Of a stretch of 37,361 nucleotides of DNA, positions 1 through 37,361 are shown one piece after another. The first letter of the stretch is position 1; every line of letters begins with the position of its first letter. Both the position numbers and the translations under genes were made by a program. Under the pieces are notes generated by a model, which saw nothing but the letters and a program-made list of their open reading frames with translations, did no database searches and was not told where the DNA came from. The stretch comes from a virus. The stretch spans positions 1-37,361 of IMG/VR virus record IMGVR_UViG_3300035670_000653; one strand, given 5' to 3'.

Positions 1-16
1 GCATATTTTTTCGTGC

Positions 17-39
17 GGGGGTTTTAGGGGAGGGGGGGG
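17..39 (+). other. G-rich tract, possible G-quadruplex
   Basis: Runs of 5, 4 and 8 guanines separated by short spacers satisfy a G-quadruplex pattern of four GGG runs. The tract lies upstream of the terminase genes, where cos or pac sites often lie, but no cos-like dyad could be recognised. It could also be a low-complexity end of the contig. Confidence 0.3.
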
Positions 40-77
40 TAGTCTCCGCCCTGACTGTTGCAGACGTATTCATTCTG

Positions 78-117
78 GAAGAAGCCGCCCAGGGCAACCT
101 CGGCGGCTTCTTCGTTT
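78..117 (+). terminator. Intrinsic terminator before terminase genes
   Basis: A perfect 12-bp stem (GAAGAAGCCGCC at 78-89, GGCGGCTTCTTC at 102-113) encloses a 12-nt loop and is followed by a short GTTTT tail. It would end transcription of whatever gene lies left of the window, just before the terminase ribosome-binding site (GGAG, 119-122). Confidence 0.65.
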
Positions 118-127
118 TGGAGCTCCA

Positions 128-676
128 ATGGGATCTCGTGGGCCTCAACCGCTGCCGGCGAACGTGCATCTGCTGCGCGGGAATCCGTCGAAGAAGTCCG
201 CCGCGGACTTGTTCGACGAGTTCAACCCGGAAGTGGAGATCCCGGACGCGCCGCGGTGGATCTGGCCCGAGGCGAAAAAGGAGTGGAAGCGCATCGGCGC
301 CGAGCTGCAGCGCTACGGCCTGATCAGCAAGCTCGATCGCGCCGCCCTGGTGCTGTACTGCCAGGCATGGGCCCGCCTGGTGTGGGCCGAGACGATGCTG
401 TCGCGGGCCATGCGCGTCGCCGAGGAAAAGCGCATGGCGGCCGAGGCCGCCGGCGAGGAGTGGAAGGGTGGCGACGGCATCATGGTCCCCAGCCCGAACG
501 GCTCCCTGGTCTATTCGCACCACTGGGTGGTGCAGCGCCGCGCCGCGCAAGAGGTGCATTGGTATCTGCAGAGCTTTGGCCTGTCGCCGTCGTCGCGCTC
601 CCGCGTGAAGACCAGCAGCAACCGCCAGGCTGATTTCTTCCAGGAAGCCGGACAGGACGCATGGAACGGACTCTGA
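128..676 (+). CDS. Terminase small subunit, P27 family
   Basis: A 182-aa protein starting MGSRGPQPLPANVHLLRGNP, the usual opening of P27-type small terminases. Such subunits recognise the packaging site and load the large subunit onto concatemeric DNA. The start is supported by GGAG five bases upstream of ATG 128. The middle of the protein (about 60-110) is a helical segment typical of the family. The 3' end overlaps the large-subunit gene by 16 bp, so the two are translationally coupled. Family assignment rests on the N-terminal signature, size and position directly before TerL; the packaging mode (cos or pac) cannot be read from it. Confidence 0.88.
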   Translation: MGSRGPQPLPANVHLLRGNPSKKSAADLFDEFNPEVEIPDAPRWIWPEAKKEWKRIGAELQRYGLISKLDRAALVLYCQAWARLVWAETMLSRAMRVAEEKRMAAEAAGEEWKGGDGIMVPSPNGSLVYSHHWVVQRRAAQEVHWYLQSFGLSPSSRSRVKTSSNRQADFFQEAGQDAWNGL

Positions 677-2382
677 CCTACGGCGAGATCGCGACGCAGT
701 ACGCGCGCGACATCGTCGACGGCCGCATTCCCGCCTGCAAGTGGCACAAGCTCGCCTGTGCCCGCCATTTGCGCGACCTCGAGCGCATCGGCAGCGCCGG
801 CTTCCCCTATGTTTTCAATCCAGAGCTCACCGACGCCGCCGGCAAGACCTACTTCCCTGGCGAGCGGATCTGCAAGTTCGCCGAGCTCATGCCGCACATC
901 AAGGGCGACTGGGCTGCGCGTGGCCAGCTCATCGTCCTCGAAGCCTGGCAGATCTTCATCCTCGTCAGCATCTTCGCCTGGGTGCATCGCGACACCGGCA
1001 AGCGCCGCTTCCGCGTTGCCGACCTCTACGTCCCGCGCAAGAATGCCAAGAGCACCCTGGCCGCCGTCATCGGCAACTTCATGCTCGCTGTCGACGGCGA
1101 ATTCGGCGCCGAGGTCTACTCCGGCGCCACCTCGCAGGACCAGGCGCTCGAAGTCTTCCGCCCCGCGCTGCTCATGGCCCGCGCCACCCCGCGCTTCATG
1201 CAGACCTACGGCGTCAGCGCCAACGCCAGCAACCTCGCCGTCGTTGAGAAGAACAGCAAATTCGAACCCGTCATCGGCAAGCCGGGCGACGGCGCCAGCC
1301 CCAGCTGCGCCATCGTCGATGAATACCACGAGCACAAGACCCCCGAGCTCTACGAAACAATGCAGACCGGCATGGGCGCGCGCTCACAGCCGCTGATCCT
1401 GGTCATCACCACCGCCGGAAGCGACATCTCCGGCCCCTGCTTCCAGCATCAGCAGGAACTCGAGAAGATCCTCGAGGGAACCATCGACAACGACCAGCGC
1501 TTCGGCATCGTCTTCGGCATCGACGAAGGCGACGACTGGACCAATGAAGACGTCCTGCGCAAGGCCAACCCCAACTATGGCGTCAGCGTCGATGCCGAGT
1601 TCCTCGCCATCCAGCAGCGCGACGCCATTGCCGACCCGCGCAAGCAGAACGTCTTCAAGATCAAGCACCTCAACGTCTGGGTCGCCGCCGCTTCGCCCTG
1701 GCTCAACCTCTACCACCTGCAGCAGGCTGGCGACCCATCGCTCAAGCTCGAAGACTTCCGCGGTCAGGATTGCATCGCCGGCCTCGACCTGGCGAGCAAG
1801 CAGGACATCGCCTCAAATGTCTACCTCTTCGATCGCGAGATCAACGGTGAAAAGCACTACTACGCCATCAGCCGCAACTACGTCCCCGAAGCGGCCGTGC
1901 AGAAACCAGAGAACGCCCACTATCAAGGCTGGGTGATCAGCGGCCACCTGATCCAGACCGACGGCAACATGATCAACATCACGCAGATCGAAGACGATCT
2001 GCTCGAAGCCGCCGAGACCGTTGTCCTGCGTGAGGTCGCCAAGGACCCATGGAACTCAGCCCAGCTCGGCGCCAACCTGCAGGAAGCCGGCTTCGAGGTT
2101 GTCGACATCCCGCAGCAGGTCCGCTACCTCAGCGAACCGATGAAAGAGCTGCAGGCCCTCGTCGACGCCGGTCGCTTCCATCATGACGGCAATCCCGCCT
2201 TCGTCTGGATGCTCTCCAACGTCGAAGTCAAGGAATACCGCAACGAAAACATCTTCCCGCGCAAGCAGCGCGCCGCCAACAAGATCGACGCTGCGGTCGC
2301 GTTGATCGTTGCAATGAGCCGGGCGCTGGTTTCCGCGCCGGGCAACAACACCTACTCCGAGGTCGACCTGGTCATCCTATGA
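661..2382 (+). CDS. Terminase large subunit (packaging ATPase-nuclease)
   Basis: A 573-aa terminase of the Terminase_1 type, which drives DNA translocation into the prohead and cuts the concatemer. The ATPase part shows a Walker A-like VPRKNAKST at about residues 124-132 and a Walker B CAIVDE ending at E221. The RNase H-like nuclease part contains LDLASKQD with D376, and a late acidic site KID at 541-543. Length is normal and no motif is missing. Its stop overlaps the portal start in an ATGA arrangement. Function is firm from motifs and neighbourhood. Confidence 0.95.
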   Translation: MERTLTYGEIATQYARDIVDGRIPACKWHKLACARHLRDLERIGSAGFPYVFNPELTDAAGKTYFPGERICKFAELMPHIKGDWAARGQLIVLEAWQIFILVSIFAWVHRDTGKRRFRVADLYVPRKNAKSTLAAVIGNFMLAVDGEFGAEVYSGATSQDQALEVFRPALLMARATPRFMQTYGVSANASNLAVVEKNSKFEPVIGKPGDGASPSCAIVDEYHEHKTPELYETMQTGMGARSQPLILVITTAGSDISGPCFQHQQELEKILEGTIDNDQRFGIVFGIDEGDDWTNEDVLRKANPNYGVSVDAEFLAIQQRDAIADPRKQNVFKIKHLNVWVAAASPWLNLYHLQQAGDPSLKLEDFRGQDCIAGLDLASKQDIASNVYLFDREINGEKHYYAISRNYVPEAAVQKPENAHYQGWVISGHLIQTDGNMINITQIEDDLLEAAETVVLREVAKDPWNSAQLGANLQEAGFEVVDIPQQVRYLSEPMKELQALVDAGRFHHDGNPAFVWMLSNVEVKEYRNENIFPRKQRAANKIDAAVALIVAMSRALVSAPGNNTYSEVDLVIL

Positions 2383-3602
2383 GCCTCCGACTTCGACTCG
2401 CCCAATGGGCGCTGCGCGGCGTGCATCCGCGCGACCCGGCGCTGGCCGAATGGCTCGGCATGCTCAACATGACGGCCGCCGGTGTCTCGGTGACGGCCGA
2501 GACCGCAATGCGAGTTTCGACGGTCTATGCGTGCATCAGAGTTCTGTCCGAGACCGTTGCCAGCCTGCCGCTCGTCGTCTATCGCCGGAAGCCCGGCGGC
2601 GGGAAAGAGCGCGCAACCGACCACTGGCTCTATTCACTGCTGCATGGTGGACCGAACGGCTGGATGACCAGCTTCGCGTGGCGCGAACAGGGTGTCGCGC
2701 ACCAATGCCTGCGCGGAGTTTCCTACAGCCGCATCATCGGCGATCCGCGCGGCCGGCGTCAGCTCGTGCCGATCCATCCCGACCGGATGCGCGTCAAGCT
2801 GCTCGATACCGGCCGGCTCGCCTATGAGCTGCAGAAACAGAGCGGCGGTACCGAGATCCTGCTCCAGGAAGAAGTTCTGCGCATCCCGCACCTGGTTGTC
2901 GATGGCATCCGCCCGGTGACGCCGATCGAAGCGCAGAAAGAAGCGCTCGGCGCTGCCCTGGCCGCCCAGGACTACAGCGCGCGCTTCTGGGCTAACGATG
3001 CCAAGCCGCGCAGCGGCTGGATCGAGATGCAGGGCGATTTCAAAAGCGGTGGCGACGAAGAGGGCTTCCGCAAAAAATGGCAGCAGTACATGACGGGCGA
3101 GAACCGCCACAAGATCGCCTTTCTGCCGAAGGGAATGACCTATCACGCGCTCTCCATGACCATGGAGGATGCGCAGTTCATCGAGACGCGCAAGCTGCAG
3201 CGCTCGGAAGTCGCGAGCATCTTCCGCGTTCCGCCGCACATGATCGGCGACCTCGAGCGTGCGACCTTCAGCAACGTCGAGCAGCAGTCCATCGACTTCG
3301 TCGTGCACACCATCCGCCCCTGGCTGGTGCGCTGGGAGCAAGAGCTGACGCGCGGCCTGCTTACCGAAGCCGAGCAGGAGAAGTATTTCGTCGAGTTCCT
3401 CGTCGATGGCCTGCTCCGGGGAGATGCCAATGCCCGCGCCAACTACTTCCGCACTGCCGTTCTCACTGGCTGGATGAACCGCAACGAGGTGCGCGAGATC
3501 GAGAACATGAACCGCGAGGAAGGGCTCGATGAATTCCTTGCCCCGCTCAACATGACCCCGGCCGATCTTCTGGCCGATGTATTGAAAGGAAAGACGGCAT
3601 GA
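2379..3602 (+). CDS. Portal protein, HK97 family
   Basis: A 407-aa protein recognisable as a Phage_portal (HK97-type) member: AETAMRVSTVYACIRVLSET near residues 39-58 and the stretch containing RSEVASIFRVPPHMIGDL in the middle are hallmark segments. It forms the dodecameric ring at the capsid vertex through which DNA passes. The start codon overlaps the TerL stop, and its own stop overlaps the protease start (ATGA), giving a tightly coupled TerL-portal-protease unit. The length is usual for the family. Confidence 0.94.
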   Translation: MSLRLRLAQWALRGVHPRDPALAEWLGMLNMTAAGVSVTAETAMRVSTVYACIRVLSETVASLPLVVYRRKPGGGKERATDHWLYSLLHGGPNGWMTSFAWREQGVAHQCLRGVSYSRIIGDPRGRRQLVPIHPDRMRVKLLDTGRLAYELQKQSGGTEILLQEEVLRIPHLVVDGIRPVTPIEAQKEALGAALAAQDYSARFWANDAKPRSGWIEMQGDFKSGGDEEGFRKKWQQYMTGENRHKIAFLPKGMTYHALSMTMEDAQFIETRKLQRSEVASIFRVPPHMIGDLERATFSNVEQQSIDFVVHTIRPWLVRWEQELTRGLLTEAEQEKYFVEFLVDGLLRGDANARANYFRTAVLTGWMNRNEVREIENMNREEGLDEFLAPLNMTPADLLADVLKGKTA

Positions 3603-4195
3603 AAGACCGAGAGATCCGCAGCTTCACCCTCGACGAAATCAAGATCGAGGCGCGCGAAGACGGCAAACGCCTCATCCGTGGCCATGCCGCCGTGTTCAAC
3701 CAGCTCTCCGAGGATCTCGGCGGCTTCCGCGAGCAGATCGCGCCGGGCGCCTTTGCCGAGGCCATCAAGACCGACGACGTGCGCGCGCTGTTCAACCACA
3801 ACGCCGACCTCATCCTTGGTCGCAACCTCGCCGGCACCCTCAAGCTCGCGGAGGACGCACGTGGCCTCGCCATCGAACTCGACCCGCCCGATACGCAAGC
3901 CGGTCGCGACCTGCTCGTCAGTATGGAGCGCGGCGACGTGACACAGATGTCCTTCGGCTTCAGCGTCCGCCCCAACGGCCAGAACTGGGGCAAGGACGAT
4001 ACCGGCCAGGTCGTGCGCACCATCACTCGCGTGCGCCTGTTCGATGTCTCTCCCGTCGTCTACCCGGCCTACCCGCAAACCGACGTCGCAGTTCGCGAGC
4101 TGCGCGACTGGCAAGCCGCCCAGGCGCCGCATGTCGATGTCGCCGGCCGCGCTGCGCTCGACATTCAGCGGCGCCGACTGGAGCTGGCTGCGTAG
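3599..4195 (+). CDS. Prohead maturation protease, HK97 (S78) family
   Basis: A 198-aa protease that trims the capsid N-terminus during head maturation. The opening includes IRGHAAVFN (26-34), and the pattern continues with ALFNHN containing the probable catalytic H67 and GDVTQMSFGF containing the probable nucleophile S118, as in HK97 gp4. It lies between portal and capsid, its standard position. It is followed by a hairpin terminator rather than by the capsid gene directly, so capsid expression can be set separately. Confidence 0.93.
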   Translation: MKDREIRSFTLDEIKIEAREDGKRLIRGHAAVFNQLSEDLGGFREQIAPGAFAEAIKTDDVRALFNHNADLILGRNLAGTLKLAEDARGLAIELDPPDTQAGRDLLVSMERGDVTQMSFGFSVRPNGQNWGKDDTGQVVRTITRVRLFDVSPVVYPAYPQTDVAVRELRDWQAAQAPHVDVAGRAALDIQRRRLELAA

Positions 4196-4216
4196 CGCAC
4201 CAAGAAACCTACCCAC

Positions 4217-4248
4217 AAGGGCCGCCCGGGCAACCGCGCGGCCCTTTT
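4217..4248 (+). terminator. Intrinsic terminator between protease and capsid
   Basis: A 9-bp perfect stem (AAGGGCCGC at 4217-4225, GCGGCCCTT at 4238-4246) ends in TTTT. It sits in the 123-bp gap before the major capsid gene. Because the late genes continue on the same strand, it must be leaky, bypassed by an antiterminator, or used for mRNA 3'-end definition. Confidence 0.6.
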
Positions 4249-4318
4249 CATTTCCAGGCGCCGCCCCGGCCGGCCAAGCGGACGCCTCCCTCCATCGGCC
4301 GGGAAGGAGATCAGAAAC

Positions 4319-5578
4319 ATGAGCAAGAAACTGAACGACCTGCGCCACCAGCGCAATCAGCTCGTCACCCAGGCGCGCGGCATCCTCGACAAGGCCGATG
4401 CCGAGAAGCGCGGCCTGAATGCCGACGAGCAGAAATCCTACGACGACATCTTCGCCAAGCAGGACGAACTGCGCGGCCAGATCGAGCGCGAAGAGCGCCA
4501 AATCGAGCTTGAGCGCCAGCTGGCGGATAGTCAGATGCGCAACGGCAACGGCGGCGACGACGGCGGCCGCGGAGAGCAGCGCGGCGAAAACGCCGGCCCC
4601 AATGGTCCGAGGGGCACCGAGGAATACCGCGCCGCCTTCGACGCCTTCCTTCGTGGCGGGCGCAACAATCTTAACCCCGACCAGATCCGCGCCCTGTCTG
4701 CCGGCGCCGGCTCCGAGGGTGGCTTCATGATCGCGTCGGAACAGATGGCGTCCGGCATGATTCAGGCCCTCGACGATGTGGTGCTGATCCGCCAGTGGGC
4801 GACCAAGCACTCCATTCCCACGGCGGCTAGCCTGGGCGCCGTCTCGCTCGATTCCGACCCGGCCGATGCCGACTGGACCAGCGAGATCGCGACGGGCAGC
4901 GAAGACAGCACCATGGGCTTCGGCAAGCGCGAGCTGGTCCCGCAGGCGCTGGCCAAGCGCATCAAGGTCAGCAACAAGCTGCTGCGCAAGGTGCCGGCCG
5001 CCGAGGCGCTGGTCATGTCGCGCCTGGCCTACAAGTTCGGCATCTCGGAGGAGAAGGGCTTCCTCACCGGCAACGGCAGCAAGAAGCCGCTCGGCCTCTT
5101 CACCGCCAGCAATGACGGCATCCCGACCACCCGCGACGTGTCCGCGGGCAACGCTGCCACCAGCATCGGCATGGACGGCCTGATCGCCGCCAAGTACAGC
5201 CTCAAGGCGCAGTACCTGCGCAATGCCAAGTGGCTCTTCCATCGCGACGGCGTCAAGCAGATCGCCCAGCTCCGCGCGACGGCCGACGGCCAATACCTGT
5301 GGGAGCCCAGCAAGAAGGCCGGCGAGCCCGACATGCTGCTCGGCCTGCCGATCCACATGTCCGAGTACGTGCCCAACACCTTCACCGCCAGCCAGTACGT
5401 CGGCATGCTCGGCGACTTCAGCTTCTACTGGATCGTCGACGCGCTCGACATGCAGATCCAGCGCCTGGCCGAGCTCTACGCCGAGACCGACCAGACCGGC
5501 TTCATCGGCCGCAAGGAAACCGACGGCCAGCCGGTTCTCGGCGAAGCCTTCGCCCGCGTCAAGCTCGCCGCCTCCTGA
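4319..5578 (+). CDS. Major capsid protein, HK97 fold
   Basis: A 419-aa capsid protein with an N-terminal charged coiled coil (about 1-75), then a Gly/Asn-rich linker (about 76-100) and the HK97-fold body. The first ~100 residues match the delta/scaffolding domain removed by the preceding protease. Body signatures include SAGAGSEGGFMIASEQM and, near the end, a conserved stretch describing the E-loop/P-domain. A good Shine-Dalgarno (AAGGAG) precedes ATG 4319. Position after portal and protease fixes the function. Confidence 0.94.
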   Translation: MSKKLNDLRHQRNQLVTQARGILDKADAEKRGLNADEQKSYDDIFAKQDELRGQIEREERQIELERQLADSQMRNGNGGDDGGRGEQRGENAGPNGPRGTEEYRAAFDAFLRGGRNNLNPDQIRALSAGAGSEGGFMIASEQMASGMIQALDDVVLIRQWATKHSIPTAASLGAVSLDSDPADADWTSEIATGSEDSTMGFGKRELVPQALAKRIKVSNKLLRKVPAAEALVMSRLAYKFGISEEKGFLTGNGSKKPLGLFTASNDGIPTTRDVSAGNAATSIGMDGLIAAKYSLKAQYLRNAKWLFHRDGVKQIAQLRATADGQYLWEPSKKAGEPDMLLGLPIHMSEYVPNTFTASQYVGMLGDFSFYWIVDALDMQIQRLAELYAETDQTGFIGRKETDGQPVLGEAFARVKLAAS

Positions 5579-5655
5579 TCGAGGCGGTACTCGGTAGCAC
5601 CCCGGCGGCGCATTCGGTCGCCGTCGGGCAATCCATCACATAGGAGCCCATACAA

Positions 5656-6030
5656 ATGGACACCAAGCAGACTCAAGATGTGCAGAACTCCCTCGCCCCG
5701 GCTGCCCGTACGGCCAGCGCCAACGGTAGCGGCGTCGATCTCGCCAACTTCGGAAGCGCCACCGTCGCCTTCAGCGTTGGCACCATCACCGACGGCACCC
5801 ACACCCCGAAGGTGCAGGAATCCGACGACAACTCCACCTACACCGACGTCGCCGCCGCCGATCTCATCGGCACGCTCGCCGCCCTGGCGACCGACACCAA
5901 CCAGCGCGTCGGCTACCGCGGCACCAAGCGCTACATCCGCGCCGTCTCCACGGTCGCCGGCGCCACCACCGGCGGCGTCTATGCCGCCGTGGTGATCCGC
6001 GGCGATGCCCGCAAGCAGCCCGTCGCCTGA
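5656..6030 (+). CDS. Small head-region protein of unknown function
   Basis: A 124-aa protein with AGGAG upstream of ATG 5656. It is rich in small and beta-forming residues (Ala, Thr, Gly, Val) and has no cysteine, signal peptide or membrane segment. Placement right after the capsid gene is where many HK97-like phages encode a capsid decoration or head-stabilising protein, so this is the leading guess, from context only. No catalytic motif is visible. The regular Ser/Thr/Asp pattern (for example QESDDNSTYTDVAAA) suggests a beta-sandwich. Confidence 0.7.
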   Translation: MDTKQTQDVQNSLAPAARTASANGSGVDLANFGSATVAFSVGTITDGTHTPKVQESDDNSTYTDVAAADLIGTLAALATDTNQRVGYRGTKRYIRAVSTVAGATTGGVYAAVVIRGDARKQPVA

Positions 6031-6042
6031 TAGGGGCCAGCC

Positions 6043-6306
6043 ATGAAGATCCGCATGAACTCTCTCATGGCCGGCCCGTCCGGCTCCCGCCATCCTGGCC
6101 AGATCTGCACCGTCGGCCAGGACATCGAACTCGCCGAAGCCAAGCAGCTCGTGGCGGGCGGCTATGCCGACGAAATGGCCGAAGAAGCCACGGCCGCTGC
6201 CGCCAAACCCGTCAAGGGCAAGCGGGCCGTCGAAGCCGCCGTCCCGCCGGCGTCGACTTCTGGCGACGGCGCCGCCGCTGATTCCGACACCACCGCTGGC
6301 AACTGA
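6043..6306 (+). CDS. Small conserved head-region protein
   Basis: An 87-aa protein with a folded first half (MKIRMNSLMAGPSGSRHPGQ, then EAKQLVAGGYADEM) and a low-complexity Ala/Pro/Ser tail from about residue 47. The first half resembles short phage proteins with a GQxx-V-AkxLVxxGyA pattern often found between capsid and connector genes. Its role is unknown; it may accompany the head-tail interface. It starts 12 bp after the previous stop, with GGGGCC rather than a strong Shine-Dalgarno upstream. Confidence 0.7.
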   Translation: MKIRMNSLMAGPSGSRHPGQICTVGQDIELAEAKQLVAGGYADEMAEEATAAAAKPVKGKRAVEAAVPPASTSGDGAAADSDTTAGN

Positions 6307-6311
6307 TACAA

Positions 6312-6881
6312 ATGGGCCTCACCCTCACCGCCGCGCCCGGCACCGAGCCGATCGCGCTCGCCGAAGCCAAGCTCCACTGCAAGGTCGACGTCACCGACGA
6401 CGACGCGCTGATCACCGCGCTCATCGTCGCCGCGCGCCGTCTCGCCGAGCAGCAGACCGGGCGCGCGCTGGTGACGCAGCAGTGGAAGCAGACGCTCGAC
6501 GCTTTCCCCGTCGCCGCGATCGCGCTCGACCTGCCGCCGCTGCAAACGGTGGAGTCGCTCAAGTACTACGACACCGACGGCGCGCAGCAGACGCTCGCCG
6601 CCGGCACCGACTACACCGTGCACACGTCTACGCCGCTCGGCCTCGTCGCGCCAGCCTACGGCACCACCTGGCCGGCCACCCGCGACATGCTCGAAGCCGT
6701 CGAGATCGCCTTCACCGCCGGCTATGGCGCCGCCGCCGCCGTGCCGCAGGAGATCAAGCAGTGGATGCTGCTGCAGATCGGCCACTGGTACGAGAACCGC
6801 GAAGCCAGTGGCGACCGCCGCAATCCGCTGCCCTACGTCGACGCGTTGCTCGACCCCTACCGCGTGCTGAGGTTCGGCTGA
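6312..6881 (+). CDS. Head-tail connector, phiE125 gp8 / gp6-like
   Basis: A 189-aa adaptor resembling the phiE125 gp8 family and the wider HK97 gp6-like connectors, which form the ring below the portal. Visible family features are the N-terminal pattern EPIALAEAKLHCKVD..DDALITALIVAARR, the motif LVTQQWKQTLDAFP, and the late segment PQEIKQWMLLQIGHWYENRE. Its stop codon shares a base with the next ATG (TGATG). Order and size agree with the module. Confidence 0.9.
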   Translation: MGLTLTAAPGTEPIALAEAKLHCKVDVTDDDALITALIVAARRLAEQQTGRALVTQQWKQTLDAFPVAAIALDLPPLQTVESLKYYDTDGAQQTLAAGTDYTVHTSTPLGLVAPAYGTTWPATRDMLEAVEIAFTAGYGAAAAVPQEIKQWMLLQIGHWYENREASGDRRNPLPYVDALLDPYRVLRFG

Positions 6882-7198
6882 TGGCTGCCGGTCGGCTCAA
6901 TTGCCGCATCACCCTCCGCCAGCGCGTTACCGGCCAGGACGCCATCGGCCAGCCGGTGCAGACCTGGGCCGACGTCGCCACCGTCTGGGCCGACATCCGC
7001 CATCCGGGCGGATTGGAAACCGTCAAGGCCGATGCCGACGTCTCCGTTGTCAAGGCCAGCATTCGCATTCGCCACCGCACTGGCATCGATGCCGGCATGC
7101 AAGTGGTGCACGGCGCGGATACCTACGACATCAAGGCCGTGCTGCCGGATGCCGCCAGCAAGCGGCATCTCGACCTCGTCTGCGAGCTGGCGAAATGA
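6881..7198 (+). CDS. Head closure / head-tail adaptor protein
   Basis: A 105-aa protein of the SPP1 gp16-like head-closure type: RLNCRITLRQRV near the start, then TWADVATVWADIRHP and the C-terminal pattern DTYDIKAVLPD, the usual small-barrel layout. It seals the connector after packaging and provides the tail docking surface. Start at ATG 6881 is chosen because it overlaps the preceding stop; longer upstream readings in this frame are shadows of the connector gene. Confidence 0.87.
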   Translation: MAAGRLNCRITLRQRVTGQDAIGQPVQTWADVATVWADIRHPGGLETVKADADVSVVKASIRIRHRTGIDAGMQVVHGADTYDIKAVLPDAASKRHLDLVCELAK

Positions 7199-7659
7199 GC
7201 GTCACCATCCACGCCGACATGGCCGGCCTCGACCGCATGATCGACATGCTGGCCGCCGACGTCGAAGAGGCCGCCCGCCCGGCGGCCTTTGCCGGTGCCG
7301 ACGTCATTTACCGCGAAGTCAAGCGCAACGTGGCCGCCCTTGGCCGCGTGAGCGGAAACCTCGACCGCTCGATCTACCGCGTATACTCGAAGGACAACAG
7401 CGGCCGCGGTCGCGCCACCTATCACATCAGCTGGAATGCGCGCAAGGCACCGCATGGCCACCTGGTCGAGTACGGCCACTTTCAGCGCTATCGCGTTTTC
7501 ATCGGCAAGGATGGCCACTGGTACACCGACAAGTCGAATCCGCTTGCCCAACCGCGCCGCGTCGCCGCCGCACCATTCGTGCGTCCCGCCCAGGCCAAAT
7601 TTCCCGAAGCGGTCGCCGCCGCCGAGGCCGAGTTGTTTAAAAGGATCGGCGCCCTGTGA
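7195..7659 (+). CDS. HK97 gp10-like tail completion protein
   Basis: A 154-aa protein with the HK97 gp10 family signature in its centre, NARKAPHGHLVEYGH, followed by VAAAPFVRPA near the end. Members act in head-tail joining or tail completion. ATG 7195 overlaps the stop of the head-closure gene (ATGA), and the C-terminus overlaps the next gene. Assignment rests on the signature and gene order. Confidence 0.88.
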   Translation: MSVTIHADMAGLDRMIDMLAADVEEAARPAAFAGADVIYREVKRNVAALGRVSGNLDRSIYRVYSKDNSGRGRATYHISWNARKAPHGHLVEYGHFQRYRVFIGKDGHWYTDKSNPLAQPRRVAAAPFVRPAQAKFPEAVAAAEAELFKRIGAL

Positions 7660-8009
7660 CCGTCGAATTCGACCTCTTCACCCTGTTGCGCACGTTCGCC
7701 GACCACGTCTTTCCCGACGTCGCGCCGCACGAGACGCCGCGCCCCTACGTCACCTACCAGCAGATCGGCGGCGCCGCACTCAGTTATGTGGATGACGTCG
7801 TTCCCGCGGCGAAAAACGGTTACTTCCAGATCAATGTTTGGTCGAACACGCGTCAAGCCACTGCTGCTCTGGCCCTGCAGATCGAGGCAGCCATGATCGC
7901 CGCCACCGTATTCCAGGCGCGCCCCATGGGCGCGCCTGTCGCAGAACACGAGCCGGACCTGGCCATCTACGGCAGCCGGCAGGATTTCAGCATCTGGTCC
8001 GCCCGATAG
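7656..8009 (+). CDS. Tail completion protein, DUF3168 type
   Basis: A 117-aa protein using a GTG start (7656) that overlaps the preceding TGA. The pattern PRPYVTYQQIGGA followed by GYFQINVWSNTRQATAALALQI is typical of DUF3168/gp17-like tail terminator proteins, which cap the tail tube at the head-proximal end. It closes the connector block; two tandem terminators follow it directly. Confidence 0.87.
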   Translation: MTVEFDLFTLLRTFADHVFPDVAPHETPRPYVTYQQIGGAALSYVDDVVPAAKNGYFQINVWSNTRQATAALALQIEAAMIAATVFQARPMGAPVAEHEPDLAIYGSRQDFSIWSAR

Positions 8010-8032
8010 CCCAGGGCGCCTGAAGAAAACAA

Positions 8033-8054
8033 GCCGCCTCCGGGCGGTTTTTTT
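8033..8054 (+). terminator. Intrinsic terminator, first of tandem pair
   Basis: CCGCC (8034-8038), TCCG loop and GGCGG (8043-8047) are followed by seven T residues. It lies just after the DUF3168 gene. Confidence 0.75.
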
Positions 8055-8077
8055 GTGCCCGCGAGGGCCACTCAACC

Positions 8078-8100
8078 AACCCGCTTCGGCGGGTTTTTTT
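8078..8100 (+). terminator. Intrinsic terminator, second of tandem pair
   Basis: AACCCGC, a TTCG tetraloop (8085-8088) and GCGGGTT, with a seven-T run at 8094-8100. This is a canonical strong terminator placed 17 bp before the tail-tube start. Confidence 0.8.
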
Positions 8101-8116
8101 ATGAAAGGCCCACACC

Positions 8117-8761
8117 ATGGCTCAAGTACCCACCGGCACCCTGTTCTCCGTCGCCACCACCTTCGGCAACGCCATCACCGTCACCGCCGTCACCAACGCC
8201 ACCGAGGCCGTCTGCTCGGCGACCGCGCACGGCCTCAGCACCGGCGACGTCGTCGAAGTCACCAGCGGCTGGGGGCGGCTCAACAAGCGCACCTTCGAAG
8301 TCGAAGTCGTCGACGCCAACAGCTTCAAGCTCAAGAAGGCCGACACCTCCAGCACCTCTCACTACCCTGCCGGCGCCGGCATCGGCAGCGTGCGCGAGGT
8401 CACCGCCTGGACCCAGCTGTCGAAGGTCATGAACCCGCAGACGCAGGGCGGCGACCCCAAGACCGTCAACTACAAGTTCCTCGAGTCCGACGTCGAATAC
8501 TCGATCAACGACGGCTTCACCGCCACCAGCCTGACGCTCGAGATGGACGACGACGACACCACGGCCGGCTACGCCGCGCTGCGCACCCTCACCGACGTGC
8601 AGTCCGACACGGTGCTCAAGGTGCTGGCGCGCAGCGGCTCGCGCGTCTACATGCCCTGCACCGTGGCCATGAACGACGTCCCGCGCATGCAGGACGGCCA
8701 GATCAACCGCATCAGCGTCGCGTTCAACGGCAGCAACCGCCACACCCGCTACGCCGCCTGA
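8117..8761 (+). CDS. Major tail tube protein
   Basis: A 214-aa protein typical of siphophage tail-tube subunits: MAQVPTGTLFSVATTFGNAI at the start, an Ig-like insertion rich in Thr/Val around residues 20-75, and the C-terminal RMQDGQINRISVAFNGSNRH. Subunits stack into the hollow tube around the tape measure. GAAAGG lies 12 bp before ATG 8117. The gene is isolated between two pairs of strong terminators, which suggests independently set, high-level expression. Confidence 0.88.
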   Translation: MAQVPTGTLFSVATTFGNAITVTAVTNATEAVCSATAHGLSTGDVVEVTSGWGRLNKRTFEVEVVDANSFKLKKADTSSTSHYPAGAGIGSVREVTAWTQLSKVMNPQTQGGDPKTVNYKFLESDVEYSINDGFTATSLTLEMDDDDTTAGYAALRTLTDVQSDTVLKVLARSGSRVYMPCTVAMNDVPRMQDGQINRISVAFNGSNRHTRYAA

Positions 8762-8781
8762 TTCCCCGGGGCGCCATGAGG

Positions 8782-8801
8782 CCCGCTTCGGCGGGTCTTT
8801 T
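8782..8801 (+). terminator. Intrinsic terminator after tail tube, first
   Basis: CCCGC-TTCG-GCGGG stem-loop followed by TCTTTT. It is almost the same hairpin as the one at 8078-8100, so the tail-tube gene is bracketed by near-identical elements. Confidence 0.7.
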
Positions 8802-8803
8802 CT

Positions 8804-8832
8804 CCCGCCGGGCAGGCCTGGCGGGCTTTTTT
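8804..8832 (+). terminator. Intrinsic terminator after tail tube, second
   Basis: CCCGCC (8804-8809) pairs with GGCGGG (8820-8825) across a 10-nt loop, followed by C and six T residues. Confidence 0.75.
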
Positions 8833-8857
8833 AAAAACACGAAAGGCATAACACATC

Positions 8858-9253
8858 ATGGCAAATATCAAACTGGGCAGCCGCCCGAAAACCTTCAAGC
8901 CCTTCAAAGTCAAGTTCGACCTGCCCGAGGGCGGCGAGGGCGCCATCGAGGTCACCTACAAATACCGCAGCAAGACCGAGTTCGGCCGCCACCTCGACGA
9001 CATGATGGGGCAGGCCAAATCGAAGGAAGCCGACGAACCGCGTTCCACCGAGAACTTCTCCATGGAGGCCTTCTTCAAGGCCAACACCGCGGCCAGTGCC
9101 GACCACTTGATGGGCTCCATCGACGCCTGGGATCTCGACGAGCCGCTGACGCGCGACGCCTTGCTCCAGCTCGGCGACGAATGCCCGGCAGCCGTGGCGG
9201 CGCTGATTGCCTGCTACGCCAACGCCTGCCGGGACGGCCGCCTGGGAAACTGA
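8858..9253 (+). CDS. Tail assembly chaperone (G-like)
   Basis: A 131-aa protein in the position of lambda gpG, between tail tube and tape measure. It is expected to bind the tape measure and recruit tube subunits. It contains KTFKPFKVKFDLPEGGEGAI and a central helical region. Its last sense codons CTG GGA AAC precede TGA and include a GGGAAAC slippery heptamer in the correct frame, so a share of ribosomes should extend it into the next reading frame to give a ~229-aa fusion. Confidence 0.88.
   Translation: MANIKLGSRPKTFKPFKVKFDLPEGGEGAIEVTYKYRSKTEFGRHLDDMMGQAKSKEADEPRSTENFSMEAFFKANTAASADHLMGSIDAWDLDEPLTRDALLQLGDECPAAVAALIACYANACRDGRLGN
9244..9250 (+). promoter_or_regulatory. Programmed -1 frameshift site GGGAAAC
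   Basis: The heptamer is in the X XXY YYZ register of the upstream frame (G GGA AAC, then TGA). Slipping back one base continues as CTG ATC GAG in the downstream frame. Lambda G/GT uses the closely related GGGAAAG. Confidence 0.85.
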
Positions 9254-9546
9254 TCGAGGCCGCGCGGGCGCTCTACGAGCCGCCGCCCAAGCCCGGCGGC
9301 CTGTTCGCGCCCGAAGACTTCGAAGACATCGAAGTTTGGCCGGAGAGCTGGCCGGCCGTCGATCTATTCATGCAGTTGCGCACCCAGTGGCGCGTCGGCT
9401 TCAACGGCGCCACCGGGCTCGATTACGAAGTGCTGTTTGCCCTGCTCGATCGCCGCGGTTATGCCGGCGACGAGTGGGAGCGGATGTTCGAAGACATCCG
9501 CCTGATGGAGCGCGAGGCGCTGGCCGCCATGCGTGACGACAACTGA
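9250..9546 (+). CDS. Tail assembly chaperone frameshift extension (GT-like)
   Basis: About 98 codons in the -1 frame, entered through the GGGAAAC site. The frame has no convincing start of its own at the junction. The peptide begins LIEAARALYEPPPKPGGLFA and includes WPESWPAVDLFMQLRTQWRVG and LDYEVLFALLDRRG, resembling DUF1799-like T-domain proteins of siphophages. In the fusion the T part would bind tube subunits. The stop at 9544-9546 starts a perfect hairpin before the tape measure gene. Confidence 0.82.
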   Translation: MIEAARALYEPPPKPGGLFAPEDFEDIEVWPESWPAVDLFMQLRTQWRVGFNGATGLDYEVLFALLDRRGYAGDEWERMFEDIRLMEREALAAMRDDN

Positions 9547-9567
9547 GGCCCTCCCCGCGAGGGCCTC
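9545..9567 (+). promoter_or_regulatory. Perfect hairpin before tape measure gene
   Basis: GAGGCCCTC, 5-nt loop, GAGGGCCTC: a perfect 9-bp stem between the chaperone stop and the tape measure start 17 bp later. It lacks a good T run, so a translational or mRNA-processing role is as likely as termination. Confidence 0.5.
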
Positions 9568-9583
9568 GACTATTTGGACTGAC

Positions 9584-12500
9584 ATGTCGACCGAAGAACG
9601 CAAAGTACAGCTGGGCGTGGAAGTTGACTCGACCAAGGCTCGCAAGGGTTTCGGCGAGGTCAAGGAAGCCGGCCGCGACATGTCGCAGTCCGTCTCCCGC
9701 TCCGGCCATGAAGCCGCCAAGGGCGTGGATGAGATCGGCGCCATCGCCGCCAGATCCTCGCAGAAGCTAGATCGCGCTACCAGGAGCATCGTCGCTTCCA
9801 TACAACGCGCCACGGCGGCTGCCGAAGCCGGCGGCCGCGGCACCACCAAGTTCTATGAAGCCATTGCCAGTCAGCGCGGCATCAATGCCGACATCCTGAA
9901 ACCCTACCTTACGGCCCTTGGCGAAGCAGAGAAGAAGCAGCTTGGCGCCCAGGCATCCCTCACCCGCACTGGCCTGTCGGCAAGGGAAACCGCCTTCGCC
10001 CTGCGCCAGGTGCCGATGCAGTTCACCGATATCTTCACCTCGCTCGCCAGTGGCCAGCGCCCCATGATGGTGATGCTGCAGCAGGGCGGCCAGCTCAAGG
10101 ATATGTTCGGCGGCCTCGGCCCTGCCGTGAAGGCCATGGGAGGCTATGTGCTCGGCCTCGTCAATCCCATCACCCTCACGGTGGCTGCCGCCGCCGGCCT
10201 GGCCACCGCCTTCTACCAGGGCGCCGAAGAGTCGCGCGGCCTGGCGCGCGCCATCGCTCTCACGGGAAACGCCGCCGGCGCCACCGTCAGCCAGCTCAAC
10301 GCCATCGCCGCCGCGGTCGGCACCGCTACCGGCGCCACCCAGGGTGCCGCCGCCGACGCCGTCGAGCAACTCGTCGCCACCGGTCAGGTGGCGACGCAGA
10401 ACATCGGCCTCGTCGCCACCACCGCCGTGTCCATGGAGCGCGCGACCGGCCAGGCGGTCAAGGAAACCGTCAAGCAGTTCGTCGAGCTCGCCAAGGAGCC
10501 GGCCTCGGCCTCGGCCAAGCTCAACGAGCAATACAACTACCTCACCACATCGGTCTATCGGCAGATCAAGGCCCTCGAGGATCAGGGGCGCGCCACAGAG
10601 GCCGCCGCGCTGGCGCAGAAAGCCTTTGCTGATGCGCTGGCGGATCGCGCCGGAAAGGTGGATGCCAACCTCGGCACGCTTGAGCGTTCCTGGCGCGGCC
10701 TCAAGGATGCCGCCAAGGGCGCCTGGGATGCCATGCTCGACATCGGCCGCGAAGACAGCACGGCCGACAAGATCCAGTCCAAGGCCGCCGAGGTCGAGGC
10801 CTTGCGCTCCCGCATGGCGACTCTGCAGGCCGGCGGTGTCGGCGATTCGCTGTGGGCCGGCCTCAAGCGCTCCCAGCTGGCCACGGCCGAAGGCGAACTC
10901 GCTACGCTGAAAAAGCTCGCCGCGGAAGAATCGCGCCGTGCCACAGAGCAGGAGCGGCAGAACGTCGCGCAGAAGGCTGGCATCGACCTGCTCAAGGAAT
11001 CCGAGAAATACCTCGACAAGCAGGCGCAGAAGAAGAAGGCAATCGCCCACATCGAAGGCCTCTACGCGCAGTCCATGAAGGACTCCTCCGCCCAGGAGGC
11101 TCGCCGCCTCGCTCTTGCCGGCATCGACGAAAAATTCACCGACAAGGCCGCCGCCAAAGAATCCGGCCAGGCCGCCACGCAGGAATGGGCCAACCGCCTC
11201 AAGGCCGTGGCCGCCGGCACCGAGCACGAGCGCGCCCTGGTCGAGCAGGCCCATGCCGCCGGCCTGACCAGCGCCGAGCAATACCAGGAAAATCTCTACC
11301 GCGTCGAAGTCGCCGGCCTCGGCAAGCGCGCCGCGGTGCTGCAGGCGCAGCTCGACGCCAGCAAGGACAAGAGCGATCGCCTCAAGCTGACCGGAGAACT
11401 GGCCGAAGTGCAGGCGCATGCACTCAAGGCCGCCGACGCCTACCAGCTGGCCCTGGCCAGGATGGCCAAGGCCGAGCGGGATTTCTGGGAGCAGGGCCGG
11501 CAGGAAATGACCCGCGCCGCTGCCGACGAGCTGGATGCGACGCTGAAAAAGGCCGCCGCCGCCGAGGAGGAAAATCGCCGTATCGGCCTGACGGCCGGGC
11601 AGCTGACCCAGCTCACCGCCAGTCGTTACGACGAGATCATCGCCAAGCGCGAGGAAGCCGCGGAATCGCTGCGCGGCAACGAAGCGCGCGCCGGCGAACT
11701 CTTCTATATCGAGCAGCAGATCGAGGCCCTGCGGCGCCTCAAGGCCGCCGAAGTGGTGCGGCCCCAGCTCGAGGCGCAAGCCCGCGCCTGGGACAACTTC
11801 ACGCGCGACATCGAATCCAGCCTCACCGACGCCCTCATGCGCGGCTTCGAGGCCGGCAACGGCTTCGGCGAGAACTTCGTCGAGACCCTGAAAAACACCC
11901 TCAAGACCGCCGGCCTCAAGATCCTGGTGCAGGCCGTGGTCGAGCCGACGATGGGCGCCGTGCGCGAGCTGGGTGGCGGCGGCATGCCCTCGTTCTCCAG
12001 CCTCGCCGACGGCAGCGCGCTCTCGAAGCTGACCGGTTCCGCCTCCGGCCTCTGGGGCCTGATCAACGGCTCCACCATCAACGGCGGCTTCGCCAGCCTG
12101 GCCGAGTCGGCGGCCGGCGCCAACCTCGGCCTTTCCGCCCAGGTGCCGGGCCTGATGGGGCCGACGCAATCCGGCGCGGCACTGTCCGGCTACCAGCTCA
12201 CGGATCTCGGCAAGGGCATCGGCAGCGGCCTGGCCACGGCCGGCGCCGGCATCATGGGCGCGGCGATCGGCGGCGCGATTGCCAAGGATTACCGCATCGC
12301 CGATGGCGTCTCCGGCGCCGTGGCGGGCGCCGGCATCGGTGCGCTGATCGGGCCGCTGGGTTCCTTCGCCGGCGGCATCCTCGGCGGCATTGCCGATCGC
12401 GCTTTCGGCATGGGCAAGGTCGAACTGGGCGGCGCGGGCGTGCAGGGCACCTTCGCCGGCAGCGGCTTCCAGGGGCAGGGCTACCAGGACTGGACGCAGA

Positions 12501-15118
12501 AGGGCGGCTGGTTCCAGTCCGACAAGTCAGGCACGCGTTACAGCGCGATGGATTCCGGTGCGCAGTCGTCGCTGGGTAACGCCTTCGGCGGCATCAAGGC
12601 GCAGGTATCCGGCCTGGCGGCCTCGCTCAAGGTCGAGACCTCGGCCATCGCCGGCTACAGCAAGACCATCCGCCAGGCGCTCGATGCCGGCTCGGTGTCG
12701 GCGCTGATGGACGGCATGGCCAACGACATGGCCGCGCTGGCGCTGGCCGGCACCAACTACGGCAAGTCCGGCGAGGCCGCGCTGGCCACGCTGACGCGGC
12801 TTTCCACCAGCCTCGGCACCTTCAACGGCTGGATGGAGCGGCTCGGCCTGACGCTGGCCGATGTCAGCCTGGCCGGCGGCAACGCATCCTCCAAGCTGAT
12901 CGACCTGCTGGGCGGCGTCGAGGAATTCGCGCGCAAGGAAGCGGCCTATTTCGACGCCTACTACAGCCAGTCGGAGAAGATGGCCACGCTGCAGGGCGAC
13001 ATCGCCGCCAAGCTCGGCAGCGCCGGCCTGGCCGTGCCCGAGACGAAGGCCGATTACCGCACCCTGGTGGCGCAGGCCAACCCGATGACCGACTCGGGCC
13101 GCATGGCCCACGCCGCGCTGATCGAGATGGCCCCGGCCTTCGATGCGCTGGACAAGATGCTGGCCGAGTCGGCAGCCGCCGCCGCCGATGCGCTGGTCGG
13201 CGCATTCACCGCCGACGGCCGCCTGGCGCCGGGGCTGGCCGCGTTCGAGACGGCGATGGCCGGCATGGCCGAGACGGCCGCCGGCGCGGCGACTGGCGCT
13301 GGCGCCATCTCCACGCTGTTCCTCGATGCGTCGTCGGGCCTGCTGGCCTTCGGCGAGGCCACCGCCGATTTGACGACCGCACAGGATGCCGCCGTCGCGC
13401 TGGGCGATGCGATGGACGCCATGCGCACGGCCGCTCGCGCCGGCACCGTCGATTTCAATGGCCTGGCCAAGGCGCTGCACGGCGTCGATACCCGCACCTT
13501 CATGGGCGCGCTTGGTAAGGTGTTCGACGGCCTCGCCGACCGCCTCGGCGGCGTCGTCAAGGACATCGCCGGCCTGCGCACGGATCTGCGCGCCGATGCC
13601 CTGCGCATCGCCGACCCGGTGCTGATGCTGCCTGAAACCATCCTGCGCGAGATCGGCACCGTCGGCACCACGCTGCCGAGCATGGATGCGCTGAACAACG
13701 CCTCGGCCGCGCTGGCTGCCGCCGATGCCGCCGTGGCCAGCGCCGGCAACACCCTCGCCAGCGCCTCGACGACGATGGGCAGCGCCTATTCCACCTGGCA
13801 GAGCTACGCCGGGTCCGCCGCTGCCGCGAATTCCTCGCTCACCACCAAGGTCGCTGAATTCCAGGCCATTAGCGGCAAGAGCATTCCGAACCACGATGCC
13901 GGCTACTGGAACGCCGCGCTGATGGATGCGCAATGGTCCGCCACGAACTACGGCAACACGCTGAGTTCGTACAACCCGGAGAACGTCTATGTCTACGACG
14001 GCGGCTGGCAGACGCTCGCCACCGAGTCTGGGGTCACCTCGACCATTGATCCGCTGGTCACTGCCTTCAACGCCGCCGTGGCGGCAGCGGATGCTCGTTT
14101 GGCCGCCTACAACGCCACCGTCTCCCCGTACAACGCCGCCAGCAGCAGCTACAGCGGCGCGGTGTCGAATCAGACCGCCAAGTCATCCATCGTCCAGGCC
14201 GAAACACTGGCCTACTCCGACGCACTCAACGCCTTCGCCTTGCAGGCCGAGCGCGGCGTGGCCAAGCTGTCGCGCCTGCGCACCGAGACCATGAAGTACT
14301 ACGATGCGCAGTCAAGGCTGGCTGAGCTGATGAAGTCGAGCGCCGACGGCTTGCGCGGCGCCGTGGCGCAGTACCGCTTTGACCAGCTCGACGAGATGCA
14401 GAAGTACAACGCGCTGCAGTCGGACTACGCCACCTCCTACAGCCTGGCGCTCTCGACCACCGACGACACGCTGGCCGGATACGCCGACAAGATGACGTCG
14501 CTGCTGCCCTCGATGCTCGAAGCCGCGCGGTCCGTGCTGGGTGACACGCAATACAGCGCCATCGCCGCCACCGCGCTGGCCCGCGCCAGCGCCATTGCCG
14601 ACCGCGTCGATGCGCTCACGCCCACCGACTACGCCGCCGAGAGCCTGGCCGCGCTGGAGCAGATCGACCTCACCCTCTCCGCCCTCGAAGACTCGGCGAT
14701 GACGGCCAACCAGGCCATCGTCAAGGCCATCGAGGCCGGCAAGGAACTGACCGCCGCCGGCCTGCGCAACGTCGTCACCGCACTGGGCAAGACGCCCACC
14801 TTCGCTACCGGCGGCTACCACGTTGGCGGCCTGCGCATCGTCGGCGAACGCGGCCCCGAACTGGAGGCCACCGGCCCGTCGCGCATCTGGTCGGCATCGC
14901 AGACGCGTGCACTGCTCGCGCCGGCCGGCGGCAGTAGCGATCCAGCCATGCTTGCCGAGCTGCAGGCCCTGCGCCGCGAGGTCGAGAACCTGCGCGCCGA
15001 AGCGCGCGCCACGGCCACGGCCACGGCAAAAACATCGCGCCAGCTTGAGCGCTTCGAAATCGACGGCCTGACGGTGCGCACCGAAGCCGACTCTCCCCTC
15101 GCCACGGTGGCCGCATGA
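9584..15118 (+). CDS. Tail tape measure protein, very long
   Basis: An 1844-aa tape measure. The N-terminal part carries the TMP_2 signature (ALRQVPMQFTDIFTSLASGQ, then RPMMVMLQQGGQLKDMFG). It is followed by long Ala/Glu/Lys coiled coils, two hydrophobic Gly/Ala segments around residues 880-950 (for example AGAGIMGAAIGGAIA) and another long helical region. ATG 9584 (MSTEERKVQLGVEVD) is preferred over earlier codons because it starts the conserved fold and lies after the chaperone stop. Using the usual rule of about 1.5 angstrom per residue, tail length could reach roughly 250-280 nm; this is an estimate. The C-terminal GGYHVGGLRIVGERGPEL is the standard ending motif. Confidence 0.93.
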   Translation: MSTEERKVQLGVEVDSTKARKGFGEVKEAGRDMSQSVSRSGHEAAKGVDEIGAIAARSSQKLDRATRSIVASIQRATAAAEAGGRGTTKFYEAIASQRGINADILKPYLTALGEAEKKQLGAQASLTRTGLSARETAFALRQVPMQFTDIFTSLASGQRPMMVMLQQGGQLKDMFGGLGPAVKAMGGYVLGLVNPITLTVAAAAGLATAFYQGAEESRGLARAIALTGNAAGATVSQLNAIAAAVGTATGATQGAAADAVEQLVATGQVATQNIGLVATTAVSMERATGQAVKETVKQFVELAKEPASASAKLNEQYNYLTTSVYRQIKALEDQGRATEAAALAQKAFADALADRAGKVDANLGTLERSWRGLKDAAKGAWDAMLDIGREDSTADKIQSKAAEVEALRSRMATLQAGGVGDSLWAGLKRSQLATAEGELATLKKLAAEESRRATEQERQNVAQKAGIDLLKESEKYLDKQAQKKKAIAHIEGLYAQSMKDSSAQEARRLALAGIDEKFTDKAAAKESGQAATQEWANRLKAVAAGTEHERALVEQAHAAGLTSAEQYQENLYRVEVAGLGKRAAVLQAQLDASKDKSDRLKLTGELAEVQAHALKAADAYQLALARMAKAERDFWEQGRQEMTRAAADELDATLKKAAAAEEENRRIGLTAGQLTQLTASRYDEIIAKREEAAESLRGNEARAGELFYIEQQIEALRRLKAAEVVRPQLEAQARAWDNFTRDIESSLTDALMRGFEAGNGFGENFVETLKNTLKTAGLKILVQAVVEPTMGAVRELGGGGMPSFSSLADGSALSKLTGSASGLWGLINGSTINGGFASLAESAAGANLGLSAQVPGLMGPTQSGAALSGYQLTDLGKGIGSGLATAGAGIMGAAIGGAIAKDYRIADGVSGAVAGAGIGALIGPLGSFAGGILGGIADRAFGMGKVELGGAGVQGTFAGSGFQGQGYQDWTQKGGWFQSDKSGTRYSAMDSGAQSSLGNAFGGIKAQVSGLAASLKVETSAIAGYSKTIRQALDAGSVSALMDGMANDMAALALAGTNYGKSGEAALATLTRLSTSLGTFNGWMERLGLTLADVSLAGGNASSKLIDLLGGVEEFARKEAAYFDAYYSQSEKMATLQGDIAAKLGSAGLAVPETKADYRTLVAQANPMTDSGRMAHAALIEMAPAFDALDKMLAESAAAAADALVGAFTADGRLAPGLAAFETAMAGMAETAAGAATGAGAISTLFLDASSGLLAFGEATADLTTAQDAAVALGDAMDAMRTAARAGTVDFNGLAKALHGVDTRTFMGALGKVFDGLADRLGGVVKDIAGLRTDLRADALRIADPVLMLPETILREIGTVGTTLPSMDALNNASAALAAADAAVASAGNTLASASTTMGSAYSTWQSYAGSAAAANSSLTTKVAEFQAISGKSIPNHDAGYWNAALMDAQWSATNYGNTLSSYNPENVYVYDGGWQTLATESGVTSTIDPLVTAFNAAVAAADARLAAYNATVSPYNAASSSYSGAVSNQTAKSSIVQAETLAYSDALNAFALQAERGVAKLSRLRTETMKYYDAQSRLAELMKSSADGLRGAVAQYRFDQLDEMQKYNALQSDYATSYSLALSTTDDTLAGYADKMTSLLPSMLEAARSVLGDTQYSAIAATALARASAIADRVDALTPTDYAAESLAALEQIDLTLSALEDSAMTANQAIVKAIEAGKELTAAGLRNVVTALGKTPTFATGGYHVGGLRIVGERGPELEATGPSRIWSASQTRALLAPAGGSSDPAMLAELQALRREVENLRAEARATATATAKTSRQLERFEIDGLTVRTEADSPLATVAA

Positions 15119-16002
15119 AAGTCATCTCGCCCATCGTTATAGCCGACGCCAACCTGTCGAGCAGCACCGTTGCCGAGACCACGCCGGCCGCCTGGAACAG
15201 CGCCACCGACTACACCGTCGGCGCCCAGGTGAATGTTTCTCACGTCATCTACGAGAGCGTGCAGACGCCGAACTTGAACCACGCCCCAGCCAGCAGCCCG
15301 CTGTACTGGGCCGCCGTCGGCCCCAGCAACCGCTGGGCCATGTTCGACAACGAGATCAGCACCGCCACCGTCGATACCACCGCCATCACCGTGGTGCTGC
15401 TGCCGGGCAACATCAATGCCCTGGCGCTGTTCGGCCTTGGCGGCTCGCAGGTATCCGCCACGCTGAAGCAGGCGCCGGCCGGCGCCGTCGCCTGGACCGA
15501 TACGGTGCCGCTCGACGGCTCGATCATCACTGACTGGTACCAATACTTCTTCGAGCCCTTCCGCCAGCGCACCGAGGTGGTGTTTACCGGCATCCCGCCC
15601 TACAGCGCCGGCGAGCTGACCGTTTCTGTCACCGGCACTGGCACGGTATCGGTTGCCCACCTGGCCGTTGGCACGGCTTATGACCTCGGCGAGGCGCTGC
15701 TGCCGGCCACCAGCGGAATCATCGACTACAGCCGCAAGGAAGTCAGCGCCACCGGCGCCGTCAGCCTGCAAAAGCGCAAGTTCAGCCGCCGCATGGGGCT
15801 GCAGACGCTGGTGGACAACAGCGTCATCTCCAAGTTGCAGTCCGTCCTGGCCGACCTGCGCGCCACACCCTGCGCCTGGATCGGCCACGACTCTCCCGAC
15901 CTCAATCTGCTGACCATTTACGGCTTCTACCGCGACTTCAGCATCGACATCGCTTACGCGCAGCACTCCCTCTGCAACATTGAAATCGAAGGAATGACCT
16001 GA
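15115..16002 (+). CDS. Tail tip protein with carbohydrate-binding-like module
   Basis: A 295-aa protein directly after the tape measure, overlapping its stop (ATGA). Residues about 30-75 have the pattern AWNSATDYTVGAQV, then a tyrosine, a short loop and PLYWAAV, reminiscent of small CBM5/12 chitin-binding-type modules. The rest is beta-rich, with a helical stretch TLVDNSVISKLQSVLADLRA near the end. By position it is a distal-tail or tail-hub component. The carbohydrate-binding idea is inferred from the aromatic spacing only. Confidence 0.65.
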   Translation: MKVISPIVIADANLSSSTVAETTPAAWNSATDYTVGAQVNVSHVIYESVQTPNLNHAPASSPLYWAAVGPSNRWAMFDNEISTATVDTTAITVVLLPGNINALALFGLGGSQVSATLKQAPAGAVAWTDTVPLDGSIITDWYQYFFEPFRQRTEVVFTGIPPYSAGELTVSVTGTGTVSVAHLAVGTAYDLGEALLPATSGIIDYSRKEVSATGAVSLQKRKFSRRMGLQTLVDNSVISKLQSVLADLRATPCAWIGHDSPDLNLLTIYGFYRDFSIDIAYAQHSLCNIEIEGMT

Positions 16003-16817
16003 TGGCCATCACACCGCTTCCCGATCCGCCCAGCCGTGCCGACCCAGCCAACTTCGCCACCCGCGGCGATGCCTTCATGGTGGCGCTGCCCACTTTCGTT
16101 ACCGAGGCCAACGCGCTGCAGGCCGACGTTGCCGCCAAGCAGGCGCAGGTCGCCGCCGACATGGCAGCGGCTGCCGCGGCACTCGCTGCCGTCATGGCCG
16201 CCGAGGCCAACGCCCTGGCCGCTGCTGCCGCCGCTGCTGCCGCCGACATCTCCGAGGCCAATGCCGCCGCCTCCGCCGCTGCCGCTGCCGCCTCGGCGGC
16301 CAGCATCAACCCGGCGAACTTCCACGCGAAAGCCGACGATGTCGCGCTGGCGGCGGGCAAGGCTGTCATCTTCGAGGGCACGACGGCCGACGCCTTCGAG
16401 ACAACGCTCATCGCTGCCGATCCGACCGCCGATCGCACGGCCGTGCTGCCAGACGCCAACATAACCGTCGCTGGCATCAATCACGAACAGGCATGGGAGG
16501 CCCAGCAGACTCCGTTTGACGGCACCCTGACCGATGCCGCCACGATCGACTGGAGCGGCGACAGCAATGGCCAGGTGGTCAGCGTCACGACGGCCGCAGC
16601 CCGCACCTTCGGCGCACCGACGAACATTAACGAGAACGCGCTGTACGTCCTCAAGCTGACCACTGGAGGCTACACGCCAGCCTGGAACGCGGCCTTCAAG
16701 TGGCCGAGCGGCGGCATGCCTACCGGCCTGCAAAGCGGCACCTACGTCTTCACGTTCATGGGCGGTGCGGCCAACACGCTGATCCCGACCGGCCCCGGCT
16801 ACCTGACGGGGGGCTGA
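16002..16817 (+). CDS. Tail fibre protein with Ala-rich coiled coil
   Basis: A 271-aa protein beginning MAITPLPDPPSRADPANFAT, a frequent opening of phage fibre proteins that attach to the tail tip. Residues about 35-105 form an almost uninterrupted Ala-rich helix (probably a trimeric coiled coil), followed by a beta-rich C-terminal domain ending GPGYLTGG. It overlaps the stop of the preceding gene. It probably forms a shaft onto which the next, lower-GC fibre protein docks. Confidence 0.72.
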   Translation: MAITPLPDPPSRADPANFATRGDAFMVALPTFVTEANALQADVAAKQAQVAADMAAAAAALAAVMAAEANALAAAAAAAAADISEANAAASAAAAAASAASINPANFHAKADDVALAAGKAVIFEGTTADAFETTLIAADPTADRTAVLPDANITVAGINHEQAWEAQQTPFDGTLTDAATIDWSGDSNGQVVSVTTAAARTFGAPTNINENALYVLKLTTGGYTPAWNAAFKWPSGGMPTGLQSGTYVFTFMGGAANTLIPTGPGYLTGG

Positions 16818-16820
16818 GCG

Positions 16821-19157
16821 ATGTTTCCTCCGATTGGTGGTGGTCGCGCGGCGTATCAGATCGCCAATTCCCTCCGCTTCCGCAGCAGCGCGAGTGCTTA
16901 TCTGAGTCGGACGTTTGGGACGCCGACTGATAATCTTAAATGGACTTGGAGTGGGTGGGTAAAGCGCGGTACATTGGGGGCGGTACAGTGCATCTATGCT
17001 GGTGGCGCTAATGATTCCGGATATAACTCATCTGCATTTCGGATAAATGCTTCTGACAAGTTAGAGGCATTGTTGTATTCGGGCGGTGTGCTACAAGCGA
17101 ATCCGATAACGAATGCTGTGTTTCGTGACCCGTCAGCGCATTACCATATCGTTATTGTGTATGACTCTGCTAATGGCACACAAGCAAACCGTCTTATTTT
17201 CTACGTCAACGGGGCAAGTCAGTCGGTAACAGGGACGTTGCTGTCGCCAAGCCTTGCATCTAAGAACAATGCTAACGGAGTAGTGAATAGTATTGGCCGC
17301 ACAGACTACGCTGCCAATTATCTCTCCGGCTACCTTTCCGACATCTACTTCATCGACGGTCAAGCACTGACTCCCGGTGACTTCGCCGAAACCAACGCAG
17401 AAGGTGTCTGGGTTCCCAAGGCATACACCGGCAGTTACGGGAACAATGGTTTCTACCTCCCATTCGATGATGCCACCAGCACAACGACACTGGGATACGA
17501 CAGGTCTGGTAATGCAAACAACTGGACTTGCAACAACATCAGCCTGACAGCAGGTGTGACGTATGACCACATGGAAGATACACCGACGAATAACTATGCG
17601 GTGTTGAATCCGATTGACCAAGGACTGGGTGGAACGCTATCAGGAGGCAACCTCAACCTAACAGCAGCATCAGGGAATCTTGCTCGGCGTGGAACCATAC
17701 CGATTGAGTATGATGCTTACTGGGAAATCAAAGCGACGGCAAATGCCCGATTTGGTTTGGTATTTGGTGATCAGGTAGAGCAGAGCGGAGGATTCTTTTC
17801 TGGTAGTGCCGCGTATTACATTCTGAATAGCGGTAGTGCTGCTTCATTCGCTAACTGCACTGTATCTGCGTCTGTCAATCCATCTTGGAGTGCTGGAGAC
17901 ATTATTTCATTCGCATACACTAAAAGTACTAATACAGTTTCTGTTCGTGCCAATGATATACAGATCACTATCCTGACCGTCACCAGTCCGACTACCAAGA
18001 TTTATCCGATGGTGTGTAATCACAGTTCCGGCGTCGCAACGGATATAAGTATCAACTTCGGCCAACGCCCCTTCACCTACACACCACCTACCGGATTCAA
18101 AGCACTCTGCACAGCGAATCTCCCGACAGTCGCCATTACGAATCCGAGGGAGCATTTTGATACTGCCATCTTCACGATGGGCGCTGTGGACAAGACTGTT
18201 ACGGTGGACGGCAACGGGAATAACTTGGCTCTGCAACCAGACTTAATCTGGCACAAGGCGCGGAATAACAGCCAAAGCCACTACCTTGTTGATTCTGTCA
18301 GAGGCGGCTCTTCGTTGCTACGTTCCAGCACTACGGGCGCGGAATCTACAGGCTCGACATTCATCTCTGCATTCTCCTCACCCGGATACACGGCAACAAC
18401 CGCGCTTCTGACCAACACGTACCCCTACGCAGCTTGGCTCTGGAAAGCCAACGGAGCCGGAGTAGGTAACACAGACGGAACCATCACCAGCACGGTGAGT
18501 GCGAACACCACGGCGGGGTTTTCGATTGTTACTTATACGGGAACTGGTGTAGCCGGAACCGTTGGTCACGGCCTAGGTGCGGTTCCTAAACTAGTTATCG
18601 TAAAGAACAGGAGTGTCACTGGCGATTGGGAAGTCCGCCATGCGTCTATTGCAGCAACTAAATCTATATATTTGAACCTAACAAACGCAGAGACAACGAG
18701 TCCCGTTTGGAATAATACTGCACCGACATCCTCGGTATTCTCTGTTGGAACGGCAAGCACACCTAACGGTAGCGGCAATAACCTTGTCGCCTACTGCTTC
18801 GCCGAAATCGCAGGCTTCTCGAAATTCGGGAGCTACACGGGCAATGGTTCGACTGATGGCCCGTTTGTGTTCTGCGGATTTAGGCCGAAGTATGTGCTGA
18901 TTAAGCGTAGTGATTCGGCAGAAGATTGGCGCGTAGTTGATACCGCAAGAACAACATACAACGCAATGGGCGAGGTGCTGTATCCGAATACATCTGGGGC
19001 TGCTGCTTCGCCTACGTTCTGCGACCTCACTGCTAGCGGATTCAAGATTCGCAGTACTGATGTGGCATTCAACGGCTCTGGTGGAACCTACATCTTTTGC
19101 GCCTTCGCAGAGCATCCATTTGGTGGCTCCAATATCTCCCCATCCCCGGCGCGCTAA
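16821..19157 (+). CDS. Large tail fibre / adhesin with LamG-like domain
   Basis: A 778-aa protein. The first ~220 residues look like a concanavalin/LamG-type beta-sandwich (TPTDNLKWTWSGWVKRG, then DIYFIDGQALTPGDFAE), and the remainder is a long beta-repeat region with recurring Gly-Thr-Gly and AYCFAEIAGFSKFGSYTGNG motifs known from phage fibres. Base composition is visibly lower in GC and codon use more relaxed than either neighbour from about 16,900 to 19,140, which suggests recent acquisition by recombination. It probably makes first contact with the host surface. Confidence 0.8.
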   Translation: MFPPIGGGRAAYQIANSLRFRSSASAYLSRTFGTPTDNLKWTWSGWVKRGTLGAVQCIYAGGANDSGYNSSAFRINASDKLEALLYSGGVLQANPITNAVFRDPSAHYHIVIVYDSANGTQANRLIFYVNGASQSVTGTLLSPSLASKNNANGVVNSIGRTDYAANYLSGYLSDIYFIDGQALTPGDFAETNAEGVWVPKAYTGSYGNNGFYLPFDDATSTTTLGYDRSGNANNWTCNNISLTAGVTYDHMEDTPTNNYAVLNPIDQGLGGTLSGGNLNLTAASGNLARRGTIPIEYDAYWEIKATANARFGLVFGDQVEQSGGFFSGSAAYYILNSGSAASFANCTVSASVNPSWSAGDIISFAYTKSTNTVSVRANDIQITILTVTSPTTKIYPMVCNHSSGVATDISINFGQRPFTYTPPTGFKALCTANLPTVAITNPREHFDTAIFTMGAVDKTVTVDGNGNNLALQPDLIWHKARNNSQSHYLVDSVRGGSSLLRSSTTGAESTGSTFISAFSSPGYTATTALLTNTYPYAAWLWKANGAGVGNTDGTITSTVSANTTAGFSIVTYTGTGVAGTVGHGLGAVPKLVIVKNRSVTGDWEVRHASIAATKSIYLNLTNAETTSPVWNNTAPTSSVFSVGTASTPNGSGNNLVAYCFAEIAGFSKFGSYTGNGSTDGPFVFCGFRPKYVLIKRSDSAEDWRVVDTARTTYNAMGEVLYPNTSGAAASPTFCDLTASGFKIRSTDVAFNGSGGTYIFCAFAEHPFGGSNISPSPAR

Positions 19158-19170
19158 GAAAGGAAAATCA

Positions 19171-19776
19171 ATGTTCATCAGAAACGGTCTCCGCTTCAAC
19201 ATCGACGCCAGCCAAGAGATCGATGGGGTGCGTTATCCAAACTTCCGCGATCCGGTCTTGCGTGAGCAGCTTGGCATCACCGAGATTGCCGACCCGCAAC
19301 CGCCCGAGGATTTCTCTGACGACACCTACTACCGCACCGAGCAGGACGATGCTCCCTATGTCGTCTTCACGCGCAAGCCGGCTGCGCAGATCGTCGCGGT
19401 GCTGTGGGAGCGCATCAATGCCAAGCGCGACACGCTGCAGGAGTCCGGCTGCCAGGTTGGCGCGCACTGGTTCCACAACGACCTCAAGTCGCGCTCGCAG
19501 TGGGAGCGCATGGCCAGTCGGTCTGCCGCGATGCAGCCGACCGACCCCTACCAGGTCGGCGGCCAGCAGGTCTCCTGGAAGACCATGACCGGCGATTTCG
19601 TGCCGCTGACTGCCGGGCTGATCGCCGACGTCGTCGCTGCCTTCGAGATTCAGGAGGTCGCCATCTTCGTTCGCGCCGAGACGCTGCGGGCGCAGATCGC
19701 GGCCGTCGAATTCCCTGAGCAAGTCGATGTCGAGGCGGGTTGGCCGTCCGTCTATGTTCCGCCGGTCGCGCCATGA
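19171..19776 (+). CDS. Tail fibre assembly-like protein (DUF4376 style)
   Basis: A 201-aa protein with AAAGGA before ATG 19171. The C-terminal half has the DUF4376-like pattern: W(E)RINAKRDTLQESGCQVGA, WFHNDLKSRSQWERM, then VSWKTMTGDFVPLTAGLI. Such proteins accompany tail fibres as assembly factors or accessory tip proteins. GC returns to the genome norm here, so the low-GC block ends exactly at the fibre gene. Confidence 0.78.
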   Translation: MFIRNGLRFNIDASQEIDGVRYPNFRDPVLREQLGITEIADPQPPEDFSDDTYYRTEQDDAPYVVFTRKPAAQIVAVLWERINAKRDTLQESGCQVGAHWFHNDLKSRSQWERMASRSAAMQPTDPYQVGGQQVSWKTMTGDFVPLTAGLIADVVAAFEIQEVAIFVRAETLRAQIAAVEFPEQVDVEAGWPSVYVPPVAP

Positions 19777-20255
19777 AGATCGCCATCATCTTCAACGACC
19801 GGAAGCTCTCCGGCCGGCTGACGAGGTTCTGGACCGGCTGCTACGCCTATCACGTCGCCTGGGTCGATGAAGCCGCCGGCCACATGTGGGACATGAACCT
19901 CCTGCGCCGCCGGCGCGCCTGGCCGTACTACTCGGCGGAAGAGGTGATGCTGTTCGACTCTCCCGGCAGTGTCACGCGGGAATACCTCGAACACCGCCTC
20001 GAAACCGATGACAACACCTACGGCTGGCGCGACTACTGCCTGTTTGTGCTTCGTCCGTTGTTCCATTTTCTCGGCCGCAGCACGCCCAATGCCGGCGGCG
20101 TCATTTGCTCGGAGATGGTCAATGACGATATCTGGATGAACGGCGGCCGGACGCCCTGGCCACCGGACGGTCCGCCGCCGTCTCCTTGTGACTTGTACCG
20201 CTTCCTCTCGGGCCGCCAACAGCGGCCCGATTCATTTCCAGTGGAGAAAAAGTAA
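19773..20255 (+). CDS. Permuted papain-fold (NlpC/P60-like) protein
   Basis: A 160-aa protein with MKIAIIFNDRKLSGRLTRFW at the start. CYAYHVAWVDE offers a His (about residue 29), and GGVICSEMVND offers a Cys in the second half. His before Cys in this arrangement is seen in permuted NlpC/P60-type hydrolases (YiiX-like). It may cut peptidoglycan peptides or act during entry or lysis. It overlaps the fibre-assembly gene and leads into the lysis cassette. Catalytic assignment is an inference from motif order. Confidence 0.55.
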   Translation: MKIAIIFNDRKLSGRLTRFWTGCYAYHVAWVDEAAGHMWDMNLLRRRRAWPYYSAEEVMLFDSPGSVTREYLEHRLETDDNTYGWRDYCLFVLRPLFHFLGRSTPNAGGVICSEMVNDDIWMNGGRTPWPPDGPPPSPCDLYRFLSGRQQRPDSFPVEKK

Positions 20256-20563
20256 TGGCCGATCCCGACGTTCTTGCCGCCGAGATTCGCGCAATGCGCG
20301 AAGACATGCACGAGGTGAAGCTCACCATGCGCCAGGTGGCCGACGCGCTGGTGCAGCTCGCCCGTCTGGAAGAACGCCACACCACAGTGGCTGCCGCGCT
20401 CGACCGGGCCTTCGCTGCGATCAGCAAGATCGAAGGGCGGGTACGTTCGCTGGAAACGGCACAGCCGGTGCAGAAACTCACCTCGAGCTGGATGATCGAC
20501 GCGGCCAAGTTCCTGGCCGGCGGCGTCGTTGCCACGCTGGTGCTGCGGCTGCTCGCATCATGA
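20255..20563 (+). CDS. Coiled-coil protein with C-terminal membrane anchor
   Basis: A 102-aa protein: residues 1-70 are a charged helical coiled coil (MREDMHEVKLTMRQVADALV), and residues about 82-100 form one hydrophobic segment (AAKFLAGGVVATLVLRLLA). This layout matches XhlA-like or holin-associated phage proteins. It starts in a TAATG overlap with the previous gene and ends in an ATGA overlap with the holin candidate, so it belongs to the lysis operon. Confidence 0.65.
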   Translation: MADPDVLAAEIRAMREDMHEVKLTMRQVADALVQLARLEERHTTVAAALDRAFAAISKIEGRVRSLETAQPVQKLTSSWMIDAAKFLAGGVVATLVLRLLAS

Positions 20564-20769
20564 ATCTGCTGCCCGACTGGAAGCTGATCGCACGCCGCGC
20601 CTGGAGTTTCCGGCTCGCCGTGCTCGCCGCGCTGCTGTCCGGCATCGAGATCGCGCTGCCGCTGTTCGCCGACGCCTTCCCGCGCAACGTCTTCGCCGCC
20701 CTGAGTTTCATCGCCACGGCCGCCGCCGTCGTGGCCCGGCTGGTGGCCCAACCGAGGATGCACGAATGA
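20560..20769 (+). CDS. Holin candidate, two membrane segments
   Basis: A 69-aa protein with two hydrophobic stretches (LAVLAALLSGIEIALPLFA and VFAALSFIATAAAVVARLV), a basic N-terminus and a short charged tail. Size, topology and position immediately before the endolysin indicate a holin-like pore-forming protein, although sequence alone cannot prove it. Confidence 0.68.
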   Translation: MNLLPDWKLIARRAWSFRLAVLAALLSGIEIALPLFADAFPRNVFAALSFIATAAAVVARLVAQPRMHE

Positions 20770-21242
20770 TCAAGCCGACCCGCACCGCCATCGCCGCACT
20801 TGCCATCTCCGCCGCCACCCTGGTCGGCATCGCCACGCAGGAGGGCTATGTCGAGGTGGCGGCGCCGCCTGTGAAGGGTGACGTGCCCACCAACGGCTTT
20901 GGTGCCACCAAGGGCGTCAAGGCCGGCGACCGCACAACGCCTGTACGCGCCCTGGTGCGCCTGCTCAACGAGGCCGACGAACACGCCCAGGGCGTCAAGC
21001 GCTGCGCCCCGGTGCCCATGTTCCAGCACGAGTTCGATGCCTACGTGAGCCTGACCTACAACATCGGCGTCGGCGCGTTCTGCTCGAGCACGCTGACCCG
21101 GAAGCTCAAGGCCGGCGACTACGCCGGCGCCTGCCGCGAGATCCTCAAGTGGGACAAGTTCCAGGGCCGTCCGTTGCGTGGCCTCACCACACGCCGGCAG
21201 GCCGAGTATCGGCAGTGCATCGGCGAAACGAAAGGAGAGTGA
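20766..21242 (+). CDS. Endolysin, GH24 lysozyme with SAR-like N-terminus
   Basis: A 158-aa muramidase of the T4/P21 lysozyme family, cutting the glycan strands of peptidoglycan. An N-terminal hydrophobic segment (TAIAALAISAATLVGIAT) that is not followed by a clear signal peptidase site suggests a signal-arrest-release export signal. The catalytic region starts at EGYVEVAAPPVKGD and continues VPTNGFGATKG, giving the Glu, Asp and Thr of the family triad with slightly longer spacing. FDAYVSLTYNIGVGAFCSST is a conserved GH24 core stretch. ATG overlaps the holin stop. Confidence 0.88.
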   Translation: MIKPTRTAIAALAISAATLVGIATQEGYVEVAAPPVKGDVPTNGFGATKGVKAGDRTTPVRALVRLLNEADEHAQGVKRCAPVPMFQHEFDAYVSLTYNIGVGAFCSSTLTRKLKAGDYAGACREILKWDKFQGRPLRGLTTRRQAEYRQCIGETKGE

Positions 21243-21243
21243 C

Positions 21244-21393
21244 ATGCATGGCGGATTCCCGTGGTACATCGAATATCCGATGATCACCATCCTCTGGGTG
21301 GTCGATCATCCCGGCCTGGCGATTATTATCGCCATCGGCCTGTACGTCCTCTATGCGATGGTGCAGATCCTGCGCATGGGGCCGCCGCAATGA
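21244..21393 (+). CDS. Small single-pass membrane protein
   Basis: A 49-aa peptide with one strong transmembrane segment (LAIIIAIGLYVLYAMVQIL) and a Trp/Pro-rich N-terminus. ATG 21244 is close to GGAGAG upstream (within AAAGGAGAGTGAC). It lies between endolysin and the next membrane protein, overlapping the latter (ATGA), so a lysis-accessory role is plausible; no family is recognised. Confidence 0.62.
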   Translation: MHGGFPWYIEYPMITILWVVDHPGLAIIIAIGLYVLYAMVQILRMGPPQ

Positions 21394-21974
21394 GACGCGA
21401 ACGTTTTGTCGAACTCTCAGTCGTTTGCGTGATGCTCGCCGCTGCTGCTGGCGTCGGCTATTGGTTCGCCCGTCCGGCGCCGGTAGTCGAGACACCGGTA
21501 CCGGAGATCAAGCAGGCCGACGGCTCCGTTGCACTGCCGCGTGCGCCGGATGCCAAGGCCAAGCCGAAACACATGACGCCGAAGGGCGCAAAGGTCGAGC
21601 GCGTCGGGAAGATCACCGCCCGGGGCGAAACGCCGCCGGAGATCGCCGCCTGCACCTCGGCGAAGTGCCCGCCGGTGACCATCGACACCAGCCTGGTGCG
21701 CATGGATGACGGTTCCAAGCGCGTCATCGTCTCAAGCCCTGACGGCCAGATCCTCGCCGGCGTCGACATTCCCGTCGAAACCGCCGCTCCCCCGCCCGAG
21801 CCGCCCAAGTGGGCCGCCGGCCTGTCGCTAGATCCGATCCGCCAGACGCCCGGCGTCTGGATCGAGCGCGACATCTGGCGCGTGCGCGCCGGTGCGGAAA
21901 TAAACCAGGTCAAACAGCGGGCCGATGGCCCGAGCAGCGCCGAAATCCGGCTGCGGGTCGGCTTGACATTCTGA
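21390..21974 (+). CDS. Membrane-anchored protein, possible spanin-like role
   Basis: A 194-aa protein with an N-terminal membrane anchor (about 9-27), a Pro/Lys-rich periplasmic linker and a C-terminal beta-rich part ending RLRVGLTF. Two cysteines sit in ACTSAKCPP. The position at the end of the lysis cassette would suit an inner-membrane spanin, but the extended coiled coil expected of Rz proteins is not seen, so the role is open. Confidence 0.6.
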   Translation: MRRERFVELSVVCVMLAAAAGVGYWFARPAPVVETPVPEIKQADGSVALPRAPDAKAKPKHMTPKGAKVERVGKITARGETPPEIAACTSAKCPPVTIDTSLVRMDDGSKRVIVSSPDGQILAGVDIPVETAAPPPEPPKWAAGLSLDPIRQTPGVWIERDIWRVRAGAEINQVKQRADGPSSAEIRLRVGLTF

Positions 21975-21985
21975 CGTGATGCGGG

Positions 21986-22005
21986 CCGGGGCTGGGATGC
22001 CCCGG
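21986..22005 (+). terminator. Hairpin at end of late operon
   Basis: CCGGGGC and GCCCCGG form a perfect 7-bp stem around a 6-nt loop, 11 bp after the last late gene. There is no T run on the plus strand, so termination here would be Rho-assisted or weak. Confidence 0.4.
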
Positions 22006-22020
22006 AGCTGCAAGAAAAGT

Positions 22021-22050
22021 GGTGTGCAAAGGCAATTGGGGTTGCGCACC
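22021..22050. other. Candidate attP dyad next to recombinase
   Basis: GGTGTGCAA (22021-22029) and TTGCGCACC (22042-22050) form an imperfect inverted repeat (one mismatch in nine) with a 12-bp spacer. It lies in the only gap between the late genes and the recombinase stop. Serine integrases bind imperfect dyads of this kind beside their gene, but a host-phage junction would be needed to confirm it. Confidence 0.3.
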
Positions 22051-22090
22051 TCTGCGAAAATCGTTAAGATGCGCGCCTCTCGTCACACGG

Positions 22091-23632
22091 CTATGCCGCT
22101 TTACGGTTCCTCGGAGCCTGAAACGGGACCCAAGCCCGCAAAGTGGGGTTAAGGTCAGATACCCGTGGGGACGCCAGCTTAACCCCACTTGCTCCGATCC
22201 GGTAACGGATCTCCCCGGAGCGGGTGGCAGGATCGAGGCTTATAGCCTCGATCATTGTGCCGAGGAAGTCTTTCAGGTGGTCGCGATCAAGCGCCGCCAG
22301 ATCTTCGGCCAGTGCGTCGAGCATTCGACGCACGTCGCTTTCCTTCACCGCCGCCAGCGCTTTCGCGCGGCGCGTCTCTTCTTCCAGCCGGCCGAGCCGC
22401 TCGCTGGTATCACCCCGGGTTGTTTCCAGTTCTTCCAGTCGCCTCAGCAGCGGGCCGGGCTGGTCCGTCTCCTCGAGTAGCGCCGTCAGCTTTCCGATCC
22501 GCTTATCGATGTCGCGCAGTTCGCCCTGCAGGGTCTGTAGCTCGTGGCCGTCGCCGGGCTGCTGGGCGGCACGGGCGCGCTCCGTCATGGTTTTCACCAT
22601 GGCGTCGCCGCGGATGTCGATCGCCACCTGCTGCAAGATGGCCTCCTCGAGCAGGGTCGACTTGATGTTCGCGCTGCCGACCCGGTAATTGCCGGCGTTG
22701 CCGTGCCAGGCACGGCCGTCTGGCGTATGTACCAGGCCGGCAAGCAGGTAGTCCGATATCCGCGCGCGGGTTGCCTTGGCCGCTTTTTTCCCCTCCAGTC
22801 GCGCCAGAATGGCCTCGGCGGCATCGTCGGTGATGAGCGCGGCGTGTGTATCACGCTGTACCGTCCATTCGCTCCTGGGCCGCCTACGGCCCTCGCCGGC
22901 GTCCTCTTTCCCGCGGTGCATGTTCCAGACGGTATGCCCGGCGTAGGTCAGCGCCGACCATTCCAGGTGTGCCAGGCTGCTCTTGGCGAGCTCGATGTTG
23001 AGCCGGTCTGCCAGTAGCCGGCCGTTCTTGCCCTGGGCGCGCCCCTGCAGCCAGGCGGCGATCTTCGGCCCCGTCAGGGGGTCTGCTTCCAGTTTGCTTT
23101 TTGTCACCGGCTGGCCGTCGCGCACCATGCCGGTGTCGATGGACAGCAGGCGGTAGCCATAGGGAGCACGCCCGCCGGCGCGGAATCCCTGCCGCACGTT
23201 TTCGGCCATGCCGGCCAGCCCTTTCTCACGGCTCATCAGGCTGTGCACTTCATCCATGGCCTGCAACACCGAGTCGAGGATCACCTGGGATATCGGGTCG
23301 ACCTCGGGAACCTTGGCGAAGACGATGTCGACGCCGAGCTTCTTGCATTCGTGGCGGAAGGCCTCGGCAATGTAGCGCCGGCGACCGATGCGGCTGGTGT
23401 CATAGATGAGGATGGCCGACCAGGTGCGCGACTTGAGCTTCAGATCGCGGAGCAGCTGCTGAAACCCGGGCCGGTCGGTGTCCTTGCCGGACTCGACGGC
23501 GTCGGCGTATTCAGCGGTGACGATCAGGGATCGCGACTTGGCTAGATCCAGCAGCTCGTGGCGCTGCGCCTGGATCGAGATCGCGCTGCGGTCTTTGGAC
23601 GACCTGCAGTAGAGGGCGGCTTGTCTTGGCAT
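22091..23632 (-). CDS. Large serine recombinase (phage integrase)
   Basis: A 513-aa integrase of the resolvase/invertase superfamily. The catalytic domain opens ALYCRSSKDRSAISIQAQRH with probable nucleophile S12 and R10, and has IYDTSRIGRRR with D78 and R81. A Recombinase domain follows (GGRAPYGYRL near residue 155), then a coiled coil (about 360-440). Odd feature: the region that normally carries a CxxC zinc ribbon reads LLAGLVHTPDGRAWHGNAGN and has no cysteine pairs. No Shine-Dalgarno is clear before ATG 23632. It is the last gene of the leftward operon and faces the late genes. Confidence 0.9.
   Translation of the reverse strand: MPRQAALYCRSSKDRSAISIQAQRHELLDLAKSRSLIVTAEYADAVESGKDTDRPGFQQLLRDLKLKSRTWSAILIYDTSRIGRRRYIAEAFRHECKKLGVDIVFAKVPEVDPISQVILDSVLQAMDEVHSLMSREKGLAGMAENVRQGFRAGGRAPYGYRLLSIDTGMVRDGQPVTKSKLEADPLTGPKIAAWLQGRAQGKNGRLLADRLNIELAKSSLAHLEWSALTYAGHTVWNMHRGKEDAGEGRRRPRSEWTVQRDTHAALITDDAAEAILARLEGKKAAKATRARISDYLLAGLVHTPDGRAWHGNAGNYRVGSANIKSTLLEEAILQQVAIDIRGDAMVKTMTERARAAQQPGDGHELQTLQGELRDIDKRIGKLTALLEETDQPGPLLRRLEELETTRGDTSERLGRLEEETRRAKALAAVKESDVRRMLDALAEDLAALDRDHLKDFLGTMIEAISLDPATRSGEIRYRIGASGVKLASPRVSDLNPTLRAWVPFQAPRNRKAA
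22141..22190. repeat. Perfect 13-bp inverted repeat in recombinase 3' end
   Basis: AAGTGGGGTTAAG (22141-22153) and CTTAACCCCACTT (22178-22190) are exact reverse complements separated by 24 bp. They lie inside the last codons of the recombinase (encoding around GVKLASPRVSDLNPTL). It could be a terminator stem, a binding site, or a trace of an inserted element that replaced the original C-terminus. Confidence 0.75.
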
Positions 23633-23725
23633 GGAAATCGAGGATCAACGCGACAGCCGCATCGGCCACCACGTTGGGGTCCGGTGAATTGACGGCCGAG
23701 AGTTTGAGCGCAGGGCGGGACATGG

Positions 23726-23932
23726 TCAAGCGAAGTGCTTGCTCCAGATCCGCTCGATGACCTCGACCTGGCGGCCGGTGAAGGAGCGCGTGTCTTTCTT
23801 GGCGAGCAGGTAGCGCTCGAGGATGCTGGTGATGAACTGGTTTTCCCAGTCGCTGATCGAGCGCGTATCGCGCAGTCCGTCGAGCTGCTCGATCATGGTG
23901 CCGATGGAGACGGTGCGGGTCTTGTTAGTCAT
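23726..23932 (-). CDS. Small conserved phage protein
   Basis: A 68-aa protein: IGTMIEQLDGLRDTRSISDW, then ENQFITSILERYLL and a C-terminal GRQVEVIERIWSKHFA. This resembles short phage proteins found next to DNA-metabolism genes, of unknown function. ATG 23932 lies inside the 3' end of the DHH gene (8-bp overlap), which decides the start; the longer upstream reading is a shadow of the DHH gene. Confidence 0.72.
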   Translation of the reverse strand: MTNKTRTVSIGTMIEQLDGLRDTRSISDWENQFITSILERYLLAKKDTRSFTGRQVEVIERIWSKHFA

Positions 23933-24761
23933 TCGAGCCACCTTCGCCGATTTCGAACTCGCGGGCCTGCTCGAAGCTGACGCGGAAGCCCGCCGCGTTC
24001 CGGTGGCCGCCGCCGCCATATAGCCTGGCGATCGCCGAGACATCCTCGCCTGCGTCCGTCGATCTCAGGCTGAAGCTCCTCCCCTGGGGGGTATCCCAGT
24101 AGCACGCGCCGAATGGCTTCCCTCGGGCCAGTGCGCTTCCCGCATCGCTGGTGAATGTGTAGGGCAGGTTGGCCACGTCGACCACATGGCCGCCGATCCG
24201 CATCGGCCGCGTCACCACGGTCAGCAGCTCGGCGATATCCTTGAAGTGCTTGCGCTCAAGCGCCGCGCCCTCCCTGGCCAGTTCGGCCGGGTCGGTGGCC
24301 ATGAGCATGTCCCACACCGCGAAGTCATAAGGGTGACTGAATACGTTGGCCTGAATCTCCCGCGTCTGTGGCAGGGCAAAGCGCCATAGGTCGCGATCCT
24401 CGACATGCAACAAGAGTGCTGGCGGGGCCTCGCTTGGGAAATAGTGATCCCATGCAATGCGGGCGCCGGATCGCTCCATGTCAAAAACAGTTTGCGCCCC
24501 GGGGAGGCCATCAAGGTCGGCAGCTGCCGTCTTATGGTGGTCAAGGATCAACACCGATGCGGCTTGTCCGATCATCGCCTCGAGCACGGGGCGTGTGTAG
24601 CTGAAGTCCACCATCACCACGTTGCGGCCAGACACCTCCGGCGGCGGCTCCCCATATATGCCGGCGTGGAACTCGACGTCATCGCCAAGGGCGCGACGTA
24701 CAACCCATGCCGCCGTGAATCCGTCGGCGCAATTGCCGTGATAGATGCAGAGTGCTTTCAT
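23925..24761 (-). CDS. DHH/DHHA1 family phosphoesterase
   Basis: A 278-aa metal-dependent phosphoesterase. Motif I is YHGNCADG (H8, D13), motif II VDF with D52, the signature DHH is at residues 74-76, and the DHHA1 motif GGGGHRNAAGF begins at about 249. Members degrade short oligonucleotides or cyclic dinucleotides, or act as RecJ-like exonucleases. In a phage operon with SSB this could supply nucleotide recycling or counter a host cyclic-nucleotide signal. All key residues are present. It overlaps its upstream neighbour by ATGA. Confidence 0.88.
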   Translation of the reverse strand: MKALCIYHGNCADGFTAAWVVRRALGDDVEFHAGIYGEPPPEVSGRNVVMVDFSYTRPVLEAMIGQAASVLILDHHKTAAADLDGLPGAQTVFDMERSGARIAWDHYFPSEAPPALLLHVEDRDLWRFALPQTREIQANVFSHPYDFAVWDMLMATDPAELAREGAALERKHFKDIAELLTVVTRPMRIGGHVVDVANLPYTFTSDAGSALARGKPFGACYWDTPQGRSFSLRSTDAGEDVSAIARLYGGGGHRNAAGFRVSFEQAREFEIGEGGSND

Positions 24762-25027
24762 TGGGGTCTCTCGTTTCTGAGTTTGAGTGCCAGGGCGACC
24801 CATGCCACATTCCCGGAGACCAGCAACACGCCACCGCAGAAGCTGGCCCACTGGCCGAGCGCTGGGTAGTAGATGAGGTTCCAGCCTCCCCAGGCGGAGA
24901 AGAATGCCGTGGTGGGCCAATAGACGCCGGCGATGGTGCGGTCGCGGCGGAGCTGCTCGAAGTTGCGCCAGGTGAGCACTGCGCCGAGCATCTCGAAGCC
25001 GCCGTTGATGAGGTCGGGCCAGATCAT
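24758..25027 (-). CDS. Small multi-pass membrane protein
   Basis: An 89-aa hydrophobic protein with two or three membrane segments (around TIAGVYWPTTAFFSAWGGWN and WASFCGGVLLVSGNVAWVAL). It overlaps both neighbours by 4 bp, so it is translated as part of the early operon. No family is recognised; superinfection exclusion is one role seen for early phage membrane proteins, but nothing in the sequence proves it. Confidence 0.7.
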   Translation of the reverse strand: MIWPDLINGGFEMLGAVLTWRNFEQLRRDRTIAGVYWPTTAFFSAWGGWNLIYYPALGQWASFCGGVLLVSGNVAWVALALKLRNERPQ

Positions 25028-25428
25028 GGTGCGGCCTCCTCGATCGCCATGCGGATCTCGGTAAGCAGCGCGTCAATTCCCTCCTGGCTTTCATCGCCCT
25101 CGAAGCCAGCAATGAACGATTCAGCGCGTTGCAATGCGGCTTGCAGCTTGGAGATCGCCATGCCGACGCCGGCCAGCGTCATGTCGACCTTGGCCATGTC
25201 CGCTGCGCGATGGATCATGAACGGCGTGCCCTGTTGGCGTAGTTGTGCCATCTCCTCGATCTTCTCTATGGGCATGCCGACCAGCGCATTCACGCAGGCC
25301 ACGATGCGGCGGCCATTCTCGGCGCCCCATATATCGGCCACGATATGGCCTTGGCTGTCGCGCAAGGCTGGCCCTTCCGGGCCGCCATCGTCGAACGAGA
25401 GCTTCCATGGTTCCGGGCTAGATGACAT
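25024..25428 (-). CDS. Uncharacterised 134-aa early protein
   Basis: ATG 25428 lies inside the 3' end of the SSB gene (11-bp overlap). The N-terminal half is beta-rich with [20 protein letters not shown] and a following helix [10 protein letters not shown], a pattern common in short phage proteins. The C-terminal half is helical ([20 protein letters not shown]) and ends acidic. No enzymatic motif is seen. Position suggests an accessory role in early DNA metabolism. Confidence 0.68.
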
Positions 25429-25909
25429 GGCAGGCGCTCCCCCTCCCGATCGGGCCGAACGGAATATCGTCCTCGAAATCATTGAAGCCGCCGCCGCCCT
25501 GCGCGCCGCCAGCATTCCGTTGCGGTGGGGTCGCCGGTGGCGTGGCCGATCCTGCTGCCGGCTGACCGTTGCCTTCCTTGCGGCCGAGCATCTGCATCTG
25601 GTCGGCCACGATCTCGGTGGTGTAGCGGTCCTGGCCATCCTTGTCCTGCCACTTGCGCGTCTTAAGGCTGCCCTCGACATAGACCTGCGCCCCTTTCTTC
25701 AAGTACTGCCCGGCGATCTCGGCCAGCCTGCGGAAGAACACCACGCGATGCCACTCGGTGGCCTCCTTCTTCTCGCCGCTGGTCTTGTCCTTCCAGGTGT
25801 CGGTGGTGGCGACCGTGATGTTCGTCACTTGGTCGCCGTTGGGCATGTAGCGCACGTCGGGGTCTTTGCCGAGATGGCCGATGAGAATCACTTTGTTGAT
25901 GCTGGCCAT
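25418..25909 (-). CDS. ssb: Single-stranded DNA-binding protein
   Basis: A 163-aa SSB: the OB fold begins [20 protein letters not shown] and includes [20 protein letters not shown] and [20 protein letters not shown], close to bacterial SSB. The Gly/Pro linker leads to [10 protein letters not shown], the acidic tip that recruits repair and replication proteins. Unusually the tip is not terminal: twelve more residues follow, encoded where the gene overlaps the next start. The start overlaps the stop of the HD gene (ATGA). Confidence 0.95.
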
Positions 25910-26448
25910 CAGGCGGCCCTCCTGTTTTCCGTGGTGGTGAGTTCGACGTAGCGCTTGAGAAAAATGGCCTGGGCCCGCGAGGGCTGCATGGCGATGATCT
26001 TGCGCGGCAGCGGCTCGATGTTCGCGAGGATCTGCCATGGCGTAGCATCGTCGGGCATCAGGTCGCGGCGCTCGGTGGCCAGCAGCACCAGGTCGGCATG
26101 CTTGACGGCCGGGCTCATGGCGCCTGGCAGGTCGAAGCGCGCGCGGATGATGGTTTCGACGCGCTCCTCGATAGCCTGGTAGTCGGGCAGCAGCTGCTTG
26201 AGCGGCCGCGGGATGTCCTTGCAATAGGCCTCGCTGGAGTCGTGCAGCAGCGCCTCGAGGGCATGCTCGGCCGGCACGATCCGGCTGGCCAGCCAGGCGT
26301 GCTGCGCGACGCTGTAGAAGGCGCGCGTGTGGCCGTTGTAGCGCGCCTCGTTGGCCAGCCCCTGGGCGATGTCGAGGATGTGGATGTCCTCGGGCCGTGG
26401 GTCGGTGTAGCTGAAGTGGCGGCCGGTGGCGGTGAGTATCCAGCTCAT
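25909..26448 (-). CDS. HD-domain phosphohydrolase (YfbR-like)
   Basis: A 179-aa HD-domain enzyme with H50, the HD pair at 69-70 ([10 protein letters not shown]) and a later Asp at 119 ([15 protein letters not shown]), the full HD metal-binding set. The closest style is YfbR-like 5'-nucleotidases that act on deoxynucleoside monophosphates, so a role in shaping nucleotide pools is likely. It sits between a small ORF and SSB with 4-bp and 1-bp overlaps. Confidence 0.88.
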
Positions 26449-26714
26449 AAAGCCCCCTCGTAGCGGGCGCGCAGCGCCTGGTAAATCTGCCGGCCGATCT
26501 CGTCGGTCACTGGCACCGCGTTGATCGTCAGATCACCTTCGATGGTTGCTCCAACCGATGTCAGAAACAGGTCTAGCTCGATGGTCGGCGCTTCATGGCC
26601 GTACTTGCGAATGGTGATAGCGGTGGCCATGTGGTCCATTCGCTGGCCATCGATCTCGATTGCCGGTGTTTCGCCAAGACTGTTGCGGCGCAGGTTCAGC
26701 GTAGCCTTGCTCAT
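26445..26714 (-). CDS. Uncharacterised small protein, beta-rich
   Basis: An 89-aa protein overlapping ParB and the HD gene by 4 bp each. It reads [40 protein letters not shown] and then a helix ([20 protein letters not shown]). The alternation of charged and aliphatic residues suggests a small beta-sheet domain. No family is recognised. Confidence 0.72.
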
Positions 26715-28774
26715 GCTGCGGCCTCCGCGGCTTCCTTGGACTCCTCGACGCCGGGTAGCGTCATGGTTTGGGTATCGTCGGCCGGTGGCGGGAAGGGCCA
26801 TGCCGTCGCAGCCGACTTCGCTGCTGCCGGTTTCTTGGCGATCTCGCGCACCTCCAGCCCGCCGCCGCGCTTGAACAGTTCCTTGACCCAGGCGGGTTCC
26901 TTGCCCCTGCCCGTCCAGGTCAACGTTGGGTTGCTCGGGTGGCAGTAGATCAGGCCCTCGGCCAGTTCCGGCTTCGACGGTTTTGCCGCCGCAGGCGGCT
27001 CGTTCGCCGGCGAAGCCGGCGCTGGATCGGTCTTTGCCTTTGCCTTCTTCGCCGCCGGCGTCTTCGGCTTTTCCGGGGTCTCCGGCGCAGCCGGCTTCGT
27101 GCCCTTCACCTGCGCTTGCGCAGCTGGGGAAGGGGTAGAAGCCGCTTTTGCTCCGCCACGCGCGGCTGGTTTCGGCTTGGTCTTCACGCGCATTTCGGCG
27201 ATTACCGCGGACTTGATGGCGGCGGTGTCGATCTCGAGCGACTGGGCCATGGCCAGCAGCTTCTCGGCATCGCGGTCGGCGTAGCTGGGGACCGTGACGT
27301 CGCCAACGATGGCGCATTCGATCAGCAGGCGGCAGAGGTCGCCGCGCTCCATGGCCGGGATGCGCTGCTTGAGCTCGTGGATCAGCGCATGGTCATCCTG
27401 CTTCTCGTGGGTGGGGCCGACCCACAGGCGGGCGAGGCGCTTCTGATTGTCGAAGCCGGTGCGGTAGAACAGCGCCTCGGCGACGAGGCGGTATTCGTTG
27501 AGCTGCAGGTCGGCGTCGGCGGCGCTGAAATCGACGGTCAGCTTGCTGCGCACCTGCTCGAAGACGCGCTGCCGGAAGCTGGCCTCCTGTTTGCGCTTGC
27601 GCTCGGCCTCTTTTTCCTTCGTGCTCTTGCCGCCGCGCGTGAGGCCTTCGACCTTGTCGGCCAGCCCCTTGGCTTCGAGCTTCTCCTGGATGGTGGACTT
27701 GGCCATGGCTTCGATGACCTTGCCCTTGTGGTGCGGGTCGATGATGATGGCCTCCGCCTTGGCGTCGCTGTCGAGCGCCTTGCGCAGCGTCTGGTACTTG
27801 CCGCCGACATAGACTTCCTTGTCCAGGCTCACCAGGCCGCCGACGAGGTCGCTGTGGCTGTACGGCTTGACCTTCTTGGCCTCGGCGCCGTCGATGACCT
27901 TGACGCCTTCCTTCTTCGCCGCTTCCTTCTGGCGCTTGACGTGGGCCGCCGCCTTAGCCTCGTAACACGGCGGGTCGATGCACATGTCTGCACTCTTCAC
28001 GTCGGCGAAGAGGTCGTCGGCGTTGCCGGTGCGCTTGGGGCAGGCCAGGCAGCTGCCGGCGCTGGCCACTAGCTCGTCGTCGGCGCGCGAGAAGTTGGCC
28101 TGGTCGAGCCGCAGCATGAATTCGCGCTGCACCATGTCGCTCGCCTGGCGGTAGGACATCGGCTCGGAATCGCTGTAGTAGGTGCCGCTGGCGATCTTCT
28201 TCGCCGCCGCGACCTGCAGCTCCGGCACCGGGATGCGCGCCACCAGCAGTGCGGTGATGGCGTCGAGCTTGCCCTCGGCGAAGAACTTGAGCGCCGCCGG
28301 GCAGAGTTCGAGCAGCTTGAGCTTGGCATAGACGTAGCCCTTGCTCTTGCCGATCTTGACGGCGATGCTCTCGGCGGTGTGGCCGTAGTCATTCATCAGG
28401 TGGCGGTAGCCCTTGGCCTCCTCGATGGCGGTGAGGTCCTTGCGCTTGAGGTTCTCGATCAGTTGCAGCTCGAGCGCCTGCTCGTCGCCGATCTCGCGCC
28501 AGAAGAAGGGAATGTCGGCGAGTCCGGCATGCCGGGCGCCACGCCAGCGGCCCTCGCCGATGACGATCTCGTAGAGCACGCCATCCGGCGCCGGGCCGCG
28601 CGCGGCCGGCCAGGGGCGTGCGGTGATCGGCTGCACGACGTCGTACAGTTTGATGTTTTCTCCGAGGTCGGCGATGTGTTCGGCCGTGTGCGTGCGGTTG
28701 GTCAGCGACGGCGCGAAGTGGCCGATCGGCGCGCGGGCAACGACGGTGCCGGCGGGTGGCTGCGGGGCGTTCAT
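26711..28774 (-). CDS. ParB-like protein, PRTRC style, H-NS-like tail
   Basis: A 687-aa protein. The ParB/Srx-type N-terminal domain has IGEGRWRGAR (72-81) and QLIENLKRKDL (104-114), followed by a KorB-like helix-turn-helix region near 132-155. A cysteine cluster follows (CLACPKRTG at 242-250, then CIDPPC at 265-270), probably zinc binding and typical of PRTRC-system ParB proteins. Residues about 615-629, NPTLTWTGRGKEPAWV, resemble the H-NS C-terminal DNA-binding loop. AGGAGA precedes ATG 28774, which overlaps the stop of the broken retroelement gene. It may act in replication, partition or DNA modulation. Confidence 0.85.
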   Translation of the reverse strand: MNAPQPPAGTVVARAPIGHFAPSLTNRTHTAEHIADLGENIKLYDVVQPITARPWPAARGPAPDGVLYEIVIGEGRWRGARHAGLADIPFFWREIGDEQALELQLIENLKRKDLTAIEEAKGYRHLMNDYGHTAESIAVKIGKSKGYVYAKLKLLELCPAALKFFAEGKLDAITALLVARIPVPELQVAAAKKIASGTYYSDSEPMSYRQASDMVQREFMLRLDQANFSRADDELVASAGSCLACPKRTGNADDLFADVKSADMCIDPPCYEAKAAAHVKRQKEAAKKEGVKVIDGAEAKKVKPYSHSDLVGGLVSLDKEVYVGGKYQTLRKALDSDAKAEAIIIDPHHKGKVIEAMAKSTIQEKLEAKGLADKVEGLTRGGKSTKEKEAERKRKQEASFRQRVFEQVRSKLTVDFSAADADLQLNEYRLVAEALFYRTGFDNQKRLARLWVGPTHEKQDDHALIHELKQRIPAMERGDLCRLLIECAIVGDVTVPSYADRDAEKLLAMAQSLEIDTAAIKSAVIAEMRVKTKPKPAARGGAKAASTPSPAAQAQVKGTKPAAPETPEKPKTPAAKKAKAKTDPAPASPANEPPAAAKPSKPELAEGLIYCHPSNPTLTWTGRGKEPAWVKELFKRGGGLEVREIAKKPAAAKSAATAWPFPPPADDTQTMTLPGVEESKEAAEAAA

Positions 28775-29165
28775 GGATGATCTCCTGTGGTGGCGTGGTG
28801 ACGGGTGGAACCGGTGTGGGATAGCGCGGCCCGATAGGAGCGGATGGCTTCGCTCCGGTCGCGGCCATGGGTTTCGTGCTCGCGCTGGCGGCGGTGGTAG
28901 CGGCTCCGCAGGTACTGCCCGGCCGAGACGTGGCCGGGCCAGACGACGTAGCCGAGGAAGGGGATGCCAGCGCGTAGGCGGTGCGGTCGTAGCCGTGCAG
29001 GAACTTGCCGGCCTGCACCAGCACCAGGTGGCCGGGGTGCTGTTCCTCGAGCTTGGCCGCGATCGCGGCAACCGGGTCGGCCTGGCCAAGGCCAAGCTCG
29101 ATGCCGCGGTAGCTGCGAATCGCCAGCTGCTCCTGCTCGTCGGTGGTGGGGAATTGTGTGCTCAT
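28771..29165 (-). pseudogene. Remnant DGR genes: MutS-like accessory fused to RT tail
   Basis: From ATG 29165 one frame gives about 66 residues (QLAIRSYRGIELGLGQADPV, then HPGHLVLVQAGKFLHGYDRT) with the MutS-domain-I-like pattern of DGR 'MSL' accessory proteins. At about 28967-28985 the coherent reading shifts frame and becomes RLRAGIPFLGYVVWPGHVSA, later DRSEAIRSYRAALSHTGS. This resembles the C-terminal tail of DGR and retron-type reverse transcriptases (an FLGxxVxP segment, then a SWxaHxxHxxS-like end). Its stop overlaps the ParB ATG as ATGA, which supports a real gene end. The RT palm with its YxDD box, the rest of MSL and any template repeat are missing, so an internal deletion is the simplest reading. 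Assignment is from memory of family motifs. Confidence 0.6.
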
Positions 29166-29176
29166 GGCGAGGGTGG

Positions 29177-29198
29177 GGTCACGGCTGGCGCCGCGACC
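29177..29198 (-). promoter_or_regulatory. Hairpin downstream of variable repeat 1
   Basis: In coding orientation GGTCGCGGC, loop GCCA, GCCGTGACC: a 9-bp stem with one G-T pair, beginning exactly 12 nt after the target stop. The same stem occurs at the same distance after the second target. DGRs such as BPP-1 need a hairpin just after the variable repeat for efficient homing. There is no T run, so a terminator is less likely. Confidence 0.6.
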
Positions 29199-29210
29199 CG
29201 GTACCAGGGA

Positions 29211-29351
29211 TCAGTGACCGATGGGTTGGGTGCAGCGGAAGCCGACGTAGCCGCCGCGGTAGCCGGGCCAGTCGTTGCTGAGACGGAACGCGCCGGCAAC
29301 GGCCTCCGAGCGCCAGTAGCCGCCCCGGACGAGCGCATCGCCGGACCAATC
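29211..29351 (-). repeat. Variable repeat 1 (DGR VR)
   Basis: This 141-bp 3' segment matches 30906-31046 without gaps, with 14 substitutions. All fall on codon positions 1 or 2. The last 36 bp before the final codon (through GFRCTQPIG) are invariant, as expected of an initiation-of-homing region. Confidence 0.82.
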
Positions 29352-29903
29352 GGCACCGGTGCGCGGGGTCCATCCCTGGCCCTTGTCTTTGTCGGGGAAG
29401 GGGATCACCAGGCTGGGTGAATCCTTGGCGAAGGGCTTGGCGACCAGGCCCTGCTCATCACCCTGCACGTCGTCGGACACCCAGGTGAAGACGTTGCCGG
29501 CGACGTCGAAGATTCGCTGGCCGTCGGGCAGGGCGAACCAGCGGCGCTCGTCGGGGTCGCTCGATACGAAGTCGCCGGCCTGTGCCGATCTAACAGTCCA
29601 TTTGCGCAGGCCCTGATAGAGCTTGCCTTTGCCGATTGCGCCGCCGGTCCAGTTCTCGGGTTGCAGCGCCACCTGGTAGGCCAGCGCCAGTGCCTGGGAT
29701 TCGGTGATCAGCGCGTAGCCGGCGGCCGCGCAGGCGGCCTTGGCTTCCGCGAAGTTGATGCGCACCCAGGGCGTGCCCTCGGCGGTGATGGCGGCACGGC
29801 CGCCGGTGCCCTGAGTGCAGACGTATTGACCGACGCGGAAGGCGGGCACGATGCGGCCGCCGGGCAGGGTGGTTTCAGGGACGGTGACGAACAGGTCTTT
29901 CAT
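29211..29903 (-). CDS. DGR target protein 1, FGE-like C-type lectin fold
   Basis: A 230-aa protein of the formylglycine-generating-enzyme/sulfatase-modifying fold, used by many DGR variable proteins as a ligand-binding scaffold. It reads FRVGQYVCTQG near the N-terminus, WVRINFAEAKAACAAAGYAL in the centre, DVAGNVFTWV, and a C-terminal RGGYW...GYVGFRCTQPIG typical of the fold. Variable residues relative to its paralogue are D189, V192, Y196, R198, E200, V202, R207, S209, N210, G214 and H230. ATG 29903 overlaps the upstream stop (ATGA) with GGAG before it. No signal peptide is seen, so it acts in the cytoplasm or is carried by the virion; its ligand is unknown. Confidence 0.85.
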   Translation of the reverse strand: MKDLFVTVPETTLPGGRIVPAFRVGQYVCTQGTGGRAAITAEGTPWVRINFAEAKAACAAAGYALITESQALALAYQVALQPENWTGGAIGKGKLYQGLRKWTVRSAQAGDFVSSDPDERRWFALPDGQRIFDVAGNVFTWVSDDVQGDEQGLVAKPFAKDSPSLVIPFPDKDKGQGWTPRTGADWSGDALVRGGYWRSEAVAGAFRLSNDWPGYRGGYVGFRCTQPIGH

Positions 29904-30181
29904 TCGGGAATCTCCATGGTGGCGGCTGAGGCAATGGCGGGAGCGCGGCCGTAGCCGGCGTTTTCGATGATTTCGCAGTGCAGCCGGCCATCCTCGATCC
30001 TGGCGACGGCTTTCTCGTCGCGGCTGATGGGCAGGCATACCTCGCTGACCCATTTGCGATAGGCCGCGTTGGCGGCGAATGTGCGGTCCCGATAGTCGAG
30101 CAGGCCCTGCAGCAGCAAATAGGCGAAGACCAGTGCGGTGGCGGTGAGGAAACGGCACAGCAGCGGCGTCATGCGGCGCAT
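29900..30181 (-). CDS. Small membrane-anchored protein
   Basis: A 93-aa protein with one N-terminal transmembrane segment (LLCRFLTATALVFAYLLLQG) and a soluble remainder with two further cysteines (EVCLP and LHCEI). Start 30181 is chosen because GGAGGT lies six bases upstream; an internal ATG at 30172 overlaps the preceding stop and is an alternative. It ends inside the start of DGR target 1, so the two are coupled. Function unknown. Confidence 0.68.
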   Translation of the reverse strand: MRRMTPLLCRFLTATALVFAYLLLQGLLDYRDRTFAANAAYRKWVSEVCLPISRDEKAVARIEDGRLHCEIIENAGYGRAPAIASAATMEIPE

Positions 30182-30366
30182 TGGGGCACCTCCGGCGCCA
30201 GCGGCGCGCTCTTGTGGGTGACGCCCATGCGGTGCCAGCCCGGCGGCACGATGGGCGAGACCACCAGGCGCTTGCCGTCGGTGATCAGATGCATGCGGTG
30301 CTCGATGGCGATCTGCTCCAGCTCGCACATGAGCACGTCGGGCGGCGGGATGAGGGCGACGAGCAT
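30169..30366 (-). CDS. Uncharacterised 65-aa protein
   Basis: Starts at ATG 30366 sharing one base with the upstream stop (TGATG) and overlaps the next gene. It reads MLVALIPPPDVLMCELEQIA, then GKRLVVSPIVPPGWHRMGV. Short, compact and probably folded with a beta hairpin; no family is recognised. One of four small genes lying between the two DGR targets. Confidence 0.65.
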   Translation of the reverse strand: MLVALIPPPDVLMCELEQIAIEHRMHLITDGKRLVVSPIVPPGWHRMGVTHKSAPLAPEVPQCAA

Positions 30367-30653
30367 CACGCTATCCTCATCTCGCGTCCGTCTTCGACGA
30401 CGAACAGATTGACGTCGCTCAGGCGGTACTGGCCGCCGGGCCCGCCCTGAACGACATAGGCCTCAGCGTGTCCGGCTTCAACGAAGACCTCGAACAGTGC
30501 GCCGCGCTCGCCCTGGCCGTAATACTTGCTGGAGCGCTTGATCTTCGCGTAGAGCTGCTGGCCACTGCGCACTCTGACTGCCTTGTCGCGCTCGTATCTC
30601 TCGACCTTGTCGCGACCTTCCTGCGTCGTCATGTCAACAATCTCATAGCTCAT
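30366..30653 (-). CDS. Uncharacterised 95-aa protein
   Basis: ATG 30653 overlaps the upstream stop (ATGA). The sequence has a charged helix (TTQEGRDKVERYERDKAVRV) followed by a beta-rich part (KYYGQGERGALFEVFVEAGH, QYRLSDVNLFVV). It is not recognised. Basic residues in the first half could contact nucleic acid, which is speculation. Confidence 0.68.
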   Translation of the reverse strand: MSYEIVDMTTQEGRDKVERYERDKAVRVRSGQQLYAKIKRSSKYYGQGERGALFEVFVEAGHAEAYVVQGGPGGQYRLSDVNLFVVEDGREMRIA

Positions 30654-30859
30654 GGCCGCGCTCCCATCTTGACGTCGGCGCAGCGCGAGACCTTGCGGAA
30701 CAGCGTCTCGGCGCTGGCGCATTCGCCCAGGCAGACGTTGCGGTCGGGCAATTTGCGGTAGATCAGGAAGCGCCCGCCCTTGTCGACCACGAACATGCCG
30801 TGGTCCTTGGCGATCTGGCAGGCCTGATGGAACTGCTGCTGTGGGGTGTGACGGCGCAT
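30650..30859 (-). CDS. Uncharacterised 69-aa protein
   Basis: ATG 30859 follows GGGAGGAGG (a strong Shine-Dalgarno), placed just after the hairpin that follows DGR target 2. It reads QQQFHQACQIAKDHGMFVVD, KGGRFLIYRKLPDRNVCLGE, and a C-terminal helix. The middle resembles short phage proteins with a helix and two strands; function unknown. First of the small ORFs between the two targets. Confidence 0.68.
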   Translation of the reverse strand: MRRHTPQQQFHQACQIAKDHGMFVVDKGGRFLIYRKLPDRNVCLGECASAETLFRKVSRCADVKMGARP

Positions 30860-30871
30860 GGCGTCCTCCTC

Positions 30872-30895
30872 CCGGTCACGGCAAGCCGCGACCGG
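30872..30895 (-). promoter_or_regulatory. Hairpin downstream of variable repeat 2
   Basis: In coding orientation CCGGTCGCGGC, TT, GCCGTGACCGG. The 9-bp core is the same as after variable repeat 1, with a different loop and a longer outer stem. The core starts 12 nt after the stop of target 2, the same spacing as copy 1. Confidence 0.6.
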
Positions 30896-30905
30896 AGACC
30901 AGGGA

Positions 30906-31046
30906 TCAGAGACCGATGGGTTGGGTGCAGCGGAAGCCGACGTAGCCGCCGCGGTAGTCGGGCCAGTCGCCGTTGAGACAGAACGCGCCGGCACCGGCCA
31001 CCGAGTACCAGAGGCCGCCCCGGATGAGCGCACCGCCGGACCAATC
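30906..31046 (-). repeat. Variable repeat 2 (DGR VR)
   Basis: Second copy of the 141-bp repeat. Codon pairs relative to copy 1 include GAT/GGT, GTC/ATC, TAC/CTC, CGC/TAC, GAG/GTG, GTT/GGT, CGT/TGT, AGC/AAC, AAC/GGC, GGC/GAC and CAC/CTC. Every difference can descend from an A in a common template. Confidence 0.82.
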
Positions 31047-31634
31047 CCACGTTTCGTAGTCACCCATGCCCTTGGTTCGGCTGGGGAACGGTGGTGTGGT
31101 GATGGAGGGCGAGTCCTCGGCGAACGGTTGGGCGATCAGGCCCGCCTCGTCGCCCTGGACGTTGTCGAACACCCACTGGTAGATGTTGCCGTTCAGGTCG
31201 CAGATCCGCTCGCCGTTGCTGAGCGTTAGCCAGCGCTGCTCGTCCGGGTCTTCCGGCTGATAGATACCGGGCTGGGCGGAATCGACGGTGTTCTGGCGCA
31301 GGCCCTGGGCGAGCCGACCCTTACCGACGATGCCGGTATTCCAGTTGCACGCCTGCTGCGAAACGTCCCAGGCGATGGCCAGCCATTGCAGCTCGGTGAT
31401 CAGTGCGTAGCCGGCGGCGATGCAGGCGGCCTTGGCTTCTTCGAAGTTGATGCGCACCCAGGGTGCGCCCTCGGCGGTGACGGCGGCCTTGCCGTCGGCG
31501 CCCTGCGTGCAGACGTATTGACCGACGCGGAACGACGGCACAACGGTGCCGTTGGGCAGGGTGACTTGGGGGGCGGTGATGAAGAGGTTGGTGGTGCTGG
31601 GGGTGGTTTCTGCGGCGACTGCTGGTGCGTTCAT
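30906..31634 (-). CDS. DGR target protein 2, FGE-like C-type lectin fold
   Basis: A 242-aa paralogue of target 1, with 12 more residues, most of them an N-terminal extension. Shared blocks are FRVGQYVCTQG, WVRINFEEAKAACIAAGYAL, DLNGNIYQWV and the C-terminal GYVGFRCTQPIG. Variable positions corresponding to target 1 are G201, I204, L208, Y210, V212, G214, C219, N221, G222, D226 and L242. Outside the repeat the two genes differ at all codon positions, including silent ones (Ala GCG/GCA, Thr ACT/ACG). It is the first gene after the leftward promoter, so it should be the most strongly transcribed of the operon. Confidence 0.86.
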   Translation of the reverse strand: MNAPAVAAETTPSTTNLFITAPQVTLPNGTVVPSFRVGQYVCTQGADGKAAVTAEGAPWVRINFEEAKAACIAAGYALITELQWLAIAWDVSQQACNWNTGIVGKGRLAQGLRQNTVDSAQPGIYQPEDPDEQRWLTLSNGERICDLNGNIYQWVFDNVQGDEAGLIAQPFAEDSPSITTPPFPSRTKGMGDYETWDWSGGALIRGGLWYSVAGAGAFCLNGDWPDYRGGYVGFRCTQPIGL

Positions 31635-31663
31635 GGTGGCTCCCGTGGGTGAGTGACGGGAGA

Positions 31664-31692
31664 AATATAAGCCCGCTGTTTGCTAGTGTCAA
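31664..31692 (-). promoter_or_regulatory. Leftward early promoter (PL-like) for DGR operon
   Basis: Coding orientation: TTGACA (31692-31687), 17-bp spacer, TATATT (31669-31664). It shares GCTTATTGACA, GCAAACAG and GCTTATATT with the cro promoter at 33117-33145. The 15-bp repeat AAACAGNNNGCTTAT (31667-31681) and the dyad TAGTGT...ACACTA (around 31684-31703) are candidate repressor sites. Confidence 0.82.
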
Positions 31693-31723
31693 TAAGCACA
31701 CTAATATTTTTGTATTGGGCGAG

Positions 31724-31746
31724 AAAAAGCCCGCTATAGGGCGGGC
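31724..31746 (-). terminator. Terminator of the repressor operon
   Basis: On the minus strand GCCCGC, loop CCTATA, GCGGGC and TTTTT. It ends the cI-BRCT-ORF transcript just before the leftward promoter, insulating the two units. Confidence 0.78.
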
Positions 31747-31774
31747 GTGAAAAGTCGGTGCTGGCGGGACGGCG

Positions 31775-32041
31775 TCAGTCGTCTAGCAGATGGGCGGCGG
31801 CCCAGTGTTCGTCCGGGACTTTCCCGCTGGAGCGGCTAATGGCGAGCACCGTGCACTCGCCAGTTTCTTTGTCGCACATGCCCCAGTGCACGATTAGGGC
31901 GGGCTGCGGCGCCCATGAGAGTTTGTTCCTGACGAACTTGAGATTGCTCTCGACGGCCTCGCAGCGATCCTTGATGCGAGGCCAGACGACAGAATAAAAG
32001 TGGTGTTTGTCGACGCCAACAAAGCCCGGCGGCGTGATCAC
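31775..32041 (-). CDS. Uncharacterised 88-aa lysogenic-operon protein
   Basis: GTG start at 32041 overlapping the BRCT stop (GTGA). It reads GVDKHHFYSVVWPRIKDRCE, then ALIVHWGMCDKETGECTVLA and ISRSSGKVPDEHWAAAHLL. Two cysteines lie in a C-x(6)-C spacing. No family is recognised. Co-transcription with the repressor suggests it is made in lysogens. Confidence 0.62.
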   Translation of the reverse strand: MITPPGFVGVDKHHFYSVVWPRIKDRCEAVESNLKFVRNKLSWAPQPALIVHWGMCDKETGECTVLAISRSSGKVPDEHWAAAHLLDD

Positions 32042-32652
32042 AGATGGCTGGCCCAGTGGGATTCCGACACGATGACGAGTGGCGCGCCGTCGTCGCGGTA
32101 TTCGACGGCCTTGGCGATCTTGGCGCCGAAGGTCGAGTGTTTCCAGAATTCAGAGCCTACGTTGCCGATGACGAGGTAGTGCAGCTTCTTGGTGATGCCG
32201 TTGACGGCGATTCCGCCGCGTTGATTGACCGCCGCGTGGCATTGGGCGCGCGACCCGAAATCGAACACGCCCGTAAAACAGAAGCTGTGGCCGCCGATGG
32301 TGACGGCCGGCGGTGGTTCGTCGATTGGGATGGCGCTTTTTGGCTTGCCATCGTTTTGTTCTGGCGTGGCGAAGCGCAGCAGCAGGCCGAGCAGCTCGCT
32401 TTCCTCGTCAGCATCGAGGATGCCGTCGGACAGCATGTTGCGCAGGCGCGCATGGAGAACATTGGCCGGCCATGCATCGAGGCAGGCAGCGTGGGCATTG
32501 AGCCAGTTAAGTATGCCTTCGGCTTCCGCCTGGTTGATCGAGCCATCGAGCAATGCGCCTTTGCATAACCCGGTGAGCTCGTCGATATCGCGCTCGACGA
32601 TCCTGTCGTCGTGAATGGCACGCAGTGAGTTCTCGCCGATCGGGTTCGCCAT
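32038..32652 (-). CDS. BRCT-domain protein with TerB-like N-terminus
   Basis: A 204-aa protein. Residues about 20-95 are helical with DELTGLCKGALLDGSINQAE and later LSDGILDADEESELLGLL, a TerB-like acidic helical pattern. Residues 118-204 form a BRCT domain like that of NAD-dependent DNA ligase (GHSFCFTGVFDFGSRAQCHA, NGITKKLHYLVIGNVGSEFW). BRCT domains bind phosphopeptides or DNA ends. It lies downstream of the repressor, so it may be expressed in the prophage state, where a DNA-repair or defence-related role is possible. Confidence 0.83.
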   Translation of the reverse strand: MANPIGENSLRAIHDDRIVERDIDELTGLCKGALLDGSINQAEAEGILNWLNAHAACLDAWPANVLHARLRNMLSDGILDADEESELLGLLLRFATPEQNDGKPKSAIPIDEPPPAVTIGGHSFCFTGVFDFGSRAQCHAAVNQRGGIAVNGITKKLHYLVIGNVGSEFWKHSTFGAKIAKAVEYRDDGAPLVIVSESHWASHL

Positions 32653-32704
32653 GAGTCGCGCCTTTCAGAAGTCGAAGCGTAGCTGGATGGGCAGACGGAT
32701 TACT

Positions 32705-33067
32705 TCAGCAGTCGTTGGCCTTGGCGCGTGCGGTGGCGGCGCGCATGAGTTCAATGTCCGCAGCAAGGTCTTTCTGAATTTTGTCGACAAGGTAGTCGGC
32801 TCGCTCCTCCTCCAACATGCGGGCGATGGCGGCAATGCGCGGATCGGTGATGGTGTAGGAGGTTGGCCTCATTTCGCCGATTTCGTCGGCCAGCCAGTCG
32901 ACGGATACCTTGAGCGCACGGGCCAGACGCGGCGTGTATTCAGAGCCGGTGGCGGTCGTGGAATTCTCAAGTTGAGAGATAAGCGATTGGCTCACGCCAG
33001 ACTCTTCAGCTACAGCCGCCTGGGTCAACTCACCGCGCGCCTTCTTCAATCGCTCTCCATATCGCAT
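32705..33067 (-). CDS. cI-like repressor, XRE family, short form
   Basis: A 120-aa repressor with an XRE helix-turn-helix at about 15-36 (LTQAAVAEESGVSQSLISQL). ATG 33067 (MRYGERLKKA) is chosen because it begins the family fold and follows the -10 of its promoter; the longer reading would run through the cro promoter. The C-terminal half is a helical, probably dimerising segment. There is no S24 peptidase domain, so RecA-stimulated self-cleavage is not expected and induction must use another route. Confidence 0.87.
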   Translation of the reverse strand: MRYGERLKKARGELTQAAVAEESGVSQSLISQLENSTTATGSEYTPRLARALKVSVDWLADEIGEMRPTSYTITDPRIAAIARMLEEERADYLVDKIQKDLAADIELMRAATARAKANDC

Positions 33068-33074
33068 ACAAGCG

Positions 33075-33103
33075 AACTTATTGCGCGGTTGCGGCGCTGT
33101 CAA
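33075..33103 (-). promoter_or_regulatory. Repressor promoter (PRM-like)
   Basis: On the minus strand TTGACA (33103-33098), 17-bp spacer, TAAGTT (33080-33075), just upstream of the repressor ATG. The poor -10 suggests weak or activated transcription. The resulting leader is very short. Confidence 0.65.
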
Positions 33104-33142
33104 AACAGCAGGCTTATTGACAGCGGCAAACAGTGCGCTTAT
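33096..33142. promoter_or_regulatory. Operator cluster between cI and cro
   Basis: GCTGTCAA (33096-33103) and TTGACAGC (33117-33124) are exact inverted arms that contain the -35 boxes of both divergent promoters. GCTGT-CAAA-ACAGC (33096-33109) is a tighter dyad. AAACAGNNNGCTTAT occurs twice as a direct repeat (33103-33117 and 33128-33142) with a 25-bp offset, and once more at the leftward promoter. Confidence 0.65.
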
Positions 33143-33145
33143 ATT
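33117..33145 (+). promoter_or_regulatory. Rightward early promoter (PR-like)
   Basis: TTGACA, 17-bp spacer and TATATT. The cro ATG at 33156 is only 11 bp past the -10, so the transcript would be leaderless or nearly so. Confidence 0.82.
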
Positions 33146-33155
33146 CTCCGTCACC

Positions 33156-33473
33156 ATGTCAAAAGAAACCCTCGCTCAAGCAATCGAGTTGGCCGGTGGC
33201 CAGGCGCATCTGGCGCGCGGCATCCGTGATCGCATCCCGGGTTCGAAGATCGGCCAGGTGCATGTCTGGGGCTGGCTCAACAGCGTGCAGATGGAGGTTC
33301 CGCCTCCTGAAACAGTGATCCCGATCTGCGACTTCCTCGACTGGCGGATGACACCGCATCAGCTGAGGCCGGACCTCTACCCAAACCCGACCGATGCGCT
33401 TCCGGTCGGCGAAATCGGGAAAGTCGGCGCCAGCGACACGGCGCAAACCGAACCCGAACAGAAGGCGGCCTGA
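33156..33473 (+). CDS. Cro/YdaS-like DNA-binding regulator
   Basis: A 105-aa protein opposite the repressor: KETLAQAIELAGGQAHLARG, then SKIGQVHVWGWLNSVQM and TVIPICDFLDWRMTPHQLRP, the YdaS/Cro-like helix-turn-helix pattern. It should compete at the operators and favour the lytic programme. The C-terminal ~25 residues are a disordered Glu/Thr/Ala tail. ATG 33156 is preferred because earlier ATGs lie upstream of the promoter -10. No Shine-Dalgarno is present. Confidence 0.84.
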   Translation: MSKETLAQAIELAGGQAHLARGIRDRIPGSKIGQVHVWGWLNSVQMEVPPPETVIPICDFLDWRMTPHQLRPDLYPNPTDALPVGEIGKVGASDTAQTEPEQKAA

Positions 33474-33523
33474 GATGAGCATGCCGCTCCGCGTGGTCGG
33501 AAATTTGGGGCCCGAATTGGAGA

Positions 33524-33730
33524 CTACCGGGCCGCGAGTCGTTCGCGCACCTTCGCGCAAAAGTTCTCTGCGAGGGCGATGGTTGCTGACTGGATTTCTA
33601 GCGGGTCTGTTGTGCCAGTGGTTGGCGACCACGCTTTTCCGCGGTAGCTGCGAATCGCCAGCTGCTCCAGCAGGAATTCGTGCAGTGATAGTCGCGCGGC
33701 AAACCGCGCAGATTCTGAAGTTTCGTTCAT
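33524..33730 (-). CDS. Small protein sharing LAIRSYRG with DGR remnant
   Basis: A 68-aa ORF on the minus strand, ATG 33730, with AAAGGA seven bases upstream. Residues LLEQLAIRSYRG match EQEQLAIRSYRG of the DGR accessory remnant, and 30 bp are identical at DNA level (33639-33668 and 29104-29133). The rest (TTDPLEIQSATIALAENFCA) is helical and unrecognised. It runs against the cro transcript, so it may be silenced when the lytic promoter fires. A plus-strand ORF in the same place (33475-33753) is less convincing. Confidence 0.55.
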   Translation of the reverse strand: MNETSESARFAARLSLHEFLLEQLAIRSYRGKAWSPTTGTTDPLEIQSATIALAENFCAKVRERLAAR

Positions 33731-33828
33731 GGCCAGTCCTTTCGGTGGGTTGATGGGTCGCGCTGTCAATTCTATCCGTCATGGGCTGGCCTCCTCGTTG
33801 TCTCCTCCGCCCCGGTTCGCGGGGCTTT

Positions 33829-33864
33829 GGCCGTCGCGTTTGCCGCGCGGCCTCTCTTTTTTTT
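33829..33864 (+). terminator. tR-like terminator after cro region
   Basis: GGCCG-T-CGCG, loop TTTGC, CGCGCGGCC (one bulged T), then TCTC and eight T residues. It stands between cro and the CII-like gene, where lambdoid phages place a terminator that needs antitermination. A second, weaker stem GCCCCG/CGGGGC ends a few bases upstream. Confidence 0.78.
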
Positions 33865-33925
33865 ACTCCGTTGGCAGCGATAACCAGCGGCAATCAATGA
33901 CAACAATTTCTATCGGAGGTTATCG

Positions 33926-34288
33926 GTGGCGCAGCTAACCCTTGATTTTGAACAAAACATTACCGATCGCTTCGGCAGCCTGCGCGAATGCGTTGCTGGC
34001 TGCGTCTATCAGCGCGGCCTAAAGCGCGTTGCCGCCGATCTTGACAAGGCGCCGGGGAATCTGTCGCGCGAGCTTGGCGGAGATTCAGACCGGCACTTCA
34101 GCGTTGAGGCGCTGGAGCGCTACATTCAGACGCAGGGCGACCTGACGCCGATCTACTACCTGATCGCGCGCTATATGGGCGACCAGGCGCAGACCGAGGC
34201 GGCGACGATGAAGCGCCTCGAGGATCTGATGGGGCAGGTGGCGTCCATCGTCGGACAGTCGCAGGTCAAAAAGGCGCGGCCTCGCTGA
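33926..34288 (+). CDS. CII-like phage regulatory protein
   Basis: A 120-aa protein with GTG 33926 preceded by CGGAGG. The pattern CVYQRGLKRVAADLDKAPGN followed by LSRELGGDSDRHFSVEALER matches phage CII/CP76-type regulators, which control the lysis-lysogeny choice or early transcription. Its placement after cro and before the replication gene is the classical one. The C-terminal ~30 residues are a helical, possibly tetramerising segment. Confidence 0.78.
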   Translation: MAQLTLDFEQNITDRFGSLRECVAGCVYQRGLKRVAADLDKAPGNLSRELGGDSDRHFSVEALERYIQTQGDLTPIYYLIARYMGDQAQTEAATMKRLEDLMGQVASIVGQSQVKKARPR

Positions 34289-34479
34289 TGCGCCACCCTT
34301 TGCCGCGCATCATCGCCACGCGCCACCAGGCATCGCGCGACGGGATCGTCATCGAGCGCGTTGTGCTCGATGAGCCGCCGGTGGCGGTGGTGTCGGATGT
34401 CGAGTCCGTCATGGGCCTGTGGTGGCTGCGCTCCGGCGGTTATCCGGTCGGCCGATTGTTTTGCACCTGGGCCGGATAG
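34288..34479 (+). CDS. Uncharacterised 63-aa protein
   Basis: Starts in a TGATG overlap with the CII-like gene. It reads HQASRDGIVIERVVLDEPPV, then VMGLWWLRSGGYPVGRLFCT. Beta-rich with a Trp pair; no family is recognised. Coupled between CII and the primase, so probably an early replication accessory protein. Confidence 0.6.
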   Translation: MRHPLPRIIATRHQASRDGIVIERVVLDEPPVAVVSDVESVMGLWWLRSGGYPVGRLFCTWAG

Positions 34480-34481
34480 CC

Positions 34482-36917
34482 GTGGATCAGGGAAGGCTCC
34501 CGTTCGCCGAGATCGCGGCCGCCTGCCTGTCGCACGCGGCCGCGCTGTTGAAGGAATGGCTGCCGGGAGGCCATGCCGAAGGCCACGAGTGGAAGGCGTT
34601 GAACCCGACGCGCGCCGATGGCAAGGTCGGCAGCTTCTCGGTAAATATGACCACCGGGGCCTGGGGCGATTTCGCGTGCGACGCCGACAAGGGCGGCGAC
34701 CTGGTGTCGCTGTATGCCTACCTGTTCCTCGGGGGCGACCAGGGCCGCGCGGCCGTCGAGCTGGCCGAGCGCTTCGGCATCGCCCTGCCGCCGCTGGAGA
34801 AGGGCCGTAAGCGCAAGGCGAGGGCAGCGCAGCCGCCTGCACCACCGGCGGAGTCGCCGCCGAAAGAGCCGCGCACCTGGTGGGTTCCGCTCCGGCCGGT
34901 GCCGGACGATGCGCCGGCGCCGCCGCAGGCGCATCCGAACCGTGGCGTTCCGGTGCGGATCTCGACTTACCGCGAAGCCGACGGCAGGGTGATCGGCTAC
35001 GTTTGCCGCTTCGTCACCAGCGACGGCGGCAAGGACGACATTCCGCTGGTTTTTGCGCGTCACGAGAAGTCGGGCAAGTGCGACTGGCGCTGGATGGGCT
35101 TTGCAGAGGAGAAGCGGCCGCTCTATGGCCTCGACCGCGCGGCGGCGAAGCCGGAAGCGACGCTGATCTTCACCGAGGGTGAGAAGTGCGCAGACGTCGC
35201 ACATGAGCAGCTGCCCGAGCTGGCCTCGGTGTCGTGGCCGGGCGGCAGCAACGGCGTGCGCAAGGCCGACATCGAGGCGCTGGCGGATCGCCAGGTAAAG
35301 AGGGCCGTGCTGTTCCCGGACTGCGATGCGCAGCGCGAGAAGCTGACGAAGGAGGAAAAGGCGGCCAGCGTCGATCCGGCATCGAAGCCGTACCTGCCGC
35401 CGGAGAAGCAGCCAGGCATCAAGGCGATGCTTGCCATCGCCGAGCGCCTGCATGCGATCGGGTACAAGGTCTGGATCATGGACATTCCAGCTCCCGGCGA
35501 GAAGCCCGCGGGCTGGGATATTGCCGATGCTGTCGAAGAGGGCTACACGCCAATACAGCTGGCTGAGTACATCCGCGAGAAATGTCTCCCGTACCCGCAT
35601 CTGCTGGTGCCGTCTGATGACCCTGCGGAGCCGGCTTCTACCCCATCAAATGCTGGCGCGGGCAAGGGGAGGGTTTCCCCACCGTGGATACCGGACCTGC
35701 GCTATGACAAGGGCAGCCTGAGCAGCTGCCTGCTGAACGTGTATCAGATCCTCGCCCATCATCCGGCGTGGCAGGGGGTGGTGGCCTTCGACGAGATGTC
35801 GCTGTGCACCGTCAAGCGCAAAGCCCCGCCCTATGCCGAAGGCCGGGTAGGGGAGTGGGACGCGCAGGACGACTCGCGCACGGCGATGTGGCTTCAGCGG
35901 GTCTATGACTTCTCGGCGTCGTCGGTGATGGTGGCTGAGGCCATCGAAGTGCTGGCCCGGTCGAACGCATGGCATCCGGTGCGCGAGTGGTTGCGCAGCC
36001 TGAAATGGGATGGCGAGAAGCGCCTGAACGGCTGGCTGACAAAATATCTCGGCGTGACGCTGTCGCCGTATTCGGCGCGGGTGGCGGCCTGGTGGCTGAT
36101 GGGCGCGATCAAGCGCGTGCTGCAGCCGGGGGCGAAGTTCGATTACTGCCTGGTGCTCAGCGGCCCGCAGGGCAAGGGCAAGAGCACGGTGTTCGAGGTG
36201 CTCGGCGGCGATTGGTACGGCGACACCGAGCTCGACCTGCAGAGCAAGGATGCGATGAGCGCCCTGCGCGGCAAGATGATCTATGAGTTCCCCGAGCTGG
36301 GCGCGCTGGCGCGCTCGGAGGAGCGGCGGCAGAAGTCGTTCCTGTCGCGGCGCATCGATGAGTACCGGCCGGTGTATGGCCGCCGCGAGATCAAGGCGCC
36401 GCGCCAGGTGGTGTTCGGCGGCTCGACCAACGAGCATGAATGGAACAAGGACCCGACCGGTGGGCGGCGCTTCTGGCCGGTGGATTGCCTGGCTGAGGTG
36501 ATCGATATCGCCGGCCTGCGCGAGGTGCGCGACCAGCTCTTTGCCGAGGCTCTGGCGCGCGTCGAAGCCGGCGAGCGCTACTGGCCGACGGCCGAGGAGC
36601 AGCGCGAATTCTTCGACGAGCAGCAGCTGCGCGTCGAGCAGCAGGACAGCATTGTCGATGCGATCCACGACTGGGTCTATGCCCGCGTGGCCGATTTCTC
36701 CGCCTATGACGTGGCGGCGGAATGTTTGAAGCTGGATGCGTCGAAACTGACGCGCGATCTGCAGACCCGCATCGGGATCGCGCTGAGGAAATTGGGTTGC
36801 GCTCGGGTCGAGCGTCGCAATGGAATGATCCGGTACTGGTACAAGCCTCCCGTTCGAAATGAGGCCAGCTCGACGTCCGGACAAGCCGAATGGGAGCATG
36901 ACGATGTGCCCCTTTGA
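34482..36917 (+). CDS. Primase-helicase (Toprim plus VirE-type ATPase)
   Basis: An 811-aa replication protein, with GTG 34482 as the first start after the preceding stop; the Shine-Dalgarno is weak, so the start is uncertain. The N-terminal part has a DNA-primase-like stretch (GSFSVNMTTGAWGDFACDAD) without a zinc-finger cysteine set. The Toprim domain shows TEGEKCAD (E232) and FPDCD (D280, D282). A VirE/D5-like ATPase follows, with Walker A GPQGKGKST at 561-569 and downstream YEFPELGALARSEERRQKSF and TGGRRFWPVDC. It would unwind and prime phage DNA. Confidence 0.9.
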   Translation: MDQGRLPFAEIAAACLSHAAALLKEWLPGGHAEGHEWKALNPTRADGKVGSFSVNMTTGAWGDFACDADKGGDLVSLYAYLFLGGDQGRAAVELAERFGIALPPLEKGRKRKARAAQPPAPPAESPPKEPRTWWVPLRPVPDDAPAPPQAHPNRGVPVRISTYREADGRVIGYVCRFVTSDGGKDDIPLVFARHEKSGKCDWRWMGFAEEKRPLYGLDRAAAKPEATLIFTEGEKCADVAHEQLPELASVSWPGGSNGVRKADIEALADRQVKRAVLFPDCDAQREKLTKEEKAASVDPASKPYLPPEKQPGIKAMLAIAERLHAIGYKVWIMDIPAPGEKPAGWDIADAVEEGYTPIQLAEYIREKCLPYPHLLVPSDDPAEPASTPSNAGAGKGRVSPPWIPDLRYDKGSLSSCLLNVYQILAHHPAWQGVVAFDEMSLCTVKRKAPPYAEGRVGEWDAQDDSRTAMWLQRVYDFSASSVMVAEAIEVLARSNAWHPVREWLRSLKWDGEKRLNGWLTKYLGVTLSPYSARVAAWWLMGAIKRVLQPGAKFDYCLVLSGPQGKGKSTVFEVLGGDWYGDTELDLQSKDAMSALRGKMIYEFPELGALARSEERRQKSFLSRRIDEYRPVYGRREIKAPRQVVFGGSTNEHEWNKDPTGGRRFWPVDCLAEVIDIAGLREVRDQLFAEALARVEAGERYWPTAEEQREFFDEQQLRVEQQDSIVDAIHDWVYARVADFSAYDVAAECLKLDASKLTRDLQTRIGIALRKLGCARVERRNGMIRYWYKPPVRNEASSTSGQAEWEHDDVPL

Positions 36918-37196
36918 GCGTCGATTCTTCCCAACCTTCCCGACCTCGGCGGCGAGGTTCGGAACCCGCGAGGCCTTGCGGCCCAATGGAGTTCCTAACC
37001 TTCCTAACCTTCCCGACCTTTTCTCCTCACGTGTGCGTGGGCGCGCGTGCGGGCGTATGCACCCGCAGGCCCGCGTACGCGCGCACGCGCACCTGACCAT
37101 TTTCACGTTGGGAAGGTTAGGAAGGTTGGGAACAGTCAGGCGCCACAAGGGCTGCAGGGTTCCTAACCTCTGCCCAACCTCGGCAAGGTTGGGAAC
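36918..37196. repeat. Inverted repeat array, candidate origin or control region
   Basis: No gene. The unit GTTCC(T/C)AACCTTCC recurs: 36928-36947 (partial), 36991-37018 (two units), 37107-37133 (two units, inverted; 25 of 27 bases match 36991-37017) and 37159-37196 (facing halves). Between them, 37029-37092 is almost pure GC with alternating CG/CA steps and imperfect arms. Translations give Pro-Asn-Leu/Leu-Thr-Phe repeats, which are not protein-like. The location after a primase-helicase suits an origin or iteron cluster; an attenuator array is another option. Confidence 0.65.
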
Positions 37197-37361
37197 ATGA
37201 GCGGCGGCATGCGCGATCAGATGCCCGTTCTCGCGGCCTTCGTCGATGAGCTGCGGGAGGCCTTTGGCGCCGATGAGATCAACAACGTCATCCGCCGTGG
37301 CCTTCGGCCTGACTGCGAAGTCGAACACCGGGTGTATTTCAGCGAAGGCGGGGCAACGCTG
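37197..37361 (+). CDS. Partial conserved phage protein
   Basis: The first 55 codons of a gene that runs off the window: MSGGMRDQMPVLAAFVDELR, EAFGADEINNVIRRGLRPDC, then VYFSEGGATL. This resembles short phage proteins located between primase and terminase genes. If so, the window's right end is close to its left end on a circular or permuted genome. AAGG lies seven bases before ATG, inside the last repeat. Confidence 0.65.
   Translation, partial: MSGGMRDQMPVLAAFVDELREAFGADEINNVIRRGLRPDCEVEHRVYFSEGGATL

Follow-up and report, generated by a model that had tools for sequence, protein, structure and literature searches.

A phage locus with two variable repeats and their homing signals appears to be the remains of a DGR whose core has been deleted

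The DGR mechanism is known. In BPP-1 (mtd, avd, TR, brt) the genes follow the order target–Avd–TR–RT, the variable repeat (VR) lies at the 3′ end of a C-lectin-type target gene, change is specific to adenine and an IMH is present. A hairpin just after the VR is needed for efficient BPP-1 retrohoming and is common in phage DGRs (PMC3240598). Isolates of Treponema denticola are described in which the target genes are present and the core is absent (PMC4891356). A further cassette, from uncultivated betaproteobacterial phages and prophages, was found here at loci L003-L008 and L021-L071, of which L047 (IMGVR_UViG_3300014208_000360) is the best match.

The DNA analysed (the window, meaning the whole stretch of 37,361 bases) resembles BPP-1 in having VRs at the 3′ ends of C-lectin-type targets, A-specific change, an IMH and, immediately past each VR, a GC-rich hairpin whose stem measures about 8-9 bp, and its relatives keep the BPP-1 gene order. 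It differs in that the targets lie among early leftward genes and not in the tail module, the Avd of the relatives bears an extra N-terminal part of about 170 residues, the hairpin loops are not strictly GRNA, and the window itself is without TR, RT and most of Avd. VR-bearing targets left in a genome without RT and TR recall Treponema denticola, but the targets there are bacterial lipoproteins whereas those of the window are phage early genes, and the window shows the deletion scar itself with remnants of both genes. To the betaproteobacterial cassette the likeness extends to the target family, the hairpin, the TR and the synteny; the core is kept there and lost in the window.

The 3′ ends of the two target genes (29211-29351 and 30906-31046, both on the minus strand) align without gaps and are identical at 127 of 141 bases. 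Their 14 differences fall 5, 9 and 0 times at codon positions 1, 2 and 3; on this pairing the initial annotation was borne out by realignment. In the upstream bodies of the same genes, which have 63% amino-acid identity, the differences number 54, 39 and 61 at the three positions. The codon-position spread of ends and bodies differs (Fisher P = 0.002), and under the body rate the chance of finding none of 14 changes at position 3 is 0.0009. The gene ends are therefore both closer to each other than the bodies and differently diverged. One difference, 29215/30910, affects the last codon (His/Leu) and falls past the end of the homology to the TR, which leaves 13 of the 14 inside the VR. The paired ends are real, but the TR-homologous stretch is about 113-121 bp and not the 141 bp first given for the repeat.

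The closest template for the window is the TR of L047. VR1 (29227-29347, minus strand) is homologous over 121 bp to L047 positions 2672-2791 and, in a 113-bp core, is changed at 0 of 89 non-A and 15 of 24 A positions; for VR2 (30922-31042, minus strand, also 121 bp) the figures are 1 of 89 and 16 of 24. This template belongs to a relative at about 20% DNA divergence and may differ from the window lineage's own; the genes around it have only about 70-80% DNA identity to the window. The match at 89/89 and 88/89 non-adenine positions supports the proposal that the two ends are DGR variable repeats. That every differing pair would have A in the template holds for 12 of the 13 pairs inside the VR when L047 is taken as reference; the pair at 29318/31013 (coding T/C) corresponds to a T in the L047 template, as it does in 49 of the 54 templates, and 29215/30910 falls outside the TR. 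The exception at 29318/31013 is either an ordinary substitution or a site that was A in the window lineage's lost template. Similarly, a template codon AAC had been deduced from three codon pairs and agrees with CGC/TAC and AAC/GGC but not with TAC/CTC, where the L047 template reads TAC and the first base is T in 49 of 54 templates. An excess of non-synonymous change could, alone, reflect selection. A rival account with no DGR involved would be ordinary divergence under positive selection, or plain gene conversion between the two paralogues. We give this explanation next to no credence, as template adenines of L047 lie under 12 of the 13 in-repeat differences, the relatives own RT, TR and Avd, and the chance of so many differences hitting positions where at least one of six templates has A is 3e-7.

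Relatives of the targets occur in viral contigs and in mostly betaproteobacterial genomes, and relatives of the Avd-like protein in viral contigs. About 50 loci have a common cassette of 1-3 target genes, a 281-aa Avd-like gene after the last target, a TR and an RT. RT scored above the Pfam cut-off in 5 of the first 8 contigs. The initial annotation had named the lack of an A-rich template in close relatives as an outcome that would count against its reading; such a template, beside an RT gene, is present in many related phages and prophages, and its reading withstood this check. Among 99 same-locus VR–TR pairs of the cassette family, 1589 of 2518 template A positions are changed (63%) against 22 of 8666 non-A positions (0.25%). 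A single-protein search of the genome collection gave no match and an alignment-based search of it gave 20 loci. DNA and protein searches of isolated phages returned no match, and the wider cassette (FGE-type early-region targets, Avd with an extra N-terminal domain) is unmatched in about 50,700 sequenced phage records.

In these relatives the Avd-like part proper covers residues ~170-280 (PHROG 3206/PF22296). An alignment of the L047 protein (L047 1803-2648) with 21 relatives delimits the additional N-terminal part of about 170 aa; within it, a similarity to MutS domain I at residues ~38-118 shows in 10 of the 22 members, at a level below the cut-off (best E 0.014). The structure model of the Avd-like protein was of too low quality for interpretation. 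A MutS-like accessory is known from DGRs. At L008 8294-10553 a 1.19 kb tandem duplication (98.5%) spans Avd and TR. Of its template copies the first is flanked by TR-type sequence at the 5′ side and by VR-type sequence at the 3′ side, a pattern that TR–VR recombination would give. At L073 4989-5418 the Avd gene is followed, at the contig end, by an inverted piece of the same gene, probably a chimeric assembly.

Both VRs of the window read CGCTGCACC at their 3′ ends, where the templates in the alignments read CGCTGACCC; an IMH is expected to differ between VR and TR in this way. A 9-bp hairpin directly follows the stop codon of each target, with hairpin or cruciform elements at 29177-29198 after VR1 and at 30874-30893 after VR2 (both minus strand). 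In an alignment of 17 sequences 96.1% of cells are paired and three pairs carry double changes. The covariation is 0.228 compared with 0.105 for shuffled alignments, and sliding the partner by 1-3 columns lowers the pairing to 27-58%. The target-side features of a DGR, namely a VR changed almost only at the adenines of a TR (here a relative's), an IMH and a hairpin, are all found in the window.

The targets themselves are of FGE/C-lectin type. Target gene 1 (29211-29903, minus strand) encodes 230 aa, its body having 71% amino-acid identity to the L047 target, and target gene 2 (30906-31634, minus strand) encodes 242 aa. The FGE-sulfatase domain PF03781 scores above cut-off in both proteins (E 2.8e-5 for the longer ORF of target gene 1, 2.8e-6 for target gene 2), and profiles match the solved FGEs 6muj and 2q17 with E 0.004-0.005; the FGE-like fold assigned earlier holds by sequence for both. 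The structure model (mean pLDDT 55, mostly 24-42 in the VR region) is too poor to place the variable residues, which the initial annotation had put on the ligand face. When this weak model is compared with the PDB, EgtB, FGE and C-lectins rank first, but with E values of at least 0.098. In many phage DGRs the target is a tail protein (PMC8144416). Those of the window do not look like tail proteins; they lie among leftward early genes (ParB-like, nucleotide phosphatase, SSB, DHH phosphoesterase and integrase), distant from the tail module at 8-19 kb, and a reading by eye of their N-termini gave no apparent signal peptide. The likeliest reading, held with low confidence, is that the targets are binding proteins produced inside the cell during infection or lysogeny, and that their variable repeats may serve ligand binding. 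A role as a defence protein was considered and rejected, PADLOC having given no match.

On the core side, PF00078 had no RT match in the 37,361-base record. An A-blind scan of the window found no TR or third copy of the repeat, the next best place having 41 of 94 non-A mismatches against 1 and 2 for the VRs. The first ~66 of 281 Avd codons remain and the Avd-like part (residues ~170-280) is gone. None of the DGR core features (TR, DGR-type RT, accessory protein) is present within the record, with about 1.2 kb of the genome unseen. This figure comes from mapping the window's end and start, which fall at about 7,862 and 9,043-9,160 on L110 and at 8,176 and 9,334 on L086 and so place the window about 1.2 kb short of a full circle. 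The same interval in L110 holds other small genes (sigma-like and HNH-like by eye). A core inside the gap was rejected, since Avd, TR and RT need about 2 kb. Judged by target-side features that are present and core features that are not, the locus is the remains of a DGR with its core deleted and not a working DGR.

The initial annotation had taken the DGR to be live and its template to lie somewhere else, and had missed a scar at the native site, where template and RT appear to have been deleted. Here, downstream of VR1, an Avd-like remnant (28966-29165, minus strand; the first ~66 of 281 codons, 91% amino-acid identity to L047 Avd, no stops) meets an RT remnant (28798-28974, minus strand; the last ~57 codons, free of stops and with 80% amino-acid identity to the C-terminal end of the L047 RT). 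The microhomology at the junction (28966-28974, minus strand) does not exceed 9 bp; the window reads CGCGCTGGC where the L047 RT has CGCGCCGGT. Window positions 29891-28966 correspond to L047 1077-2002 and positions 28974-28811 to L047 4048-4211; Avd codons 1-66 are joined, with frames differing, to L047-RT codons 271-328, and L047 bases 2003-4047 (about 2.05 kb), comprising the greater part of Avd, the whole TR and codons 1-270 of the RT, are absent. Past the scar a gene with ParB and H-NS domains (26711-28774, minus strand; PF02195, PF17762, PF00816) serves as a synteny marker, matching L047 5078-6654 with 70% DNA identity; the interval between RT and ParB is about 0.8 kb longer in L047. A 258-aa ORF at 28389-29165 was rejected as a gene, because its first ~66 codons alone match and are followed by out-of-frame RT and ParB sequence. 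The Avd remnant differs from L047 at 23 bases (4/4/15 by codon position) and the RT remnant at 37 (7/5/25), which puts 15/23 and 25/37 of the differences at third positions. This bias and the lack of stops suggest that most of the divergence arose while the genes worked. With the two VRs also showing no silent drift apart, the loss of the core seems to be recent on the time scale of the divergence from L047.

The record is a single contig assembled from a metagenome; the population may also hold intact genomes, and the scar might be an assembly artefact or a minority deletion haplotype of a phage that normally has an intact DGR. The exact junction was not found in other IMG/VR records, and at least one other locus of the family, L073, looks chimeric as described above. 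An ordinary assembly-graph join would, however, need a longer shared stretch than the 9 bp at most found at the junction, the order of the pieces is syntenic with L047, and a second, different junction occurs in L028, so that we regard an artefact or minority haplotype as very unlikely.

L028, a prophage in the Rhodocyclaceae MAG G010, lacks bases 5504-9255 of the related intact L077 in the same MAG; at its junction the gene after the VR gene is joined to the last ~22 RT codons, with about 12 bp of microhomology. The two L028 VRs have 2 of 92 non-A mismatches to the L077 template, the same two as in the VRs of L077 itself, and could for that reason have been served in trans or have had a common recent past with them. 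Less certain cases are L023, with Avd and TR present and RT cut to the last ~26 codons, L186 and L159, with an RT tail, and L185 and L206, with the first ~38 Avd codons only; the last two are identical over that ~38-codon stretch and are taken as one event. The core has thus been lost independently at least once more in the family, in L028, and probably in further cases; the loci were chosen for holding remnants, so that no rate is claimed. In L023 (10545-11227) and L186 (4098-5280), where RT is otherwise missing, a small gene (FGRL...CQCDCG) stands directly upstream of the RT tail; it is homing-endonuclease-like by eye and has no Pfam match. The C-terminal RT tail is the surviving piece in most core-less loci found (window 28798-28974, L028, L023, L159 and L186), which may reflect chance, the selection of loci by their tails, or a function of the sequence.

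The pairing of core-less L028 and intact L077 in one MAG, with L028 VRs that fit the L077 template as well as the VRs of L077 do (2/92), also bears on whether the window's targets are still diversified in trans by the TR and RT of the host or of a co-resident prophage of the same family. The IMH and the hairpins are intact in the window, and targets remote from their core are known in Treponema denticola (PMC4891356). Recent loss explains the silent identity of VR1 and VR2 equally well, however; we consider continued action in trans unlikely.

We consider it very probable that the gene ends are DGR variable repeats, that the core was then lost by a microhomology deletion of about 2.05 kb, and that the repeats are now most likely frozen. 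The A-specific divergence from a relative's template and the hairpins can be read directly from the DNA, and so can the scar and the lack of TR and RT in the record. Past activity would have consisted of an RT copying a template RNA with errors at its adenines, after which the cDNA would have taken the place of the 3′ ends of the two paralogous FGE/C-lectin-type genes by way of the conserved 3′ end (IMH) and the hairpin past each stop codon. The deletion in this lineage would have come later. Joining the Avd-like gene to the RT gene at a microhomology of no more than 9 bp, it would have taken away the TR and the greater part of both genes. The repeats would since have been inactive, unless they are acted on in trans by a related DGR present in the same cell.

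Within the literature searched, the scar, its recurrence in one phage family and the occurrence of core-less and intact prophages together appear to be new. DGR catalogues are usually RT-based, and loci with targets but without RT therefore escape them. The way in which a DGR dies can be seen from a clean scar that retains remnants of both genes, which also provides material for asking whether loss of the mutator fixes a useful variant, and the core-less and intact prophages in one MAG (G010) make diversification in trans directly testable. It is conceivable, although we hold the idea only tentatively, that this family of temperate betaproteobacterial phages has lost the core repeatedly while keeping targets and homing signals, and that the prophages lacking a core either settle on one selected variant or persist as satellites, their targets being rewritten in trans by an intact prophage that shares the cell.

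Follow-up and report, generated by a model that had tools for sequence, protein, structure and literature searches.

SaPI Rep and Cch2 bind iterons via their C-terminal domain and have their origins just downstream of their own gene (PMC7581432). In a similar way, PICI origins consist of sets of iterons that flank a core and lie 3' of rep, the core being AT-rich in the legend of Fig. 2 (PMC6092414). Based on the comparison with these systems and across related loci, we propose that an array of twelve short sites in a temperate phage is very probably an iteron origin to which the VapE/SaPI-Rep-type primase-helicase of the same phage binds. Other systems share single traits with this organization. 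In phage P4 (ori/crr) the alpha protein combines primase and helicase and recognizes its own iterons, as we propose for the phage enzyme, but there two iteron regions are located far apart. The origins of SV40 T antigen and papillomavirus E1 resemble the array in that inverted sets of sites surround a core of similar length (64 bp in SV40) and a double hexamer is formed, yet they differ by their AT-rich and EP elements, an N-terminal origin-binding domain and unrelated units. Lambda-type origins carry the iterons inside the initiator gene, and for the Streptococcus thermophilus phage Sfi21 the origins reportedly lie near the primase gene.

The window, i.e., the whole stretch of DNA analysed here, comprises the 37,361 bases of a virus record from IMG/VR. 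Unlike a phage-inducible chromosomal island it is not a satellite, since it encodes a terminase large subunit, a portal and a tape measure protein. Other genes specify CI/Cro-like regulators, an integrase (22091-23632), an SSB (25418-26224) and, on the minus strand, a ParB-like protein of 794 aa (26711-29095). Two further proteins encoded on the minus strand (29211-30158 and 30906-31634) have matches to PHROG 2889 and to a family of sulfatase-modifying factors; folds of this type are frequent targets of diversity-generating retroelements. The features that concern us here are the following, in window coordinates:

34419 to 36917, plus strand: primase-helicase of 832 aa, in which a TOPRIM-like N half is followed by a VapE/SaPI-Rep-type AAA+ helicase and by a winged helix at the C terminus; the proposed initiator
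36648 to 36845, plus strand: C-terminal winged helix, with its helices and wing strands as placed by the AlphaFold2 model, the proposed iteron reader
36834 to 36836, plus strand: codon of Tyr806 (in R-Y-WYKPP), the unit-class residue according to column mutual information and its position in the model
36928 to 36945, plus strand: outer sites 1 and 2 (TTCCCAACC, TTCCCGACC), starting at 36928 and 36937 in a pattern scan
36956 to 36964, minus strand: outer site 3 (TTCCGAACC on that strand), lying 36 bp ahead of the left tandem triple
36992 to 37018, plus strand: left tandem triple (TTCCTAACC TTCCTAACC TTCCCGACC), with starts at 36992, 37001 and 37010
37019 to 37105, no strand: core of 87 bp, a tract of alternating purines and pyrimidines whose short ends are AT-rich (TTTTC left, ATTTTCA right)
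37106 to 37132, minus strand: right tandem triple (TTCCCAACG, TTCCTAACC, TTCCCAACC on that strand, by rising coordinate), with starts at 37106, 37115 and 37124
37160 to 37179, plus strand: outer sites 10 and 11 (TTCCTAACC, TGCCCAACC), starting at 37160 and 37171
37187 to 37195, minus strand: outer site 12 (TTCCCAACC on that strand), with its end 1 bp from the start codon of the following open reading frame
37197 to 37361, plus strand: start of the next open reading frame, without family and cut by the window end

The primase-helicase carries a PF05272 VapE-like domain (E 1e-68), matches PHROG DNA primase/helicase families and is aligned by hmmsearch with PriRep1 of PDB entry 7pds (E 1.8e-81). 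Its true start may lie downstream of the annotated GTG, and its N half we take, by motif, to be a TOPRIM domain. An AlphaFold2 model of a 412-residue slice (mean pLDDT 93.2, 84 sequences) superimposes on 7pds, which has been solved with double-stranded DNA and is presumably the SaPI1 protein, with a VIA Z of 35.5 and an rmsd of 3.4 over 390 of the 412 residues. The aligned range of the model, residues 2-393, takes in the winged helix (H324-335, H342-349, H359-371, E375-378 and E386-389 in slice numbering), and Tyr806, residue 386 of the slice, is the first residue of the second wing strand. The proposed initiator helicase, including its C-terminal domain, is thus homologous to that of the SaPI/PICI replicon.

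Repeat units in both orientations had been noticed in a reading of the sequence alone (hereafter the sequence-only reading), and we confirm them at 36928-37195. That reading described them as GTTCC(T/C)AACCTTCC words. Such repeats exist, but the 14-base word occurs exactly once per strand, and the array is better described as twelve 9-bp units, TTCC(T/C)AACC or one mismatch from it, in a mirror layout of three outer and three tandem sites, the core, and again three tandem and three outer sites. The 27-bp pair reported there corresponds to 36991-37017 and 37107-37133, identical at 25 of 27 positions with starts 116 bp apart. The last dyad does reach the next start codon: it ends at 37195, and a single base separates it from the ATG at 37197. 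The plus strand of outer site 12 is rich in purines and may also serve for ribosome binding. In the whole window TTCCYAACC is found 21 times when up to one mismatch is allowed, compared to 7.3 (sd 2.7) in shuffles, none of 100 shuffles reaching 21, and 12 of the 21 matches fall inside the array.

The resemblance to the SaPI/PICI replicon extends from the enzyme to the DNA. Directly 3' of the proposed initiator gene lies the candidate origin, as in SaPI/PICI elements (PMC6092414, PMC7581432), and two iteron sets flank a core, as in PICI origins (PMC6092414). The C-terminal domain is the reader in SaPI Rep (PMC7581432), and for the phage we propose the same role from covariation. Differences concern the core, which alternates and is mostly GC-rich in the phage with AT boxes of only 5-6 bp at its ends, whereas the PICI core is AT-rich in that legend (PMC6092414), and the array itself with its fixed mirror layout of twelve sites and its TTCC/GTCC-type units. 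Most likely the phage array is homologous to the SaPI/PICI replicon and works like it, as judged from sequence comparison. SCCmec Cch2 and its putative origin are similar in that the helicase binds direct repeats just downstream via its C-terminal domain (PMC7581432), a binding that we propose for the phage protein as well. However, Cch2 has three 5-nt iterons, belongs to a different helicase family (D5/SaPI5-like) and lacks the twelve-site mirror. Unlike in a lambda-type origin, all twelve phage sites are situated after the stop of the initiator gene (36917) and before the next ATG (37197).

Conservation in relatives, the absence of which the sequence-only reading had named as one half of its refutation, was found for both the layout and the position after the primase-helicase gene. 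Close relatives (44-76% identity) have the same layout after the primase but other units, e.g., TTCCATACC in locus L003, TTCCTAACC in L006 and a GTCCAACC-type unit in L012. As the comparison shows, the unit is swapped as a whole between phages while the geometry is kept. Among the unique loci selected by protein, a relaxed finder detects an array in 90 of 121 compared to 44 of 333 control stretches, and a strict finder in 75 of 118 compared to 9 of 454 controls; the 31 of 121 loci without an array detectable by the relaxed finder count against the origin reading. The association also holds when the search starts from the DNA. A blind pattern scan for two adjacent YA units yielded 64 stretches, 43 of which hold a primase relative beside the array. 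Twenty of the other 21 have no inverted site cluster, and in the remaining one (L020) the primase gene lies in another part of the record and is immediately followed by the array. An AY-unit scan gave a primase in 47 of 59 newly fetched loci and no inverted cluster in the other 12, of which L274 has its sites at the extreme end of the sequence, so that its array may be cut off. Four viral contigs without this primase (L019, L028, L029, L060) carry TTCCYAACC pairs in direct orientation 288 bp apart, which are probably coding-region repeats.

Named phages differ in this respect. The alternating tract is present in Haddon, VarioGold and Aval. PS3, Bob, phiSP15-1 and CL31 have repeated units in both orientations without an alternating tract of like strength, and no convincing array was seen in Mica and BT2. 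In Marinobacter phage PS3 (L241), GGTCA-type units downstream of the primase gene form a similar inverted array at 3198-3453, the core of which contains a short alternating stretch and is otherwise mixed. For two primases with an RYWY wing (L177, L180) an array was not found within the DNA examined; their relatives L245, L250 and L260 have F together with AY arrays that follow the stop at a distance of about 100 bp.

The geometry is conserved. The 82 arrays of the TTCC class contain a median of 12 sites, compared to a density of 0.21 per 360 bp elsewhere in the loci. In 65 of these arrays both triples are spaced exactly by 9, and these form the strict geometry set; the other 17 miss one perfect triple, some via 8-bp steps or truncation of the array. 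Within the strict set the inward, nearest outer site of the left half lies at -36 in 53 arrays and at -35 in 12, and the nearest right outer site, counted from the first site of the right triple, at +54 in 51 and at +53 in 12. Outer clusters consist of exactly three sites on the left in 45 and on the right in 50 of the 65 arrays. Core length varies from 63 to 102 bp across arrays.

Array and enzyme are also linked by the covariation of the unit with a single residue of the winged helix. A primase match was obtained for 212 loci, reduced to 166 unique ones after near-identical C-termini and loci short of post-stop DNA were dropped; 87 of these carry TTCC-class units, and the 81 with at least 300 residues entered the association test. 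In all 81 primases the unit class is predicted by the residue corresponding to Tyr806, with Y or R accompanying TTCC-YA-ACC and F, H or S accompanying TTCC-AY-ACC. The AY class (ATACC, ACACC) comprises 37 F, 3 H and 1 S, the YA class (TAACC, CAACC and a few variants) 27 Y and 13 R, the R in these 13 of 40 Y-type rows being a single clade that adds little. Mutual information with the unit class is 1.0 bit for this column, which is all there is, compared to 0.55 for the next-best column. The pattern was first spotted by eye in an alignment of 20 proteins, and the remaining proteins served to test it. When the helicase tree is built without the C-terminal domain, 11 changes of class are counted, of which starred branches force 7; independent pairs on such branches go in the expected direction in 7 of 7 cases (p 0.0156). 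The distinct C-termini fetched later beside AY units have F in 21 of 22 and H in 1 of 22; these 22 proteins make the held-out evidence AY-type only, as a four-locus scan gave no new YA-type protein. For six of the later-fetched AY proteins (L245, L250, L260, L288, L296, L319) the nearest relative in the first set has Y.

These data describe a single-residue code, Tyr or Arg versus Phe, His or Ser. The repeated switch of all twelve sites with one residue makes a good case for initiator-origin co-evolution. The unit covaries with the wing residue and the enzyme matches SaPI PriRep1, and we therefore regard the array as the likely iteron origin read by its own initiator. The suggestion of the sequence-only reading that the locus looks like an origin is thus well supported by comparison, the array lying 3' of a SaPI-PriRep1-like initiator in relatives. 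The proposal points to a likely replication start for a large group of uncultured phages, mainly with betaproteobacterial hosts, and names the domain that would read it. Candidate hosts are indicated by GTDB loci such as L160 (Methylovorus menthalis) and L163 and L165 (Nitrosospira). A literature search retrieved no paper on this array, which is weak evidence of novelty since subscription journals were thinly covered, and with the 9-mer as text query no phage-origin paper by title was among the matches listed.

The core had been read as 64 bp of GC-only alternating sequence. The alternation stands (83% in the inner part), but the core measures 87 bp, has a G+C content of 68% and contains A and T. 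Across the 65 arrays the inner core alternates between purine and pyrimidine in on average 84% of steps (minimum 67%), the steps GC, CG, CA, AC, GT, TG, TA and AT together make up 83%, and G+C averages 62%. A best 50-step window with at least 40 alternating steps occurs in 75 of 118 loci compared to 3 of 454 controls. Core sequences align barely better than shuffles that preserve purines and pyrimidines until the helicases are more than 70% identical, and the letters of the core thus drift while the alternation stays. Core G+C partially tracks gene G+C (r 0.47, 64 loci), and pyrimidine-purine steps amount to 42% in the core versus 26% in the gene. Toward the core, each triple is followed by five or six AT-rich positions (mostly 60-100%, with 55% at the second left base).

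Other functions of the array are to be weighed against these observations. The sequence-only reading had also offered a regulator-binding cluster. Operators of this kind would allow a repressor, a CII-like protein or the primase as autoregulator only to control the downstream operon. We consider this improbable, even though the last site lies next to the following start codon and a CI/Cro-like match and a weak CII-like match are encoded upstream, as no promoter-like site was found in 36800-37300 and the window holds no second cluster of sites (9 scattered one-mismatch matches outside the array versus a whole-window expectation of 7.3). The perfect tracking between unit class and primase residue and the mirror layout of twelve sites around a long core argue against operators as well, and a separate transcription regulator in particular is unlikely. 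The downstream open reading frame was rejected as a general reader of the sites, its relatives being found by tblastn beside some arrays only. A site for centromere function, packaging or recombination would have candidate partners in the ParB-like and integrase families of the window, but we give it almost no weight because the array adjoins and covaries with the primase, the one protein for which covariation was examined.

It is very improbable that the inverted arms serve as a cruciform or an RNA hairpin (attenuator, terminator or structural signal). The large cruciform suggested earlier can indeed be drawn, a single-stranded DNA stretch of 146 nt having a folding energy of -56 kcal/mol (z -10.65), and yet it is not what selection keeps, because mirrored sites are no more alike than others and the core does not pair better than shuffles do. 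A terminator was likewise not found in 36800-37300. The identity of the variable base is 0.69 between mirrored and 0.70 between non-mirrored sites (42 Y-type loci), that of position 6 is 0.87 versus 0.84 (23 A-type loci), and core folding compares to shuffles preserving purines and pyrimidines with a mean z of -0.10, only 2 of 65 falling below -2. Against the iteron origin itself stand, besides the relatives in which no array was found (Mica, BT2, L177 and L180 among them), two other observations. Its core, alternating and for the most part rich in G+C, is the reverse of what textbooks describe as a melting zone, and the GC-skew profile that the sequence-only reading had proposed as a check gave no switch at the array: over 52 loci the skew is 0.108 on the left and 0.071 on the right, with right exceeding left in 16, and skew within the window places no origin at the array.

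For an iteron origin, the following mechanism can be proposed. The C-terminal winged helices would bind the sites, six sites per half would suit one hexamer per half, and two helicase rings would load head to head, facing the core, which would be the stretch that is encircled and opened. Opening may begin at the short AT boxes that adjoin each triple on its inner side, and from there it may extend along the alternating tract, which might have been chosen for its many weakly stacked pyrimidine-purine steps and not for AT richness, and which could flip to Z-DNA under negative supercoiling. The primase half of the same protein would then prime both strands. The boldest step is that the tract acts via Z-DNA or deformability; the core does consist of an alternating purine-pyrimidine tract as expected for a Z-DNA-forming element, but we put this forward tentatively, as somewhat less than an even chance. 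With similar reserve, we see a possible class of phage origins in which a Z-prone conformational core, selected for its alternation and not for its letters, replaces the AT-rich melting zone and is opened by a head-to-head double hexamer of the SaPI-Rep type, and in which one wing residue sets replicon identity, all twelve sites being swapped with it. If true, the joint swap of wing residue and twelve sites would be a phage incompatibility switch that has been used many times.

A second class of units, CGTCCAACC-like, is found in L012, L114, L117, L136-L138 and others, with steps of 8 bp and 10 bp. The primases of this class have another wing sequence (REWVY, REYYY), and the residue code may extend to them.
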